Assembly (NCBI GenBank): GCA_903885795.1
Contig: CAISJV010000073.1
Location: 1-64,000 of the forward strand
Source of the DNA: an uncultured delta proteobacterium
GTDB lineage: Bacteria > Desulfobacterota > Syntrophia > Syntrophales > UBA8958
Reading direction: 5' to 3'
DNA length: 64,000 nt
The stretch's first letter is position 1, and every line of letters starts with the position of its first letter. The notes below the pieces were generated by a model. It had not been told where the DNA came from, searched no databases, and saw only the letters and a list, made by a program, of their open reading frames with translations. Positions 1 to 64,000 of the stretch are shown here, piece by piece. The position numbers and the translations under genes are program-made.

Positions 1-64
1 ACTCCGAATACACCTCTTCAAATCTCATCTTCCGGATCTCCTGTAGCATCTCTGTCGGTCTCAT
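1..64 (-). CDS. ISNCY-type transposase, N-terminal fragment cut by window edge
   Basis: An ATG at 62-64 on the minus strand opens a frame that runs off the left edge, reading MRPTEMLQEIRKMRFEEVYS. This resembles, from memory, the start of ISNCY-family transposases, which carry an N-terminal helix-turn-helix before an rve-type catalytic core. Only 21 codons are visible, so neither the catalytic residues nor the integrity of the gene can be judged. A purine-rich stretch just upstream (AGAGGTGACAG) could be its ribosome binding site. Confidence 0.55.
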   Translation of the reverse strand, partial: MRPTEMLQEIRKMRFEEVYSE

Positions 65-140
65 CTGTCACCTCTACAGATGACTATATGAACCGGACAG
101 ATTACGTGCTACAAACCGGACATGTCACGAACTCGCAACA
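1..140. mobile_element. End of an insertion sequence (ISNCY-like)
   Basis: Outside the transposase start the sequence has a 9-bp direct repeat AACCGGACA at 91-99 and 114-122, with a 23-bp period. This kind of subterminal repeat is typical of transposase-binding ends. The outer boundary is not certain; it probably lies between about 122 and 160, just before the stop of the VWA gene at 165. The other end of the element is outside the window. Confidence 0.5.
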
Positions 141-164
141 TCGGGAAAGTGGTCGGGAAGCTTA

Positions 165-1358
165 TCAGTGCTTTGCCATGAGGTGGAGAATGGACTTTTC
201 CAGGCCGTCCAGGGTCAGCTCGAACATGGGGAAGACCTGCCGGACAATGCCGATGGTCCAGGTCATCTCCCATTCGTCCTGGGGGACGGGATTGAGCCAG
301 ACGGCGTGCCGGAAGGTCCGGGCGAGGAATTTCATCCGATCGATGCTGGCCCCGGTGGGTTGCTGATCAACATAAATGGCCCCGTTCGTATGCATGAGTT
401 CATAGGGGGCCATGCTGGCGTCTCCGACCATGATCAGCCTCGTTTCTGGATCTTTTCTGAGAAAATCCTCAAGAAGTTCGGGCTTGTGATACCGCTGGGG
501 ATCCGCCCAGACGCGGCTGTAAATCGTGTTGTGGAAAAAATAGATCTTGAGATCCTTGAACTGGGACCGGGCGTAATGGAACAGGGTCTGGACGATTCCC
601 ACGTAGGGTTCCATGGACCAGCCGCCGTTGTCGATGAGGAGGACAATCTTCATGCGGTCCTTCAGGCGGCGGTCGAAGACAATCTCGATCTCACCGGCGT
701 TGCGCATGGTCTGATAGATGGTTTTATCGACATTGACGGTGTCCTTGGGACCGGTGGGCACCATCCGCCGGAGCCTCTTCAGGGCTTCCCCCATCTGAAA
801 CTCCGTGAGGGGACCCTCCTGAGAATAATCCCGGTAACGCCGCTCCAGGGCAACCTTGATGGCAGATTTGTTCCGGGACTGTCCGCCCACGCGCATTCCC
901 CCGGGATGATGGCCCGAATGGCCGACCGGCGATGTTCCCCGTGTTCCGATCCATCTGTTACCCCCGTGGTGGGCCTCCGTCTGCTCCTTCAGGCGGTCGA
1001 GAAAATACTGGATCAGTTCCTCCGGCGTCATTTTCTGCAACTCCGCCTCATCCATCCCCAGGGCTCTGGCCATATCTCCCGGATTTTTCAGCCATTCGTC
1101 GAGCATGGCCCGGGCGATTTCCGTCAATTCGACGGCCGTCGGATCATGAAGCTCCACACCCTTGAAATGATGGGCAAAAATCTGATCGTAGCTGTCGAAA
1201 TACCTTTCACTTTTAACAAGGATGGCCCGCGCCGCCGTGTAGAAATCTTCCATTGACTGGACCAGGCCCAGGCTGAGGGCCTTATGGAGCCTCAGAAACG
1301 AGGTGGGGGTGACCGGAATTCCCCGGTCCCGGAGGGTATAGAAAAAATCGATGAACAT
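165..1358 (-). CDS. VWA domain protein, CoxE-like
   Basis: A 397-aa cytoplasmic protein with no signal peptide. The C-terminal half (about 230-390) is a von Willebrand A fold. Its metal-site motif reads DNGGWSM at 243-249 instead of the usual DxSxS. Residues 130-165 form a Gly/His-rich linker. CoxE-type VWA proteins normally work with a MoxR AAA+ ATPase to mature or load metals into partner enzymes. Here the MoxR gene lies immediately upstream, 40 bp away on the same strand, so the two very probably form one operon. The client is unknown; no dehydrogenase subunit gene is adjacent within the window. Confidence 0.85.
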   Translation of the reverse strand: MFIDFFYTLRDRGIPVTPTSFLRLHKALSLGLVQSMEDFYTAARAILVKSERYFDSYDQIFAHHFKGVELHDPTAVELTEIARAMLDEWLKNPGDMARALGMDEAELQKMTPEELIQYFLDRLKEQTEAHHGGNRWIGTRGTSPVGHSGHHPGGMRVGGQSRNKSAIKVALERRYRDYSQEGPLTEFQMGEALKRLRRMVPTGPKDTVNVDKTIYQTMRNAGEIEIVFDRRLKDRMKIVLLIDNGGWSMEPYVGIVQTLFHYARSQFKDLKIYFFHNTIYSRVWADPQRYHKPELLEDFLRKDPETRLIMVGDASMAPYELMHTNGAIYVDQQPTGASIDRMKFLARTFRHAVWLNPVPQDEWEMTWTIGIVRQVFPMFELTLDGLEKSILHLMAKH

Positions 1359-1398
1359 TGATGAACCCGTAAAAAAAGGGGAAAATTGGCCGTCAACA

Positions 1399-2250
1399 TT
1401 AAAAGGCGCTCCTGCCTAGTTGCTGCGCTGCCTGGATAAGGTCGGCGCTTTTCTTGAAGAGGATGCCGAGATAAGGAATTTTGCCCTGTTGCAGTACTTT
1501 GGGTCGAAAATCGGGGTCGTTCTTCAAGGCCCGGAGCCAGTTGATCAACTCCCGGGTCGCCGGTTTCTTTTCGATTCCACGCAGTTCCCGGAGGCGGTAG
1601 AAGGCGGCGACGGAGGCCCCCACGAGTTCCTCGTCGATGTCGGGAAAATGGACGCTGATGATCAGGCGCATCATTTCCGGATCGGGGAAGGCGATGTGGT
1701 GGAAGTTGCAGCGCCCCAGGAAGGGATCGGAGAGATCCTTTTTTGCGTTCGAGGTGATGATGATCACCGGGCGGTGTCTGGCCGTGACGGTCTTGTCGAT
1801 TTCGATGATGTCGAATTGCATCTGATCGAGGACGTCCAGCATGTCGTCCTGAAAGTCCGTGTCGGCCTTGTCGATTTCGTCGATCAGAAGGACGGTCCGG
1901 ACATCGGAAACAAAGGCCTGACCGATCTTTCCCATACGTATATAGGCCTCGATATCGCTGACATTCCGCTTGGAATCGCCGAAACGGCTGTCATTGAGGC
2001 GGGTCAGGGTGTCGTATTGATAGAGGGCCTCCACGAGTTTCATGCTCGATTTAACATTCAGGGTGATGAGGGGCATGCTCATGCTTTCCGTAATGGCGTG
2101 GGCCAGCATGGTCTTCCCCGTGCCCGGCTCCCCCTTCAGGAGGAGAGGCATTTCCAGGGCCATGGAAACATTTACGATTTTTGCCAGTTCTTCATCAAGG
2201 ACATAGCGGGACGCCCCGCGAAACGACGCAGGTTTTGTTGCTTTGGTCAT
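1399..2250 (-). CDS. MoxR-family AAA+ ATPase
   Basis: A 283-aa AAA+ ATPase. Walker A is GEPGTGKT at 40-47 and Walker B is LLIDEIDKAD at 121-130. A sensor-1-like stretch IIITSNAKKDLSDP follows. MoxR proteins are chaperone-type ATPases that act with VWA proteins. The VWA gene follows directly in the same direction. The length is normal for the family and the start is supported by a GGAG-like stretch just upstream (AAGGAGTATC). Confidence 0.9.
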   Translation of the reverse strand: MTKATKPASFRGASRYVLDEELAKIVNVSMALEMPLLLKGEPGTGKTMLAHAITESMSMPLITLNVKSSMKLVEALYQYDTLTRLNDSRFGDSKRNVSDIEAYIRMGKIGQAFVSDVRTVLLIDEIDKADTDFQDDMLDVLDQMQFDIIEIDKTVTARHRPVIIITSNAKKDLSDPFLGRCNFHHIAFPDPEMMRLIISVHFPDIDEELVGASVAAFYRLRELRGIEKKPATRELINWLRALKNDPDFRPKVLQQGKIPYLGILFKKSADLIQAAQQLGRSAF

Positions 2251-2342
2251 AAAAAAGATACTCCTTCAATATTTGTGCCCCTCCTTAATCAATCTCCCCT
2301 AAAAATGCCACTGCTTTTTTTAGGGAGCGACCCCAGGCAATA

Positions 2343-4787
2343 TTATTTACGGACAAGCTCTTCTTTCTTCTTGCTGACCATGGCTTTGCAGAGCGCATCC
2401 CTAAGCCCCTTCATCTTATAAGGCTTGCCCAGGAATACCTGGGGCCATTCGGGATGGTCGCCTGACATGACGTGGGCCTTGTCATAGCCACTGGCCAGGA
2501 TCACCGGGATGTCAGGCGCGAGTTTGCGAAGGGCTGCCAATGTTTCCCAGCCGTTCATGCGCGGCATGGTCAGGTCGCAAAGGACGCAACGTATTTCATC
2601 CTGGCGATGCCGGAACATTTCAACCGCTTCGACGCCGTCTTTTGCTTCAAGCACCGAAAAGCCCAGACGCTCGATCATGGCGGCAGCCACGTTGCGCACC
2701 ATCTCTTCATCTTCGACCAGCAGCACCATGCCGCCATCTGCCGTAGGTGGCATTATTGGAGAGGGCGAGGGAACGATAAGTGCGGGTTGGGAAGCCTTGT
2801 CTGGCGGCAGGGGAACTTCTTCGGCAGATACCGGGAAAAAGATTTTGAAGGTACTCCCCCGGTCCGGTTCGCTCTCCACAGTAACTACCCCGTCGTGGGC
2901 ACGTACAATCCCCAGGACCACGGCCAGGCCCATGCCCCGGCCAGTGGAATTGCTGGTGAAAAACGGGTCGAAGATCTTCTCGATATCCTTTTCCGCGATC
3001 CCTCCGCCCGCATCCGTCACTTCCAGACAGGCATAGGCATTGTCCTGTGGCTGCCAATCCAAAGGGAAACGGTGCACAGCGTCGATATTACCGGCGCAAA
3101 CCGTTTTAACGCTCAGGTTGATGGCGCCCCATCCCTGAGCAGTGGCCTCCCAGGCATTGGTGAGCAGGTTGTTCATAACTTGCTGTATCTGGTTCACGTT
3201 TGCCATAATGATCGGTCCGGGGGAGGGCAAATCGGTATCCAGTACAATGTTTCCCGGCATAATCGCCTGGATTATGGGGAGGCTCCCACGACAGGCATCG
3301 GAAAGATCAAGGGGTTCAAGTTTGTCAAACGATTGTCCGAGGTAAGTCAGCATCAGGACGCTCATCTCCGCCGCCCTGTTGGAAGCTTTCATGGCTGCAT
3401 TGATTTTTGCGTGTGCCCTCTCCCCTTGGGGCAGCTCCATCATCGCCAGCTCCAGGTTCCCTATCACCGCCCCAAGTTGGTTGTTGAAGTGGTGGGCGAT
3501 GGCCTCGGCCATGCGACCCAAGCTTTCGGCCTTCTGAAGTTGCCGGTTCTGTTTCTCGAGTTCTGCCCTCTCCGACTCGGACTGCTTGCGTTCCGTCTGG
3601 TCGATCATGACGGTCAGGAAACTCTTTTGTCCCTGGTTGTCGATGATTTCACCGGAGAATAAGCCGTCGAGAATAGCCCCGTCTTTGCATTTGACCTTTA
3701 ATTCGCAATTGGCAAGGCTGCCTTGCGCTTGAAGTTGATCTGCTATTTCCCGCTGCTTCTCCGGGTGGTTGAAGAGGTCCATTTCCTCGGCGGTTTTGCC
3801 GATGACTTCCTGTCGAGAGTAACCGAGCGCATTCAGAAAGGCGTCATTGACTTCGGTGAATCTTCTTTCCGGCATGCTGCTCACCGCCATCGGGGCCGGA
3901 TTGCTGTTGAAGAGCCGGTTGAATTTCTGCAGGGCCTCTTGCTCCTTGGTAAGGTCTTTGGAGATGCCGAAGATACAATCCACACCGCTCCATTTGCCGA
4001 ACCAGACGCGGGTCTCCGCCGGAATGAGTGCCCCGCTCTTGGCTGCCAGCGGCAGGGGACAGCTTTCCTGCTCGCCTCGGAACATCGTGGCAAAGATTAT
4101 CTCGGCTTCCTGCCGCTTATCCGCCGGATGCACATCGAGCACATGCATATTCTTGAACTCGGCGGGGCTGTAACCCAGCTTCAGTGTCATAGCCGGATTT
4201 GTATAGAGGATTTTCCCGTCCGGAGAGCCCACGATAATCATGTCGTCCACGGTGTTGAAGAAAGTGCGGAAGTTTTCCTCGCTGGATGTGAGCTTTTCTT
4301 CGAGTTGCTTCTGGGCGGTGATGTCTCTGGCGGTGCCCTCAATACCAACGATCTTACCTGCTCCGTCTTTCAAAGGAACAGCAGCTGAGGTGTGCCAGTG
4401 CCATGATCCGTCGATGTGCCGCACGCGGTACTCGACGCCCTCCTGCCGTTTTCCCGTCTCGATTACTTTCTGCAGGAATGCCATGCACCCCGCAAGATCA
4501 TCGGGATGGACGAAAGGCTGGAAGGGTTGTCCATCCACCTGCGTTACCGGGTGCCCGAGGAACAGGGTCCAGGCAGGTGAGACGAAGTTGAATACCCCAT
4601 CTATGGTGAGCGTATAGATAATGTCGTGGCTGTTCTCGATCAGGAGGCGATGCTTTTCTTCACTCTCCCGCAGCGCTTCCTCCGCCTTAGTGCGATCTGA
4701 GTCCGCGAGCTCCATTTCCTGGATTCTTTGTTTTAAGAAGGAATTCTCTTCGATCAGTTCCTGGTTTGTCCTGGATGGATCCGTCAT
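2343..4787 (-). CDS. Hybrid sensor histidine kinase, PAS x3 with receiver
   Basis: About 814 aa from the ATG at 4785-4787. That start is preferred over an in-frame upstream start at 4832 because GGGAAGG lies about 6 bp upstream. An N-terminal coiled coil is followed by three PAS/PAC modules (about 40-160, 165-285 and 295-400). The dimerisation segment has the phospho-acceptor region EAIAHHFNNQLG, and an HATPase domain follows (N box NLLTNAWEA, G1 DAGGGI, G2 GRGMGLAV). A C-terminal receiver domain carries the acceptor Asp in LCDLTMP. There is no transmembrane segment, so it senses a cytoplasmic signal. No DNA-binding response regulator is adjacent, so its output partner is unknown. Confidence 0.9.
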   Translation of the reverse strand: MTDPSRTNQELIEENSFLKQRIQEMELADSDRTKAEEALRESEEKHRLLIENSHDIIYTLTIDGVFNFVSPAWTLFLGHPVTQVDGQPFQPFVHPDDLAGCMAFLQKVIETGKRQEGVEYRVRHIDGSWHWHTSAAVPLKDGAGKIVGIEGTARDITAQKQLEEKLTSSEENFRTFFNTVDDMIIVGSPDGKILYTNPAMTLKLGYSPAEFKNMHVLDVHPADKRQEAEIIFATMFRGEQESCPLPLAAKSGALIPAETRVWFGKWSGVDCIFGISKDLTKEQEALQKFNRLFNSNPAPMAVSSMPERRFTEVNDAFLNALGYSRQEVIGKTAEEMDLFNHPEKQREIADQLQAQGSLANCELKVKCKDGAILDGLFSGEIIDNQGQKSFLTVMIDQTERKQSESERAELEKQNRQLQKAESLGRMAEAIAHHFNNQLGAVIGNLELAMMELPQGERAHAKINAAMKASNRAAEMSVLMLTYLGQSFDKLEPLDLSDACRGSLPIIQAIMPGNIVLDTDLPSPGPIIMANVNQIQQVMNNLLTNAWEATAQGWGAINLSVKTVCAGNIDAVHRFPLDWQPQDNAYACLEVTDAGGGIAEKDIEKIFDPFFTSNSTGRGMGLAVVLGIVRAHDGVVTVESEPDRGSTFKIFFPVSAEEVPLPPDKASQPALIVPSPSPIMPPTADGGMVLLVEDEEMVRNVAAAMIERLGFSVLEAKDGVEAVEMFRHRQDEIRCVLCDLTMPRMNGWETLAALRKLAPDIPVILASGYDKAHVMSGDHPEWPQVFLGKPYKMKGLRDALCKAMVSKKKEELVRK

Positions 4788-4936
4788 CTGGTGCCTTCCC
4801 CTATAGCTACCCGCGGTGCCGGCTGGAAACAAAAAATGGGCGAGATTTGTTACGTGATTTACAACCCCCTGCGGACATTAGCGAATATCCCTTGAGATGT
4901 CCAGAGGCGTCCCCAATGGATTGTAGCTGCTAATTT

Positions 4937-5353
4937 TTAAGGACAGTCGCCAACCCTTCTGGCCTTGCTCTTGGTGGTCATGGTCCGGCCTTCAGACTGC
5001 ATGTTCATGGTAGATTCATAAGAATCCTTGCCGAATACGGTTTCTCCGCTGAATGTACCCTTGCTTTTGCCGGTACACTTCATCTTCCAGGTCAACTTGT
5101 TGCCGGATTTTTTCATGTCAGTCACAATACAATCTTTGTTCTTACCGGCAACAACCTTTTTCTGGTCCTTCACATCTTCCTTGGTGTAACAGTGGCTGAT
5201 CACGGTCGGCTTCATCTTGATGGGCATACCAGGCATATCCATGCTGCTGGTGATCTCCCACTTGCCTTCACGCATTTCGTCGGCGGCAAACAAAGAGATA
5301 CAGGAAAGTGCAACAAAAGCAACTGCCGCCAAGACAACAAAATATTTTCTCAT
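4937..5353 (-). CDS. DUF3617 family exported protein
   Basis: A 138-aa protein with a clear signal peptide (hydrophobic core VVLAAVAFVALSCISLFA) and a mature part matching the DUF3617 pattern: it starts MREGKWEIT, has paired cysteines (about 55, 75, 93 and the C-terminal GDCP) and is rich in Lys, Met and Thr. The family is periplasmic and its function is unknown. A GAGGAGGAACAGT stretch precedes the ATG. It is divergent from cydA, sharing the 200-bp intergenic region. Confidence 0.8.
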   Translation of the reverse strand: MRKYFVVLAAVAFVALSCISLFAADEMREGKWEITSSMDMPGMPIKMKPTVISHCYTKEDVKDQKKVVAGKNKDCIVTDMKKSGNKLTWKMKCTGKSKGTFSGETVFGKDSYESTMNMQSEGRTMTTKSKARRVGDCP

Positions 5354-5483
5354 ACTGTTCCTCCTCAGTGATTAGTTGGGACCATCAGTTTATGGAATCG
5401 ATCATGATCGACCTTTTACCATATCCTTCCTTTAAATCTCAGACAATAAGGTGGCCCCATTTGTCAAGAAAGTTTTTAAAAAA

Positions 5484-5524
5484 TGTCATCAGATCTTGAC
5501 ATCAGCATGATTTTACTGTAATTT
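5484..5524 (+). promoter_or_regulatory. Probable cydAB promoter with overlapping inverted repeat
   Basis: A perfect -35 TTGACA at 5496-5501 is followed by a 17-bp spacer and a -10 candidate TAATTT at 5519-5524, about 30 bp before the cydA ATG. A 5-bp inverted repeat TGTCA/TGACA (5484-5488 and 5497-5501, 8-bp gap) overlaps the -35 and could be a repressor or activator site. This is sequence pattern only; no start site is known. Confidence 0.5.
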
Positions 5525-5553
5525 CACATCACGTTTTACGAGGAGGTTTTCTT

Positions 5554-6864
5554 ATGGATGTTCTGGCGCTGAGCCGGTTGCAGTTTGCCCTGACGGCCAT
5601 GTTTCACTTTCTCTTTGTCCCTCTGACTCTGGGGCTCTCCATTCTGGTAGCGTATATGGAAAGCCGCTATGTGGCAACGCAGAATGAAGTGTATCTGCGG
5701 ATGACGCGGTTCTGGGGCAAGCTTTTTCTCATTAATTTCGCCCTCGGAATTGTGACGGGGTTGACCCTGGAATTCCAGTTCGGGATGAACTGGGCGGAAT
5801 ATTCGAAGTATGTCGGCGATATTTTCGGCGTCCCCCTGGCGATTGAGGCGACGGTGGCCTTCTTTCTGGAATCGACTTTCCTGGGTCTATGGATCTTCGG
5901 CTGGAAAAAGGTTTCCCCCCGGGTGCACGCCCTGAGCATCTGGATCGTTGCCTTCGCAACTAATCTGTCGGCTCTCTGGATTCTTTTGGCCAATGGCTGG
6001 ATGCAGCATCCCGTCGGTTATGTGTTGCGAAACAATCGGGCCGAACTTGTCGATTTCATGGCTTTTCTGACCAACGCTTACGGCTGGCTGAAGTTCTTTC
6101 ATACCATCCTGGCGGGATATATAGTGGCGGCTTTTTTCGTCATGGGTATTTCAGCCTGGCATATTCTCCGGAAGAGCCATCCGGAGTTTTTCAAGAAATC
6201 CTTTCAGATTGCGGCGATTTTCGGGCTGGCCAGTTCCCTGCTCGTGGCCCTGAGCGGCGATTTTCACGGGGCAGAGGTCGCCAAAACCCAGCCTGCGAAG
6301 CTGGCAGCCATGGAGTCGGTCTGGGAGACCCAGCGGGGCGTGCCCTTTTACCTGCTCGTTATCCCCGATCCGAAGAATGAGCGCAATGCCGTAGAGTTGT
6401 TTGGCATCCCCAAAATGGTAAGCTTTCTGGCCTACAAGGATTTCAACGCCGAGGTGAAGGGTCTCAAGGCCTTTCCCGAGGACCAGCGGCCCCCGGTCTT
6501 TGAAACCTTCCTGAGCTTTAGGCTCATGGTGGGCCTGGGCGGCCTTTTCATTCTGTTGAGTTCTCTTGCCCTTTTCCTGTCCTGGCAGGATCGGCTTGAG
6601 AAGTACCCCCTCTTTCTCAAGATAATGCTCTTTACCATCCCCCTGCCCTATCTGGCCGGTGAGCTGGGTTGGATCGTGGCGGAGGTGGGGCGGCAGCCAT
6701 GGATCGTCTATGGGGTACTGAAGACCTCGGAGGCCGCTTCCCGGAGCGTTTCCGTAACCCAGGTTACTGTTTCCCTTGTCGGCTTTACCCTCTTGTATAG
6801 CTTCCTGGGGCTGATCGATATGTATCTGCTGGCAAAATACGCAAAGAAAGGGCCGGAGGTGTAA
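5554..6864 (+). CDS. cydA: Cytochrome bd oxidase subunit I
   Basis: A 436-aa polytopic membrane protein. It carries the N-terminal quinol oxidase signature, with the haem-ligand His in AMFHFLFVPLTLG, and the strongly conserved GWIVAEVGRQPW segment near residue 370. The Q loop is short, so this is the short-loop class of bd oxidases. With CydB it reduces O2 to water using quinol, without pumping protons. In an anaerobe the usual role is oxygen detoxification. A strong Shine-Dalgarno (GAGGAGG) precedes the ATG. cydB follows after 1 bp. No cydX-like small subunit was identified. Confidence 0.97.
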   Translation: MDVLALSRLQFALTAMFHFLFVPLTLGLSILVAYMESRYVATQNEVYLRMTRFWGKLFLINFALGIVTGLTLEFQFGMNWAEYSKYVGDIFGVPLAIEATVAFFLESTFLGLWIFGWKKVSPRVHALSIWIVAFATNLSALWILLANGWMQHPVGYVLRNNRAELVDFMAFLTNAYGWLKFFHTILAGYIVAAFFVMGISAWHILRKSHPEFFKKSFQIAAIFGLASSLLVALSGDFHGAEVAKTQPAKLAAMESVWETQRGVPFYLLVIPDPKNERNAVELFGIPKMVSFLAYKDFNAEVKGLKAFPEDQRPPVFETFLSFRLMVGLGGLFILLSSLALFLSWQDRLEKYPLFLKIMLFTIPLPYLAGELGWIVAEVGRQPWIVYGVLKTSEAASRSVSVTQVTVSLVGFTLLYSFLGLIDMYLLAKYAKKGPEV

Positions 6865-6865
6865 C

Positions 6866-7897
6866 ATGCTGGATTATCAAACGATATGGTTTGTCCTCTG
6901 GGGCGTATTATGGGCCGTCTATTTTATGACCGATGGTTTCGACTTTGGAATCGGCATCCTCTATCCGTTTCTGAGCAAGGATGACCAGGAGAAACGGATG
7001 ATGATCAACAGCATCGGTCCCGTCTGGGACGGCAACGAGGTGTGGCTGGTAACCGCCGGGGGCGCTACCTTTGCCGCCTTTCCCGTGGCTTATGCCCTGA
7101 TCTTCAGTTATCTCTATACACCCCTGCTCATCATCCTTTTTGCCCTGATCTTCCGGGGGGTAGCCTTTGAATTCCGGGCCAAGGGCGCGACCAATGCCTG
7201 GCGGCAGGGGTGGGATCTGGCCATATTTTTCGGGAGCCTGATCCCGGCATTGCTTTTCGGGGTGGCCTTCGGCAACATTTTTCAGGGCCTGCCCATGGAC
7301 AATCTTGGGTATTATGGGTCCCTGCTGGGGCTGCTCAACCCCTACGGCCTCGTGACCGGCTTACTGTTTGTTGCCATGTTTGTCTGCCACGGCGCCCTTT
7401 ATCTGGCCATCAGGACGGGAGACGACCTGGGCCGGCGAGCGGCGCGTCTTGCCGTCAAGGCGTGGGTGGTACTGGTACTGGTGGCGGCGCTGTTTTTTGT
7501 AAATACGGCCTTCGCGACCGAGTTGTATGACAATTACCTGGAGAATATTGTTTTGTTGGCCATTCCCGTACTGGCGGTTGCCTCCCTTATGGGGATCGGT
7601 GTTTTTGCCATGAAAAACCAGTATCAGCGGGCTTTTATTGCTTCCTGTCTTACTATTGTTTTGGTGGTCATGACGGGGGTGATGGGTTTGTATCCCCAGT
7701 TGCTGCCGTCCAAGATAGATCCCAGCTACAGTCTGACGATTTACAATGCCTCGTCAAGTCCCTATACCCTGAAGATCATGACGGTGGTGGCCCTGCTTTT
7801 CGTGCCCATGGTGATGGCCTATCAGCTCTGGGTCTACTGGGTTTTCCGGCGCCCGGTAACGAAGGCAGATATTCAGGGGAACAAGGACGCTTATTGA
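6866..7897 (+). CDS. cydB: Cytochrome bd oxidase subunit II
   Basis: A 343-aa protein with eight or nine predicted membrane segments. The N-terminus has the CydB hallmark of an early FMTDGFDFGIG motif, and GNEVWLVTAGGATFAAFP follows. It forms the heterodimer with CydA. It starts 1 bp after the cydA stop, so it is translationally coupled. Its 3' end overlaps the convergent bamD stop by 7 bp, which leaves no room for a simple intergenic terminator. Confidence 0.97.
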   Translation: MLDYQTIWFVLWGVLWAVYFMTDGFDFGIGILYPFLSKDDQEKRMMINSIGPVWDGNEVWLVTAGGATFAAFPVAYALIFSYLYTPLLIILFALIFRGVAFEFRAKGATNAWRQGWDLAIFFGSLIPALLFGVAFGNIFQGLPMDNLGYYGSLLGLLNPYGLVTGLLFVAMFVCHGALYLAIRTGDDLGRRAARLAVKAWVVLVLVAALFFVNTAFATELYDNYLENIVLLAIPVLAVASLMGIGVFAMKNQYQRAFIASCLTIVLVVMTGVMGLYPQLLPSKIDPSYSLTIYNASSSPYTLKIMTVVALLFVPMVMAYQLWVYWVFRRPVTKADIQGNKDAY

Positions 7898-8679
7898 CCC
7901 TGGGGTTGTCGGGCGGCTCCGGACTCGATCTTCGGGTTTGTGATCTTGGTAGCTGCCTGGACCTTTTTCTCGAGCTTGGCCTTTTTCTCCTTTTCAGTGA
8001 TCAGACGCTTCTGGGTCTCGTCGATGTATGATTTGACCTTATAGTCGAGTCCCAGATTGGGATAGTTTTTTGCGACGGTCTGAAAACGCTTCAGGGCTGC
8101 CTGGAATTTGCCCTGCTTGAAGTAAAATTCTCCGATATAGAATTCCTGCTCGGCCAGATTCTGTCTGCATTCCCTGAGTTTCTGCTCGGCCAGAAAGGCG
8201 AATTTGTTGCTCGGGTAGCGGGCCATGAGGCGCTCGAATTCCCTGGCCGCCTTGACGGTTTCCGACTGATCCCGGTCGATGCCGGTTGTCTGTTTATAGT
8301 GGCACATGCCGAGCTGATAAATGGCATAGGGGACGCCTTCGTTTGTCGGGTGGAGGCTCACAAAATCCGTATAAGCCAGCTCGGCTTCCGCATATTCCTC
8401 CTCGGAGAAATGGGAATCCCCAATGCCGAGTTCGGCCTGGAGAGCCAGGGGGTGGAGGGGATTTTCCTCCTTGACACGGACAAAATATTCAATGGCCCGC
8501 TTGTAACGGCCATCCTGATAAGCCACGACGCCTGCATTGTACATGGCCTCCGGCGTACCCTTGGCCATCTGCTTGCGCGACCAGAGGTCTTTCCACCAGG
8601 CGCATCCGGACATGGTCATGACGAAGATGAGTAAAAAGGTGATGATGCAGCTTCTACGGATAGTCAAGGATTTGATCAT
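7891..8679 (-). CDS. bamD: Outer membrane assembly lipoprotein BamD
   Basis: A 262-aa lipoprotein with a signal peptide ending in a lipobox (MSGC, Cys26) and TPR-like helices across about 45-235, as in the BamD/YfiO family. BamD works with BamA in inserting outer membrane beta-barrel proteins. The C-terminal tail is Lys-rich and probably disordered. Its ATG overlaps the stop of the upstream trxA gene (ATGA arrangement), so the two are co-transcribed. Confidence 0.88.
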   Translation of the reverse strand: MIKSLTIRRSCIITFLLIFVMTMSGCAWWKDLWSRKQMAKGTPEAMYNAGVVAYQDGRYKRAIEYFVRVKEENPLHPLALQAELGIGDSHFSEEEYAEAELAYTDFVSLHPTNEGVPYAIYQLGMCHYKQTTGIDRDQSETVKAAREFERLMARYPSNKFAFLAEQKLRECRQNLAEQEFYIGEFYFKQGKFQAALKRFQTVAKNYPNLGLDYKVKSYIDETQKRLITEKEKKAKLEKKVQAATKITNPKIESGAARQPQGQ

Positions 8680-9005
8680 AGTCCCTTCTTTGCAAAATCT
8701 TCCAGTTTTTCCTTGGGGACGAGACCGATCAGGGTATCGAGTAACTTGCCGTCCTTGAACAGCAAGAGCGTTGGAATGCTGCGGACGCCGAATTTTTCCG
8801 CTGTTAACGGAGAGTCGTCAATGTTGAGCTTGGCGACCTTGATCCGGTCCTTGTAGGTTGTTGCCAGCTCCTCTACCATGGGGCCGAGGGCCCGGCAGGG
8901 TCCGCACCAGGGGGCCCAGAAATCCACGATGGCCGGTTTATCCCCTTTCAGCACCTCCTGCTCGAAGTTTTCATCCGACACGTGAATCATGGCTTCTTCT
9001 CCCAT
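8676..9005 (-). CDS. trxA: Thioredoxin
   Basis: A 109-aa thioredoxin with the active site WCGPC at 33-37 and the cis-Pro segment SIPTLLLF. The start at 9005 is chosen because GGAGGAG sits 8 bp upstream. A longer in-frame start at 9026 would place that Shine-Dalgarno inside the coding region. It reduces disulfides in the cytoplasm. It is the first gene of a trxA-bamD operon and is divergent from the phosphorylase gene. Confidence 0.95.
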   Translation of the reverse strand: MGEEAMIHVSDENFEQEVLKGDKPAIVDFWAPWCGPCRALGPMVEELATTYKDRIKVAKLNIDDSPLTAEKFGVRSIPTLLLFKDGKLLDTLIGLVPKEKLEDFAKKGL

Positions 9006-9057
9006 AACCAGATCTCCTCCCGTCACTTTCTTTAATCGGGGGCTAAGCTATGACACA

Positions 9058-9073
9058 TTGACAGATATGTCAA
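9058..9073. promoter_or_regulatory. Crp/Fnr-type palindrome in a divergent promoter region
   Basis: A perfect inverted repeat TTGACA-GATA-TGTCAA lies between trxA (minus) and the phosphorylase gene (plus). The 16-bp geometry resembles sites of the Crp/Fnr superfamily, in particular the HcpR-type consensus TTGAC-N6-GTCAA known in Desulfobacterota. The left arm could also be read as a -35 box. No regulator gene of this family is in the window. Confidence 0.35.
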
Positions 9074-9182
9074 ATTCATTTTTTTACAAGGTTGGCAAAA
9101 ATGATGATTGTGAGTTTTGACTCTTGGGAATGAATCTGCTATAGGTCATGGCGCTTCTAGATCCTATTGACGGGGGACATCT

Positions 9183-9896
9183 TTGGAACGATTGGGAATA
9201 ATTTCGGGGACCATTGCCCTGCGAGAAAAGGGAGTGCTCCTCGATCCCGAAGAAAAATGGATAGAAACTGAGTTCGGTAAGGCCCTGGCGCTGGTTACGG
9301 CGAATGTCGTCTTCCTTCCCCGTCACGGCGGGGACCCGAAACAGCATATACTTCCTCATCTTATCAATCATCCCGCCAATATGATGGCCTTGAAGATCCT
9401 GGGCGTCCGGGAGGTCATCGGGATCAACTCCACCGGTTCTCTGAGGCTGAAACATAAACCCGGGACCCTCGTGGTTCCCGATGATTTCATTATGCTTAAT
9501 CCCGGTCCGACTGTTTTTTCCTCGAAACCGGTACACATCACCCCGACCCTCAGCAGAGAGGTTCGGGAACGGTGGATAGACGCTGCCCGGAGATGCGCCC
9601 TCGACGTCGTGGATGGCGGTATTTACTGGCAGACCACGGGACCGCGCTTTGAAACGAAAGCGGAAATCATGGTCATGTCGCAGGTGGCCGATCTGGTGGG
9701 GATGACCATGGCCAGCGAGGCCATTGTCGCCCGGGAACTCGATATGGCCTATGCGTCATTATGTTCCGTGGACAACTACGCCCATGGACTGGAAGATAAA
9801 GAGCTGACAATGGAAAAAATCATCCGGCATGCCCGCAGGAACGTCGAATCCATTGTCCGAATTGTGAAGAGTTACATAGAAAGGAGACAGGCATGA
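9183..9896 (+). CDS. Purine nucleoside / methylthioadenosine phosphorylase
   Basis: A 237-aa member of the PNP/UDP phosphorylase family, MTAP branch. It has the family signature GPRFET, the substrate-loop segment INSTGSLRLKHKPGT and a conserved SEAIVARE segment. It cleaves a purine nucleoside such as 5'-methylthioadenosine with phosphate. The start is a TTG, with GGGGGAC 7 bp upstream; no better in-frame ATG exists near it. Whether the substrate is methylthioadenosine or inosine/guanosine cannot be read from the sequence. It overlaps the next gene by ATGA. Confidence 0.85.
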   Translation: MERLGIISGTIALREKGVLLDPEEKWIETEFGKALALVTANVVFLPRHGGDPKQHILPHLINHPANMMALKILGVREVIGINSTGSLRLKHKPGTLVVPDDFIMLNPGPTVFSSKPVHITPTLSREVRERWIDAARRCALDVVDGGIYWQTTGPRFETKAEIMVMSQVADLVGMTMASEAIVARELDMAYASLCSVDNYAHGLEDKELTMEKIIRHARRNVESIVRIVKSYIERRQA

Positions 9897-10408
9897 AGTT
9901 TTCGAAAAAGGGGGACGGAGGAGAAACAAGTCTTCTCGGTGGTCAGCGGGTTCCAAAATTTGATCCCAGGCCGGATACTTACGGCGTCCTGGATGAGGCC
10001 AGCTCCGCCCTCGGGGTGGTCAGAGCCATGACAAAAGATCAGCGGATCAAGGACATTATCCTCAGTGTTCAGAAAGACCTGCTTACCATGGGAGCGGAAC
10101 TCTCAAGCCTGTCCGAGGATATCCCCAAACTCAGCATCCGTATCGGCGCCGGGGATGTACAGCGCATCGAAGACCTCATCGATGATCTCCAGAAAAACGT
10201 CACGCTCAAAAACGAATTCATCTATCCCGGGGAGACGGTCTTATCCGCCCAGATCGATGTGGGCCGGACGATCATCCGGCGGGGGGAAAGAAACGCTGCC
10301 CGGTTGAAGAACGAAGGACTTGTCAATAACCCCAATATTCACGAGTATATGAATCGCCTGGCGGACATGCTTTTTGTCTTGGCCCGCTACGACGAGCAGA
10401 ATGGATAG
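9893..10408 (+). CDS. Cob(I)alamin adenosyltransferase, PduO type
   Basis: A 171-aa protein with the PduO/ATR layout: an N-terminal ATP-binding segment KKGDGGETSLLGGQRVPK, YGVLDEASSALG, and the C-terminal LADMLFVLAR helix. It adenosylates cob(I)alamin to make coenzyme B12, needed for example by methylmalonyl-CoA mutase. It overlaps the preceding gene by 4 bp, so the two are translationally coupled. Linkage with a nucleoside phosphorylase might reflect disposal of adenosyl by-products, which is inference. Confidence 0.9.
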   Translation: MKFSKKGDGGETSLLGGQRVPKFDPRPDTYGVLDEASSALGVVRAMTKDQRIKDIILSVQKDLLTMGAELSSLSEDIPKLSIRIGAGDVQRIEDLIDDLQKNVTLKNEFIYPGETVLSAQIDVGRTIIRRGERNAARLKNEGLVNNPNIHEYMNRLADMLFVLARYDEQNG

Positions 10409-10411
10409 GAA

Positions 10412-10846
10412 TCAAAAGGCCCCCAGCTGGCAGGGTTTTATTTTTATTTTCATAGTTTCGCAAGCCCCGGCCACGGCCATCCGGGGGATACCGAGGGATG
10501 CGGCGATGGTCCAGGCCGCCGCACAGGGGAGACGCTCGTCGCTGAGCGCGCCGCTAATGGCAGCCCTCAGCTCCGGAGAGACGGCGGTAGCCGGTTCGAC
10601 GGCCTTGCTCGTCGGGTTATAGCCGAAGAGACCCAACTGGCATTTCCCGATGCGAACTTCCAGGAGATCGAGGTTTGTTCCCACTTCTGCCAGCGTCGTC
10701 GCGGTATCCCGGGCGATCGCTTCCGCATGGGCGCAGCTCAATTCGTTGTTTTTAATTTTTCCCTCCATCGCCTGCACAATCGTGGCTGATGTCCGGTGAT
10801 CCGGGGGGTGCTTCGTCTTGTATTCTCCAGCCTGTTTTCTCGTCAT
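10412..10846 (-). CDS. Unknown protein built from two repeats ending in CQLG-F
   Basis: A 144-aa soluble protein with no recognised domain. Two 45-residue stretches align without gaps. The first ends KCQLGLF and the second ends PCQLGAF at the C-terminus. Each has a Leu-x-Cys-Ala at the same position (residues 7-10 of the repeat) and an Ile-Ala pair six residues later. The cysteines could bind metal or be redox-active. Start support is good (AGGAG 5 bp before ATG). It is convergent with the adenosyltransferase gene (3-bp gap). Function is unknown. Confidence 0.75.
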   Translation of the reverse strand: MTRKQAGEYKTKHPPDHRTSATIVQAMEGKIKNNELSCAHAEAIARDTATTLAEVGTNLDLLEVRIGKCQLGLFGYNPTSKAVEPATAVSPELRAAISGALSDERLPCAAAWTIAASLGIPRMAVAGACETMKIKIKPCQLGAF

Positions 10847-10924
10847 AATTTCTCCTGAATAAATCCCCGGCTCTGCCGGAGGATACTTGTTTCCTCACTC
10901 CTCCCGAGAATATTGGACATAATC

Positions 10925-11049
10925 GACGGCATCGTAAAAAGTCCGGATGCTGCGTTGCGCTGCATCCTTCGTCACTGCTGCGTACGACAAGTACGCCGCA
11001 TGACTCTAGACTTGCGCGCCTTGCCTGCGGATCTTTTTACGATGCTGTC
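10925..11049. repeat. Palindromic element, copy 1
   Basis: About 125 bp bounded by inverted repeats (GACGGCATCGTAAAAAGTCCG on the left; its near-complement ending GATGCTGTC on the right). A central hairpin GCGTAC-GACAA-GTACGC sits at about 10981-10997. The same element occurs at 12964-13187 and 24394-24518. The right tip supplies the TGA stop codon of the ACT gene (complement of 11048-11050). It is non-coding; it may be a small non-autonomous transposon-like repeat or act as an RNA structure. Confidence 0.85.
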
Positions 11050-11503
11050 AATATTTCATGTAGTGGAAAGGTTCCACTGCCGATAACGATTCCGCGTCGA
11101 GGGTTTTGAACCCCTTCTTCTCAATGATCTTCTCGGCTTTTTCCGGCTGATCCACGTCCACAACAAATACAGCGTTGACACGGTTCTCCAGGACAAAGCC
11201 ATAGGCGTTGTTGACATTGATGTCTTCCTTCGCCAGCAGTTGGGCCAGCTTGTCGAGTCCCCCCGGCTGGTCGTCCAGCAGGACAGCCAGGACACTCCGG
11301 ATTTTTACGAGCATTCCGGCCCTGGTCAGGGCGGCCTGGGCTCGTTCGGGGTCATCGACAATGAGGTTGATGACCCCGAAGGTATCGGAGGTAGAAATGG
11401 TCGTTGCCCGAATATTAACCTTTTCCTTAGCTAGGATGCTGGTCACAGCAGCAAGCTTACCGGGCTTGTTTTCCGAAAAAATGGACAATTGACTTGCGAT
11501 CAT
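11048..11503 (-). CDS. Tandem ACT-domain amino-acid-binding protein
   Basis: A 151-aa protein made of two ACT modules (about 3-70 and 72-140). The first starts QLSIFSENKPGKLAAVTSILA and the second has VLLDDQPGGLDKLAQLLA, both matching the ACT beta-alpha-beta pattern. Proteins of this kind bind small ligands. They are frequently encoded beside phenylacetate-CoA ligase genes, as here: the ligase lies 21 bp upstream. GGAGGG precedes the ATG. It probably senses an amino acid or aromatic acid and modulates the ligase, which is inference. Confidence 0.88.
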   Translation of the reverse strand: MIASQLSIFSENKPGKLAAVTSILAKEKVNIRATTISTSDTFGVINLIVDDPERAQAALTRAGMLVKIRSVLAVLLDDQPGGLDKLAQLLAKEDINVNNAYGFVLENRVNAVFVVDVDQPEKAEKIIEKKGFKTLDAESLSAVEPFHYMKY

Positions 11504-11524
11504 GAATTGTTTCCCTCCGTAAAA

Positions 11525-12820
11525 TTAATCTTTTCGGTTGTCGATAACCCGCTTCGCCTTTCCTTCCGACTGGGGCAGGCTGTCGGGATCCACCAGGTCA
11601 ACTTTGGGGGTAATGAGGATATCGCTCTTGAGCCCCTCAACGATTTTACGTCTTAACTGTTCGAGATGCTTAAGGTCGCCGTCGAAGAACTGTCTTTCCA
11701 CTTCGACCTTGATCGTCATGTGATCGTTATAGCCTTCCCGGTCCAGGATGATGAGGAAGTTCTTCCCGACGCCGTGAATTTCCATGAGTTTCTTTTCGAT
11801 CTGGATGGGGAAGATGTTGACTCCCTTGAGGATCAGCATGTCATCCGTCCGTCCCTTGATGCGCTCGATGCGGCGGTGGGTGCGGCCGCAATCACAGGTC
11901 CCCGGGAGAATGCGGGTGAGATCCTTCGTACGGTAACGGATGATCGGCATCCCTTCTCTGGCGAGAGTCGTCAGGACCAGCTCCCCTTCCTCCCCGTCAG
12001 GTAATGATTTCATGGTAAGGGGATCCAGAACCTCTACAAGAAAGTTGTCTTCCCAGATGTGGAGACCGTTCTGGCAGGTACACTCGAAGGCCACGCCGGG
12101 ACCGTTCATCTCCGAGAGGCCGTAGGAATTGTAGGCTTTGAAACTGTAAATGTCCTCTATTTTCTGACGCATCTTCTCCGAATGGGGCTCCGCGCCGACA
12201 TAGGCCATGCGGATATTCGTGTTTTTCGGATCTATTTGGAGTTCCTCAAAGACCGTGGATAGGTGGAGGGCATAACTGGGGATGATATGGATAACCGTCG
12301 TCTCGAAGTCCTTAAGGAGCTGGATCTGACGCTTGCTGTTACCGGCCCCGGCGGGAATGACCAGCGCCCCGATTCTTTCCGCGCCGTAGTGGAAACCCAA
12401 CCCTCCGGTGAAGAGGCCATAGGTCATCATGTTCTGAAAAACATCGCTCTTGCGCATGCCCGTCATATACATGCATCGGGACAGGAGGTTGGTCCATTCG
12501 TTGATGTCTCCGGCGGTATGGAAGATGACTGTCGCCCGGCCCGTTGTTCCCGAGGAGGAATGCATCCGCACCAGCTCGTCCCGGGATGTAGCCAGAAATC
12601 CATACGGCCAGTGTTCCCGGAGATCTTCCTTTGTCGTCGGGGGAACATTGTCAAGGTCAGCGAGAGAGCGAACATCCTCGATATTCAGGCCGATCTCCTT
12701 GAACAGCTTATCGTAATAGAAAGATTTAGCCGCCTGTCTGAGCGTTTTTTGCAGACGTTTCAACTGCAGGGCATTCAGGCCTTCCCGGTCCATGGTTTCA
12801 ATGTCTTTTTCCCAGTACAT
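11525..12820 (-). CDS. paaK: Phenylacetate-CoA ligase family enzyme
   Basis: About 431 aa from the ATG at 12818-12820, chosen for GGAGG 6 bp upstream over an in-frame start at 12862. It has the AMP-binding motif SSSGTTGRATV, the YNSYGLSEMNGPG segment, and the C-terminal domain hinge with RIKGRTDDMLILKGVNIFP, all typical of PaaK. It activates an aryl or aryl-acetic acid to its CoA thioester with ATP (AMP + PPi). In anaerobes this family often acts in amino-acid-derived or aromatic acid breakdown. The true substrate is not readable. The ACT gene follows in the same operon. Confidence 0.92.
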   Translation of the reverse strand: MYWEKDIETMDREGLNALQLKRLQKTLRQAAKSFYYDKLFKEIGLNIEDVRSLADLDNVPPTTKEDLREHWPYGFLATSRDELVRMHSSSGTTGRATVIFHTAGDINEWTNLLSRCMYMTGMRKSDVFQNMMTYGLFTGGLGFHYGAERIGALVIPAGAGNSKRQIQLLKDFETTVIHIIPSYALHLSTVFEELQIDPKNTNIRMAYVGAEPHSEKMRQKIEDIYSFKAYNSYGLSEMNGPGVAFECTCQNGLHIWEDNFLVEVLDPLTMKSLPDGEEGELVLTTLAREGMPIIRYRTKDLTRILPGTCDCGRTHRRIERIKGRTDDMLILKGVNIFPIQIEKKLMEIHGVGKNFLIILDREGYNDHMTIKVEVERQFFDGDLKHLEQLRRKIVEGLKSDILITPKVDLVDPDSLPQSEGKAKRVIDNRKD

Positions 12821-12963
12821 CTCCTGCCTCCGTGTCTTCCGGCCATCGTTATTTACCCGCAATAGTCATTCCGTGATGGTCGCAAATTGTCGATACTACC
12901 GGCCTGTTTACTACCCTTTGTCCGCCATTTTATCAAGCGAAATCGCAATTCCCCTAAATCCTT

Positions 12964-13187
12964 GACGGCATCGTAAAAAAATCCGGATGCTGCGTTGCGC
13001 TGCATCCTTCGTCACTGCGGCGTACGACAAGTACGCCTTATTCCTCAGGTTCCGGGAGCGCATCCCGGAGACCTGCCCAAGCAGGGCGACGGGGCGCTTT
13101 TTTTAAAAAAAGATGAGTCCTTGCCGGTGTGCGCCGTCAGGCAAGCACTTTGCGCGCCTTGCCTGCGGATCTTTTTACGATGCCGTC
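12964..13187. repeat. Palindromic element, copy 2, with internal insertion
   Basis: The ends are GACGGCATCG and CGATGCCGTC and match copy 1 closely over both arms, including the central GCGTAC-GACAA-GTACGC. About 100 extra bases follow the central hairpin (around 13040-13150) and contain a further hairpin (TCCGGGAGCGCATCCCGGA). The intergenic gap between the CoA ligase and the MobA-like gene (12821-13265) is mostly this element; nothing else was recognised there. Confidence 0.8.
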
Positions 13188-13265
13188 GATGATAGCTAAA
13201 TTTTCGACTTTTTACGGGTTCATCATCGCTTGGACAAAAAGGTAATCTGTGCTAAGGCAGCCGAT

Positions 13266-13835
13266 ATGACAACGGGGATTATACTGACGGGCGGCAAAAA
13301 TACGCGGATGGGAATCAACAAGGCCTTCCTTGCCGTGGAGGGGGAAAGGCTGATAGACCGTACCGTGCGAATTTACAGGGATATCTTCGATGAGATCATC
13401 CTGGTGACAAATGAACCACACCTGTATTACGATATAGACGTTACCCTCGTCACTGATCTTGTCAGGCACAAAGGACCCCTGATGGGAATCTATACGGGTC
13501 TCTTTTACGCCGCTTCCGATTCGGCATTCTTCGCTGCCTGCGACATGCCCTTCCTCAGCGGCGAGTTTATCTGTTATCTGGTGGAGCAATCCCGGGACGC
13601 CGACATCGTTGTCCCCGAAGCCGGCGATGGTTTCCAGCCCCTCCATGCTGTCTATGCCAAGAGTTGTATGGGAAACATTAAGCGTTTGTTGGGCCAGGAC
13701 AAACTCAAAGTTACCGGATTCTACAAGGGAATGAAATTAAAGGTCATCGGGCCGGATGCCATCCTGCCTTTCGATCCGGCCGGCCGGATGTTCCTCAACG
13801 TCAACACCCCTGAAGAATACTCAAAAATCCGCTAG
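13266..13835 (+). CDS. mobA: MobA-like nucleotidyltransferase
   Basis: About 189 aa. It begins MTTGIILTGGKNTRMG, the nucleotide-binding signature of molybdopterin guanylyltransferases, and has the metal-binding CDMPFLS segment and a C-terminal FLNVNTPEEY. It transfers GMP to molybdopterin to make the MGD cofactor of oxidoreductases such as formate dehydrogenase. The ATG at 13266 (AAGG 8 bp upstream) is preferred over a TTG at 13230, which lacks a Shine-Dalgarno and precedes non-conserved residues. It stands alone, without other moa/mob genes nearby. Confidence 0.88.
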   Translation: MTTGIILTGGKNTRMGINKAFLAVEGERLIDRTVRIYRDIFDEIILVTNEPHLYYDIDVTLVTDLVRHKGPLMGIYTGLFYAASDSAFFAACDMPFLSGEFICYLVEQSRDADIVVPEAGDGFQPLHAVYAKSCMGNIKRLLGQDKLKVTGFYKGMKLKVIGPDAILPFDPAGRMFLNVNTPEEYSKIR

Positions 13836-13847
13836 TCTCTGCAATTA

Positions 13848-15389
13848 TCAGCGGCAAAGAGTCTTGCTCTTCGCAAACTCGTATCCTTCGCAGTCTCCCA
13901 ATTCACAGGCTTTTTTCATATCACGACAGCCATCCCGCATATTGTTGGAAAAAATGTAAACTCTCCCACGGTTACTGTAAGCACTTGCAGAATCGGGCTT
14001 CAGGCTTATTGCCTTGTTAAAGTCCTCAATAGCCCGCTGAGACTGCCCAAGTCCCATGCCATAAGTAAGCCCCCTGGTAATGTAAGCGCCCGCATCATTC
14101 GGCTTCAGGCGGATTAGCTGGTTGTACTCTTCGATGGCGCGCTTGTGCTGCCCGAGGTTGCTATAGGCAATCCCCCGGCAGTAGTATGCATTCGCATAAT
14201 CCGGCTTCAGGCGGATGGCCTCATCGTAGTCGCTGATCGCCCGTTGATATTGGCCGAGGTCTGCATAAGCAATCCCCCGGTTGTAGTAAGCATCCGCATA
14301 ATCGGGTTTCAGGCGGATGGCCTTATCCGCGTCCTCAACGGCGAGCTGGAACTGCCGCAAGACGCCATGAGCAATTCCCCGGTTGTTATAGAAGGTGGCT
14401 TCAGTCGGTTTTAAGAGAATTGCCTGATTGTAGTCTTCAATAGCGCGTTTGTGCTGCCCCAGGACAGTGTAAGCAATGCCCCGGTTGTAGTAGGCATCAG
14501 CATAATCTGGTTTCAGGCGGATTGCTTCGTTGATGTCCTCGATCGCACGTTGATACCGACCGAGGCGGAAATAGGCAATGCCCCGGTTATTGTAAGCTAT
14601 TGCATAATCCGGTTTCAGGCGGATGGCTTCGTCATAATCTTCGATCTCCTTTTGATATTGGCCGAGGTTAGCGTAAGTAAGCCCTCGGCTATAGTAAGCT
14701 GTTGCATAGTTCGGTTTCAGGCGGATTGCCTCGTTCAGATATTCGATCGCCTTATTGGTATCAGTGTATTTGTTGTTATTTATGTCCCACAGGGCGAGTG
14801 CCTTATCAAACCGGTCAACTGCTTCAAGCCCTTGGGCGGCCTCCTGGAATTGCTTCTTCAAATCATCGCTGCTTTTATTCTGTGCCATTAGGCGCAGGTT
14901 TTCGACTTCCAAATCAGCTATCTTATCAAGTAGTTCCTTCGTCTCTTTTCTGGCCTGATTGAGCTGTTCCATGTGGGTTCTGTCTTGCAGTAGTTTCCTG
15001 ACAGTCACTTCCAGAACGGATGTATCCATAACCACCTTGACAACAACTTCAACGCCGCGGGTGTCTGTTGATTGATAATTGTTCTGGGAGACAACCTCCG
15101 CCTTCAAGACGCCGGTGGCCAACGCAAGGATTTCATCTTTACTGACCTTATTGTTTTTCACCACGGTTAGGCGTTCAATGTAGGCTCCCGCCATTTCTAA
15201 TGCTTCCCGCTTGGCCCTGGCCACGGCAGCTATGCGGGCGTCATCCGGTGAAAGACTGCCGCCGAAGGGTTGTTTGACGGTGTGGGTGATTGTTTTGATT
15301 TCGCAGAATGAGAATGGGGGAAATAAAGTGCTGATAAAAGTGACGACTAAGAAAACAAATAAGCTACGAAAGAAAATCGGCTTGATCAT
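13848..15389 (-). CDS. Exported TPR protein with FlgT/LPP20-like N-terminal domain
   Basis: About 513 aa. A signal peptide or anchor lies in the first 30 residues. Next is a domain of about 110 residues that resembles the FlgT N-terminal/LPP20 fold (DARIAAVARAKREALEMAG and VEVVVKVVMD), then a coiled coil, then eight to nine 34-residue TPR units with a strongly repeated consensus (AIRLKPDYADAYYNRGIAY). The repeats are nearly identical at DNA level. Starts at 15398 or 15410 are possible; 15389 is chosen because GGGG lies about 9 bp upstream. It probably scaffolds protein complexes in the periplasm or at the outer membrane. Confidence 0.8.
   Translation of the reverse strand: MIKPIFFRSLFVFLVVTFISTLFPPFSFCEIKTITHTVKQPFGGSLSPDDARIAAVARAKREALEMAGAYIERLTVVKNNKVSKDEILALATGVLKAEVVSQNNYQSTDTRGVEVVVKVVMDTSVLEVTVRKLLQDRTHMEQLNQARKETKELLDKIADLEVENLRLMAQNKSSDDLKKQFQEAAQGLEAVDRFDKALALWDINNNKYTDTNKAIEYLNEAIRLKPNYATAYYSRGLTYANLGQYQKEIEDYDEAIRLKPDYAIAYNNRGIAYFRLGRYQRAIEDINEAIRLKPDYADAYYNRGIAYTVLGQHKRAIEDYNQAILLKPTEATFYNNRGIAHGVLRQFQLAVEDADKAIRLKPDYADAYYNRGIAYADLGQYQRAISDYDEAIRLKPDYANAYYCRGIAYSNLGQHKRAIEEYNQLIRLKPNDAGAYITRGLTYGMGLGQSQRAIEDFNKAISLKPDSASAYSNRGRVYIFSNNMRDGCRDMKKACELGDCEGYEFAKSKTLCR
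13975..14760 (-). repeat. 102-bp tandem coding repeats (TPR units)
   Basis: Seven to eight successive units of about 102 bp encode the TPR array. Stretches such as the codons for AIRLKPDYA and YNRGIAY recur almost unchanged. The DNA-level similarity suggests recent duplication or gene conversion between units, so copy number may vary between strains. It lies inside the TPR gene. Confidence 0.75.
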
Positions 15390-15715
15390 GTTTACCATCC
15401 CCTGTGACAATCTCCGTGATTTGTGAAAGCAGGAGAGGGGTTCCCCCCTGCTTGTTTCGTTCCCTATTCCTGGTTGGTCCCTATCCCATCCAGATTGACG
15501 AAAAAGGTCTCACCAAACCGTCAAAAAGCAGGATGCAAAACACTAAACCACTTAATCAAGAAATTCAAGGCATTCTTTTTTTGTTTTCATACACTTGGAT
15601 TTGTCTTGTTACATGTTGTTTTTCCAAGGTTTTCACCTTTATAGAAACCGTTAGACTTTGCCTGATGACTGTGTTAAAGAGCGCGGCATTATTGAAAAAA
15701 AGGAGGACTTTGTAG
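15390..15715. other. 326-bp intergenic region between TPR gene and MFS gene
   Basis: A divergent region that must hold promoters for both genes. It is AT-rich towards the MFS gene. No convincing sigma-70 or sigma-54 box pair, repeat or small gene was recognised. A strong Shine-Dalgarno (AAAGGAGGA) lies just upstream of the ATG at 15716. Confidence 0.4.
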
Positions 15716-17044
15716 ATGGCAGGTGAAAAAACGTTTAACAGATGGTTGGTGGTGGTCGGCGCGATGCTGATCCAGGTAAGTCTTGGCGCTGTGTACATAT
15801 ACAGCGTCTTCAAACCCAGTTTGATCGCCAAATTTCCCACGTGGAGTGCAACCGATCTCGCTCTTCCTTCGCAGCTTATTTTGGCCTTTTTCGCCATGGG
15901 CGTCATTTTCGCCGGGAAGATCCAGGACAAGATCGGACCACGCATCGTTGCCACGGTCGGTGGCGCCATGCTGGGTGCGGGGCTCATCATTGCGTCCTTC
16001 GCAACGGATCTGACGATGTTCACCATCGCCTTCAGCGTCATCGGCGGATTAGGTATCGGCACTGCTTATGTGTGCCCTATTGCTACCTGCGTGAAGTGGT
16101 TTCCCGATAAACGCGGGATGATCACCGGCCTTGCCGTGGCCGGATTCGGCGCGGGCGCCCTGGTCTTTACCCCGATTGCCAAGGCCTTCATCGCCTCTTC
16201 AGGCATCATGGCAACTTTCATGTATCTGGGCATTATCTTCCTTGTGGCCGTTGTCCTCGGAGCCCAGCTCATGATCTTACCGCCGGCGGGTTACAAGCCG
16301 GCGGGCTGGAATCCCCCGGCGGCCCCGGCACCCGGAGCGGGAAAGGTGAGCGGAGGCGACTTCACGACGATGGAGATGCTCAAAACCCCGCAGTTCTATT
16401 TACTCTGGATTACCTATTTCGCCGGATGCATGGCCGGCCTCATGATCATTATGAACATCACCAACATGTGGCAGTCACCCTCCATGATTGATCTGGCCAA
16501 GGCCATGCCCACCGTCTCCAAGGACGCCTTTAAAACAGTTGCCGATCAGGGGGCGCTGGCCGTCATGATCGTGGCCATCCTGAATGCCGCGGGGCGCCTC
16601 GTCTGGGGGCAGGTTTCCGACATCATCGGTCGTAAAACGACCCTGATGATTCTTTTCGCCTATGCCGGCGTGATTATGATGCTCCTCAACACCTTTACTT
16701 CCTATACCATGTTCCTGGTCGGCGTGTGCTCCGTCGGTTTCTGCTTCGGCGGGTTCCTGGGGCTCTATCCGGCCGTGACGGCGGACTATTTCGGAACGAA
16801 GAATGTGGGAGCCAATTACGGTTTCATGTTTGCGGCCTTCGGCGCCGGTGGTCTGCTCGGTCCCTGGCTGGCCCCGAAGCTCATGACTATCGTTGGCCAG
16901 ATTCCCTATGAGGCGATGGATAAAGGAGCCATGGTGGTCAAGCAGTTCGCCGCCGGTAATTACTCGACATCGTTCACGATCGCCGGCGTCATGTGCCTGG
17001 CCTCGATCGGGATCGTCTGGATGCTCAAAACCCCGACGAAGTAA
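15716..17044 (+). CDS. MFS transporter, oxalate/formate antiporter-like
   Basis: A 442-aa carrier with about 12 membrane segments. The N-terminal pattern (NRWLVVVGAMLIQVSLGAVY and YSVF) and the GKIQDKIGPR loop are typical of the OxlT/OFA subfamily of the major facilitator superfamily. Such carriers exchange small mono- or dicarboxylates. The insert of about 30 residues rich in Pro, Ala and Gly near 200 is the central cytoplasmic loop. A good Shine-Dalgarno and a rho-independent terminator mark it as a single-gene transcript. The substrate is unknown; position next to fatty-acid genes would suit carboxylate uptake or export. Confidence 0.85.
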   Translation: MAGEKTFNRWLVVVGAMLIQVSLGAVYIYSVFKPSLIAKFPTWSATDLALPSQLILAFFAMGVIFAGKIQDKIGPRIVATVGGAMLGAGLIIASFATDLTMFTIAFSVIGGLGIGTAYVCPIATCVKWFPDKRGMITGLAVAGFGAGALVFTPIAKAFIASSGIMATFMYLGIIFLVAVVLGAQLMILPPAGYKPAGWNPPAAPAPGAGKVSGGDFTTMEMLKTPQFYLLWITYFAGCMAGLMIIMNITNMWQSPSMIDLAKAMPTVSKDAFKTVADQGALAVMIVAILNAAGRLVWGQVSDIIGRKTTLMILFAYAGVIMMLLNTFTSYTMFLVGVCSVGFCFGGFLGLYPAVTADYFGTKNVGANYGFMFAAFGAGGLLGPWLAPKLMTIVGQIPYEAMDKGAMVVKQFAAGNYSTSFTIAGVMCLASIGIVWMLKTPTK

Positions 17045-17064
17045 GGAAACCATATCAACTTCTG

Positions 17065-17110
17065 AAAAGAAGGCCGTTCCGAAGTTCGGGGCGGCCTTCT
17101 TTTTTCTTTT
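17065..17110 (+). terminator. Rho-independent terminator after the MFS gene
   Basis: Inverted repeat AAAAGAAGGCCG (17065-17076) / CGGCCTTCTTTT (17092-17103) followed by further T residues. It lies 20 bp after the MFS stop codon. Confidence 0.88.
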
Positions 17111-17186
17111 CAGAATGGTTGCACTTCCCACGGAAACGCGCTATGTCTAGGCGCGTTTATAGAATCCTCTTTCGGGAGAGGAAATA

Positions 17187-18473
17187 ATGGAAAAATTTGA
17201 CGTTATCATCGTCGGGGCGGGTCTGGCTGGACTGGGGGCTGCTTATACCCTGGCGGGGCAGGACTTCGAAGTCCTTGTCCTGGAGCGGGGAGATTACCCC
17301 GGCGCGAAAAATGTCACCGGTGGCCGTATCTATTTGAATCCGGCTCGGGATTTGTTTCCTGATCTCTGGCAGGAGGCCCCTCTGGAGCGGTTCATTGTCC
17401 ATGAAGGGGTGACCCTGATGGCGAAGGAGCGGTCTGTCGCCATCGATTATGCCGGTGATGAACTGCGACAGGAACCACACCAGAGCTACAGCGTTCTCCG
17501 CGCCCGGTTCGACCGCTGGTTTGCCGAGCAGGTCGAGGCAAAAGGGGCCATGATTCTGCCCAAGATCCGGGTGGAAAACGTCATTCAGGAAAATGGGAAA
17601 GTTGTTGGCGTGCTGGCGGGCGGGGATGAGCTCCACGCCGATGTCGTCATCGCCTGCGACGGCGTCCTTTCCTTGCTCGGGGAGCAGGCGGGGTTGCATC
17701 CCCCCGAAACGCCGCACAATTACGCCCTGGGGATTAAAGAGGTCATCGCCCTCGATGGGGAAAAGATCAATGACCGGTTTCAATTACAGGGCAATGAAGG
17801 GGCTGCCCGCCTGTTTATCGGGGAGGTCACGAAAGGCCTGTTCGGTGGCGGCTTTCTTTATACCAATAAGGAAAGCGTCAGTCTCGGCATCGTCATCGGC
17901 ATCGAAGATATGATGGAGAAGGGAGGCAACCTGGAGGCGCCGGCGCTCATGGAGGCCTTCAAGGCGCGCCCGGAGATTGCCTGCCTGATCCGGGGCGGCG
18001 CTACGGTGGAATACGCCGCCCACCTTATCCCCGAAGGGGGGTTCAAGGCCCTTCACCCCCTCCATGGCGATGGTATCCTCATCGCCGGTGACGCCGCCGG
18101 TTTTGCCCTGAATATGGGTTTCACCGTCCGGGGAATGGAATATGCCCTGGCCTCGGGCTATTATGCCGCCCAAACTGTCTTGAAGGCCAGGGAAGCGGGA
18201 AGCTTTGACGCAGAAACCCTCTCGGAATACGGGCGCCTCCTTCATGAAAGTTTTGTCCTGAAGGATTTTCAGAGCTTCCAGGCGACGCCGTCCTTCTTGA
18301 ACAATCCCAGATTTTTCAGTCACTACCCCGAGTTGAAAGGGAATATCCTCAGGGATATTTATAGCGTTCCCGCGGGCCTCAAAGACCGGCTCTATCCCAC
18401 CATCAGAAAGTACCTGGGTTTGGGGGAAATGTGGGACATGTTCAAAGACTTCCGGAAGGTGACGAAGATATGA
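17187..18473 (+). CDS. fixC: FixC-like flavoprotein dehydrogenase
   Basis: A 428-aa FAD protein of the ETF:quinone oxidoreductase/FixC family. The N-terminal dinucleotide fold is VIIVGAGLAGLGAAYTLA, and IAGDAAGFALNMGFTVRGMEYA is the second FAD contact. It ends without the C-terminal ferredoxin domain of full-length ETF-QO. That part is encoded by the next gene (fixX), overlapping by ATGA. It accepts electrons from an ETF and passes them on to a quinone or other acceptor. The nearby etfB/etfA genes are the probable partners. Confidence 0.9.
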   Translation: MEKFDVIIVGAGLAGLGAAYTLAGQDFEVLVLERGDYPGAKNVTGGRIYLNPARDLFPDLWQEAPLERFIVHEGVTLMAKERSVAIDYAGDELRQEPHQSYSVLRARFDRWFAEQVEAKGAMILPKIRVENVIQENGKVVGVLAGGDELHADVVIACDGVLSLLGEQAGLHPPETPHNYALGIKEVIALDGEKINDRFQLQGNEGAARLFIGEVTKGLFGGGFLYTNKESVSLGIVIGIEDMMEKGGNLEAPALMEAFKARPEIACLIRGGATVEYAAHLIPEGGFKALHPLHGDGILIAGDAAGFALNMGFTVRGMEYALASGYYAAQTVLKAREAGSFDAETLSEYGRLLHESFVLKDFQSFQATPSFLNNPRFFSHYPELKGNILRDIYSVPAGLKDRLYPTIRKYLGLGEMWDMFKDFRKVTKI

Positions 18474-18754
18474 ACGAAACCATGGATCTGAAAGCCAAGT
18501 TAGGTGTTGACGTTTTCAAGCCCGGCAACGCAGCCCATATAAAAATCAGGCCGGGAAAGGAAAGAGATCCCCGGCTGCAGAAGATGACCATGATTTGTCC
18601 CGCCGGTCTTTACAGTGTCAGTGAACAGGGAGAGACTTCTCTGACCGTCGACGGCTGCCTCGAATGTGGGACCTGCCGCCTCGTTTGCGGAACCGACGTC
18701 CTGGAATGGGCATATCCGGAAGGCGGCGCCGGCGTCCAGTTCCGTTTCGGCTGA
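18470..18754 (+). CDS. fixX: FixX-like ferredoxin
   Basis: A 94-aa ferredoxin-like protein. It has MICPAGLYSV and a cysteine cluster CLECGTCRLVC, the arrangement found in FixX and in the C-terminus of ETF-QO, coordinating one 4Fe-4S cluster with the upstream Cys. The ATG overlaps the fixC stop codon, which decides the start; an earlier in-frame start would lie inside fixC. It delivers electrons to or from FixC. Confidence 0.9.
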   Translation: MNETMDLKAKLGVDVFKPGNAAHIKIRPGKERDPRLQKMTMICPAGLYSVSEQGETSLTVDGCLECGTCRLVCGTDVLEWAYPEGGAGVQFRFG

Positions 18755-18905
18755 GCATGGGACTGGGGGCATCAGATTTGCTGACTTCGTGAAACGCCTC
18801 CGGCCTTGATCCTTGAAAATTTATTGTCAAGCTGTTACAAGAGTACGGCAAAATTGAACATCAGGCTTATATGAGGCCTGGGAAATATTAATGAGGAGGG
18901 GGATT

Positions 18906-20045
18906 ATGGATTTCAAGCTGACCGAGGAACAGGAACTCATCCGCAAAAACATGCGGGAATTCGCCGACAAGTATGTGGAGCCCATTGCCGTGGAGATCGA
19001 CGAGAACAGCCGTCATCCCGCCGAGGTATTCAAGAAGCTGGCCGAGGGGGACTGGATGGGGATTCCCATCCCCACCGAATACGGCGGGGCCGGGTCGGAC
19101 TATCTGACCCATATCCTGGCCATTGAAGAACTGTCGCGTTCCTGTGCCTCTACTGGTTTTACCGTCTCCATCCATGTAGGGATCGCCTGTATGCTTGTCC
19201 TCCTGAACGGGACGGAGGAGCAGAAGCAGCAGTACCTGCTGCCGATGGCCAAAGGCGAGAAATTGGGAGCCTTTGTCCTTACCGAACCGGGGGCGGGGAC
19301 TGACGTCATGGCGGCCACGACGACGGCCGTTCTCGACGGCGACGCCTATATTCTCAACGGCACGAAGACCTTTACCTCCAACGGACCCACCGGGGACGTC
19401 TACATGGTATTCGCCTGGACGGACAAGGCCGCGGGAAGAAAAGGTCTGAGCTGTTTTATCATTCCCAGAGGAACAGCCGGGATGTCGGCAGGTACGCATT
19501 TCAAGAAGATGGGACTCCGTTCTTCCCAGACCTCGGAGATGGTATTCAAGGACTGCCGTGTTCCGAAGGCCAATCTGCTTGGCAAGGAAGGAGCAGGGCT
19601 CGTGATGGCTATGGCGGGGTTTGATCATGGCCGGGTCGGGATTGCCGCCCAGTCCATCGGCATTGTCCAGGCGGCCCTGGACGAATCCATCCGCTATTCC
19701 AAGGAGCGGATCCAGTTCGGCAGTCCCATTTCGAAGAATCAGGCCATCTCCTGGATGATCGCCGACATGGCGACGGAATTGAGCGCCGCCCGTTTCCTGA
19801 CTTATCACGCCGCCTGGCTAAAAGACCAGAAACAGAACTTCAGCAAGGAGGCCGCCATGGCGAAACTCTATGCCTCCGAAGCGGCGATGCGCCATACCAT
19901 CAAGGCCGTCCAGATCCACGGCGGCTACGGTTACTGCAAGGGCGCCAAGGTTGAGCGGCTCTTCCGGGACGCCAAGATCACCGAGATCTACGAAGGCACC
20001 TCGGAAGCCCAGCGCATGGTCATATCCGGCAACGTCCTCCGGTAA
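18906..20045 (+). CDS. Acyl-CoA dehydrogenase
   Basis: About 379 aa from the ATG at 18906, with AGGAGGGGG just upstream (a start at 18891 would overlap it). It matches the short-chain acyl-CoA dehydrogenase pattern: the first signature region AFVLTEPGAGTD, HGGYGYCKGAKVERLFRDAKI near the C-terminus, and the catalytic Glu in IYEGTSEAQRMVI. It oxidises an acyl-CoA to the 2-enoyl-CoA and reduces ETF. It sits between fixX and etfB, so its electrons very probably go to this ETF and FixCX. Confidence 0.93.
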   Translation: MDFKLTEEQELIRKNMREFADKYVEPIAVEIDENSRHPAEVFKKLAEGDWMGIPIPTEYGGAGSDYLTHILAIEELSRSCASTGFTVSIHVGIACMLVLLNGTEEQKQQYLLPMAKGEKLGAFVLTEPGAGTDVMAATTTAVLDGDAYILNGTKTFTSNGPTGDVYMVFAWTDKAAGRKGLSCFIIPRGTAGMSAGTHFKKMGLRSSQTSEMVFKDCRVPKANLLGKEGAGLVMAMAGFDHGRVGIAAQSIGIVQAALDESIRYSKERIQFGSPISKNQAISWMIADMATELSAARFLTYHAAWLKDQKQNFSKEAAMAKLYASEAAMRHTIKAVQIHGGYGYCKGAKVERLFRDAKITEIYEGTSEAQRMVISGNVLR

Positions 20046-20076
20046 AAGGCATAAACGATTATAATTCCCCTATCTT

Positions 20077-20118
20077 TCCCTCCCCTTCAAGGGGAGGGCC
20101 AGGGCGGGGATGGGGTTA
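20077..20118. repeat. Short GC-rich hairpin repeat (CTCCCCTTCAAGGGG family)
   Basis: Contains the palindrome CTCCCCTTCAAGGGGAG followed by GGGCCAGGGCGGGGATGGGGTTA. A close relative is at 61641-61682. This type of repeat is widespread in bacterial genomes. It lies between the acyl-CoA dehydrogenase and etfB. Confidence 0.75.
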
Positions 20119-20167
20119 GCGGAGAAGCGGTTAGATTCAATATTCATTTGGTGAGGGAATACATTTT

Positions 20168-20935
20168 ATGCCCAACATAGTTGCCTGTTTCAAGTGGGTG
20201 ATTGATGAAGCCTATATCCGTAAGGGTCCATCCGGGACCCTGGATTTTTCCGCCGTAGATTACAAGATCAGCGACTACGACCGCAACGCCATCGAGGAGG
20301 CGGCCCGTCTGAAGGGGTTCCACGGCGGGAGTGTCACGGTGTTGACTGCGGGGGCCCCCGCAGCCTCCAAAGGGGTGAAAGACGCCCTTTCCCGGGGGGC
20401 GGATCAGGCCTTTTTTGCCGGCGATCCAACGTTTAACCAGCTTGAATCCTCCCAGACGGCGGCTATCCTTGGGGAGATCATCCGCTCTCGAATTCCTTAT
20501 GATCTTATTATCTGTGGTGAGGGCTCCAGTGACCAGTACGCCCAGCAGGTCGGTCCCCGCCTTGCGGAAAATCTTGGAATACCATGTATTTCCTACGTTC
20601 AGAAGCTTACCATCGGGGCGGACGGGCGCATTATCGCGGAAAGGCGGGTCGAAGACGGTGTTGAGGTAGTTGAAGCCCCCCTGCCGGTCGTGGTGACGGT
20701 CTTGCCGGAGATCAACACCCCCCGGATTCCGGGGGTCAAGGATACGCTGATGGCGTCGAAGAAGCCTGTTGTGACAATAAAGAAGGAAGAACTACCGCCC
20801 GTCGGCGCCGCCCGCCTCCAGACCCTGGGGATGACGGCGACGCGAATGGAGCGTAACTGCGAAAAATTTGCCGCAATGCCCGAAGGGATTGCCCGGTTTG
20901 TGGAGGCCCTGCAAAAAAGAGGGGTGATCAATTGA
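20168..20935 (+). CDS. etfB: Electron transfer flavoprotein beta subunit (FixA type)
   Basis: A 255-aa ETF small subunit. It has the FixA-like N-terminus (NIVACFKWVIDEAYIR), the AMP/FAD-binding stretch LIICGEGSSDQYAQQVGPRLAE, and the dehydrogenase recognition region near INTPRIPG. Some FixA/EtfB proteins bind two FAD and bifurcate electrons; that assignment cannot be settled by eye. etfA follows after a 143-bp gap occupied by a repeat. Confidence 0.92.
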   Translation: MPNIVACFKWVIDEAYIRKGPSGTLDFSAVDYKISDYDRNAIEEAARLKGFHGGSVTVLTAGAPAASKGVKDALSRGADQAFFAGDPTFNQLESSQTAAILGEIIRSRIPYDLIICGEGSSDQYAQQVGPRLAENLGIPCISYVQKLTIGADGRIIAERRVEDGVEVVEAPLPVVVTVLPEINTPRIPGVKDTLMASKKPVVTIKKEELPPVGAARLQTLGMTATRMERNCEKFAAMPEGIARFVEALQKRGVIN

Positions 20936-20953
20936 ACGGCGATCTCATGAAAA

Positions 20954-21026
20954 TGTCATTCCCGCGAAGGCGGGAAGCCAGTAATATTGAATAGATCTGG
21001 ACTCGCGCCTTCGCGGGAGTGACGGG
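20954..21026. repeat. Inverted repeat (CATTCCCGCGAAGGCGGG family)
   Basis: GTCATTCCCGCGAAGGCGGG (20955-20974) faces CGCCTTCGCGGGAGTGAC (21006-21023). This is a repeat family seen in many proteobacteria. It separates etfB and etfA, where it could form a strong mRNA hairpin and uncouple subunit expression. A fragmentary relative lies at 56168-56203. Confidence 0.8.
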
Positions 21027-21078
21027 ATTTTCAACTTTTTGCGAATGCGTTGCACATGATGTACGGGAGGAAGCATAG

Positions 21079-22035
21079 ATGCCAGGGGTATGGATTTTTG
21101 CGGAAAAAAAGGATCTGGCGCAGGAACTCTTGACGATCGGCAGGGAACTTGCCTCTCCGATAGGGGTGAAAGTGACGGCGATTGTTCCGGATCAGGGTGA
21201 TCAAGGCGACATATATATTGCCGGCGGAGCCGATGAGGTTGTGCTATTGAGCCCCCTCGCGGAAGACATGTCACTGGATGCCTGGTTACCAGTCATCGCC
21301 GCAGAGGCGAAAAAAGCCGATCCGGACCTGATTCTCCTGGCTGCCACGGCGCGAGGCAAAGACTTTGCCGCCCGTCTGGCCGCCCGTCTCGAGACCGGTC
21401 TCTGCAGCAACTGTATCGCCCTGCACCGTGAAGAAAACGGAACTATCGTCATGGAGCGCCTGGCCTATGGCGGCGCGGCCGTCCAGCAGGTAACCTGCCC
21501 AACCAGACCGGTAATAGCGACGATCCCCCCCCGGACCTTCGCTCCGGCCCCTGCGGATCATGGCCGTTTAGGGGAAATCAGAAAACTGCCGCCCCCACCG
21601 CCTTCCCCCGTCAGGGTTATTGCCAGGAAAACAAAAGAGCGGAGCAGTCAGGACATCACGGAAGCCAAAGCGGTGATTTGCGTGGGGCGAGGCATGGAGA
21701 AGCAGGAGGATATTAATATTGCCCGTCAATTAGCGGATCTCGTCGGGGGGGAGGTCGGCTGTACCCGCCCGATCTCGGAGGAGTTGCACTGGTTGCCCGA
21801 TGACCTCTGCATAGGTCTTTCCGGCGTCCAGGTCAAGCCGGATCTGTATATCGGTCTGGGCGTCTCCGGGCAGATCCAGCATGTCACGGGCATTCGCGGC
21901 GCCCGGGTGATCTGTGCCGTCAACAAAGATGAAAACGCCCCGATTTTTCAGGCGGCAGACCTGGGAATCGTCGGGGACCTCTACGATGTGACGCCCAAAC
22001 TGGTTGAGGAATTACAAAAGGCGACCGGCCGGTAA
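21079..22035 (+). CDS. etfA: Electron transfer flavoprotein alpha subunit
   Basis: A 318-aa ETF large subunit. The C-terminal FAD domain carries LYIGLGVSGQIQHVTGIRGA and a DLGIVGDLYDVTPKLV end, both characteristic of EtfA/FixB. It pairs with EtfB and carries electrons between the acyl-CoA dehydrogenase and FixC. The gene is preceded by GGGAGGAAG. Its 3' end overlaps the convergent dacF gene by 24 bp. Confidence 0.94.
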   Translation: MPGVWIFAEKKDLAQELLTIGRELASPIGVKVTAIVPDQGDQGDIYIAGGADEVVLLSPLAEDMSLDAWLPVIAAEAKKADPDLILLAATARGKDFAARLAARLETGLCSNCIALHREENGTIVMERLAYGGAAVQQVTCPTRPVIATIPPRTFAPAPADHGRLGEIRKLPPPPPSPVRVIARKTKERSSQDITEAKAVICVGRGMEKQEDINIARQLADLVGGEVGCTRPISEELHWLPDDLCIGLSGVQVKPDLYIGLGVSGQIQHVTGIRGARVICAVNKDENAPIFQAADLGIVGDLYDVTPKLVEELQKATGR

Positions 22036-22926
22036 GGTCTTCTCCATAACAACCGCTTTTTTCCCGTCGACCATGGCAAACCCCTTGTCGAGGAGTCTGG
22101 CGGCCTCTTTATTTCGGAATTTCGGGTTATTTGCCCCCATGAGGACGGCCAAAAGACGGGTATCTCCATGTTTGGCCGTGACGGCGATATGCCATCCCGC
22201 CTTCCCGACATAACCGGTCTTCAATCCGTCCACACCGGGATAGTGTCCCAGCAGACGGTTCCGGTTGGGTTGCGTGATGCCGTGATAGGTGTATTTCTGC
22301 ATGGAATGAATGGTCAGTGAAGCTGGAAACCGTTCCAGATAAGCAGTGGACAGCTTGACGATGTCCGTAGCCGTTGTGTATTGGCCCTTTGCCGGCAGAC
22401 CGTTGGGAGTCTTGAAACAGCTCTGGGTCATGCCCAGCTTTTTTGCCTGAATATTCATTTGCTCGACAAAGGCCTCGACAGTTCCCCCCAGATGTTCGGC
22501 GACGGCCACGGAGGCGTCATTGGCGGATACGACGGCCATTCCCGTAACCAGTTCCCCCAGGGTTGCCTCGGTATTCGGTTCAAGATACATTCTCGTTCCC
22601 CCGGTCCGCGCGGCTCTGGGGCTGATGCGGACCCGATCCGACCACCGGGCCTTTCCGGCATAGACAGTATCATAAACAATGTACAGGCTGAGCACCTTGG
22701 TGATGGATGCGGGTTGCATGGCAAGGTTGGCGTCGCGGCTCTGGAGGATCTTACCGGTTGTCATATCCATGAGGACAATGGATTTAATTGCCGGAGTCAC
22801 AGCTTTCGCTTTGGGAGCCACAGATTTATTTTGTTTCTTTGGGGTCTTTTTTGCCTCGACGGGGGCGACAAGAAACAGGCATATGATGACGACCAGAATA
22901 ATTTGCAGTCTTGCGAAACGGGGCAT
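22012..22926 (-). CDS. dacF: D-alanyl-D-alanine carboxypeptidase (PBP5/DacF type)
   Basis: A 304-aa peptidase S11 protein. A signal peptide (about 1-25) and a Lys-rich linker precede the transpeptidase-like domain. The three active-site motifs are present: SITK at 74-77, SAN at 134-136 and KTG at 236-238. It trims the terminal D-Ala of peptidoglycan stem peptides in the periplasm. The short C-terminal end (at about 304) lacks the long PBP5 beta domain and amphipathic anchor. Confidence 0.93.
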   Translation of the reverse strand: MPRFARLQIILVVIICLFLVAPVEAKKTPKKQNKSVAPKAKAVTPAIKSIVLMDMTTGKILQSRDANLAMQPASITKVLSLYIVYDTVYAGKARWSDRVRISPRAARTGGTRMYLEPNTEATLGELVTGMAVVSANDASVAVAEHLGGTVEAFVEQMNIQAKKLGMTQSCFKTPNGLPAKGQYTTATDIVKLSTAYLERFPASLTIHSMQKYTYHGITQPNRNRLLGHYPGVDGLKTGYVGKAGWHIAVTAKHGDTRLLAVLMGANNPKFRNKEAARLLDKGFAMVDGKKAVVMEKTLPAGRLL

Positions 22927-22946
22927 GTATTTTAATCCTGAGAAAA

Positions 22947-22990
22947 TACGGCCCCTGGCAATCCTGTCAATTCAGGATTCAGGGGCCGTA
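22947..22990 (-). terminator. Terminator of the carbonic anhydrase gene
   Basis: The inverted repeat ACGGCCCCTG / CAGGGGCCGT, with an extra inner stem (AATCCTG/CAGGATT), is followed on the minus strand by TATTTTC. It lies just downstream of the minus-strand carbonic anhydrase stop at 23002. Confidence 0.8.
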
Positions 22991-23001
22991 GGGTTTAACT
23001 C

Positions 23002-23616
23002 CTATTTGCTTGCCGCCAGGTATCCCTTAGCGAGGGCGGTGTTGACATGCACGACGCCCTTGTTCAGGGTCCGGAATGGGTAGTCCTCGGTGACGACCGG
23101 CAGCTTGTCTGCATGTTCCTGGGTCTTGATCACGGAGCCCGCGGGGACATAGCGGCCATCGGCAATGGTTACCCCCATAAGGATGCAGCCGGGTTCGATG
23201 ACGCAGTTTTTACCAACAAAGGCCTTGAATACCAGTGACTTCATGCCGACGAAGGTCTCATCGAGAACCACAGCAGGTCCGTGGATCTGGACCTGATGGG
23301 CTAAAGACACCCTGCTGCCTACATAAACGGCATATTTTTTTCCTTCTACCTCGCAGAGGTTTTTTTCGATGACCTGGCCATTCATCTCCGTTTCCAGGGC
23401 GTGAATGACGACCCCATCCTGGACATTGGCGTTGTCGCCAACGAAAAGGGGCTGTCCTTCGTCACCGCGAACCGAGGCAAAGGGAGAGACCATGACATTC
23501 TTTCCTAGGATGACATTGCCGATGACTGCGGCCAGGGGATGGACATAGGCCGTCGGGTCAAGCACGGGGTCGCAGACTTTGGAGCTGAAATCCGTCAAAA
23601 CATTTTTTCCGATCAT
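23002..23616 (-). CDS. cam: Gamma-class carbonic anhydrase, Cam-like
   Basis: A 204-aa left-handed beta-helix protein of the gamma carbonic anhydrase family. Zinc ligands are recognisable as His72, His107 and His112 (VVIHALE; SLAHQVQIHGP). It also keeps the two acidic residues typical of the Methanosarcina enzyme Cam, in RGDEGQP (Glu53) and HALET (Glu75), with the acidic loop between strands, unlike the shorter CamH/YrdA proteins. It interconverts CO2 and bicarbonate. No signal peptide is visible, so it should be cytoplasmic. Bicarbonate supply for the biotin carboxylase system is a plausible role. Confidence 0.85.
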   Translation of the reverse strand: MIGKNVLTDFSSKVCDPVLDPTAYVHPLAAVIGNVILGKNVMVSPFASVRGDEGQPLFVGDNANVQDGVVIHALETEMNGQVIEKNLCEVEGKKYAVYVGSRVSLAHQVQIHGPAVVLDETFVGMKSLVFKAFVGKNCVIEPGCILMGVTIADGRYVPAGSVIKTQEHADKLPVVTEDYPFRTLNKGVVHVNTALAKGYLAASK

Positions 23617-23690
23617 AGTTCTAATTCCTCCATAATATTGAAATCATACGTCTTTTTGTAACCTATTTCAGGAATATATTCAAGGGGTAT

Positions 23691-24329
23691 TTATTGGTAT
23701 GCTGAAAGGGGAGGGCTACTTTTTGTCCCTTCAAGGCGGACCAATTCCCGCCAGACAGCAACGACCTGTTTCTGCGTTTCATCACAGGAACCTTCGTTGT
23801 TGACGATCAGGTCGGCGAGGGCCAGTTTGTCCTGGATTGGCATTTGCGCGCTCAGACGGGAAAGGGCCTCTTCCCGTGTATAGCCGTTTCTGAACATGAG
23901 ACGCCGGAGCTGTTCTTCCGGGGAGATATAGACAAGGAGGACCACGTCAACCATCTGCTTCATCCCCGCCTCGATGAGGAGCGGAACATCGGACAGAACG
24001 ACAGCGTCAGCCTTTTCCTTTTTTATTACTTCAAGATGGCGATGCCACGCCGTAAAAACGGCGGGATGGACGATGGCATTCAGTTGGGCCATCTTCTTTT
24101 GATCAGCAAAAACAATTGCCCCGAGTCTGGCCCGGTTGATCGTTCCGTCCCCGTTCCGGATCTCCGGACCAAAGGTGTCAATTATTGCCCGCCAAGCCGG
24201 CATGTCCGGTTTTTCCACCTCATGGGCCAGGATGTCAAAATCGATATGGAAGGCCCCTTCCTCAACCAGCATGGCCGCAACCGTGGATTTACCGGACGCG
24301 ATTCCCCCTGTCAGCCCCACATTCAGCAT
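23691..24329 (-). CDS. coaE: Dephospho-CoA kinase
   Basis: 212 aa from the ATG at 24327-24329. The P-loop GLTGGIASGKST is right at the N-terminus, and the DVPLLIEAGM segment matches the CoaE family. It makes the final phosphorylation to coenzyme A. An in-frame start further upstream at 24431 would add 34 residues encoded partly by a palindromic repeat, so it is rejected. coaX lies upstream on the same strand with the repeat in between, so both CoA-synthesis genes may be co-transcribed. Confidence 0.93.
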   Translation of the reverse strand: MLNVGLTGGIASGKSTVAAMLVEEGAFHIDFDILAHEVEKPDMPAWRAIIDTFGPEIRNGDGTINRARLGAIVFADQKKMAQLNAIVHPAVFTAWHRHLEVIKKEKADAVVLSDVPLLIEAGMKQMVDVVLLVYISPEEQLRRLMFRNGYTREEALSRLSAQMPIQDKLALADLIVNNEGSCDETQKQVVAVWRELVRLEGTKSSPPLSAYQ

Positions 24330-24393
24330 CGTGCGATTAATCCATCCTTCATATGCGATAAACCCATAAATAGCCGAAAAATTAGTCATAAGC

Positions 24394-24518
24394 GACGGCT
24401 TTGCAAAAAGATCCGCAGGCAAGGCGCGCAAACCCGAGGACTGAGGCGTACTTGTCGTACGCCTCAGTGCCGAGGGATGCAGCGCAACGCCGCATCTGGG
24501 CCTTTTTACGAAGCCGTC
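24394..24518. repeat. Palindromic element, copy 3
   Basis: Inverse orientation relative to copies 1 and 2. The ends are GACGGCTTTGCAAAAAGATCCG and TTTTTACGAAGCCGTC, and the central hairpin is GCGTAC-TTGTC-GTACGC. It fills the gap between coaX and coaE, and its right tip supplies part of the coaX stop codon (complement of 24517-24519). Confidence 0.85.
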
Positions 24519-25281
24519 ATTTATTGCGGAGATGGATGAGCCGTAGCCCCTCCAGGGTTAGCATGTCGTCCACCACCTCGATGGTTTTCGTTTCCGGGGC
24601 GACGATTTTCGCCAGACCTCCTGTGGCGATGACCATGGGATTGCCCTTTACCTCCCCCCTCATCCGTCCGACGATTCCATCGACCAGGCCGGCATACCCA
24701 TACATGATCCCGGCCTGCATGCTGCTCACTGTGTCCTTGGCGATAATCGCCCTGGGTTTGCTCAACTCGACCCGGGGGAGCTTCGCGGCCCGCTCGAAAA
24801 GGGCCTCACTGGAGATCATGATCCCCGGGGCGATGCATCCACCCATATATTCGCCTTTGGCGGACACATAGTCAAAGGTCGTTGCCGTGCCAAAATCAAC
24901 AATGATCAGGTCACGCTTGTATTTTTCATAGGCCGCCACGGCATTTACGATCCGGTCCGCCCCTACTTCCTTGGGGTTGTCATAGTAAATGGGCATCCCC
25001 GTCTTGACGCCTGGTCCCACGATGAGCGGCTTCAGGTGAAAGTATTTCTCACAGAGGGGCTCCAGGATATTGAGCATTGGCGGGACGACGCAGGAGATGA
25101 TGATGTCCGAGATTTTTTTGGAGCTGATCTTGCTGGACTTGTAGAGATTATAGATCAGCATCCCGTATTCGTCGACGGTATGGTCGACAACCGTCCGTAT
25201 CCGCCAGTCATGAACTAGGTTCTCTCCGTCGAATAAACCCAGGACCGTGTTCGTGTTTCCTACATCAACGACAAGCAGCAT
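24517..25281 (-). CDS. coaX: Type III pantothenate kinase
   Basis: A 254-aa protein with the CoaX signature: N-terminal [18 protein letters not shown] phosphate loop, the middle [13 protein letters not shown] and [13 protein letters not shown], and ATGGLAKIV near the C-terminus. It phosphorylates pantothenate in the first step of CoA synthesis. It starts 4 bp after the birA stop, so birA-coaX are coupled, as seen in many bacteria. Confidence 0.96.
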
Positions 25282-25285
25282 AACC

Positions 25286-26077
25286 CTACTCCTTCAATAG
25301 ATAAACATCCCCGGCGATGACCCGCTGGGCCGTGCCGTCGGCGTCCTTAATCACAACGGTCCCGTCGTCGTCAATACCTGTGACAACACCGGTTTGCGTG
25401 TCTTCCCGGAAAACCACCCGAATTTGCCGCCCCAGGATGTCGGCGTAACGGAGCCAGGCATCCCGGACTCCGGGAAATCCGGCGCTAAGGAAAACCTTAT
25501 ACCATGTTTCAAACAAGTTCAAAAGCCCGGAAATGACCTCGATCCGGTCATGTGTTTTGCCGGTCTCGATTTTAAGCGATGTGGCGGTGTTGCGAAGGGC
25601 CGGTTCGAAATCTTCGCGGTTCATGTTGATATTAAGGCCGACTCCCAGGACGATGAAATCCACCCCCTGGGCCGAGGAGTGCATCTCCGTGAGGATACCG
25701 CAGACCTTTTTCCCAGAGATGAGGACATCGTTGGGCCATTTGATCGTCACTTTCCCCGGGCAGCAGGGGGCAAGAAGGTCCGCCACTGCCACGCCGGCCA
25801 CCAGGGTGAGCTGAGGAGCTGCGGGGGGGGTGATCGAAGGTCTCAAGATAATGGAAACGTAGAGGTTGCTTCCCGGCGGTGATTGCCAGACGCGATTCAG
25901 GCGTCCCTTTCCCTTGCCCTGGGCATCAGCGACGACGATCGTACCTTCCGGCGCGCCGTCCCTGGCCAGATGGCAGGCCATGATATTGGTGGAGTCGATT
26001 TCCCGGAAATACCGGACAAACCCACCGATATTTTTCCCCGCAAGCCTCTCTTTCAGTTTTTCTTCCGTAAAGTTCAT
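25286..26077 (-). CDS. birA: Biotin-[carboxylase] ligase
   Basis: A 263-aa biotin protein ligase. The biotin/ATP site reads [20 protein letters not shown], with [18 protein letters not shown] following. The N-terminus starts directly at the catalytic domain without the HTH of bifunctional BirA, so it should not act as a repressor. It attaches biotin to carboxylase carrier proteins, in line with the carboxyltransferase gene at 52981. Confidence 0.94.
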
Positions 26078-26117
26078 AGCAATTTACGAGGGGGAATAAT
26101 GGATTCTTGCGCGGTCA

Positions 26118-26972
26118 TCATTGGATCAATAGGGAGATATCTGCCGCATTTACGGAGTGGGTCAAGGTCCCTACGGAGATGAAGTTTACGCCCGTCGCGG
26201 CGATGGCGCGGACATTTCCCAGAGTTACATTGCCCGATGCCTCAAGTGGCACTCGTCCGGCCGTTGCGGTCACCGCAGTTTTCATGTCGCCGATGGTCAT
26301 ATTATCGAGCATGATTACATCTGAACCGGCGGCAAGGGCCTCTTCCAGTTCGGCAAGGTTTCGGACTTCCACCTCGATCTTCAGGGTGTGGGCGATGCCC
26401 CGGCGGGCTCGCCGGACCGCCTCCGTGATGCCTCCGGCTGCCGTGATGTGATTGTCCTTGATGAGGACGCCGTCGTAGAGGGCGAAGCGGTGGTTCTGAC
26501 CGCCGCCGATCCGGACGGCGTACTTGTCCAGAAAGCGAAGCCCTGGGGCGGTCTTTCTGGTATCGAGAATTATGGCCTCCGTGCCGGAGACGGCCCGGAC
26601 AAAAGCCCTTGTCGCGGTGGCGATGCCGCACGTCCGCTGCAGCAGGTTAAGGGCTGTCCGCTCCGCCATGAGGATGGATTTGAGAGACCCGGAGATCTCT
26701 GCCAGGAGCGTCCCCGCATCAACATCCTGCCCCTCGGCGGCCATGATGGTAAAAATCAGGTTGGGATCAACCTGCCGAAAGGCCTCCCCGAAGACATCGC
26801 CGCCGGCGACAACAAGCTCCGATTTCGCGATGGTCCGGGCAGCGCCGTTCTCTTCACCGGTAAGTATGGCATTAGATGTAATATCTCCCGCACCGATGTC
26901 CTCCCGGAGGGCGTTCCATATGAATTTCCTGATTGACGCCCTGTCATAGTCGTTTAAAGCGAGTAGTTCCAT
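26118..26972 (-). CDS. nadC: Nicotinate-nucleotide pyrophosphorylase
   Basis: A 284-aa quinolinate phosphoribosyltransferase. The family motif DTRKTAPGLRFLDKYAVRIGGGQNHR and the C-terminal segments VEVRNLAELEEAL and EASGNVTLGNVRAIA are present. It converts quinolinate and PRPP to nicotinate mononucleotide in NAD synthesis. It lies 9 bp downstream of valS on the same strand. Confidence 0.96.
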   Translation of the reverse strand: MELLALNDYDRASIRKFIWNALREDIGAGDITSNAILTGEENGAARTIAKSELVVAGGDVFGEAFRQVDPNLIFTIMAAEGQDVDAGTLLAEISGSLKSILMAERTALNLLQRTCGIATATRAFVRAVSGTEAIILDTRKTAPGLRFLDKYAVRIGGGQNHRFALYDGVLIKDNHITAAGGITEAVRRARRGIAHTLKIEVEVRNLAELEEALAAGSDVIMLDNMTIGDMKTAVTATAGRVPLEASGNVTLGNVRAIAATGVNFISVGTLTHSVNAADISLLIQ

Positions 26973-26981
26973 TATGGAGCC

Positions 26982-29654
26982 TCACGGCGCCAGTTCCTGT
27001 AACTTTTTCAGGGCCTTTTCGATGAGCAGGTGTTTTTCCCTGATTTCCTTATGTTTTTCTTCTTCCTTCTGAACCACGGCTGCCGCGGCCTTGGCGAGAA
27101 AATCGCGATTGGCAAGTTTTCGGGCGACAATAGCCAGCTCCTTCTCCAGTTTCGCCAGTTCCTTTTCGAGGCGAGCCTTTTCGGCGGCCACGTCGATCGC
27201 TCCTTCCAGAAGAACAAAGACCTGAAGGTTTCCCACCACGCCGGTGGCGGCCCCTTTGGGTTCTTCCATCGCCACGCCGATTTTCAGGTCTTCAAGGTTG
27301 GCGAGGTTGACAATATAGCCGCACCCTGCTTCCAGGCAGGAAACAGACTTGAAATCTTTCTCCCCTTCCGTGGCCGAGAGGATCGCCCGCAGTTTTTTGG
27401 AAGGAGCTATTCCCATCTCGCCGCGGATAGCCCTGATCTTGGTGATCACCTCCATGATCAGCCCCATTTCCTCTTCCGCCCGGGGGTCGTCTTCATAGTC
27501 ATCGGCGGTTGGGAAAGGACTCACCATGATCGATGTCCCGTCATTGACGATGATCTGCCATATTTCCTCCGTCAGGTAGGGCATAGTGGGGTGGAGTAGT
27601 TTCATGGTGGTCTTCAGGATGCTGTACATGGTATGTTGAGCGGCCAGTCGGTTAGATGAAGCATCTTTGTTGTAAAGGACCTGTTTGGTCAATTCCAGAT
27701 ACCAGTCACAGAACTCGTGCCAGATGAACTGATAGAGACTGCCTGTCGCCTCGTTGAACTTGTACTCGTCAAATCCGGTAACAACCTCCTTGATAGTGTG
27801 ACGCAAGCGGGACTCTATCCAGCGATCGGGGAGGGATTTATCCTTTCCGGGGATTTCCGGTTCTATGTCCGGGTAGTCTTCGAGGTTCATCGTGGCAAAG
27901 CGAGTTGCGTTCCAGATCTTATTGACAAAAAACTTGTACCCTTCGATCCGTTCTTCCGACATCCGGACGTCCCGTCCCTGGGCGGTAAAGGCCGCCAGGG
28001 TGAACCGGAAGGCATCAGTGCCGAATTTATCGATCATTTGCAGGGGATCAATGCTGTTACCCTTGGACTTGCTCATCTTTTCCCCGTGCTCGTCCCGGAC
28101 CAGGGCATGGAGATAGACGTCCCGGAAGGGGACCTCTTTCATTGTGTAGAGTCCCATCATCATCATCCGGGCCACCCAGAAAAACAGGATGTCAAAGCCC
28201 GTGATCAGCAGGGAGGTGGGATAGAAGGTTTTCAGTGCCGGGGTCTGCTCCGGCCAGCCGAGGGTGGAGAAGGGCCAGAGTGCGGAGCTGAACCAGGTGT
28301 CGAGAACGTCTTCTTCCTGTCGGAGGGTGTTTCCCTTGCAGGTCGGACAGTGATCCGGATCTTGGGAAGCCACGATCATATTGCCGCAGCCGTCGCAGTA
28401 CCAGACGGGGATGCGATGTCCCCACCAGATCTGGCGGGAGATGCACCAGTCGCGGATGTTGGTCATCCATTCAAAGTAGGTGGCCTCCCACATGGGGGGG
28501 ATGATCCGGGTTTTGCCCTTGATGACCGCTGCCGTTGCCGCCTTGGCCAGGGGGGCGACCTTGACGAACCACTGTTTCGATATCGCCGGTTCGATGGTTG
28601 TCTTGCAGCGGTAGCACTGGCCGACATTGTGGGTGTAGGGCGCGATTGTGCCGAGGAAGCCGCCCTTTTCCAGATCCTTGACGACGTTTTCCCGGCATTC
28701 GAAACGGTCCTGGCCCTGATAGACGCCGCCGTTTTCATTAATGACGGCGCTGCCGTCCATGATCTTGATAATTTCGAGATTGTGTCGTCCCGCCATGGCA
28801 AAGTCGGCGGGGTCGCAGGAGGGGGTGATCTTCACGGCTCCGGAGCCGAAATCCATGGTGACATAGTCGTCGGCGATGACGGGGATCTCCCGGTTTACCA
28901 GGGGCAGAAGAACCATCTTGCCGATCTTGCCCTTGTAGCGGGGATCGTCGGGATTGACGGCAACGGCCGTATCCCCCAACATCGTTTCCGGACGGGTGGT
29001 GGCGACGACAATCTCGCCGCTGCCGTCCACGTATGGATACCTGATATCCCAGAGATGGCCGGCCTCTTCCTTGAATTCGACCTCGAGATCGGAGATGGCC
29101 GTATGGCAACGGGGGCACCAGTTGACGATATAGTCGCCCTGGTAGATGAGACCGTCATTATAAAGCCGGACAAAGACCTCCCGGACGGCTTGGGAGAGTC
29201 CCTCGTCCATGGTGAAGCGTTCCCGCTCCCAGTCGCAGGAGCAGCCGAGGCGCTTGAGCTGGTTGGTTATCACGCCGCCGTATTTTTCTTTCCACAGCCA
29301 GACCCGTTCGATGAACTTTTCCCGTCCCAGATCATGGCGGGTGAGACCCTCCCTGGCCAGTTCCTGTTCCACCACGTTCTGAGTGGCGATCCCGGCGTGA
29401 TCCGTTCCCGGCATCCACATGGAGTTGTAACCCTGCATCCGCTTGAAACGGATCATGATATCCTGGAGGACGTTGTTCAGGGCGTGACCCATGTGGAGCA
29501 TGCCCGTGACATTCGGGGGGGGGATGACAATTGAAAACTGCGGTTTGGCGCTTCCATCCACAGCGTGGAAAAAATTATTGTTCATCCAGTACTGGTACCA
29601 CTTCCGCTCCGCTGCATGCGGTTCGAAAACCTTATCTAAAGTCCCCTTTGCCAT
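26982..29654 (-). CDS. valS: Valyl-tRNA synthetase
   Basis: An 890-aa class I aminoacyl-tRNA synthetase. The HIGH-like motif is HMGH in NVTGMLHMGHALNN and the KMSKS motif is in GEKMSKSKGN. The editing domain (about 200-340), a CxxC knuckle pair around 415-440 and the C-terminal coiled coil are all present, and length is normal. It charges tRNA-Val. It is followed by nadC after 9 bp. Confidence 0.98.
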   Translation of the reverse strand: MAKGTLDKVFEPHAAERKWYQYWMNNNFFHAVDGSAKPQFSIVIPPPNVTGMLHMGHALNNVLQDIMIRFKRMQGYNSMWMPGTDHAGIATQNVVEQELAREGLTRHDLGREKFIERVWLWKEKYGGVITNQLKRLGCSCDWERERFTMDEGLSQAVREVFVRLYNDGLIYQGDYIVNWCPRCHTAISDLEVEFKEEAGHLWDIRYPYVDGSGEIVVATTRPETMLGDTAVAVNPDDPRYKGKIGKMVLLPLVNREIPVIADDYVTMDFGSGAVKITPSCDPADFAMAGRHNLEIIKIMDGSAVINENGGVYQGQDRFECRENVVKDLEKGGFLGTIAPYTHNVGQCYRCKTTIEPAISKQWFVKVAPLAKAATAAVIKGKTRIIPPMWEATYFEWMTNIRDWCISRQIWWGHRIPVWYCDGCGNMIVASQDPDHCPTCKGNTLRQEEDVLDTWFSSALWPFSTLGWPEQTPALKTFYPTSLLITGFDILFFWVARMMMMGLYTMKEVPFRDVYLHALVRDEHGEKMSKSKGNSIDPLQMIDKFGTDAFRFTLAAFTAQGRDVRMSEERIEGYKFFVNKIWNATRFATMNLEDYPDIEPEIPGKDKSLPDRWIESRLRHTIKEVVTGFDEYKFNEATGSLYQFIWHEFCDWYLELTKQVLYNKDASSNRLAAQHTMYSILKTTMKLLHPTMPYLTEEIWQIIVNDGTSIMVSPFPTADDYEDDPRAEEEMGLIMEVITKIRAIRGEMGIAPSKKLRAILSATEGEKDFKSVSCLEAGCGYIVNLANLEDLKIGVAMEEPKGAATGVVGNLQVFVLLEGAIDVAAEKARLEKELAKLEKELAIVARKLANRDFLAKAAAAVVQKEEEKHKEIREKHLLIEKALKKLQELAP

Positions 29655-29697
29655 GGACGCTCTCCTTCTATATGATTTCTATACGATGTTTCCTGAT

Positions 29698-29728
29698 ATC
29701 CTGGGGCCTTATCTACCGACCCCAGGAT
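29698..29728 (-). terminator. Hairpin downstream of the TPR/SLH lipoprotein gene
   Basis: Perfect 9-bp inverted repeat ATCCTGGGG (29698-29706) / CCCCAGGAT (29720-29728), located just after the minus-strand stop at 29743. There is no strong T-tract, so termination is uncertain. Confidence 0.45.
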
Positions 29729-29742
29729 TGGACGGACGAAAA

Positions 29743-30942
29743 TCAGAACTTTAGCTCTTCTTTGAATTTCTTGATGATCAGCAGGGCTTCAACACCGGAT
29801 ACTGCATCCATGGGTGCGAATTCTCCGGTTGAAAGGCTTTTTGCCTGCATAATCCCCCGGGAGGTTACAACCATGACAGCATTGAAATAGGGCAGGTCGG
29901 AGCGCAGGTCCGGGAAGGTCGAGGTAGAACCGATGAACTTTGTGGCCAGGCTGTTATCGCCGGTAACTTTGATCAATATGTCTTCAATCATCATGGCATA
30001 GGCGGCCCGATTGACAAATTCATTGGGCTGGAAGGCCCCGTCGGGATAAATTTCCAGGCCCCGCACCCCAAGCTGGAGTATTCCTTCTATGTCCATTTTC
30101 AGGGGATGGGTGGAGATGTCAGTGGCCGTGGCCGCGCTCCTCCCCGGGGCCTTGGCCTTATCGGGATCCTTGAAGGAGGTGTCGAACTCTTTGGGAGTGC
30201 GCTTATTATAGAGGACATCGATCTTCATCTCTTCCATAAACAGGGCGGCAGCGTCGGCGCGGGTGAGCTTTTCCACTAGGGCGATCTTCTTTCCCGTCAC
30301 TGTCCCAGGCATTGCCCGCTGGATATCCTGAACGAGTTTCCACTGGACGTCGGCCTCAGCGGTGTACTCGGCCTTGATCTCCATAACCTTGGCAAACATT
30401 TCGCCGGATTTATTGAAATTGAGGGCCGTTTTGTAGCAGATGCCCATGTAATAGTAGGCGGCGGCAGATTTTGAATCGATGGCGATAGCGTTATCGAATT
30501 CATTCTTCGATTTGTCGAGCCAACTTGTATCTTGCGAGCAATCCGTGCCGATGCGGGTGCAGGCGGCCTTGCTCATGGTATTGACGCGAATGTTCCCCAC
30601 ATGGACGACGAGCTTTTCTTCATTGTTATTGGCATAATCCCATGCTTTATCCAACGCTTTGAAGGCTCCGGAAAAGTCACCCTGATAAGCCTTGACCAAC
30701 GCCGTGCCTGCAAAGGCCCGGGAAAATTTCGGGGCTAACTGAATGGCACGGTCGAATTCAGCCTGGGCTTGGGTATATTGACCCTGATCCAGAAGTTTCA
30801 GACCTGTATATACGTGATGATCGGGAGTGTCCATTTCTCCCACCGGTTTAACTGCCTTCGGTCCGCAGGATACAAGCATGAGGATTGCAGTCAGGATTGC
30901 CAAGACAACAAACGTCCCTCTGTAGTCTTTAACTCGCTTCAT
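29743..30942 (-). CDS. TPR and SLH-like lipoprotein
   Basis: A 399-aa lipoprotein with a lipobox (LVSC, about residue 26). Residues 45-200 contain about four TPR units (for example GLKLLDQGQYTQAQAEFDRA). The C-terminal half has three SLH-like segments with LTRADAAALFMEE and FVNRAAYAMMIEDIL, of the type that binds peptidoglycan-associated polymers. It probably sits in the inner leaflet of the outer membrane or the periplasm. No specific function is known. Confidence 0.8.
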   Translation of the reverse strand: MKRVKDYRGTFVVLAILTAILMLVSCGPKAVKPVGEMDTPDHHVYTGLKLLDQGQYTQAQAEFDRAIQLAPKFSRAFAGTALVKAYQGDFSGAFKALDKAWDYANNNEEKLVVHVGNIRVNTMSKAACTRIGTDCSQDTSWLDKSKNEFDNAIAIDSKSAAAYYYMGICYKTALNFNKSGEMFAKVMEIKAEYTAEADVQWKLVQDIQRAMPGTVTGKKIALVEKLTRADAAALFMEEMKIDVLYNKRTPKEFDTSFKDPDKAKAPGRSAATATDISTHPLKMDIEGILQLGVRGLEIYPDGAFQPNEFVNRAAYAMMIEDILIKVTGDNSLATKFIGSTSTFPDLRSDLPYFNAVMVVTSRGIMQAKSLSTGEFAPMDAVSGVEALLIIKKFKEELKF

Positions 30943-31079
30943 AAGCCTTCTCCTTTCGTTACTTTATGCCTCCATATAGGGGCAGCGTTTTTTAAAGTCA
31001 AGCAATTTCAAAGACCCTGATTAGAGAGCCTTCACGGTTTCTTAATGGTTTTTGATCATAGGAGCCTTTTTTGATCGTG

Positions 31080-32018
31080 TCAAGAGTTGAGAAAATTACC
31101 GATGACCTGACGTATCCCCGGCATATCATCGGGAGACATCCAGTGTATGTCCTTTTCCGCCCTGAACCACGTCATTTGTCTCTTCGCGTATTTTCTGGTA
31201 TCCCGGGCCATTGACGCCTGCGCCTCTTCCAGGCTGCATATCCCCTTAAGATAGTTGAATATATGCTTGTAACCTAGGGATTGCATCGGTTTGAGATCTT
31301 CGCGGTAGCCCTTGGCCAGCAGTTCCCGCGTTTCCTCCACCAGACCGGCAGTGATCATGGCGGCGGCCCGTCCGTCAATGCTCTCAAACAGGCTGTCCCG
31401 ATCGGAAAAGATGCCGATTTTTAAAAACTCATAGCGTATATCCTGAAATCCATGCCGCCCCTGAGCTTCTGTGATGGAACGGCCCGTGGCTGCAAAATAT
31501 TCCAGGGCCCGGATAATCCGCACCGCGTCGTTGGGGTCGATGGTCAGGGCCGCGGCCGGGTCCCTTATTCGGAGTTCCTCATAGAGATAATCCTTGCCGT
31601 GGAGGGTCATCAATTCCTTGTAATTGCCTCTCAGCGTCTCATCCGGTCCCGGCCCGGGGAGGAGGCCCCCGAGGAGAACCCGGATGTAAAGACCCGTGCC
31701 TCCCACGACAAATACCGTCCTGCCCTGTCCGTGTAGCCTGTGGATTGCGAGGTCTGCTTCTTCCCTAAAACGTGCGGCATTGAACCATTCGTCAGGGTTT
31801 ACGCAATCGATGAGATGATGGGGAACCTGCTGTTGCTCTTCCCGGGAGGGTTTGGCCGTCCCGATGTCCAGATAGCGGTAAACCTGCATGGAATCGGCGC
31901 TGATGATCCCGGCGTTGAATTCCCGCGCCAACTGGAGGGCGACGGCTGTCTTACCGGCGCCCGTTGGACCGGTAATGACGACAATGCGGGGCCTGTCAGT
32001 ATTAACGGACTTCAGCAT
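31080..32018 (-). CDS. miaA: tRNA dimethylallyltransferase
   Basis: A 312-aa MiaA protein. The P-loop is GPTGAGKTAVA, and SADSMQVYRYLDIGTAKP and GGTGLYIRVLL are family signatures. It prenylates A37 of tRNAs reading UNN codons. It lies 62 bp downstream of mutL on the same strand, a pairing common in proteobacteria. Confidence 0.96.
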   Translation of the reverse strand: MLKSVNTDRPRIVVITGPTGAGKTAVALQLAREFNAGIISADSMQVYRYLDIGTAKPSREEQQQVPHHLIDCVNPDEWFNAARFREEADLAIHRLHGQGRTVFVVGGTGLYIRVLLGGLLPGPGPDETLRGNYKELMTLHGKDYLYEELRIRDPAAALTIDPNDAVRIIRALEYFAATGRSITEAQGRHGFQDIRYEFLKIGIFSDRDSLFESIDGRAAAMITAGLVEETRELLAKGYREDLKPMQSLGYKHIFNYLKGICSLEEAQASMARDTRKYAKRQMTWFRAEKDIHWMSPDDMPGIRQVIGNFLNS

Positions 32019-32080
32019 AGTGAGCAGACCTATTGATAATCATGAGTAAAGTCGGGAAATCCCTTCCTTAAGATCCCCTC

Positions 32081-34066
32081 TCACGCTCTCTTGAAAAGCC
32101 GGGCCAACTGCTTCCCTGTTATGGAGATCCAGACCGGGCGGCCGTGGGGACAGGTCGCCGCAAAGGGGAGACGATCGAGGTCCTGGCAGAGCCGGACTAC
32201 CTCGCCTTCCGAAAGGACCTGGCCGGCCTTTACAGCTCCCTGGCAGGCCAAAGAGATCAAAATCTTTTCCCTTTTGTCCTGCCAGGAGACGGTTGGACCC
32301 TCGCCGGCGAGCTGTCCGATCAAGTCCTGCAGGAGCCCCTGGGGGTTCAGATGACCCAGGATGGCCGGTAGGGATTTGATCATCACAGTATGGCCGCCGA
32401 AGGGTTCGATTTCCATTCCCGTTTCCTTAAGGATATCGATATTTCCCATGAGCAGGCCATGGTCCGCAGGGGAAAGGGTGACAACCTCGGGGAGGAGCAG
32501 CGGCTGGGCGATGACTTTCTCCCTTAAACCCGCCTGACGGAACTTTTCATAGAGGATTCGTTCGTGGGCGGCATGCTGATCCACCAGGATCAGGCCCTCG
32601 GAATCGGAAAAGACAAGATAGGTTCCCCCGGTCTGTCCCAGATAGGCCATCCGGGCAAAAGAGCGTCCTCCTGCCGCCGGTGATGGGTCGGGATCGGCGG
32701 GGGCAATATTATTGTCATTGTCGGATTTGGACCCCGGAGCAAATGCATCGCCAGGGACAGCGGCGGCATGATCCGGAAACCCGGAGGGATCGGATCGTCG
32801 CCCCGGAAGTGAACCGGGGCTCTTGTTTCCGTAAGAGGGCGCGATTTCAGAGAAATCGGTGCGCGTCCCCGGGAAACGATGCCTCTCTGGATTTTCCGGT
32901 CGCCCCGGCGTTTCTTTGACGGCATCCGGGTAGGGTAGCTTCTTCTTTCCTCCGAAGACGGTATAGCGCCTCAGGGCCTCCTCTATCCGTGTCTGGTAGG
33001 CGGCGGGGGTGGCTGTGGCTCTTGTCGCCGCTATTGAGGATGACAGTCCTGTGTGTCCGGCGCCCATGTCCAAAGAAACCTGGGCGAGGCTGTGGAGGAG
33101 GGCCTCAACGATCAGGCCGTATAACTCCCGGGGATTGCGGAAGCGAACCTCCAGTTTTGCCGGGTGGACGTTTACATCCACATCCCCCAGTGGGATCTCG
33201 AGAAAGAGGGCTGCCGCCGGGTAGCGTTTAGCCTCCATAAGATTTCGGTAGGCCGTCATGATAGCGTGATTCATCAGGGGGTCACGAACATATCGGCCAT
33301 TGACATAGCAATAGATGCTTTTCGTATTGGACCGGGTGACCTCCGGTCGGGATATGTAGCCTGAAATTCCCATGTCTCCCCGCACACCTTTTACAGCAAG
33401 AAGCGCCTCACTGGTTTCCTTGCCAAGAACGAGGCCGAGCCGTTGGCCCTTATCCGGGGCGGCGGGGATATCCCAGAGCTGGCGGCCATTGCTAAGCACT
33501 CGGATCTTGACTCCTTCATGAGAGAGGGCGGTCCGGGTGATTACCTCCAGGCAGGCCGCCTGCTCCGTCGCCTCCGTCTTGAGAAACTTTTTGCGAACCG
33601 GCACGGCGTCGAAGATCTTGCTGACAAAGATCGCCGTCCCCACCGGACAACCCGTCTCCCGAACCTCCTGTATCCGGGCATTTTCCACAACAATCCGGGT
33701 CCCCGCGATGGCCTGGGGCTGACGGGTCAGCAGCTCGACCCTGGCAATGGCGGCGATACTGGGAAGGGCTTCCCCACGAAAGCCGAAAGTTGACAATCGG
33801 TAGAGGTCGTCAAAAACGGCAAGTTTGCTGGTGGCGTGACGCCGGAAGGCCACGGGTACATCGGCGGGGTCCATGCCCTCGCCGTCATCGATGATACGAA
33901 TTGAGGCGCATCCGCCCTTTTCGATCTCAATCTGGAGGGTGGTTGCCCCGGCGTCAAGGGCATTCTCCATCAGCTCCTTGAGGATGGAGGCTGGCCGCTC
34001 GATTACTTCGCCGGCGGCGATCTTGTGGGTCAACTCCTCGGGGAGGAGGTGAATTTTCGGTTCCAT
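32081..34066 (-). CDS. mutL: DNA mismatch repair protein MutL (endonuclease type)
   Basis: 661 aa from the ATG at 34064-34066, where the family consensus begins (MEPKIHLLPEELTHKIAAGE). The ATPase motifs are ELMENALDAGA, DDGEGM and TFGFRGEAL. A low-complexity linker spans about 350-460. The C-terminal part has DQHAAHERILYE, which fits the metal-binding endonuclease motif DQHA(x)2E(x)4E, and CPHGRP. This indicates a MutL that nicks DNA itself, as in bacteria without MutH. An upstream in-frame start at 34120 overlaps a terminator hairpin and is rejected. Confidence 0.96.
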   Translation of the reverse strand: MEPKIHLLPEELTHKIAAGEVIERPASILKELMENALDAGATTLQIEIEKGGCASIRIIDDGEGMDPADVPVAFRRHATSKLAVFDDLYRLSTFGFRGEALPSIAAIARVELLTRQPQAIAGTRIVVENARIQEVRETGCPVGTAIFVSKIFDAVPVRKKFLKTEATEQAACLEVITRTALSHEGVKIRVLSNGRQLWDIPAAPDKGQRLGLVLGKETSEALLAVKGVRGDMGISGYISRPEVTRSNTKSIYCYVNGRYVRDPLMNHAIMTAYRNLMEAKRYPAAALFLEIPLGDVDVNVHPAKLEVRFRNPRELYGLIVEALLHSLAQVSLDMGAGHTGLSSSIAATRATATPAAYQTRIEEALRRYTVFGGKKKLPYPDAVKETPGRPENPERHRFPGTRTDFSEIAPSYGNKSPGSLPGRRSDPSGFPDHAAAVPGDAFAPGSKSDNDNNIAPADPDPSPAAGGRSFARMAYLGQTGGTYLVFSDSEGLILVDQHAAHERILYEKFRQAGLREKVIAQPLLLPEVVTLSPADHGLLMGNIDILKETGMEIEPFGGHTVMIKSLPAILGHLNPQGLLQDLIGQLAGEGPTVSWQDKREKILISLACQGAVKAGQVLSEGEVVRLCQDLDRLPFAATCPHGRPVWISITGKQLARLFKRA

Positions 34067-34080
34067 CGGTTTATCCGCAA

Positions 34081-34122
34081 AGAAAATGACCGCTGTTCCC
34101 CGGACGGGAAGAGCGGTCATTC
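34081..34122 (-). terminator. Terminator of the LPP20-like gene
   Basis: Strong inverted repeat AATGACCGCT (34086-34095) / AGCGGTCATT (34113-34122) with inner TTCCCC/GGGAA pairing. On the minus strand it is followed by TTTTCTT. It lies 32 bp after the stop at 34154 and just before the mutL start. Confidence 0.88.
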
Positions 34123-34153
34123 ATTAATAAAATAATTTTCCAGGATCAGGGGA

Positions 34154-35056
34154 TCAATCCAGGACGATCATGACCCGGCACTTCTTCAGGAAACTGAGGT
34201 TGTCAGCGGAGGCCCGGATCTTTTCGGCGTCGGCGTTGCTGATCATGATGTCGCATTTGCCCGGGCCATCAGCTTTGACACCCTTCACGCTGACGGGATT
34301 GTTGGTGACCCGGGGGTTGCTCTGGGCGGCGGTCAGATCCCGCGCATAGCCCGTCATGCCCTGCTGAATGGCGTACTGACGGTCCACATTCATGGAACCA
34401 TAAACCTCTTTGCCGTTTTGATCGACGACCTTGGGCGACATAGCCGGTCTGGCGGCCAGACCCCGGGCGTCAATCACGAGACCGGTGAAGATATCCCCTG
34501 CCGGAGCAGCCACTGGTGGAGGCGGAGGTGGGGGAGGCGGCGCTGATTCCGTTTGCTTCTCAAAGGCTTTGGGGATAATCGTCTGAGACAATTTGCCGCT
34601 GAGGTTCATCCGCACGGTCACTTCTACCGTTCCGTCGGACAGATACTCCTTGTTCGTTACTTTTGCCCCCTTGACGAGGCCTTCCACGGAAGCCTTAATG
34701 ACGTCGCTTTCCGTCATGAAATCCTTGACCACCGTATTGGAATCGATCCGCACTCCCTGGACTATCTCCAGGAGATTACGGTAGGCATCCACCTGGGCAG
34801 CCCGCAGTGCCATGGGACGGGCGTTGGGTTTCCCCATGTACCGCTCCGGGGGGGCGCCTATGCCCAGCGCTTCCACATATCCGTCTTCGTAGTTGATAAT
34901 CCCCTTGTCACCTGATGATTCAGCTACTTTCGATTCAATGATTTTGTTCCATTCCGTCATACTGACCTTGCCATCGCCGCTCTTCTGACAGAATCCCGCT
35001 CCGGCGAAAAGCATCATTACGGCAACGAGGCCCATCGTCAACATCCACTTTTTCAT
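34154..35056 (-). CDS. Exported LPP20-like protein
   Basis: 300 aa from the ATG at 35054-35056, chosen because AGGAGG lies 4 bp upstream (an earlier in-frame start exists at 35122). A signal peptide ends near residue 23 (MMLFAGAGFC). Residues 75-170 carry the LPP20/FlgT-type pattern (RPMALRAAQVDAYRNLLE, VEVTVRMNLSG). A run of nine prolines separates it from a second domain starting FTGLVIDARG and ending with a basic segment. It belongs to a family of outer-membrane-associated proteins whose role is mostly unknown. Confidence 0.75.
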   Translation of the reverse strand: MKKWMLTMGLVAVMMLFAGAGFCQKSGDGKVSMTEWNKIIESKVAESSGDKGIINYEDGYVEALGIGAPPERYMGKPNARPMALRAAQVDAYRNLLEIVQGVRIDSNTVVKDFMTESDVIKASVEGLVKGAKVTNKEYLSDGTVEVTVRMNLSGKLSQTIIPKAFEKQTESAPPPPPPPPPVAAPAGDIFTGLVIDARGLAARPAMSPKVVDQNGKEVYGSMNVDRQYAIQQGMTGYARDLTAAQSNPRVTNNPVSVKGVKADGPGKCDIMISNADAEKIRASADNLSFLKKCRVMIVLD

Positions 35057-35149
35057 AGCTCCTCCTTTAAGATCTGGTTTTGACATTGCGGGGATAATAG
35101 CAAAAGGGTTCAGCCGTTGCAAATCTTTTCTGCAAACCGCAATTGGTCT

Positions 35150-35235
35150 TCGTGTAACCTGTTGTCCCCAGATTACACGAAAAGATTATCTATCCATATT
35201 TATTCCGGGTGTTTGCGGGCGCCTTGTCGAAGGCG
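35150..35235 (+). other. Structured leader of an IS110-like remnant (possible bridge RNA region)
   Basis: Two hairpins precede the transposase remnant: TCGTGTAA (35150-35157) / TTACACGA (35173-35180), and CGCCTT-GTCG-AAGGCG at 35220-35235. In IS110 elements the non-coding region upstream of the transposase encodes a structured bridge RNA. The location fits, but whether an RNA is made here is not known. Confidence 0.35.
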
Positions 35236-35301
35236 TAAGATGCCCCCCTTTTATGCATGCTGTCCCGTGTCCCCACAACCCACAGTAAGAAGGAGGCTTC
35301 C

Positions 35302-35385
35302 ATGAACGCCATTTACTATATTGGTTTGGACATTTCCAAGGAAACGATTTATGTTGTTTCACCACTTCGCAGCGGTGACAAATGA
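35302..35385 (+). pseudogene. IS110-family transposase, 5' remnant
   Basis: A 27-codon frame with a perfect AGGAGG Shine-Dalgarno. It reads MNAIYYIGLDISKETIYVV, which is the N-terminal DEDD-domain pattern of IS110 transposases (G-[IL]-D-[IV]-[SA]-K). It stops at 35383-35385 and its 3' end overlaps the start of the tag gene, so the rest of the element has been lost. It marks the left border of the accessory patch. Confidence 0.7.
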
Positions 35386-35984
35386 AAGCAAAAAGAGAAA
35401 ATGATGTTTGTCGTTGTCCCTGGGTTGACTTGAGTAAACCCGATTATGTCGAATATCATGACAAAGAATGGGGTGTCCCGGTTTATGACGACAGGTTGCT
35501 GTTCGAATTTCTTTCTTTGGAATCCGCCCAGGCGGGTTTGAGCTGGTACACGGTGCTAAAAAAGAGGGAGAATTACCGAAGGGTATTTGAAAATTTTGAA
35601 CCGGAAAAGATTGCCGGGTTTGATCAGGCGAAGATTGAAGAACTGCTGCTGAATCCGGGGATAATTAGAAATAGATTGAAAATAGAAGCTACCGTTAATA
35701 ACGCATATAGATTCCTTGATGTTCAGGCGGAATACGGAAGTTTTTCAACATATATATGGGGTTTTGTCGGCGGCAAACCCATAATCAATACCATCTGGAA
35801 ATTGTCGGATTATCCGGCAACAAGCAAGGAGTCGGACGTATTAAGCAAAGATTTGAAGAAGAGGGGGTTTAAATTTTTGGGGTCTACCATATGTTATGCC
35901 CACATGCAGGCAACGGGCATGGTAAACGACCACGCTTTTGATTGCTTCCGGAAAGCGGAGATAATTTCGAAATATAGTACGTAG
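35382..35984 (+). CDS. tag: DNA-3-methyladenine glycosylase I
   Basis: A 200-aa Tag-family protein. It begins with the zinc and substrate motif CRCPWVDLSKPDYVEYHDKEWG, followed by LSLESAQAGLSWYTVLKKRE and ending with the HxxxTGMVNDH metal segment. It excises 3-methyladenine from DNA. The start overlaps the IS110 remnant stop (ATGA). Codon usage is more AT-rich than in the housekeeping genes, suggesting transfer. Confidence 0.92.
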   Translation: MKAKRENDVCRCPWVDLSKPDYVEYHDKEWGVPVYDDRLLFEFLSLESAQAGLSWYTVLKKRENYRRVFENFEPEKIAGFDQAKIEELLLNPGIIRNRLKIEATVNNAYRFLDVQAEYGSFSTYIWGFVGGKPIINTIWKLSDYPATSKESDVLSKDLKKRGFKFLGSTICYAHMQATGMVNDHAFDCFRKAEIISKYST

Positions 35985-35985
35985 C

Positions 35986-36216
35986 TACGGTGAAAACCTC
36001 TTGCTGATTCGCGACCGCCGGATCGACGTCTCGTATGCTGTTGAGGCGCTACGCATTTTCGACCACTACCATTTCCGGGTGACTCAACAGGAAGCAAAGA
36101 AGGCCCCAAAAGATCTTGTACTTGCCAAGCCACCGCGCAGCGCGGGAGAAACGCCGTAGTGGGAAGAGTACTACATCAATGCTCGGAAGATTCGTGATCG
36201 TGAGCTATTCGCGTAG
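35986..36216 (+). pseudogene. Phospholipase-D-like protein, C-terminal remnant with in-frame TAG
   Basis: A 77-codon stretch reads like the C-terminus of a phospholipase-D-type protein: LLIRDRRIDVSYAVEALRIF, DHYHFRVTQQEAKKAP, then EEYYINARKIRDRELFA. The in-frame TAG at 36157-36159 lies where a Trp or other aromatic would be expected before WEEYY. No start codon or N-terminal part is present; the 5' side abuts the tag stop. The gene was probably truncated when this patch was assembled. The family assignment is from memory of the pattern. Confidence 0.55.
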
Positions 36217-36314
36217 GCGCTCGAACAGGAAGCTGTGTGTGCCGAACGAGTAGTTGCACCGGATGTGACAACCTCTGTCCAGCGGACCGTGGCACATCTC
36301 GCCCCTATAGAGCC

Positions 36315-36971
36315 ATGATTATGGGACATAATTTAAGAAAAATAGAGAACCTGTACGATTCGTTAGCAAAAGAATATGCAGAAACATTCTCCGGTGAACA
36401 CGAAAAGAAACCGAAGGACCAGGAAATACTCCACAGATTCGCGCAAGAGATCGGGGGCAGAAGGCCGGTCTGGGATTTCGGCTGTGGTCCCGGTCAAACT
36501 ACAAAATATCTGAAAAACCTCGGTATTGAAATCTCAGGACTGGATCTGTCCGAAGAGCTACTGGCACAGGCAAGAACGATTCACCCGGAGATACACTTTC
36601 GAAAAGGAAATATTCTTGAGCTCGAATTTGAAAACGACTCCATAGCCGGTGTTGTAGCTTTCTACGCTGCTGTTCACTTTACGGAAGAACAAGTAGGGGT
36701 GGCATTCCGGGAAGTGTTTCGAGTATTACAGCCGGGGGGAATATTCCTTTTCACCTACCACATCGGTGAGAAGACCATCCACATAGACGAATTTCTCGGT
36801 AAGAAAGTCGATATAGACTTTATGTTTTTCACTTCCGATTTTATTTTCCGTTGTCTAAAGGACAGTGGATTTGAAGACATAGAAGTAATCGAGAGAGAAC
36901 CGTATCCCGGGGTGGAGTACGAAAGCCGCAGGGCTTATGTGTTTGCGATAAAGCCGGTCGCACCAAAGTAG
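36315..36971 (+). CDS. Class I SAM-dependent methyltransferase
   Basis: About 218 aa. SAM-binding motif I is VWDFGCGPGQTTKYL, motif II is around ISGLDLSEELLAQA, and motif post-I IPAV-like segment follows. It belongs to the Methyltransf_11/25 type of small-molecule methylases. Starts at 36315 and 36321 are both possible and neither has a good Shine-Dalgarno; the longer reading from 36237 covers non-conserved residues. Substrate unknown. Confidence 0.8.
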   Translation: MIMGHNLRKIENLYDSLAKEYAETFSGEHEKKPKDQEILHRFAQEIGGRRPVWDFGCGPGQTTKYLKNLGIEISGLDLSEELLAQARTIHPEIHFRKGNILELEFENDSIAGVVAFYAAVHFTEEQVGVAFREVFRVLQPGGIFLFTYHIGEKTIHIDEFLGKKVDIDFMFFTSDFIFRCLKDSGFEDIEVIEREPYPGVEYESRRAYVFAIKPVAPK

Positions 36972-37042
36972 CCCTGACATGAACACGACCTGGGGATCTT
37001 TCAGAGAATTAGGCCGAAACATCAGGAAGTGTTTTAAATGCG

Positions 37043-37071
37043 TTGACATAATGTATCTCTTGGGATACAGT
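37043..37071 (+). promoter_or_regulatory. HigBA promoter with operator-like palindrome
   Basis: A perfect -35 TTGACA at 37043-37048, a 17-bp spacer and -10 TACAGT at 37066-37071. The palindrome TGTATC-N6-GATACA (37052-37069) covers spacer and -10. The toxin ATG is only 7 bp further on, so the transcript has almost no leader. The layout fits autorepression by the antitoxin. Confidence 0.65.
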
Positions 37072-37078
37072 ATTGCCT

Positions 37079-37375
37079 ATGATAGAAATCCGCCAGACAG
37101 AAACCTATAGAAAATGGTTTGATTCGCTTAAGGATAGAAATGCACGAATGCGAATTGATATTCGGATCAGAAGAATATCATTAGGAAATTTCGGAGATGT
37201 AAAACCAGTCGGTGAGGGAGTTTTTGAAATCAGAATAGATTATGGGCCTGGATACCGTATTTATTACTTGCAAAAGAAGAATACGGTAATAATTCTGCTT
37301 TTAGGTGGAGATAAATCAACACAATCAAAAGATATTCAGAAAGCGCATGAATTAGCCCAAAGAGTGGAGGAGTAA
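37079..37375 (+). CDS. higB: HigB/RelE-type toxin
   Basis: A 98-aa protein of the HigB (phage-derived Gp49/addiction killer) family. It shows the typical ETYRKWFDSLKD start, RIDYGPGYRIYY core and GGDKSTQSKDI end. Toxins of this type cleave mRNA on the ribosome. The ATG at 37079 replaces a TTG at 37073. The antitoxin gene follows after 2 bp, the reverse of the usual antitoxin-first order but normal for HigBA. Confidence 0.88.
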   Translation: MIEIRQTETYRKWFDSLKDRNARMRIDIRIRRISLGNFGDVKPVGEGVFEIRIDYGPGYRIYYLQKKNTVIILLLGGDKSTQSKDIQKAHELAQRVEE

Positions 37376-37377
37376 TT

Positions 37378-37683
37378 ATGAGAAGAGAAAAAACAACTTC
37401 CTGGGATGTTACAGAACATCTTGAAACTGAAGAGGATATGACCATGTATTTGGAAGCTGCATTGGAAGGAAACGATCCATCATTAATTGCAGCGGCGCTC
37501 GGTGACATCGCAAAAGCTAAAGGAATGTCACAAATAGCAAAACAAACGGGACTAGGTCGCGAAAGCCTTTATAAGGCTTTATCTCCAGAAGGGAATCCGG
37601 AATTTTCTACGATTCTCAAAGTAGTTAAAGCGCTTGGATTACAATTGCATGTTGCTTCAGGGAAAATGGAATCTGCTGTCTGA
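37378..37683 (+). CDS. higA: HigA-type antitoxin
   Basis: A 101-aa antidote protein with a helix-turn-helix in the middle (MSQIAKQTGLGRESLYKALS) and the conserved FSTILKVVKALGLQL end. It binds and silences HigB and, through the helix-turn-helix, probably the palindrome at 37052-37069. GGAGGAGT precedes the ATG. Confidence 0.88.
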   Translation: MRREKTTSWDVTEHLETEEDMTMYLEAALEGNDPSLIAAALGDIAKAKGMSQIAKQTGLGRESLYKALSPEGNPEFSTILKVVKALGLQLHVASGKMESAV

Positions 37684-37737
37684 CAATCGCTTCAGCCTGA
37701 ATAGGCAAAAACAACCTCACCGCCGCCTCAGCCTTGG

Positions 37738-38265
37738 CCGGATAAGGAAGTACTCATATCACCTGTAAAAAAAGGATATTTATCTCCTATTGGTGCTGGG
37801 ATGGGTACCTACTAAGTTTTCCCGGGAGACGAAAAGAAATCTGAAATGGACTTTCTGGATGGTTTCTTTAGTCCTCTCCAAGCCGACCAAATTCAAGTTG
37901 AAGAAAAAATCGTTACAAAAATAGGACCGGTGGATAATGTTCAAACAGAGGGAGCAGAAGTCGAATTAAGCTCCGAACATTTGGGTATGAGCTCCGAACA
38001 TTACGAGGCATTGTTGAATATTGCTGGTCCGGTCAGAGAGAAAGGGAAAGTTGATAAAGCGATTGTGATAGAAGTTCTCATGCCTTTATGTTCGGGACGG
38101 TATTTGGAACTCCGAACATTAGCCAAATTGTCGAACCGCAGTCCGGACAGTCTCCGGAATCACTATATCAATCCTTTAATCAGGGAGGGCCGTCTTGAGT
38201 CTCACTTCCCGGAGCGGCCCAATCATCCGAATCAAGCCTACCTCGTCAAGCCTGCCGGCCAATGA
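37738..38265 (+). pseudogene. AlbA/Fic-type winged-helix protein, C-terminal remnant
   Basis: The open part 37846-38265 (139 aa) ends with a winged-helix-like segment LRTLAKLSNRSPDSLRNHYINPL and ERPNHPNQAYLVK, as in the C-terminus of AlbA-type or helicase-related ATP-binding proteins. Upstream in the same frame the reading continues as KKGYLSPIGAGMGTY, interrupted by TAA at 37813-37815 and then VFPGDEKK. No N-terminal domain is found upstream. It is therefore a probable truncated gene. A short protein from the internal ATG at 37846 could still be made. Confidence 0.55.
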
Positions 38266-38295
38266 TCTTATCGAAAGCACTCCTCATTGGCGCCC

Positions 38296-38892
38296 TTAAA
38301 ACAATGAATCGAGGGAGCGGACCTTCGTGTCTTTTGGCACGTAAACCTGGTGATTCATGCCCCGCACCACTGCCTCGGCCTTGGCCAGATCGGGATCGTT
38401 AAGGGCACGGCTGACTTCACCGGGGGGGACTTCCTTGCTGTAGGCATTGACCCAGTTCACCACGGCTGCCGGGTTGTTCATAGTGATGAGCAGGGCGAGC
38501 TGATTTAGCTTTTCCTCGCTTTCATACATATTCTTCAGCAACTTTTCATATTCTTCCTGGTTGGTCATGCTGGTGGCAAGAACGGGCAATCTTTCACAAC
38601 GGGAGACCCGCTGGATGTCCATGATTTGGGAAGCCGAGGCGGCGGTTTGAAGAAGGGTTTTATTCCAGGCTATATCGCCGAGATTGACCGTCAGGCCCGT
38701 GGTGGGGATAGGGATGTTGGTCCCCTTGATGCTGAAACTGCTGCCCTGATATTCGACAATCGGTTTGCATTCCTGGAGGCATACATACTGGCCGTTCGGC
38801 CGTTTCACCTGATAACAGGTGGGGCCGGAGCAGGCGGTTAAAAAAGCGGCGCCGAGAAGCACCGACAAAATAAGAGCAGCTATCCTTTTCAT
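38296..38892 (-). CDS. Small lipoprotein of unknown function
   Basis: 198 aa from the ATG at 38890-38892 (GGAGGGT 3 bp upstream); an in-frame start at 38973 would hide the signal peptide. The lipobox is LTAC. The mature part has several cysteines (CYQVKRPNGQYVCLQEC), then a helical region without recognisable domain. It is the last of a run of minus-strand genes for exported proteins, 94 bp downstream of the caspase-fusion gene. Confidence 0.7.
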   Translation of the reverse strand: MKRIAALILSVLLGAAFLTACSGPTCYQVKRPNGQYVCLQECKPIVEYQGSSFSIKGTNIPIPTTGLTVNLGDIAWNKTLLQTAASASQIMDIQRVSRCERLPVLATSMTNQEEYEKLLKNMYESEEKLNQLALLITMNNPAAVVNWVNAYSKEVPPGEVSRALNDPDLAKAEAVVRGMNHQVYVPKDTKVRSLDSLF

Positions 38893-38986
38893 GTGACCCT
38901 CCGGATTTTCATGTTTCGTTGTGCCCGCTGCGGGCATGGGTGTTAGTCTCAATGCAAGTTCATGTAATCTCAATATGTTGGCGTTG

Positions 38987-40543
38987 CTAAGGGCTCTTTA
39001 CCAGCCGAATGCCGACGCTTTTGAACCATTTGCCCGGGGAAAAAAAGAAGCGAAACGAGGAGCGGGTATCTTTTGCCTGGTCCAGCCAGCATCCGCCCCT
39101 TAAAACCCGTGATGTGCCGTCGTTGGGTCCTTTGGGGTTTTCCTGCGGGCTGGCTTTATAATAATTTTCATCGTACCAGTCCTGAACCCACTCCCAGACA
39201 TTTCCGGTCATGTCATAAATCCCCAAACCATTTGGTTTTCTCTCGCCCACCCGGTGGGTCCGGTCTTCGGCGTTTGCTTCGTACCAAGCGAAATCGCCGA
39301 TTCTGCTTTCGCTGCTCGTACCGGCCCATTTGTCCATTTTACCGCCGCTACGGGCGGCGTATTCCCATTCGGCCTCGGTGGGCAGGCGGTACTTCTGTCC
39401 CGACTTCCCGTTCAGCTCCGCAATGAAAGATTGGGCATCGGACCAGCTTACGGACTCCACCGGGCAGGCCTCGCCACAATGCTTGAAGTGGGAAGGGTTG
39501 TTCGCCATGACCTTCTGCCACTGCCCCTGGGTGACTTCGTATTTTCCCATATAAAAATCGTCCAGGCAAACCTCGTGGACCGGTTTCTCCTGGGCGTCGC
39601 CGTCTCCGAAGCCGTCTCCCATCTGATAACAGCCGCCCTTGACGAGGATAAACTCCATGCCCGTCACAGTATCCGTATATGCTGGCGGCTGCGTCCCAGG
39701 ATTCTCGCCCCGCTTTTTGGCCGCCACCGTCAAGGCCTTATCTTTCCTCGGCTCGCTTCCTCCGGAAGTGCGGTCGGTTATGGAAGTTTTTCCCGGAACA
39801 AAGAAGAAATCCCCGTCGAGGGAGGAGAGTTCCCAAGGCACCTGCTGACCCCCCGTTTCCTCTCCCAGTTGATGGCGGATTTTCTTGGAGACCTGCTCAA
39901 TGGTCAGCCCGGGCTCCCGCATGTACTTCAGCATGGCTACGGCATAGGGGCTGTTGTTGCCCGCTCCGTCCCGGGCCACCTGACCGGGGCCTGTCGAATA
40001 GGAGATGAACGATCCAACCGGGGCGCTACTTAAAACAGCCAATCCCCGCCTTGTGGAGCGAAAGCTCCGGGCGAAGGGATTGTCCCGGCAGGCGTCGAGG
40101 ATCACGATGTTGAGGCCGTTGCCGGCATTATCCATCTCGTCGAGAACCCGCCCCGCATCCACGGTTTCGTATTTCACGTCCGATTCCTGGGCGATCCGGA
40201 TACCGATGGGGACAAGGTAATTGATGCCGCCGACCTGCAGGCCGTGTCCGGCGTAGTAAAACAGGCCCACCCCGCCCTGCTTGAGGCTTTTGCCGAAGTC
40301 GCTGATCGCCGTCTCCATTTCCTTGAGTTTGACGTCCTTCTTGAGGACCACCGTAAACCCAAGTTCCTTTAGGGCGGCGGCCATGTCGACGGCGTCGTTG
40401 ACGGGGTTCTTCAGGCGGCTCCCTTCATAGGCGCCGTTCCCGATGACCAGGGCCGTGCGCCGCTCCGAGGCGGACAGGGCCGGCGCGGGCAGCAGGGATA
40501 CAAGGCAGATCGCCAGGATGAAAGCCTTAAATGTTTTTGTCAT
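38987..40543 (-). CDS. Caspase-like / sulfatase-modifying-factor fusion protein
   Basis: A 518-aa exported protein with a signal peptide (about 1-25). Residues 28-255 form a C14 caspase-like domain with the catalytic dyad His100 (YYAGHG) and Cys152 (ILDACRDNP). A linker of about 50 residues follows. Residues about 300-515 form an FGE/SUMF-type domain (GCYQMGD, YEVTQGQWQKVM, RLPTEAEWEYAARSG, DMTGNVWEWVQDWYDENYY, SRVLRGGCW). Bacterial FGE-like domains of this kind often bind carbohydrate or protein rather than oxidise sulfatase cysteines. Proteolysis on the cell surface or in the periplasm is the probable role. Confidence 0.85.
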   Translation of the reverse strand: MTKTFKAFILAICLVSLLPAPALSASERRTALVIGNGAYEGSRLKNPVNDAVDMAAALKELGFTVVLKKDVKLKEMETAISDFGKSLKQGGVGLFYYAGHGLQVGGINYLVPIGIRIAQESDVKYETVDAGRVLDEMDNAGNGLNIVILDACRDNPFARSFRSTRRGLAVLSSAPVGSFISYSTGPGQVARDGAGNNSPYAVAMLKYMREPGLTIEQVSKKIRHQLGEETGGQQVPWELSSLDGDFFFVPGKTSITDRTSGGSEPRKDKALTVAAKKRGENPGTQPPAYTDTVTGMEFILVKGGCYQMGDGFGDGDAQEKPVHEVCLDDFYMGKYEVTQGQWQKVMANNPSHFKHCGEACPVESVSWSDAQSFIAELNGKSGQKYRLPTEAEWEYAARSGGKMDKWAGTSSESRIGDFAWYEANAEDRTHRVGERKPNGLGIYDMTGNVWEWVQDWYDENYYKASPQENPKGPNDGTSRVLRGGCWLDQAKDTRSSFRFFFSPGKWFKSVGIRLVKSP

Positions 40544-40628
40544 GAGTTTCGTTCCCTCACCTGATGTTGGGTCACTCTAAAGGGAAAACCTCCCGTGTGT
40601 CAAGGATGAATGACAGCAAAATAAATGT

Positions 40629-42422
40629 CTAAAAAAGGAACTGCCGGCGCGCCATGACGATGTCCGGGACGTCCCACTTCTTTTGCTCCATTAGGTTGAT
40701 GAAGGCCCGCCGGTGAAGGAGGGTGACGGTGATTGCGGCCTTCCCTCCGTCCGCCGGGGGGGTAAAGGCATAGGTGCTGGCGTCCGTGGCGAAGGCGGCC
40801 AGGCGGTTGTCACTGACCAGTTCGGTGTGGTTCCAGTAGGCCCCCGTCGGGAAAACCTCCGTCCATTTCTCCTTGAGAAGCTTGGCGTAGGCCTTGCCGG
40901 GGAGCCCGCCGTAATGGCCTTTCTTAGCCTTCCCGACGCCGCACCATTCCGGCAATTTAGGGCCAACCACTTGCTTGAGGACCCTGCCCCGCGAATCTTT
41001 TGCCTCGACGAGGAGGATCAGGTGGCGGAGGGGCGAATCGGTCGGGATGTGATGCCCCGTCTTGTCATTTGTCAATGTTACATCGACCACCACCTTGCCG
41101 TTCTGCATTCTTGCCGAAGCATCCATGGTAAGAGAATTCCGCAGGAGCTCGGTGTCCACGGTCATGTTGTGGTTGTGGATGGCGGCCGGGTCGCGTTCTA
41201 TGCCCCCCTTGCCGGGGGCCACGTTGGTAATCGCCTTCCCCTTGTAGATCGTGGGGGAGGGCATATGACATTCCTGGCAGGTCTTCGCTTTTCCGGACTT
41301 GGGATCGGCATAGGGGCTCTTGAGCCACTCGCCATAGGAGTTGTACACCACGGTGCTCCAGAATACACCGTAATGACAGGGCGCGCAGTACTGGCTTTCC
41401 CTGAGCAAGGGCAGATTGGTGTCTTCGGTGGGGACGTTGTCGTCAGCGAAGGTGCCGAAGAATAACTGGGGGCGTTCCTTATCATTTGTAAAAGGTCTGC
41501 GGATATCCAGGGAATGGACGCCGGGGAAACGAAGAAAGGGCATCCGCGTCACCGGGTCCATCTTGGTATCGGCGATCTTGTGACAGAAATCGCAATGGAC
41601 GCCGTATTTATCGGCCCCTTTCACGGTGCGGGGATCGACAGGGCGGGAAAGGGCGGCCCCGGGGATATGACAGGCGGTGCAGTTGCCAGTGGTGCCGGGG
41701 AAATCCAGTTGATAACCGGGCCCGTAGTAAGGTTGCGCGGGATCGGGTGGCCACGGGACTACCAGATGCTTCCAGACGCCTCTTCCCTTATCGTAGCGGG
41801 TGCGGGAGCTCTGGTTGCCCTGCGTGTCCGTGCCATAGTACATGGTAAGAAAACGGGGATTGGCGGCGGCTTTGAGGTGGGGGTCCTGCAAGCTCATGGC
41901 GATGATCGCCGGGTTATGGCAATCCACACAAGCGTTTTTAATGCCTTCCGGGGGCAGCCATTCATAGGCCTTGTTGTCCCCGAGCTGATAGCGGATGAGC
42001 TTTAGCTGTATCCCTTTTTTCGGGTGGGTGACGTTTTCCTGCAAAGCGCAGTAATAACCGTCTTTCCACGCGCTGATGTTTACTTTTGCCCCGACCGGCA
42101 AACCGGACAACAAGAAATTGCCGGATTTATCCGTGAGGACGGTCTTCTTATCACCCTGTATCCGCACATTGGCCCCGGCTACGGGGCCGTGTTCGTCGAG
42201 AACCTGCCCGGATATGGCATCACCGGAAGCCGCCGGAGTCTCCGCCTGCCAAAGGAAAACGGAACAGGCGAACGCCGCCATTACGAGCAGGCCCAAGGCG
42301 CACAGGTATCCGCCATAAGAATTATCTTTGATCCGGCTTAAGTTTTTTATAATCAACCCTCTAAAGCTCTTCCCGGCGTCAAGGCGACTTCTTCCCTTTA
42401 CTTCGGATCGGCGACATCCCAT
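40629..42422 (-). CDS. Multihaem cytochrome c with carboxypeptidase-regulatory-like domain
   Basis: Up to 597 aa. A membrane anchor or signal (about 40-60) precedes a small beta-sandwich of the carboxypeptidase regulatory type (ISGQVLDEHGPVAGANVRIQ). Five CxxCH haem motifs follow: CVDCH (about 164), CTACH (246), CDFCH (275), CAPCH (345) and CQECH (381). A C-terminal beta-rich domain has GHHIPTDSPLRH. It should be a periplasmic or outer-surface electron carrier. The start overlaps the upstream gene by 25 bp; a TTG at 42354-42356 giving MIIKNLSRIKD is an alternative start. Confidence 0.85.
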   Translation of the reverse strand: MGCRRSEVKGRSRLDAGKSFRGLIIKNLSRIKDNSYGGYLCALGLLVMAAFACSVFLWQAETPAASGDAISGQVLDEHGPVAGANVRIQGDKKTVLTDKSGNFLLSGLPVGAKVNISAWKDGYYCALQENVTHPKKGIQLKLIRYQLGDNKAYEWLPPEGIKNACVDCHNPAIIAMSLQDPHLKAAANPRFLTMYYGTDTQGNQSSRTRYDKGRGVWKHLVVPWPPDPAQPYYGPGYQLDFPGTTGNCTACHIPGAALSRPVDPRTVKGADKYGVHCDFCHKIADTKMDPVTRMPFLRFPGVHSLDIRRPFTNDKERPQLFFGTFADDNVPTEDTNLPLLRESQYCAPCHYGVFWSTVVYNSYGEWLKSPYADPKSGKAKTCQECHMPSPTIYKGKAITNVAPGKGGIERDPAAIHNHNMTVDTELLRNSLTMDASARMQNGKVVVDVTLTNDKTGHHIPTDSPLRHLILLVEAKDSRGRVLKQVVGPKLPEWCGVGKAKKGHYGGLPGKAYAKLLKEKWTEVFPTGAYWNHTELVSDNRLAAFATDASTYAFTPPADGGKAAITVTLLHRRAFINLMEQKKWDVPDIVMARRQFLF

Positions 42423-45400
42423 ATGTAGGCCGGTGTCGGAGGCGCCTTGCCGTCCGGGCCGCCAGGGTACACACAGGTAGAGGGGGTAGAGATGATGATC
42501 TTCTCGCCGGGCTGCCAGTCAACCTTCCGGTCCAGTTGGAGTGCCGAATTTTTCAGGGTGGTACCTTTTTTCAGCCAGGCCCAGCCGGTGACTTGACCGG
42601 AAGCGCCGATCCGCTTCACCGTAGTGTAGGAATTGCCGATGTCCCCGGTACCGGCCTTCAGGTTAATGATGGTCCCGGCACGGTCATCGTTTTTTACGCT
42701 TTCAATGACAAGCTGATCGGTGGACAGCTCTTGCTGTTTGGAATCCCCGGCGATTGTTTTATCGGCCGTCTTCCAGGCCACGGACGACCAATCTTTGGGA
42801 AACGGCGTCGGCGCCGGCCGGTGGTGGTTCGCATCGTCATCCGCTACATCGGCGGTCAGGGCCAACTGGAATCCGTAGCAACCGCCACTGGGACATTCCA
42901 TGGCTTTGACGGACCACTGGCATACAGCGTCATCACCCTTATAATCAATGACCGTCTGATCGCTTGCATAAACGCAAGCCCCCCCCTTGCCGCCGGTATT
43001 TTCCTTCCATTTACAGAAGGAAGGCGGTCCGCAGGATTCCTTTACGCCCTTGTCAAATTGCTCTTTGAAGCCGGCGTCGGTCAGGTCTATCGTCACTTCC
43101 AAGATGCCGCTTACCGGGTCATACTTCCTGTCCCACTGGGCAGGCCAGGCGTCGGCAGGGGTCGTAATCAGCGGCGTCGTGCGCAGGACAAACCCGTCTT
43201 CCTTCTCCGTGCCGACGCGGATCATCTTCACATTGGCTTTTAAATCGGCATCGGCAAGACTTTTCCCTATGTATAATTGAAAAGTGACTTTGGACGTCGC
43301 CTTGGTGTAGAGGAGAAAGAAATTATATGTTTGACCCTTTGCGAAGACATTTTTAAAGGGCGCCGGTTCCTTCGCCGCTATGTTTTTGAACTGTTTATCC
43401 GCGCTGACCGTAGTATCTATGTAATAGCGTCCGTTATTGGCAACCAGGATGCTGCGCTGGGCAATGCCCGTGCCCATCATACGGATGCCTTGTTCCTCGC
43501 CGGCATGCTCACCGCTGTTCAGGTATTGTCTGTAAATGGGCACCCCATAACAGTTGCGGTTCTCACACTCACTGTTCCATTTATCTCCGCAGCCGCCGAA
43601 ACTTTCCTGTGCACATCCGGGGATGATGACGGCCGTCATGTAGTCATAAGGCGACTGCAAACAGGTCTCTTCGGAGAGACACTCGAGGGTCTGAACCGGG
43701 GCGTCGAAATACTTGTCCGTATTTATGGCGATCGTTCCCCCGGCATCGTCCGTTCCCGTTCCTATCTGCCGCGGCGCTGCCCCCTTCAATCCGCTCAGGG
43801 AGCCGTCGTCGTCGTTCAGTTCCGTCTGGCGGTCAACGTCGGTGAAGCTGTCGGCAAAGAGATATTGAGCATTAACGAATGTTATGCCCTTCTCATCTGT
43901 GCCGTCCGGGGGATAGGTACAATATTCCGCCTTGACCTTGGCGACATCGACTTCCGATGTCCCGGCTTTGAAGAGGGGCACGATAATAAAATGACGGATG
44001 TCCACATCGCTAAAGAACAGATTCCGCGAGTGAAACGCCGGCGGGTAATAGAAGCCGTTGGGTTGCTTCCAGCCGATGGCCGCGTTGGGCAGAATGCACT
44101 GCCCTTTGTAGGGTTCCTCCTTGGCCCGCGGAATGCCCTGGGCGTGCCAATATAAATATTGGTTATTGTTACACGTGCCGGGAACGACATTCTTGTCGAG
44201 AGTGGGATCGCAACCGCCGATGGGTGCTTTCTTGATGTGCAAAAAGGCGTTCGACTCCTGGTAAACCGGACCGTCGTAGATGTTGTAGAGACGCTGATAG
44301 ACGGAAAAGTTGTCAACGGGGATGACGACCCCTTCGTCCCGATTATCTTTGCTCGTATCCTGCAACCGGCAGTACGAGGCCGGGGTGCCGTCCTTGCATC
44401 GGAGTTTATTGTCCTTATGAGGATTTACCGGACCGGCATTGGAGGCGTAGTAATTATTATCCTGGGTGTGGCCGACAAAAATGCTGTTCCTCGTCAAGGC
44501 CCAGTATTGATTCATGACCTGATCCCAACTGCCGCCGGAAACCATGGTGAGACCACCGTTCAGCACGTCGGTAAGGGCACTGTCGGTGAACAAAAACCAG
44601 TTGGTGCGGAGCCATATGGCGGCATAGTTCTGCTGCGCCCAATGGAAAGAAGAGGTGTAGGAATCGATGACGCTGATCGCGCAGTCCCGGGTGTTTCCTT
44701 TGGTACACATGAAGGCTTCATCTTCACATTTGGGATTCTTCTCGACATCGCAGCGCACCGGCTGCAGCGTTGCTCCGGACTGGATATCGGGGTACAACTC
44801 GTTTTTCGGATCATGCTGGCTCTGGACGTCGTAATACTTCGCAAACGGGTTGGAGACTGCCTTGAACGCCTGCGGTTCATCCGGCTCGCTGGGAGTGTTG
44901 ACGCCCTTGCACACCCCGGTGGTATCGATGGTGATCAGGGAATGCTGAGCCGTGGAGCAGAAATTGCCATGGAAGGATTTCATCGGCGCTCTCCCCGGGG
45001 TCTGGCGCTGAATTCCCGCATAGCCTTCCCAGGACTGGTTTCTGGAAAGGCCACTGTTTACAGCCGGGGCGAACCAGTAGCAGGCGCCGCAGGTCCCGGC
45101 GCCCACGGCCATGTTATTTTCGAAGTTGTTATACCCGTTCATGATGAAAAACACGCTGGGATGGATATAATCGCCCCCATAGGCAAGATACTGGTTTTTC
45201 CTTGGATCAGGACACTTTACAGGAGCAGGCGGGCAGTCATAGTCAGCATAATCCGTGGTTTTGGCGATGACGCCGGGGACTTTACGCGGATTGTCCGGAT
45301 AGTCGATGGCTGGCCGGGCATAGATGCCGATGTTGCCCTGCAGAAGGTTCAGCGTTTCCGATCCTTCGGCTAGAAAATAGCCGTGGCCGATCGATTTATA

Positions 45401-46939
45401 GCCGACATTTCTATTCAGCATCACCCCCTGGGTGCCCCGGATTTCATACCAGCGCGTCATGGAGTCCCATGATGAGCAATCGGCGACAAAAGTTTCCAGC
45501 GGCGTTTGGCGGACCATGTGGAAGTTCACCGGGCTGTGGGCCATCCGTCCCCCCTGGCCTAATTGATAGAATTCGACGCCCTGGAGCTGGTATTGTTTCG
45601 CTCCCTGCCGGACGATGGTATGGCCACCGAAATAACTTTTGTCCGGAAGTTTATCGTTGAATTTGTCTCCCCCGGAAACAACCCTGATATTGCGGGATAA
45701 AAGCGCCACGGCTGCCCTGGTTTCCACGGCATCGGCAACCTTATCCTTGATGCCGGGCGGCATGTCCGCCTTAGGCACGGGGTATCTCGTTCCATTATGG
45801 GGATAAGCAATTTTTTCTTTCAAGGTGATGGTTGATTTTTTCTTCTCAAGATCGGTGGCGATTTCCTTGATGGAGAGAAGCTCGGAATGTCCGGGCAGGT
45901 AGTCCGTTGCCGTCAACACTATCTGATCATCCTGCTGCCAGTCCACCACCCTGTCTAAAACGAGTTTGTCTCCGCCCTTCTCAACGTTTCCATTCAAGCG
46001 GGCCCAGCTTGTACCCGACGGGTCCATATCCATAACTCTGTAATTTCTGGTAATCTTATAGGCATTTTTCATACCTGTTCCCTCTATGGTGATAATCGCA
46101 TGTTGATCAGAGGGATCATTATCCAACTTTTTAATCGTTAGTATTTCGGAAGTAACGGCTGGGTTGCTGATGTCGAAGATCAATATCTTTTCGCCCGGCT
46201 TCCAGTCAGCGAAGCTATTCAGCTCCAGCCTGGTAGCGCTTTTTTCTATAGGGTTTTTCAGCATGGCTGATTTATTCACATCGGCATAAATCGCACCCTT
46301 TTTGCCGAACATTTGGACGGTTCCCCCATAAGATACGGCGAATGTCTTCCGGCCGAAATAATAATCACCGTCACTGAAGCCATCTTTGCCAGCCGGATAG
46401 GTGGGGAGGTTTTCGTATTTGTAGAAGTAGTCTTTAACGATTTTTTCTTCCGGCGTCCCTTCCGGGGCCGGCATGGTCACCTTATCTTGCCCGCCATTGT
46501 TCCACGCTATATCGGGAACGCCGCAGTTGGGCAGTATGCAGGTTATGCCCCTGCCGTTGTCTTCTCCGTAGAGATAAAAAGTAACCATATTCTGAAAGTT
46601 ACCCGTACCGATAGGTTCTGCCGGCGTTCCCACCAGGAGACTCCCATTATTTTCAACGAGGATGGACTTGGCCCAGAAATCGATCTTGGCGTTCGTGAAG
46701 ATGAGCTTGCCGCCGCTGTGGATATTGATAAAACCATAATTATATTTTCCCGTCGCCACACAGTAAGTCTTGGTGAGCTCAATATTTTCACCCGCCCCCT
46801 TCGGCAAGGGGATGCACTCCTCGGCCAGGACAGGCGTCCTCAGAGGGTAGAGCAACAAGGCCATTATCATCAATAATCGGGAAGCCGCCTTTATGACCGG
46901 AAATGCACCTTGAGGTACACCCTTGATTTTCATCCGCAT
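42398..46939 (-). CDS. Giant exported G8-domain protein
   Basis: 1513 aa with a signal peptide ending near residue 39 (RTPVLA). The N-terminal 450 residues match the G8/beta-helix pattern of CEMIP/PKHD1L1-type proteins: FINIHSGGKLIFTNA, LILDRVVDWQQDDQIVLTATDY, then ETRAAVALLSRNIRV. The remainder is a long Cys-, Tyr- and Asn-rich region probably folded as right-handed beta-helix (metal- or sugar-binding surfaces are plausible). Near the C-terminus a second G8-like strand set appears (LQLDRKVDWQPGEKIIIST), after which the protein ends. It is followed by the cytochrome gene and preceded by the lipoprotein gene, 17 bp away. Function unknown. Confidence 0.7.
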   Translation of the reverse strand: MRMKIKGVPQGAFPVIKAASRLLMIMALLLYPLRTPVLAEECIPLPKGAGENIELTKTYCVATGKYNYGFINIHSGGKLIFTNAKIDFWAKSILVENNGSLLVGTPAEPIGTGNFQNMVTFYLYGEDNGRGITCILPNCGVPDIAWNNGGQDKVTMPAPEGTPEEKIVKDYFYKYENLPTYPAGKDGFSDGDYYFGRKTFAVSYGGTVQMFGKKGAIYADVNKSAMLKNPIEKSATRLELNSFADWKPGEKILIFDISNPAVTSEILTIKKLDNDPSDQHAIITIEGTGMKNAYKITRNYRVMDMDPSGTSWARLNGNVEKGGDKLVLDRVVDWQQDDQIVLTATDYLPGHSELLSIKEIATDLEKKKSTITLKEKIAYPHNGTRYPVPKADMPPGIKDKVADAVETRAAVALLSRNIRVVSGGDKFNDKLPDKSYFGGHTIVRQGAKQYQLQGVEFYQLGQGGRMAHSPVNFHMVRQTPLETFVADCSSWDSMTRWYEIRGTQGVMLNRNVGYKSIGHGYFLAEGSETLNLLQGNIGIYARPAIDYPDNPRKVPGVIAKTTDYADYDCPPAPVKCPDPRKNQYLAYGGDYIHPSVFFIMNGYNNFENNMAVGAGTCGACYWFAPAVNSGLSRNQSWEGYAGIQRQTPGRAPMKSFHGNFCSTAQHSLITIDTTGVCKGVNTPSEPDEPQAFKAVSNPFAKYYDVQSQHDPKNELYPDIQSGATLQPVRCDVEKNPKCEDEAFMCTKGNTRDCAISVIDSYTSSFHWAQQNYAAIWLRTNWFLFTDSALTDVLNGGLTMVSGGSWDQVMNQYWALTRNSIFVGHTQDNNYYASNAGPVNPHKDNKLRCKDGTPASYCRLQDTSKDNRDEGVVIPVDNFSVYQRLYNIYDGPVYQESNAFLHIKKAPIGGCDPTLDKNVVPGTCNNNQYLYWHAQGIPRAKEEPYKGQCILPNAAIGWKQPNGFYYPPAFHSRNLFFSDVDIRHFIIVPLFKAGTSEVDVAKVKAEYCTYPPDGTDEKGITFVNAQYLFADSFTDVDRQTELNDDDGSLSGLKGAAPRQIGTGTDDAGGTIAINTDKYFDAPVQTLECLSEETCLQSPYDYMTAVIIPGCAQESFGGCGDKWNSECENRNCYGVPIYRQYLNSGEHAGEEQGIRMMGTGIAQRSILVANNGRYYIDTTVSADKQFKNIAAKEPAPFKNVFAKGQTYNFFLLYTKATSKVTFQLYIGKSLADADLKANVKMIRVGTEKEDGFVLRTTPLITTPADAWPAQWDRKYDPVSGILEVTIDLTDAGFKEQFDKGVKESCGPPSFCKWKENTGGKGGACVYASDQTVIDYKGDDAVCQWSVKAMECPSGGCYGFQLALTADVADDDANHHRPAPTPFPKDWSSVAWKTADKTIAGDSKQQELSTDQLVIESVKNDDRAGTIINLKAGTGDIGNSYTTVKRIGASGQVTGWAWLKKGTTLKNSALQLDRKVDWQPGEKIIISTPSTCVYPGGPDGKAPPTPAYIWDVADPK

Positions 46940-46956
46940 TCCTCCTTACAGCATGC

Positions 46957-49716
46957 TTATTTCTTTCCCGAATAGGCCTTTCCCTCCGGTCCTGTCAGCC
47001 AGGGCTTGATGTTGATGCCTTGTTCCGTATCCCCCATGATCATGTTCAGATCCGGGGGGGTCTTGCCCCACCAGTTGTTCCGGGCGTCGACGTAGATCGT
47101 CGAGCGGACTTGGGCGGCAAAGTCGTTATTGACGATGTTGTTGTTGCTGAACTTGGGCCGGGCATTGCCGACGACGGTAATGGCCCCTTCTCCCCGGTTT
47201 TCCGTCAGGGTGGAGAAGGAGACGGTGGGGGCGGCGTCATTGCGGCAGTAGATGCCGCTCTGGGCGTTTCTGGATATGAGATTGTAGGAGATTTCCGGCG
47301 CGCCATAAACAATATCCAAAGCAATATCAGCGTATTGGATAATTGCATAGCCCAGGGCCGAATTGATGGTTGTTTTCTTGCCCCATCTGATGGCGTTTGC
47401 GTAGAATCCCGGTGATGGTGAGGCGGCGGAGGCGGTGAAGATGATGGGGTTCTCCGGTGTGCCCTTGGCGATGATGCCGCCGTCTTCCACGACGATGGCC
47501 GTGTTCTGGTCATAGTTGATTATAACCCCCGGTTCGATGTAGAGAGTGGCCCCGCCGTCGATGACAAGATTTTTCGCGATCCGGTAAGGACTATTGGATA
47601 GGATCAGATGAGCGTCGGTCTTGATGGTCCCCCCCAGAGATGAACCAAGAATGGGCAGTGCCAGAGGTTTACCCTCGGGGTAGGGGGCGGAGAGGACGGA
47701 CTGGATGTCGATCCGGCCCTTAAGGCCGGCAAGAATTTCCAGACCCTTGGCCGTTCCCCACCAGTTGTTCAGGGCCGACACGGATTCACCGGTCATGGAA
47801 CCGGCGATGTTGTAGGGCCTGTTGTCGATGAAGTTGTTTTCCGTGATCATGGCCTGACTGTTTTTAACGTTGATGCCGGAGGCTCCGTTACGGGTGATCA
47901 AGTTTCTGGAGATGGTTGGGGCGGCTCCTTCTACGAGTATTCCCTCCTTGAGGTTGTCCTGAATCCGGTTTTCCGTGAGGACCGGCTGCGCCCCTTCGGT
48001 AATGATTACAGAAGCTTCCGTATTTTTCAGGATCGTATTTTTGATCAGTCGGGGCTTGGCGAAGCCGCCGGATATCTTGACGGCCGTGCCGTTGAGTGAG
48101 AGTTCACACGATTCGACCAGGGGCGACGATGATTGCAGGTTCAGGCCGGTAGCGGCATTCTGGACCCGGTTGAACTTGAGGGAAATCTCCTTCTCCTTGA
48201 CGTTGCGAAAGACGATCCCCTCCCAGGACTTTCCTGGCGTCGCCGCATCCCAGGAGATTACATGTTCCCCATCCCCCTGGGCGACGAGACCCCCTTCAAT
48301 GACAAGGGCGGCGCCCGGGGAGCGGATTTCCGTGCCCGCCTCGATGGTCAGGGTGGCTTTATCCTTGATAATTACAGTGTTTTCAATGATATAGGGACTG
48401 GCACCGGCGTACCAGGCGGTGTCTTTCTCGATGATCCCGGAGACGGGCGTGGGTCCCGGGGCAACGGGAATGCCTGTTCCTGCCGCACGATCGCTTTCGT
48501 TCCCAGCCAGGTCAACGGCGCTGACCTGATAGTAGTAGGTTTGGCCGTTGGTAAGTTTTTCATCACGGAATTCCGTAACTTCCGTCCGGGCGATTTCCTG
48601 GTAGCCGCTGAGCGGCGTCAGGCTCCGATAAACCCGGTAACCGGCCAGATCGGGATCGGAGGACTTTTCCCAGGAGAGCAGCACCGCGGCGTTCCGGCCG
48701 ATGAGTCGCACGGATTTTGGCTTGTCCGGCGGTGTGGTCTTCAAGGTTACGGAGCCGACGGCGTCAACCCACTGGGATGTGTTTCCTGCATCATCGGCCA
48801 GGTAGCCCGTGATGATCGCCTTCCGAACATTGTCTCCCGGAACGACCCGGTAAACACCAAGATACACCCCCGGCTCATTGGGTTGCTCCTGCATGTCGAT
48901 ATGTTTCTTGAACTCGCCGATATCGAAGGAGGCCTGCATCTTCGGGGTCCCCTGGATGACAACGCGGATTTCGTCCCCCGCCTTCTTGGGCAGATTCTTT
49001 GTGTCCTGGACGAGGATGGTGATTAACGGGGGCCGCTTGGCCTCGGCAATGGTCGGCGCCGGGATGGTCAGGACCATCCCCCGGAAGAGGTCGTCGCAGG
49101 CCCGGAGGAGCTGGATGTCCCGGACGTTCATGGCCGTAGCGATGATCGTGGCGACCAGTCCGATGGGGTTGGTCGAGATCCCGCCTTCGTGGATTCGGAC
49201 AATATGGTCTCCCGTCCAGAGGAGCTCGCCCGTGCGGGTGTCATACATGCGGAGCTTGGCCCCCACAGACACCTGAGAATAAATCACGGCAAATATTTTG
49301 TCAAAATTGGAGATTTCCCCATAGACGATGGCGTCGGTGCCCAGGATCTTGCCCAGATCCTTTGCCGGGGTCTGGTTGATTACGGCAGCGTCTGTCATTC
49401 CCGCCTTCTTGAGGAGGTCATCCACCCGCCAGAGTTCCATGTCTCTAAATGTCAAGGAGCTGAAATGATTGTAGAATCCCCGGCGAACAGCCTGAGTACC
49501 CTGCTGACTGCTGGAGACGTCAGTGAAGGGCAACACGGCGACGGTCCGGGGCTTGGCCTTTTCCATTGCCGGGTAAACCTTGTATTTTCCGTCGAAGAAC
49601 TGACTAATCTGAGGGGTTATGATCGTGCTCTTTGTGGCTACGGTGCAGCCCGGTAAGAAGAGAAGAACCCACAATAATGACATAATTAGTGAAAATCTCA
49701 GGGATAATATCTTCAT
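46957..49716 (-). CDS. Beta-helix lipoprotein with DUF799-like and fibronectin-type domains
   Basis: A 919-aa lipoprotein (lipobox LPGC, Cys24). Residues about 50-220 resemble the DUF799/GNA1162 outer-membrane lipoprotein fold (TVAVLPFTDVSSSQQGT, GTDAIVYGEISNF, LLWTGDHIV). An Ig/fibronectin III domain covers about 330-420 (PDKPKSVRLI, YYYQVSAVDLAGN). The rest is two blocks of right-handed parallel beta-helix (NosD-like repeats such as SPLVESCELSLNGTAVKIS), each ending with NNWWGT/NNWWGK. It probably sits on the outer membrane and binds polysaccharide or scaffolds surface proteins. Confidence 0.8.
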   Translation of the reverse strand: MKILSLRFSLIMSLLWVLLFLPGCTVATKSTIITPQISQFFDGKYKVYPAMEKAKPRTVAVLPFTDVSSSQQGTQAVRRGFYNHFSSLTFRDMELWRVDDLLKKAGMTDAAVINQTPAKDLGKILGTDAIVYGEISNFDKIFAVIYSQVSVGAKLRMYDTRTGELLWTGDHIVRIHEGGISTNPIGLVATIIATAMNVRDIQLLRACDDLFRGMVLTIPAPTIAEAKRPPLITILVQDTKNLPKKAGDEIRVVIQGTPKMQASFDIGEFKKHIDMQEQPNEPGVYLGVYRVVPGDNVRKAIITGYLADDAGNTSQWVDAVGSVTLKTTPPDKPKSVRLIGRNAAVLLSWEKSSDPDLAGYRVYRSLTPLSGYQEIARTEVTEFRDEKLTNGQTYYYQVSAVDLAGNESDRAAGTGIPVAPGPTPVSGIIEKDTAWYAGASPYIIENTVIIKDKATLTIEAGTEIRSPGAALVIEGGLVAQGDGEHVISWDAATPGKSWEGIVFRNVKEKEISLKFNRVQNAATGLNLQSSSPLVESCELSLNGTAVKISGGFAKPRLIKNTILKNTEASVIITEGAQPVLTENRIQDNLKEGILVEGAAPTISRNLITRNGASGINVKNSQAMITENNFIDNRPYNIAGSMTGESVSALNNWWGTAKGLEILAGLKGRIDIQSVLSAPYPEGKPLALPILGSSLGGTIKTDAHLILSNSPYRIAKNLVIDGGATLYIEPGVIINYDQNTAIVVEDGGIIAKGTPENPIIFTASAASPSPGFYANAIRWGKKTTINSALGYAIIQYADIALDIVYGAPEISYNLISRNAQSGIYCRNDAAPTVSFSTLTENRGEGAITVVGNARPKFSNNNIVNNDFAAQVRSTIYVDARNNWWGKTPPDLNMIMGDTEQGINIKPWLTGPEGKAYSGKK

Positions 49717-49807
49717 GGCATCTCCTCCTCAATCATTAACTATCAGTCAATCTTTACAATTTTCATGCCTCGTTGTGACCGTGTATAATCCGGAAAGCTA
49801 AGAAGTT

Positions 49808-49840
49808 CACCGGGAAACATAGAGGCTTACCTCTCCGGTG
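49808..49840 (-). terminator. Hairpin after rfbD
   Basis: Nested stems CACCGG (49808-49813) / CCGGTG (49835-49840) and AGAGG-CTTA-CCTCT (49821-49834), just after the minus-strand rfbD stop at 49847. There is no T-tract. It may be a terminator or processing site between the rfbD operon and the surface-protein genes. Confidence 0.4.
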
Positions 49841-49846
49841 TCAAGA

Positions 49847-50701
49847 TTATTTGCGGAATTTGGTGTGCTCAATAAAATCCCGCAGAGCCAATTGCCAGAA
49901 GCGCAGGATGTTTCCCGTGGCATCGGTGAACTTTCGGGTGCCAAGGACACTGTAGGCCGGTCGTGGCGCCGGCAACCGGAGATCTTTTGTTTGAATGGGT
50001 TCAACGGCAACATGTTCAAGCCCTGCGTATTCAAGGATCTTCTTCGTAAAAGCATACCAGGTGCAGGAACCCCGGTTGGTCACATGAAAGATCCCCTGGC
50101 AGTGCTTCTCCAGCAGGATCTGAACGGCGCCGGCCAGATCCCAACTGTAGGTCGGCGCGCCGGTCTGGTCATCGACGACACGCAGGGTATCCGTATGTCT
50201 TGCCTTTTCCAGAATGGTCCTGACGAAATTTTTCCCGTTCCGGCCAAACAACCAAGCTGTGCGGATCAGGAGATAATTGTTGCTGTTTTCCTGAAGATAC
50301 TTCTCTCCGGCGGCCTTGGCCTGGGCATAAATACCACACGGCGAGGGGGCATCGTCTTCAAGATAAGGGGTCCCCCTGGTCCCGTCAAAGACGTAATCGG
50401 TGCTGAAATGGACAATCTGTATATTCTTTTTCCCGCAGGCCAGGGCCACGTTTCTGACCCCTTCGGCATTGACGGCGAAACACGCATCCCTGTTTGTTTC
50501 CGCCCCGTCAACATTGGTGTAGGCCGCGGCGTTGATAACAACATCAGGATTTATGTCGGAGATTACCTGTCGGCAGGATTCGGGAGAGGTGATATCGAAA
50601 TCCCCGACGTCTTTGCCCGTCACCTCATGAGCGATGCCAAGACGCATCATGAGATCTGTACCTAACATGCCCTTGTGGCCCAAGATAAGAATCTTTATCA
50701 T
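49847..50701 (-). CDS. rfbD: dTDP-4-dehydrorhamnose reductase
   Basis: A 284-aa short-chain reductase of the RmlD family. The nucleotide-binding start is ILGHKGMLGTDLM, with the YxxxK-type catalytic region YAQAKAAGEKYL and STDYVFDG. It makes dTDP-L-rhamnose for O-antigen or other surface sugars. It is 3 bp from truA on the same strand; the other rml genes are not in the window. Confidence 0.93.
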   Translation of the reverse strand: MIKILILGHKGMLGTDLMMRLGIAHEVTGKDVGDFDITSPESCRQVISDINPDVVINAAAYTNVDGAETNRDACFAVNAEGVRNVALACGKKNIQIVHFSTDYVFDGTRGTPYLEDDAPSPCGIYAQAKAAGEKYLQENSNNYLLIRTAWLFGRNGKNFVRTILEKARHTDTLRVVDDQTGAPTYSWDLAGAVQILLEKHCQGIFHVTNRGSCTWYAFTKKILEYAGLEHVAVEPIQTKDLRLPAPRPAYSVLGTRKFTDATGNILRFWQLALRDFIEHTKFRK

Positions 50702-50704
50702 TTA

Positions 50705-51457
50705 TTACTTTCCATAGATGACCTCTTTGAGGAACAGCCCCTGAGGCGGCGCCGTCATGCCGGCCAGCTTCCGGTCGCGACCTTTCAGGATGGCCACCAG
50801 TTCCTCATGCGGCCTTTTTCCTCTTCCCACCTCGACCAGGGTGCCGACAATCGTTCTGACCATATACCGCAAAAAGCCGTCCGCCTCCACAAAGATTTTG
50901 ATTAATGGATGTTCAGCCGACAAAGAATTCAGAACATCGATTCTTTTTATCTCCCTTTCAAAGGAAATCACATCTGTATGGGTGGAGCTGAAGGAGGTAA
51001 AATCATGACGGCCGATCAAACAAGCGGCTGCCTTCCGCATGAGATCAAGATCCAGGGGACAGTGGATTATCCAGGCATGGTGGCGATAAAGGACGGTCCG
51101 GATGGGGCTGTTGAATATCTGATAGAGATAAACCTTGCCTTTGGCGTCGATCCGGGCATGATAGTCTTCATCCGCTTCCTCCAAAGATTTCAAGACGATG
51201 TCGGCGGGCAGGAGGCTGTTGATTCCCTTCCAAAGATTACTGGTGGGGATCCCACAGATGGTTTTGAAGTGGGCAACTTGAGCGAGGGCGTGCACCCCCG
51301 CATCGGTCCGCCCGGAACCGATGACATTTACTTTCTCCCCAGTGATGACGGCAATCTTCTCTTCGAGTACCTCCTGGATGGAAAGGCCATTTTTCTGGCG
51401 CTGCCAGCCATGATAGCCGCTTCCGTCGTATTCGACTACTATCTTCAGATTACGCAT
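50705..51457 (-). CDS. truA: tRNA pseudouridine synthase A
   Basis: A 250-aa TruA protein with the catalytic Asp in GSGRTDAGVHA and start LKIVVEYDGSGYHGWQRQ. It makes pseudouridine 38-40 in tRNA anticodon stems. It lies 9 bp downstream of pgk and is followed by rfbD, so the three genes form one transcript. Confidence 0.96.
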   Translation of the reverse strand: MRNLKIVVEYDGSGYHGWQRQKNGLSIQEVLEEKIAVITGEKVNVIGSGRTDAGVHALAQVAHFKTICGIPTSNLWKGINSLLPADIVLKSLEEADEDYHARIDAKGKVYLYQIFNSPIRTVLYRHHAWIIHCPLDLDLMRKAAACLIGRHDFTSFSSTHTDVISFEREIKRIDVLNSLSAEHPLIKIFVEADGFLRYMVRTIVGTLVEVGRGKRPHEELVAILKGRDRKLAGMTAPPQGLFLKEVIYGK

Positions 51458-51466
51458 GATGCGAGG

Positions 51467-52660
51467 CTATATGGCGCCGCCGCAGGCGTCGAGAGCCGCG
51501 ATAGCCGGGAGATCCTTGCCCTCCAGCAATTCCAGGGAGGCCCCGCCACCCGTGGAGATGTAGGTGATTTTGTCGCTTTCTCCGGTCTTATGGACAGCCA
51601 CATCCGTATCACCGCCGCCGACGATGGTCATGGCATAGGAATTGGCGATGCTGTGAACCATGGCCGCCGTTCCGCGTCCGAAGGCGTCGATTTCAAAGAC
51701 TCCCATCGGTCCGTTCCAGACGATGGTCTTGGCGTTGGCCAGGGCCTCGGTGAAAAGGGTGATCGTCGCCGGGCCGATGTCCAGGCCCATCCATTGGCTA
51801 TTCATTTCCTGAATGGGGACGATCTTGGTTTCCGCTTCAGCGCTCATTTCCTGGGCCATGACGCAGTCCACGGGGAGATAGAATTTTACCCCGAGCTCAC
51901 GGGCGGTTTTCATGACTTCCGCTGCCATGGGCATCAGGTCTTCTTCTACGATGGACTTGCCGACCTCGTATCCTGCCGCTTTCAGAAAGGTGAAAGCCAT
52001 GCCGCCTCCGATAATCATTTTATCGACTTTTTTAATCAGGTTGACAAGGGCCTCCAGTTTGCCGGAGACCTTCGACCCGCCGATGATAGCCACGAAGGGC
52101 CGGGCCGGCTTATCCAGACATTTCTGGAAGTAATTGATCTCCTTTTTCATCAGAAAGCCGCCGCCGCACTCCTTGACAAATTTCGTGATCGCGACGTTGG
52201 ACGCGTGGGTCCGGTGGGCGTTGCCAAAAGCGTCATCGATATAGACATCGGCATAGACGGCCAATTGGCGGGCGAATCCTTCGTCATTCTTCTCCTCTTC
52301 GGGATGAAACCGGAGGTTTTCCAGGAGGATGACGTCGCCGGACTTCATGTTGTCTATGAGGGCCTTGACACTGTCCCCGATGCAATCCGTGGCCATGATG
52401 ACATCCTTGTGAAGAAGTCGGGAAAGCCTTTTGGCCACGGGACAGAGACTGAATTCCGGTTTGACCTTTCCCTTTGGGCGGCCCAGGTGGGAGATGATAA
52501 TGATCTTGGCCCCTTCGTCGAGGGCGTAATTGATCGTCGGCAGGGTCGCCCGGATCCGGCTGTCATCGGTGATATTCTGGGAGCTGTCGAGAGGGACATT
52601 GTAGTCGAAACGGAGCAGGACTTTTTTGTCTTTCAGGCTGAATTGGTCGATAAATCTCAT
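51467..52660 (-). CDS. pgk: Phosphoglycerate kinase
   Basis: 397 aa from the ATG at 52658-52660, supported by AGGAGG 5 bp upstream (a start at 52675 would contain it). Signatures are [10 protein letters not shown] at the N-terminus, the substrate segment SHLGRPKGK, and GGGDTDVAV near the C-terminus. It interconverts 1,3-bisphosphoglycerate and 3-phosphoglycerate. Confidence 0.97.
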
Positions 52661-52980
52661 TGATCCTCCTTGCATCTTTTTGTCAAACAGGATATGATGC
52701 GTCCCGATTAAGACAAAAATGTTTTAAAATACAATAAGTTAGACAATATCAAGATAAGGATTCGGGAATTTTTCGATGCATCTGTTGACCGCATTAGCAA
52801 TCCCATAGGAAAACCTTACGGGACGCTTCTTTACATGAGAAGGTCTACCTGGTCAAGACGGAATTGACGGCTTCGCAAATAGTCCCCAAATCAGCCTCTC
52901 CCATAGATAGAGGCTGGAGCATTTGAATTCAATGTACTTAACGTACGAGAATAAATCGGAAAGAAGGAGAGTGTAGGTTT
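52661..52980. promoter_or_regulatory. Divergent control region pgk / carboxyltransferase with degenerate repeat
   Basis: 320 bp between divergent starts. It holds what looks like a decayed copy of the palindromic element (GACGGCTTCGCAAA at 52866-52879 and GTAC-TTAAC-GTAC at 52934-52946) and a hairpin AGCCTCT (52893-52899) / AGAGGCT (52909-52915) in the likely leader of the carboxyltransferase mRNA. No sigma-70 box pair was convincing. A strong AGAAGGAGAG lies before the ATG at 52981. Confidence 0.5.
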
Positions 52981-54552
52981 ATGGCAAAAGAACAAGGAAA
53001 AGGAATGACGGAAGAGAAGATCCGTGTATTCGAGGCTCGCAGAGAGGTCCTGAAATCAATGGGCGGCGAAAAGATGATTGCCAAACAGCACGAACTGGGC
53101 AAGATGACGGCCCGGGAGCGGCTGGCGATGTTTTATGATGAAGGGACCTTCCAGGAAGTCCAGTTATTTGTGAAGCACCGCTCCACCCTGTTTGGTCTTG
53201 ACAAAAAGGAAATCAACGCTGATGGCGTCATCGTCGGTTTCGGCAAGGTCAACGGCCGGACCGTTTTTGCGGCGGCTCAGGATTTCACCAGCTCCGGCGG
53301 GAGTCTTGGGGAGATGCACTCCAAGAAGATCTGGAAGATCATGGATATGGCCCTCGATGCGAAAAGGCCCTTTGTGTCTATGAATGACTCCGGCGGCGCC
53401 CGGATACAGGAAGGTGTGCCGGCCCTGGAAGGCTACGGAGGCATTTTCTATCGCAACACCATAGGTTCCGGCTACATTCCCCAGATCACCGCCATCATGG
53501 GACCCACCGCCGGCGGCGCCGTTTATTCTCCCGCCCTTACGGACTGGGTATTCATGGTCAAGAAGAGTTCCTACATGTATATTACCGGTCCCGATGTCAT
53601 CAAGGCCGTCATCGGCGAAGAAGTGACCCATGACGATCTGGGCGGCGCCATAGCCCATGCCACCAAGAGCGGTGTCTGCCATTTCGCCACGGAAAACGAT
53701 GAAGACTGCATCAACAGGGTAAAGATGCTCCTGTCTTACCTGCCCGACAGTTGCCACGGCCCCCTGCCCATCGCTGCCTGTACGGACAGCGCCGACCGGG
53801 ATTGTCCGGAGCTCGATACGATCATCCCCGACCGAGGGACCCGGGGTTACGATATGAAGCAGGTCGTCATGGCCGTGGCGGACAATAATGAAATATTCGA
53901 ACCCCACGAGCTGTGGGCGAAAAACATGTTTGTGGCCTTCATCCGCATTATGGGCCAGCCCGTCGGCGTCATCGCCAACAACCCCAAATTCGGGGCCGGC
54001 GTCCTCGACGTCAACGCCTCCGACAAGGCCTCCCGTTTCATCCGTTTCTGCGATGCCTTCAACATTCCCCTCCTGACCTTCTCCGACGTCCCCGGCTACA
54101 TGCCCGGAACGGCACAGGAATGGTCCGGCATCATCAGTCACGGGGCGAAGTTGCTCCACGCTTACGCCGAAGCAACCGTGCCCAAGATCACCGTCGTGAC
54201 GCGGAAGGACTACGGCGGCGCCTACATCGGTATGTGCAGCAAGCAGTTGGGAGCCGACTATGTCATGGCCTGGCCGTCGGCGGAAATCGCCGTCATGGGC
54301 GCCGAAGGGGCCTGTAACATCGTTTATCGCCGAGAGATTAACGAGGCCGCCGATCCCGCCGCCAGGAGGACGGAGCTGGTCGCCGCCTATGAGGAGCAGT
54401 TCAACAATCCTTATTTTGCTGCCTCCATGGGCATCATCGAAGAGATCATCGCCCCCCGGGAGACCCGGAAGCGCGTCGCCGCTATTCTCGACGCCCTGAA
54501 GGACAAGACGCAGGTCCGCTTGCCAAAGAAACACAATAACATCCCGCTTTAA
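52981..54552 (+). CDS. Acyl-CoA carboxyltransferase (biotin-dependent carboxylase) subunit
   Basis: A 523-aa carboxyltransferase of the propionyl-CoA carboxylase beta / methylmalonyl-CoA decarboxylase alpha type. It has the N- and C-terminal crotonase-like halves, with the oxyanion regions SGGARIQEGVPALEGYGGIF and TRKDYGGAYIGMCSK. The acyl-CoA substrate (propionyl, methylmalonyl or glutaconyl) is not certain from sequence. A biotin carrier and membrane or biotin carboxylase partner is needed but is not adjacent in the window. It is a monocistronic-looking unit with a terminator at 54632. Confidence 0.9.
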   Translation: MAKEQGKGMTEEKIRVFEARREVLKSMGGEKMIAKQHELGKMTARERLAMFYDEGTFQEVQLFVKHRSTLFGLDKKEINADGVIVGFGKVNGRTVFAAAQDFTSSGGSLGEMHSKKIWKIMDMALDAKRPFVSMNDSGGARIQEGVPALEGYGGIFYRNTIGSGYIPQITAIMGPTAGGAVYSPALTDWVFMVKKSSYMYITGPDVIKAVIGEEVTHDDLGGAIAHATKSGVCHFATENDEDCINRVKMLLSYLPDSCHGPLPIAACTDSADRDCPELDTIIPDRGTRGYDMKQVVMAVADNNEIFEPHELWAKNMFVAFIRIMGQPVGVIANNPKFGAGVLDVNASDKASRFIRFCDAFNIPLLTFSDVPGYMPGTAQEWSGIISHGAKLLHAYAEATVPKITVVTRKDYGGAYIGMCSKQLGADYVMAWPSAEIAVMGAEGACNIVYRREINEAADPAARRTELVAAYEEQFNNPYFAASMGIIEEIIAPRETRKRVAAILDALKDKTQVRLPKKHNNIPL

Positions 54553-54631
54553 AAGGTTCTTTTCACGAGGATACAAGGGGATTGTTTTTTGGTGGTGCAG
54601 GTCTTGACTTGCAACGCGATTAAGTAACACT

Positions 54632-54668
54632 GGGGCTGTCTTCCCGATGGGGTGGACAGCCCCTTTTT
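54632..54668 (+). terminator. Rho-independent terminator after the carboxyltransferase gene
   Basis: GGGGCTGTC (54632-54640) / GACAGCCCC (54655-54663) followed by TTTTT (54664-54668). It lies 80 bp after the stop and just before the convergent thioesterase stop at 54692. Confidence 0.88.
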
Positions 54669-54691
54669 GCATGCAAATCTGGGGATACCAT

Positions 54692-55153
54692 CTAAATGAA
54701 CTTTGGGGGCAGGACGAGGCCGCCTGCAAGGCCGAAACCCGGCAGGACTATCAGGGTTGATGTCCCGTGGGCCACAACCCGTCCCTTGGCATCTTTGACC
54801 GTCGCCTCGGCGAGGCCGAGGGTCTTGCCCATCTTGATTCGCTTGCCTTCCGCCGTCAGCTTTCCTGTCTGGACGGGGGCCAGGTAATTGACCTTCAGAT
54901 CCACGGTAGTGATCCCCATCCCCTCCTCCAGTTCGCAGAAAGCAGACCAAAATGACGCCGTATCGATGGCAGAGGCATAGACCCCGCCGTGAACATAGCC
55001 GAAGGCCTGGAGGTGTTCCGTGTCCACTTCCAGATCAACGACAGCGCAGCCGATGTCCATCTCCCGGATAGTCATGGACATATGCATGAAAAAAGGACTG
55101 TTGCTAACTGTCTCCCGGACGGCCTGCACATAAGCTGGATTTAGTTGTTTCAA
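54692..55153 (-). CDS. PaaI-type thioesterase
   Basis: A 153-aa hot-dog-fold protein with the PaaI signature GYVHGGVYASAIDTA. It hydrolyses acyl- or aryl-CoA thioesters in the cytoplasm, releasing CoA. Start support: AAGGAGGTAACTTT upstream. It fits a role in relieving CoA sequestration during aromatic or fatty acid degradation. Confidence 0.85.
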   Translation of the reverse strand: MKQLNPAYVQAVRETVSNSPFFMHMSMTIREMDIGCAVVDLEVDTEHLQAFGYVHGGVYASAIDTASFWSAFCELEEGMGITTVDLKVNYLAPVQTGKLTAEGKRIKMGKTLGLAEATVKDAKGRVVAHGTSTLIVLPGFGLAGGLVLPPKFI

Positions 55154-55304
55154 AGTTACCTCCTTAAATTATTAGGGCCAGGTCTTGAATAAAACGAAGC
55201 GTGAATCCCAAAAGAAAATTGGCATATTTTACTAAAAAATATGGTCCATGTCATTGTCATGAGAGAATTTCTTGAAAAACGCTAAAATTAAAGATCTGCC
55301 CATC

Positions 55305-56165
55305 TCATTTCTTGACGAGTTTGATTTCGAAGAGGTGGGGCCACAATTTCCCCGTGACGAAAAGGCGGTCCCCGACCGGGTCGTAGGCAATGCCGTTGAG
55401 GACGTCGACCCCGGAGCGGGCATCAAAGGCCGTCAGGAGACCCGTCATGTCCACCCAGCCGGTCACGCTGCCGGTCCGGGGATTTATCATGGCAATCCGG
55501 TCCGTCGGCCAGATGTTGGCATATATTGTCCCCCGGACGTATTCCAGTTCATTGAGCCCCGTGACGGACCCGCTCTCATCCCGGACCTGAAGGCTGCCCA
55601 CTTCCTGGAGCGACTGGGGATCTAGAAAGTGCAGGGTCGCGCTGCCGTCGCTGACGATGAGCCGCCGTCCGTCGTGGGTGATCCCCCAGCCTTCATGGTC
55701 ATAACGGAAGGTCTGGAGGCGCCGGAAACCGGCCCGATCATAGACAAAACCCGCCCGGTTACGCCAGGTAAGCTGGAAAATCCGATCCCTGAAGACCGTA
55801 ATCCCCTCTCCGAAGTATCGGTTTTCCAATGGATATTCCTGAAGAATTCGGCCTGTCTTCACCTCCAGCCGGCGCAGAGAGGACTGTCCCTCCCGACCGG
55901 TGCCCTCATAGAGATAACCGCCGGCAAATGCCAGCCCCTGGGTGTAGGCGCCACGATCGTGGGGATATACCTGAACGATACGATAACCATAAACGGGTAT
56001 CGATACAGGTAGCGATCTGGATGGCTTTCCGTTTTCGGCGTAAACAGATGGGGAAGTTGAGAAAATTAGGAATGACAACAAAAAGAGCGCTCTCAGGGTG
56101 TGAATTTTGCGGGATGATCGAAATATGGACGCATTCCCTTCTATGCGGGAATCGGGCGTTTTCAA
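55305..56165 (-). CDS. Glutaminyl-peptide cyclotransferase (plant/bacterial type)
   Basis: A 286-aa exported protein with a signal peptide (about 25-43) and the five-bladed propeller pattern of the plant-type glutamine cyclotransferase family (YTQGLAFAGGYLYEGTG; GWGITHDGRRLIVSDG; LNELEYVRGTIYANIWPTD; VLNGIAYDP). It converts N-terminal Gln of exported proteins to pyroglutamate. A shorter start within the first 20 residues is possible; the annotated one is the longest. Downstream the stop lies close to the thioesterase promoter region. Confidence 0.85.
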   Translation of the reverse strand: MKTPDSRIEGNASIFRSSRKIHTLRALFLLSFLIFSTSPSVYAENGKPSRSLPVSIPVYGYRIVQVYPHDRGAYTQGLAFAGGYLYEGTGREGQSSLRRLEVKTGRILQEYPLENRYFGEGITVFRDRIFQLTWRNRAGFVYDRAGFRRLQTFRYDHEGWGITHDGRRLIVSDGSATLHFLDPQSLQEVGSLQVRDESGSVTGLNELEYVRGTIYANIWPTDRIAMINPRTGSVTGWVDMTGLLTAFDARSGVDVLNGIAYDPVGDRLFVTGKLWPHLFEIKLVKK

Positions 56166-56167
56166 GA

Positions 56168-56203
56168 TCTTCTGGACTCCGGATTAAGCCCGGAATGACA
56201 AAA
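56168..56203. repeat. Fragment of a CATTCC-CGGG repeat
   Basis: The sequence GGACTCCGGATTAAGCCCGGAATGAC is a short imperfect palindrome of the family present at 20954-21026. It lies just upstream of the cyclotransferase gene start. Confidence 0.5.
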
Positions 56204-56352
56204 TAAAGCAATTTTCAAAGCTCTCTCCTCATGCACAATATGCGGGAGGCTACATCATGAAAAGACTAAGATCAAACTGTTTTTCTTGACCCCCTGCCCG
56301 GTCCTGATATTCACCTTGAGATTAAAACGCTGCTGTGTTAATTGGCCACCCT

Positions 56353-56568
56353 ATGGAGATTGTTACTAACGATACGACCCCCTGTGGTCGGTGCGGCAAA
56401 TTGCCCGCGGTGATTTACTGCGACGGTTGCCAGATTGCTTTGTGCATGGAGTGCCGTACCTTTGATCTTTGGGGTTATGGGTGCGGTCATGTGGATCCCA
56501 AGGCTTTCTGCTGCAATTGTTTACATGACCCTGCAGTTAATCCCTATTGTGGTTTACCGAACGAGTAG
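56353..56568 (+). CDS. Cysteine-rich mini-protein, tandem copy 1
   Basis: A 71-aa protein rich in cysteines in the pattern CxxC-x8-CxxC-x4-CxxC-x9-C-x8-CxxC (Cys11 to Cys56), plus three further cysteines. The pattern suggests two zinc sites, like a B-box or other zinc knuckle. No signal peptide or membrane segment. ATG at 56353 is chosen over a GTG at 56335. The second copy follows 4 bp after its stop. Function unknown. Confidence 0.7.
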   Translation: MEIVTNDTTPCGRCGKLPAVIYCDGCQIALCMECRTFDLWGYGCGHVDPKAFCCNCLHDPAVNPYCGLPNE

Positions 56569-56572
56569 CCGT

Positions 56573-56788
56573 ATGAACCATATTTGCGGTGTCTGTGGCC
56601 GTGATACTGTTTTTACTGACTGCGCCGATTGCCGGATCCAACTGTGTGATCGTTGCGCCCGCTTCGAATTGCTGGCGGAAGGTTGCGGTACTGTAGTCCC
56701 CGTCTACTTCTGCCCTTCCTGCGTGAGCAACCCTCTTGCCAATCCCAACGCCATCTTCTGGCAGATGAAGGGAAAAAACGGATTGTGA
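56573..56788 (+). CDS. Cysteine-rich mini-protein, tandem copy 2
   Basis: A 71-aa paralogue of the preceding gene, with exactly the same cysteine spacing (Cys5 to Cys50) although most other residues differ. The start at 56573 is inside a longer open frame from 56435 that overlaps copy 1; the short start gives equal length and aligned cysteines. The two probably work together as a dimer or pair. It is too short for most gene finders and has no recognised function. Confidence 0.68.
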   Translation: MNHICGVCGRDTVFTDCADCRIQLCDRCARFELLAEGCGTVVPVYFCPSCVSNPLANPNAIFWQMKGKNGL

Positions 56789-56857
56789 GAGGCACCCGGT
56801 TTGCGGTGATTCGTCCGTTCCATTAAAAAACACTAATAATTAAAGAACTGAACCCCA

Positions 56858-58480
56858 TCAGCCTTCAAGGTTGTAGGGCAGGGATTCCCGGATTGGTGCG
56901 GGGATTCGGCCGTAGCGGCCTTCGAATTCTTCGAGGAAGGCCTGTCTCCCCCGGAAAAAGTCTTCCACCCGCCGCCGTGTCATCTCCGGATCCGTAAAAA
57001 GCCGGTGGGCATTCATTTCATCGAGGTTGGCCCGATCGCACTTAATGGGGTAGCGATATCCCAGGCAGTCCCGGTCCTGGCTGAAACGCAATTGGCCCCG
57101 GACAAGATCGTTGTAAGCGGCCAGAGACTGGCGCAGGGTCACCTTCGTCTCCGTCGGTCCGATACTCCCCGTATTGGCCAGGTAACACTGGATGCCGTTT
57201 TTCTTTACGATGTCATGGAAAATGAGGGCATGTTCAAGGCGATCCCCGGCGATGAAGGGGTCGAGGAAGACGACGCGCTTGAACTTTCCCGCCTCTTCAG
57301 GGTTCCCGCCCGTACTTTCGATCGACTCGCCGTATATAAACTGCATCGTTGCCTGTTCCGGCGTGAGGCGGCTGATAACGTTGGCTAGGGGATTCCTAGT
57401 CAACATAATGATATAATGTATTTTTTCAGCCCGCAGACTTTGGGAGGCTATTTCCAGATGGTCTCTGGTCACAATTGCCCGGCCGTTGCCCGTCTTCGTA
57501 ATGTCCCTGAAATCGGGAATATAGGGATATTTGGTGACGGCGACGTTTTCCAGAAAGGCGTCCCGTGATTCCGCCGCCCGGAGGATCTCCGGCTGGCTCT
57601 CGTCCAGACCCTCGGTCTTCACATAAAGGCCGCCAATCTCAAAGGCGGCGTAACTGCCGTCGAAGCCTAGAGCCCCCCCATCGTCGCCGATCATCTCCGA
57701 GCCTTCCTTGGGCAGTTTGGCGAATTTTCGGCAGAGGGTCGTCGTCTTCCCCGTGGCCGTGAGGCCGGAGATGGCGGTCACTATCTCTTTGAGTTCCGGA
57801 CGCTCCGTCTCCGGATCATAGATCCACAGATAATCCCGCCGGGCCCCGGTGTGCAAGAAAATCCCTGTTTTATCAATGGTTTTGATGCGCCAGTCTTCGA
57901 ACTGAAAGACCCCTTTCTTCCCTTCCCCCAGATAAATGGTGTTCCGGCAGATCTTGACCTGCTCACCCCGCCGGCTTCCCATGGCGAGGCGGACGGTAAT
58001 ATCCTTGTCCACCAGTTTCTTCTTCTTGTTGAACTCGAAGGCCTCGTCGGTGAAGTAGATAATTGTGTAGGTCGGTTCTTCCACTGTCCAGGCCGCCGGT
58101 TGGTCGAAGAGCAGCTTCAGCCCGTAGGCGATCTGGGCGTATTGTTCGGGGATAAGAAAGCGGGCGGTGACGCCGTCCCGTCCGTCGCCGATGATCGTAT
58201 CGAGGGCGATAATCCGCTCCCCCCCCAGGACTGCGACGGCCTGCTGGGCCAGGGCTTCCTCGGCTTCGCCAAAGGGATGATCGACACTGTTGCGGGTATG
58301 GGGGGCGGAGCGGGACATGGGCTCCGAGTCGGCGGCGACGGAACCAAACTGGGTCTGGATGACCCCCTCCTGGCGAAGGGCAATTTGCTTGAGTTCTTCC
58401 AGGGAACGCCCCTTGATAAGGCGCTTCGACTGGAGGGCCTCCGCATAGATCTGCCGGGCGGCGCGATTAAAGGCATCCAT
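56858..58480 (-). CDS. pckA: Divergent phosphoenolpyruvate carboxykinase-like protein
   Basis: 540 aa of the ATP-dependent PEP carboxykinase fold. It has the kinase-1a-like P-loop SGLTATGKTTT (about 239-247), kinase-2-like MIGDDGGALGF, LENVAV and ISRLTPEQATMQF, and YLANTG near the end. It lacks several canonical substrate-site motifs: the usual GRSPKDKY and HCSAN stretches are not found. It may use another substrate or be a distinct subfamily; the standard reaction is oxaloacetate + ATP to PEP + CO2. The product name should be treated as tentative. Confidence 0.75.
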   Translation of the reverse strand: MDAFNRAARQIYAEALQSKRLIKGRSLEELKQIALRQEGVIQTQFGSVAADSEPMSRSAPHTRNSVDHPFGEAEEALAQQAVAVLGGERIIALDTIIGDGRDGVTARFLIPEQYAQIAYGLKLLFDQPAAWTVEEPTYTIIYFTDEAFEFNKKKKLVDKDITVRLAMGSRRGEQVKICRNTIYLGEGKKGVFQFEDWRIKTIDKTGIFLHTGARRDYLWIYDPETERPELKEIVTAISGLTATGKTTTLCRKFAKLPKEGSEMIGDDGGALGFDGSYAAFEIGGLYVKTEGLDESQPEILRAAESRDAFLENVAVTKYPYIPDFRDITKTGNGRAIVTRDHLEIASQSLRAEKIHYIIMLTRNPLANVISRLTPEQATMQFIYGESIESTGGNPEEAGKFKRVVFLDPFIAGDRLEHALIFHDIVKKNGIQCYLANTGSIGPTETKVTLRQSLAAYNDLVRGQLRFSQDRDCLGYRYPIKCDRANLDEMNAHRLFTDPEMTRRRVEDFFRGRQAFLEEFEGRYGRIPAPIRESLPYNLEG

Positions 58481-58644
58481 GATTTGAATCTCCTTACGAA
58501 CTATATAGAGATCACAAGGCGGCCTGTCAAGGTGGAAAAGTCGCCTTATGTCTTATCCGAAAAAGCATCGCTTTGACTGGTCGCCGTCATGATCGTTTCT
58601 CTCACCCTTGTAAAAATATTACTTTGTGTGTAAGAGGACTGACC

Positions 58645-60087
58645 ATGCATGCAAGATTTTCTCAAAAAACGCTCAGCATCGCCAGAGCCCTCATTGAGTC
58701 GGTCCATGACGGGATGTACATTGCCGATCACGAGGGATACTATATTATGGCCAATGAGGCCTTCGAGCGGATCACGGGGATCAATCGCCAGGAGATGGTG
58801 GGCCGCCATACCCAGTACATGATCGAAAACAACTGGGTGCCCCGGGCGGTGAACCTCGAGGTGATCAAGGATTTCCAGACCCGGAGCCGCATCGTCCAGT
58901 ATCCCAGCGGCCGGCAGCTTCTCGTCACGGCAGCGATGCTCTGGCGGGACAACGGCATCCCCGCCGCTGTTGTCAGCACCCTTCGGGACCTTACGGAACT
59001 CAACCTGATCAATGAGGAACTGAAGAACTCCCAGGTGATGATCGAGCGTTTCAAGAAACGGATTGAGTACCTTGAAGAAACCCTCGGGAGTACCAATAAA
59101 TTTTTTATCGGCCAGAGCACTGATTTCCGGCGCACCCTTTCCCTGGCGAAGAAAGTAGCAAGCTCCGACGCCACGATCATGATCACCGGTCCGTCCGGTG
59201 TCGGCAAGGACGTCCTGGCCCAGTTCATCCATTACCAAAGCCGCCGCAAGAACAGCGGGTCCTTTGTAAAGGTTGATTGCGCGGCCCTCCCCGCCAATCT
59301 TCTTGAGTCGGAGCTCTTCGGTTACGATAAGGGGGCCTTCACGGACGCCCGGACCCAAGGTAAACAGGGGATGTTTGAGCTGGCCAACGGCGGCACTCTC
59401 TTCTTGGACGAGATCGGCGAATTCCCCTTTGAACTTCAGTCGAAGCTCCTCAATGTTCTCCAGGACCGGCAGATCAAACACCTGGGAGGACTGGCGACGA
59501 TCCCCATCGACGTCCGGATTATCGCCGCTACGAACATGAATCTTGAACAGATGGTCCGGGAACGGAAGTTTCGGGAGGATCTGTATTACCGGCTGAACGT
59601 TATTCCCATGTTCATCCCGCCCCTGCGGGAGCGCCGGGAAGACATCCTGCCCATGATCAAGCATTTCCTGAAGATCTACAACCAGAATTATAATACGGGG
59701 AAGTTTCTCTCCATCGAGGCCCTCAATGCCCTGATGAATTACGACTGGCCGGGAAATGTCCGGGAGGTGCGCAACGCTATCGAACGTATGGTCGTGACGA
59801 GCGCCGACGATGTTATCACTCGCCACGATCTACCCGGAGAGATCAGGAAGGCTCATCGTCTCGAGACGCCGGCGCCGCCGGGTTCACCGGCATCTTCCTA
59901 TCCCGTCGGTCCCTTGAAAGGGGCCCTCGACACGGTGGAAAGGGAACTGATCCGCAAAGCCCTGGAAACCTCGCCGAACCTTGCCGAAGCAGCTCGCATC
60001 CTGCAGATCGATCTTTCGACGCTGACGAGAAAAAATAAAAAATACGGCCTGACAGGGCACAAAACTCACCCCCTCAATATTTATTAA
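58645..60087 (+). CDS. PAS-domain sigma-54-dependent transcriptional activator
   Basis: 480 aa from the ATG at 58645 (AGAGG 8 bp upstream; a start at 58573 adds a non-conserved leader). N-terminal PAS domain (about 12-120), coiled coil, then the AAA+ sigma-54 activator domain: Walker A GPSGVGKD, sigma-54 contact loop GAFTDA (230-235, instead of GAFTGA), Walker B TLFLDEIGE and the arginine-finger region. A Fis-type HTH ends the protein (AARILQIDLSTLTRKNKKYG). No receiver domain, so the PAS sensor probably sets its activity. It faces the beta-oxidation cluster, its likely target. Confidence 0.9.
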   Translation: MHARFSQKTLSIARALIESVHDGMYIADHEGYYIMANEAFERITGINRQEMVGRHTQYMIENNWVPRAVNLEVIKDFQTRSRIVQYPSGRQLLVTAAMLWRDNGIPAAVVSTLRDLTELNLINEELKNSQVMIERFKKRIEYLEETLGSTNKFFIGQSTDFRRTLSLAKKVASSDATIMITGPSGVGKDVLAQFIHYQSRRKNSGSFVKVDCAALPANLLESELFGYDKGAFTDARTQGKQGMFELANGGTLFLDEIGEFPFELQSKLLNVLQDRQIKHLGGLATIPIDVRIIAATNMNLEQMVRERKFREDLYYRLNVIPMFIPPLRERREDILPMIKHFLKIYNQNYNTGKFLSIEALNALMNYDWPGNVREVRNAIERMVVTSADDVITRHDLPGEIRKAHRLETPAPPGSPASSYPVGPLKGALDTVERELIRKALETSPNLAEAARILQIDLSTLTRKNKKYGLTGHKTHPLNIY

Positions 60088-60211
60088 TTCCGATTCTAAA
60101 TCAAAGCGCTATCTTCGTTGGCATCGTCATCGGCTCCTCGACGTATTAACAATACGCCTGCGTCGCCTCTTCCTCACCGCCTTGACATCATCTTTGATTT
60201 AGAATCGGAAT
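60087..60211. repeat. Palindromic element of a different family, same layout
   Basis: 125 bp bounded by perfect 20-bp inverted repeats (ATTCCGATTCTAAATCAAAG at 60087-60106 and its complement at 60192-60211). A central hairpin CGTATT-AAC-AATACG sits near the middle. Layout and length match the element at 10925 although the sequence differs. The first base overlaps the last base of the sigma-54 activator stop codon. Confidence 0.8.
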
Positions 60212-60265
60212 AACATTCATGGTTGAAGGCTGAGGGGTGTATGAAAAAATGAAGTTACGATAAAG

Positions 60266-60303
60266 CAAAAGGGGGCTCACCCTCGATGGTGAGCCCCCTT
60301 TTG
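60266..60303. terminator. Bidirectional rho-independent terminator
   Basis: Perfect 16-bp stem CAAAAGGGGGCTCACC / GGTGAGCCCCCTTTTG with a 6-base loop. The A- and T-rich arms provide a tract on both strands. It lies between the convergent sigma-54 activator and thiolase genes and should stop both. Confidence 0.92.
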
Positions 60304-60355
60304 TCTGTTGTAATAGTGAGTTTTATGGTTTAGCTGTTCCCCGAAAAGCCGAATT

Positions 60356-61606
60356 TTACACCATCTCCAATACCGTAGCAATGGACACGCCGCCGCCGCC
60401 GCAGAGGGTGGCCATACCAAGAGTTTTGCCACGTTTCTTCATGGCATGAAGGAGCGTTACCATAATCCGGCATCCCGTGGAGCCCACTGGATGACCCAGA
60501 CCGACGCCGGAACCGTTGACATTGGTGATTTCCCGGTTCAGGCCGATTTCCTTTTCACAACCCAGGTACTGGGCGGCAAAGGCCTCGTTGAGTTCCACCA
60601 GCTCAAAATCGCCGATCTTGTAACCCGATCTTTTCAGTAAGTCCGCCACCGCCGGGACGGGAGAGAGGCCCATCACCGAGGGATGGTTGCCGCCGTAACC
60701 CACCGCCTTGATCCGTGCAATCGGCTTCAGCCCCAGTTCCTTGGCCTTCTCTGCCGACATTAGTATCATGGCAGAGGCTCCGTCGTTGACCCCAGAGGAG
60801 TTCCCCGCCGTGACCTTGCCGATCTTCCCGATAAAGGCCGACGGCAGGTTCGCCAGTTCGTCCATCGTCAGACCGGGACGGAAATGCTCATCCTTGTCAA
60901 AGATCTTCGGCGGCTTGCCCTTCTTCTGGGGCAGCTCGATGGGGACGATCTCCTCTTTGAAGTCCCCCTCCACCGTCGCCCGCTCCGCGTTGTTGTGGCT
61001 CCGCAGGGCCACCGCGTCAATTTCTTCCCTCGTCATGCCATGCTTGTAGGCGATGAGCTCCGCCGTGATCCCCATGATGTAGGGTTTGCCGCGGAACCGC
61101 TCCACAATCTCTCCCTCCTTGATCGGGCCTAACTCTAAACCGGGCAGGATATGGGAGCCCGCATGAAGGGCGTGAACGATATCATCGACGAATACCTGGT
61201 CCTGAAAACGACAGCCCCAGCGTGCCGTCGGTACGGAATAGGGGATTCCCGACATGTGCTCCATGCCCCCGGCCAGGACAGTATCCATCAACCCCGCCTG
61301 GATCATCGCCATTCCCGAAACAACCGCTTCCATCCCCGAAATGCACACCCGGTTCACTGTCACTGCTGGCACTTCCTCCGGAATCCCCGCCAGGAGGGCC
61401 GAAATTCGAGTCGTGTTCAAAGAATCCACGGGTTCCCGGCAGCAGCCGAAACGTACATCTCCGATAATCGCCGGGTCGATCCCCGCCCGGCTCACCGCCT
61501 CCTTCATCACCACACTACCCAACTTCGACAGGTTGAAATCCTTCAAAGTGCCGCCAAATGCCCCGATCGCCGTTCGACAGGCTGATACGATAACTACATC
61601 TTTCAT
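60356..61606 (-). CDS. Acetyl-CoA acetyltransferase (thiolase)
   Basis: A 416-aa thiolase. Catalytic Cys is in NRVCISGMEAV, with NEAFAAQYLG, GHPVGSTGCRI and CGGGGVS as the other active-site motifs. It cleaves or condenses acetoacetyl-CoA or 3-ketoacyl-CoA. It lies 109 bp downstream of the acyl-CoA dehydrogenase gene, separated by a repeat, so it belongs to the same beta-oxidation cluster. It is slightly longer than typical (about 390). Confidence 0.94.
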   Translation of the reverse strand: MKDVVIVSACRTAIGAFGGTLKDFNLSKLGSVVMKEAVSRAGIDPAIIGDVRFGCCREPVDSLNTTRISALLAGIPEEVPAVTVNRVCISGMEAVVSGMAMIQAGLMDTVLAGGMEHMSGIPYSVPTARWGCRFQDQVFVDDIVHALHAGSHILPGLELGPIKEGEIVERFRGKPYIMGITAELIAYKHGMTREEIDAVALRSHNNAERATVEGDFKEEIVPIELPQKKGKPPKIFDKDEHFRPGLTMDELANLPSAFIGKIGKVTAGNSSGVNDGASAMILMSAEKAKELGLKPIARIKAVGYGGNHPSVMGLSPVPAVADLLKRSGYKIGDFELVELNEAFAAQYLGCEKEIGLNREITNVNGSGVGLGHPVGSTGCRIMVTLLHAMKKRGKTLGMATLCGGGGVSIATVLEMV

Positions 61607-61640
61607 AATGAAAAACCCTCCTTCTGTGCCCCACCCTTCT

Positions 61641-61682
61641 ACCTCCCCTTCAAGGGGTGGGTTGGGGTGGGGATGAGGTTAA
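61641..61682. repeat. Short GC-rich hairpin repeat, second copy
   Basis: ACCTCCCCTTCAAGGGGTGG followed by GTTGGGGTGGGGATGAGGTTA, closely related to 20077-20118. It lies between the acyl-CoA dehydrogenase and thiolase genes. Confidence 0.75.
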
Positions 61683-61715
61683 GATACTCTGATAGTTAAA
61701 TTTTAACTGTCAACC

Positions 61716-62858
61716 TTATTTCGTCATCAGGTAGCGGCCGACGGTCATAATTTCCGCTTCCTTGGTTCCCTCATAGAGCTCGAGAATCTTGGCGTCGCGG
61801 TACCATTTCTGGACCGAATACTCGTCGATGTAGCCGTAGCCGCCGTGGAGTTCCACCGCGTTGTTGGCGCAGAAAACCGCTGTCTGGCCGCTGTAGAACT
61901 TCGCCATTGCTGCCAGGGTGTAATCGGGGGTGCCTTTATCCACGAGCCATCCGGCCTTGTAAATAAGCCCCCGGAGGGCCTCGATCATGATGGCCATCTC
62001 GGTGAGCTTCTTCTGGGTGAGTTGATAGTTTCCCAGGGCCGTCCCGAAGGCCGTCCGCTCCTTGCAATATTTGACGGATGTATCCAGACAGGCTTCGGCG
62101 AGGCCCAGTCCTTGGGCCGCGACCATGATCCTCGTCGTGTCGAAGAAGTGCATGAGCTGATAAAAGCCCTTGCCTTCCTTACCAACGAGGTTGCTTTGGG
62201 GGACCCGGACGTCCTCAAAGGCGATTTCCGCCGTATCGGAGGCACGGATTCCCATTTTGCCGTGGATCTTGTTCCGGGTAATGCCCTTGGCGTCGGCGGG
62301 GATGACGATCAGACTGAAGCTGTTGTATTTCTTCTCTTCGGGATTGGTGATACACTGGGTGACCATGAAGTCGCAGACCGTCCCGTTGGTGATGAACATC
62401 TTGTTGCCGTTGACGATGTAGTCGCTGCCGTCTTTGACGGCTCGGGTCTTGTAACCGGAGACGTCGGTCCCGGCATTGGGTTCCGTGAAGGCCCCGGCGC
62501 TGACCCATTCCCCGCGACAGACCGGAGGCAGGTACTTCTGTTTCATCTCTTCCGAGCCGTACTGGAAGATTGATTCGCAACCGAAACAGGCGGCGACGAC
62601 ATTCAGGCCGATGCCCATGTCAATCTTGGAAAGTTCTTCAGTAATGATCGCATTGCCCAGGATGCCCGCTCCGGACCCGCCGTATTCCTCGGGGATCCAG
62701 GCGGCCACCAGGCCGTTTTCCGCCGCTTTCTTGCGAATCTCGGGGGTGTATTTCTCGTGTTCGTCGGCTTCCTTGCTCAGGGGCGTAAACTCCGCCAGGG
62801 CAAACTTGTAGGCCATGTCCTTCAACATCTTGAGTTCTTCGGTCAATTCAAAATCCAT
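61716..62858 (-). CDS. Acyl-CoA dehydrogenase (second)
   Basis: A 380-aa short-chain acyl-CoA dehydrogenase. Motifs are SAGAFTEPNAGTD, HGGYGYIDEYSVQKWYRDAKI and the catalytic Glu in LELYEGTKEAEIMTVGRYLM. It is a different enzyme from the one at 18906, with only moderate similarity. It oxidises acyl-CoA and transfers electrons to ETF. Its place between thiolase and 3-hydroxyacyl-CoA dehydrogenase identifies it as part of a beta-oxidation operon. Confidence 0.94.
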   Translation of the reverse strand: MDFELTEELKMLKDMAYKFALAEFTPLSKEADEHEKYTPEIRKKAAENGLVAAWIPEEYGGSGAGILGNAIITEELSKIDMGIGLNVVAACFGCESIFQYGSEEMKQKYLPPVCRGEWVSAGAFTEPNAGTDVSGYKTRAVKDGSDYIVNGNKMFITNGTVCDFMVTQCITNPEEKKYNSFSLIVIPADAKGITRNKIHGKMGIRASDTAEIAFEDVRVPQSNLVGKEGKGFYQLMHFFDTTRIMVAAQGLGLAEACLDTSVKYCKERTAFGTALGNYQLTQKKLTEMAIMIEALRGLIYKAGWLVDKGTPDYTLAAMAKFYSGQTAVFCANNAVELHGGYGYIDEYSVQKWYRDAKILELYEGTKEAEIMTVGRYLMTK

Positions 62859-62899
62859 GCGTTTTTCCTCCCAAAAGTTATTTCTGATGAATTATCTAT

Positions 62900-63748
62900 T
62901 TAGTAATCGTAAACCCCTTTGCCCGTCTTGCGGCCAAGGCGTCCGGCCCGGACCAGTTTCCGGAGCAGCGGCGCGGGACGGTATTTGTCTCCCAATTCCC
63001 GGTGGAGTCCCTCGATAACCCGGAGCAGTGTCTCGTTCCCCACGAGATCCGACAGGGCCAGAGGGCCGATGGGATGGTTACAGCCCAGGACCATGGCCTT
63101 GTCGATGTCCGCCGCTTCGGCGATTCCTTCGTCGAGGACAAAAAACGCCTCGTTGAGCATGGTGCAGAGAATCCGGTTCACTGCAAAGGCCGGTGCTTCT
63201 TTCACCACGACCACCTCTTTGCCGATCTTCTTTCCCCAGGCCTTAGCGATCTCTACCGTCTCGTCCGAGGTCTCATGGCCGCGGATGATCTCCAGAAGCT
63301 TCATCACCGGTACGGGATTGAAGAAATGGGTTCCGATGAACTTGCCGGGACGGTCCGTGATTGCGGCCATCTCTGTGATGCTCAGACCGGAGGTGTTGGT
63401 GAAAAAGAGGCAGTCCTTGGAGACGATGCTCATCAGCTCTGTGTAAACCTTCTTCTTGACGTCCATGACTTCGATGACCACTTCTACCACGACATCGGCC
63501 CCGGCGGCGGCTTCCTTCAGATCCAGGGTCGGTTTGATCCGGCCGAGAATGGCGTCCATGTCTTCCTTGGTCCGCTTGCCCTTCTCCACGTCCCGGGTGA
63601 GATTCTTCGTGATTGTCTTCATTCCCCCGTCAATGAACCGCTGCTCGATGTCCCGCATGGACACCTCGAAGCCCGCCTGGGCGCATACCTGAGTGATCCC
63701 GTTGCCCATCAGACCCGCACCTAAAACACAAATCTTTTTGATTTCCAT
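62900..63748 (-). CDS. 3-hydroxyacyl-CoA dehydrogenase
   Basis: A 282-aa NAD-dependent dehydrogenase of the 3-hydroxybutyryl-CoA type. The Rossmann start is [20 protein letters not shown], and [18 protein letters not shown] carries the catalytic His. It oxidises 3-hydroxyacyl-CoA. It is 41 bp upstream of the acyl-CoA dehydrogenase gene. No crotonase (enoyl-CoA hydratase) gene is in the visible part; one may lie beyond the edge. Confidence 0.94.
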
Positions 63749-63772
63749 GGTAACTTCTCCTCCTTTATTGTT

Positions 63773-64000
63773 TTATATGGACCCTAGAAACCACTGCTTG
63801 TTGAGCCAGTGCATCTTCTTAGCCTCCTCAAGCAACTCATCCCGGAAGTCGGGATGGGCGAGCTTGGTAATGGCGAGGACCCGCTCCGGAATAGAAAGGC
63901 CCTTAAGATAAGCGACGCCGTTTTCTGTGACTAGGTAAGACACATCCACCCGGGGCACCGTGACGATCTCGCCCGGCGGTAGGGTGGGGGTGATCTTCGA
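63773..64000 (-). CDS. Acetyl-CoA hydrolase/CoA-transferase, C-terminal part (cut by window edge)
   Basis: The frame is open to the window end and ends at 63773. It contains ITPTLPPGEIVTVPR, DVSYLVTENGVAYLKGLSIPERV and the WFLGSI end, matching the C-terminus of butyryl-CoA:acetate or 4-hydroxybutyrate CoA-transferases. The start and catalytic Glu are outside. It probably activates fatty acids with an acyl-CoA donor, feeding the adjacent beta-oxidation genes. Confidence 0.85.
   Translation of the reverse strand, partial: SKITPTLPPGEIVTVPRVDVSYLVTENGVAYLKGLSIPERVLAITKLAHPDFRDELLEEAKKMHWLNKQWFLGSI

Follow-up and report, generated by a model that had tools for sequence, protein, structure and literature searches.

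Tandem 71-residue cysteine-rich proteins of a Syntrophales bacterium belong to a lineage-enriched family of predicted two-zinc fingers

A tandem pair of small cysteine-rich genes

Protein A and protein B are small cysteine-rich proteins encoded one behind the other in the window, by which we mean the whole stretch of 64,000 nucleotides that was analysed. The locus contains the following features:

54692..55153, minus strand: gene for a 4HBT hot-dog thioesterase (Pfam PF03061, E 2e-15; relatives by blastp)
56334..56340, plus strand: TGTGTTA element, candidate part of a promoter, 12 nt before the start of A
56353..56568, plus strand: protein A, 71 aa, predicted two-zinc finger of the A clade with a borderline zf-B_box match (frame and homology)
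56458..56508, plus strand: hairpin of A, residues 36-52, candidate docking surface (modelled strands 36-42 and 46-52, and conservation)
56573..56788, plus strand: protein B, 71 aa, predicted two-zinc finger of the B1 clade, starting 4 bp past the stop of A
56660..56710, plus strand: hairpin of B, residues 30-46, with a different motif (modelled strands 30-36 and 40-46, and conservation)

Each frame comprises 71 codons plus a stop, and 4 bp lie between them, in agreement with the place, strand, length and gap that a first-pass annotation had given for both. GTG or TTG alternatives upstream would lengthen A or B; the ATG starts match the N-termini of relatives. The gene 3' of the pair encodes a 540-aa protein read as phosphoenolpyruvate carboxykinase. 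In the source genome (G000; 4.0 Mb in 95 contigs), a search with A as query at E ≤10 retrieved only A and B as members. The nearest named records to protein A come from Syntrophus sp. metagenome-assembled genomes (94% and 92%).

Both proteins carry the pattern CxxC-x8-CxxC-x4-CxxC-x9-C-x8-CxxC exactly. Across all six frames, the window contains this nine-cysteine pattern just twice, and it never arose in 200,000 shuffles of the residues of B. A and B are identical at 23 of 54 positions (43%; BLASTP, E 1e-13), and their likeness is therefore homology. The earlier description of identical cysteine spacing among diverged residues is borne out. Both proteins are under purifying selection: dN/dS is 0.03-0.26 in all 15 comparisons of A and 0.08-0.37 in 12 of the 15 comparisons of B1, the other three yielding no dS.

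Elsewhere in the window, long open frames occur at 50909-52663 (plus strand, 584 aa) and 53164-54729 (minus strand, 521 aa). Opposite them lie a gene read as phosphoglycerate kinase and a carboxyltransferase gene (Pfam), to which the frames are antisense, probably as shadows of biased codon usage.

Members and distribution of the family

A total of 134 members were collected and sorted into classes A (50), B2 (36), B1 (12), D (nine), C (seven) and A2 (six), with 14 unsorted. The four CxxC pairs are kept at exact spacing in 125 of the 134 and all nine cysteines in 105; the profile used to collect the members came from the family itself, a choice that favours such spacing. Because the four pairs are kept more widely than the full set of nine cysteines, the core consists of eight ligands, probably forming two zinc sites; we infer both the zinc and its geometry from the cysteine spacing. 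The conservation of spacing in relatives, proposed as a check by the first-pass annotation, thus holds for the four pairs. The nine-cysteine pattern is present in A, B and 30 of the 36 B2 members and in none of the seven class C and nine class D members, and the ninth cysteine is non-essential. The equal length of 71 aa is likewise a property of the pair in the window, whereas elsewhere B1 proteins have 67-78 aa (n=9) and class A proteins 66-90 aa (48 of 49). The pattern count leaves out L235, which is 100% identical to L105 over 12,001 nt, and includes L174 (G007:C106), an A2-type gene present as a broken copy with an internal stop.

Class D proteins (L186-L189, L191-L193, L195 and L196) have 88-99 aa, and all nine come from family f52. 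Their C-terminal tail resembles VFGLEDVTDMVNQ...FKIKLKI, and in most loci the gene is flanked by nadB-like and rplU/rpmA/obg-like genes.

At E ≤0.001, matches to A were found in 55 and matches to B in 57 of 100 genomes (the source genome and 99 relatives). A profile of A retrieved members in 21 of 395 genomes of the phylum (E ≤1e-5). Scanning 84,980 species with two A-hairpin peptide patterns gave 47 confirmed loci, with titles naming Syntrophus, Smithella, Smithellaceae, Syntrophaceae, Syntrophales, Syntrophobacterales or delta-proteobacteria, apart from one Pseudomonadota and one Spirochaetota. The contig titled Spirochaetota (L068) is 99.5% identical over 3246 nt to the Deltaproteobacteria contig L069 and is probably mis-binned or mis-named. 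The family is thus known here from Desulfobacterota, above all Syntrophales; outside the phylum, coverage was that of the A-hairpin pattern scan alone, and B-type or distant members may occur elsewhere. NCBIfam placed neither A nor B near any cutoff. We conclude that A and B belong to a little-known, lineage-enriched family of stand-alone proteins with the characteristics of two-zinc fingers.

The survey of Burroughs et al. 2011 is said to be the main one on prokaryotic two-zinc treble clefs, and the family may already be described there. Literature searches found nothing joining the B-box zinc finger with Syntrophus, nothing on a bacterial B-box zinc finger with Deltaproteobacteria, and nothing on zf-B_box, bacteria and CoA-transferase together. 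In a paper on benzene-degrading Desulfobacterota (PMC13101534), zinc and B-box are absent from the main text.

Age and co-occurrence of the pair

In a phylogenetic tree of the members, which has few columns relative to its rows, A, A2 and three unsorted members form one clade (support 99/95), and B1, B2 and eight unsorted members form another (98/87). Within these and beside them, B1 alone (100/99), A2 (100/100) and D (99/90) are supported, and C more weakly (81/83). L235 and L174 were left out of the tree. A recent tandem duplication was rejected, as A and B fall in separate supported clades that each include many genomes. The two clades must therefore have diverged long before the lineage of the window arose, and judged by the tree A and B are ancient paralogues.

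The clades tend to occur in the same genomes. Among the 100 genomes, 36 have both, 15 only A, seven only B (three of them weak) and 42 neither (Fisher p 8.5e-9, with relatedness ignored). Adjacency is rarer. A and B lie side by side in 10 of the 36 genomes with both clades, seven in the family of the window (f1) and three in f17, with 2-12 bp between them. Where the genes are in tandem they are probably co-translated, and the single mRNA proposed from the 4-bp gap in the window is plausible.

In the genus of the window, the tandem is present in five of eight genomes. The other three (L066, L067 and L069) have kept A with no B1 behind it, and tblastn searches of these with B returned only A itself and weak scattered matches. 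The carboxykinase-like gene is still found behind A in all three (87-91% identity). An obligate pair was rejected, given A without B1 in these three genomes and in other families. The proposal that the pair is selected as a unit is consequently upheld only in part: the clades co-occur in genomes, but adjacency is confined to two families and absent from three of eight same-genus genomes. The first-pass annotation had named a second frame missing in close strains as a finding that would speak against the pair, and these three genomes show it in part. In G060, two A-type genes separated by 26 bp form another tandem, distinct from that of A and B (L247:3460-3914).

Predicted fold

AlphaFold2 models of A and B were confident, with mean pLDDT of 90.6 and 90.0 and pTM of 0.77 and 0.75. 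In Foldseek searches, the best E for A was only 1.1, and B found Rim2 (2a20) at E 0.039 with a probability of 0.99. On realignment, A matched RIM 2cjs_C (Z 5.2, rmsd 2.6, 49 aligned), FYVE 1x4u (Z 5.0, rmsd 5.5, 61 aligned) and Rim2 2a20 (Z 5.0, rmsd 2.5, 51 aligned), and B matched 2a20 (Z 5.7, rmsd 2.5, 51 aligned), 2cjs_C (Z 5.3, rmsd 2.6, 50 aligned) and 1x4u (Z 5.0, rmsd 3.4, 57 aligned). These matches are weak. All Z values are below 8, ribosomal proteins enter the list of B from Z 4.3 down, and scores this low may reflect no more than a common arrangement.

Profile searches point to related folds. The nearest solved chains were B-boxes, of CONSTANS (E 0.0081) and TRIM63 (E 0.022-0.024), aligned mostly over the first half. 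Among class C proteins, L164 aligned with Pfam FYVE over nearly its full length (E 0.0025; 18.3 bits against a cutoff of 27.8); for L229 the Pfam run covered the first 70 of 118 codons. On account of the RIM and FYVE structural neighbours, the B-box profiles and the FYVE match of L164, the predicted fold is that of a cross-brace finger with two zinc sites, which resembles FYVE/RIM and B-box without belonging to either. Selection for a metal-binding fold, as the first-pass annotation had suggested, is well supported by the conserved CxxC pairs, the low dN/dS, the confident models and the likeness to two-zinc fingers, the metal being deduced.

Relation to known zinc-protein families

FYVE domains carry four CxxC pairs and a basic lipid-binding signature, R(R/K)HHCR. 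A and B share the four pairs, as FYVE spacing is usually described, and FYVE/RIM proteins (PF01363, PF02318) are the best structural neighbours of both models, although weak ones (Z 5.0-5.7). B additionally gave a weak match to FYVE_2 (E 0.36). However, all family scores fall under the Pfam cutoffs, neither A nor B has a PF01363 row at E ≤10, and the basic signature is absent, its place being taken by CDGC in A and CADC in B. A and B are moreover bacterial and only 71 aa long, unlike FYVE/RIM proteins.

The B-box is a RING-like cross-braced two-zinc fold (PMC4999995) that is said to occur also in prokaryotes, its usual ligand motif being CC/HCCCCHH, ending in two histidines (both as given in PMC4506424). 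A resembles the first half of the B-box domain PF00643, up to the third CxxC, scoring 24.2 bits against a Pfam cutoff of 24.1, and 45 of the 52 aligned A and B1 members match it at E ≤0.1. The match of A nevertheless covers the profile only as far as position 30 of 42. For B, PF00643 is not listed at E ≤10, and only the related ANCHR-like B-box appears (E 2.6). In both proteins the last ligand pair is CxxC instead of two histidines, which departs from the motif as PMC4506424 words it.

Small zinc fingers that stand alone are also described in Haloferax volcanii, where abstracts report one-domain mini-proteins, many per genome, with two C(P)XCG motifs for one zinc ion (PMC10716476, PMC6562870). 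They resemble A and B in being small and free-standing and differ in having two such motifs where A and B have four CxxC pairs.

Neighbouring genes and CoA enzymes

Class C has the clearest gene context. In five of its seven loci (L164, L181, L228, L229 and L230, from f17, f14 and f52), a 3-hydroxyacyl-CoA dehydrogenase (3HCDH) gene follows on the same strand after 60-278 bp (blastp), with CoA-transferase genes behind it in the same order; the neighbours in L181 were also confirmed by Pfam. Another class C locus, L182, had none of the reference families nearby. In L190 (L190:6083-7700), from a fourth family, a 317-aa protein begins with the zinc domain and continues with a CoA_trans domain at residues 94-310 (E 1.8e-59), and a second CoA_trans gene (E 3.7e-42) overlaps the end of the fusion gene. 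The fusion was found in one genome only, and the zinc domain had no match in three other genomes of that family.

Among tandem A-B1 loci, all ten have a 4HBT relative within 1.2 kb (blastp); in f1 it is on the opposite strand, and in f17 it precedes the pair by 16-53 bp on the same strand. The two families may share this link by descent. Two same-genus loci with A alone are also near a 4HBT relative, at 1595 bp in L066 and 1030 bp in L067. In family f6 there are seven B2 loci with a family III CoA-transferase relative on the opposite strand, 165-590 bp upstream (L144 by Pfam), and the B-clade member L177 lies amid CoA-transferase genes (blastp; two by Pfam).

A general acyl-CoA neighbourhood was a first impression that failed a random-place control. 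Acyl-CoA genes lie within 700 bp in 21 of 123 loci; random places drawn from these loci gave 14.0 ± 2.9 (maximum 22), and the excess is not significant. Neither is a context-weighted count (1.99 of 31 against 1.44 ± 0.49), and the distances show no peak close to members. This enrichment test is blunt either way, as the clustering chained some unrelated loci and the control places came from the same loci. The acyl-CoA reference set comprised 11 sequences of chosen families, with thiolase and acyl-CoA dehydrogenase named by eye. L235 was left out of the enrichment test, and L198 (100% identical to L091 over 11,325 nt) and L068 had been left out before the neighbour comparison.

Many A and B2 members have other neighbours, read as lon/clpX, lnt, serA/purA, nitroreductase and radical SAM genes. 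Some A members are flanked by genes read as lon/clpX on one side and lnt/prfB on the other, a radical SAM gene (family by Pfam) coming immediately after the A gene in some loci, and others are beside genes read as serA and purA. Of 49 class-A rows, 12 (among them two near-duplicates) have the TGTGTTA element no more than 30 nt from the start, with different genes upstream. A sigma-70 scan upstream of A returned no site, and TGTGTTA fits no consensus tried.

DUF35 proteins such as SSO2064 and PhlB are zinc-ribbon/OB-fold proteins found in operons or fusions with acyl-CoA enzymes, for which a role in acyl-CoA delivery is proposed in PMC2954200. The present family is comparable as a small zinc protein linked to acyl-CoA enzymes, in five of seven class C loci and one further fusion. 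For the tandem A-B1 pair the comparable gene link, to 4HBT, is suggestive, and across the family it is not significant. Unlike DUF35 proteins, A and B are modelled with one hairpin and no OB-like barrel, and Pfam gave them no DUF35 row.

Conserved hairpins and possible functions

Between the third and fourth CxxC pairs lies a hairpin whose commonest letters are FDLWGYGCGHVDTKxF in A and FELLAEGCGTVVPxYF in B1. After the last CxxC, an NP motif is present in 52 of 52 aligned A and B1 sequences. The hairpin varies less than the other non-cysteine positions of the core, at 0.95 bits against 1.76 in A (101 of 20,000 permutations as low) and 1.56 against 2.67 in B (one of 20,000), and is thus the more conserved part. 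The sample consisted of BLAST-found members, 43 in the A clade, of which 41 were used, and 56 in the B clade, of which 53 had exact spacing and 51 unique cores. An earlier version was circular, as classes and loci had been partly defined from hairpin letters; in the BLAST-only repeat the result for A was weaker but kept.

It is mainly because the core is shared and the hairpins are clade-specific that we propose partner docking. The explanation that we favour, tentatively (probability about 0.45), is that A and B are structural two-zinc fingers acting as protein-docking accessory subunits. Each protein would fold round two zinc ions held by the four CxxC pairs, in a cross-brace like that of FYVE/RIM and B-box. 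The zinc core would be a rigid holder for the beta-hairpin, which is nearly fixed within a subfamily and different in A and B. Docking of this hairpin onto a partner protein, the most likely mode of action, would make A and B accessory or adaptor subunits, each with a partner of its own or with its own face of a shared complex. The partner of class C would probably be the CoA-transferase/3-hydroxyacyl-CoA dehydrogenase system; for A-B1, the leading guess is an acyl-CoA enzyme encoded close by, for instance the 4HBT thioesterase. Class C thus gives good grounds for a CoA-enzyme partner; for the A-B1 pair such a partner is suggested, and the data on the whole family lend it no support.

The same fingers could be small regulators that bind DNA, RNA or RNA polymerase and adjust expression, like TraR or the haloarchaeal mini-proteins. 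Free-standing small zinc-finger proteins with regulatory or stress roles have been published (PMC9239242, PMC6562870, PMC2253796). A trans-acting factor would fit the varied genomic contexts; PARP zinc finger 1 and ribosomal proteins occur lower in the fold lists of A and B, and A2 has a mean net charge of +1.5 (n=6). With the zinc sites uncounted, however, mean net charges of -1.4 for A (50) and B1 (12) and -0.4 for B2 (36) are unfavourable for binding nucleic acids. The best fold matches also speak against this role, as RIM and FYVE fingers bind proteins or lipids, and we consider it unlikely. Nine cysteines in 71 residues, the ninth in the hairpin and present in all 41 A-clade cores and in 47 of 51 from the B clade, might instead indicate zinc buffers or thiol redox sensors, whose cysteines release metal or form disulfides under stress. 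This seems improbable, considering that buffering would not need the invariant W, Y, G, H, D and K of the A hairpin or the NP motif, and that classes C and D do not show the nine-cysteine pattern. Nor were metal-transport genes recognised beside members, by eye and with Pfam on 11 neighbour or fusion proteins only.

CxxC pairs are able to bind iron, and the hosts, to judge by their genus names, are probably strict anaerobes, in which an iron-sulfur cluster or mononuclear iron could serve electron transfer among many redox enzymes. The Pfam matches listed for A, B, 52 A and B1 sequences and eight other members are mostly to zinc-finger families, with no ferredoxin or rubredoxin family among them, and the models of A and B resemble zinc fingers; an iron protein is accordingly still less probable. 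Two small co-directional genes 4 bp apart have a layout like that of toxin-antitoxin systems. A mobile or toxin-antitoxin-like pair is nonetheless very improbable: A had no match in plasmid or phage records, on which a mobile origin was rejected, and in viral contigs the one stretch that matched the pattern was not confirmed by a mixed alignment. Same-genus loci, moreover, share flanking genes, and A commonly occurs without B1.

Possible implications for syntrophic metabolism

Two-zinc cross-brace fingers are best known as docking modules in eukaryotic proteins. A stand-alone bacterial family whose diverged paralogues occur in many genomes, barely recognised by Pfam, would show such fingers at work outside ubiquitin and membrane traffic. 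More speculatively, and on balance doubtfully, syntrophic acyl-CoA degraders may have expanded their own FYVE-like two-zinc fingers as interchangeable docking subunits on CoA-transferases, thioesterases and related enzymes. If so, the hairpin of each paralogue would specify its enzyme, a small adaptor code by which acyl-CoA enzyme assemblies would be built or regulated, and the A-B1 tandem would supply, as a unit, two adaptors to one of these assemblies. The gene order and fusion of class C make one version of the docking idea directly testable in vitro. Syntrophic bacteria live near the energetic limit, and small subunits that steer CoA enzymes would bear on the control of their pathways.
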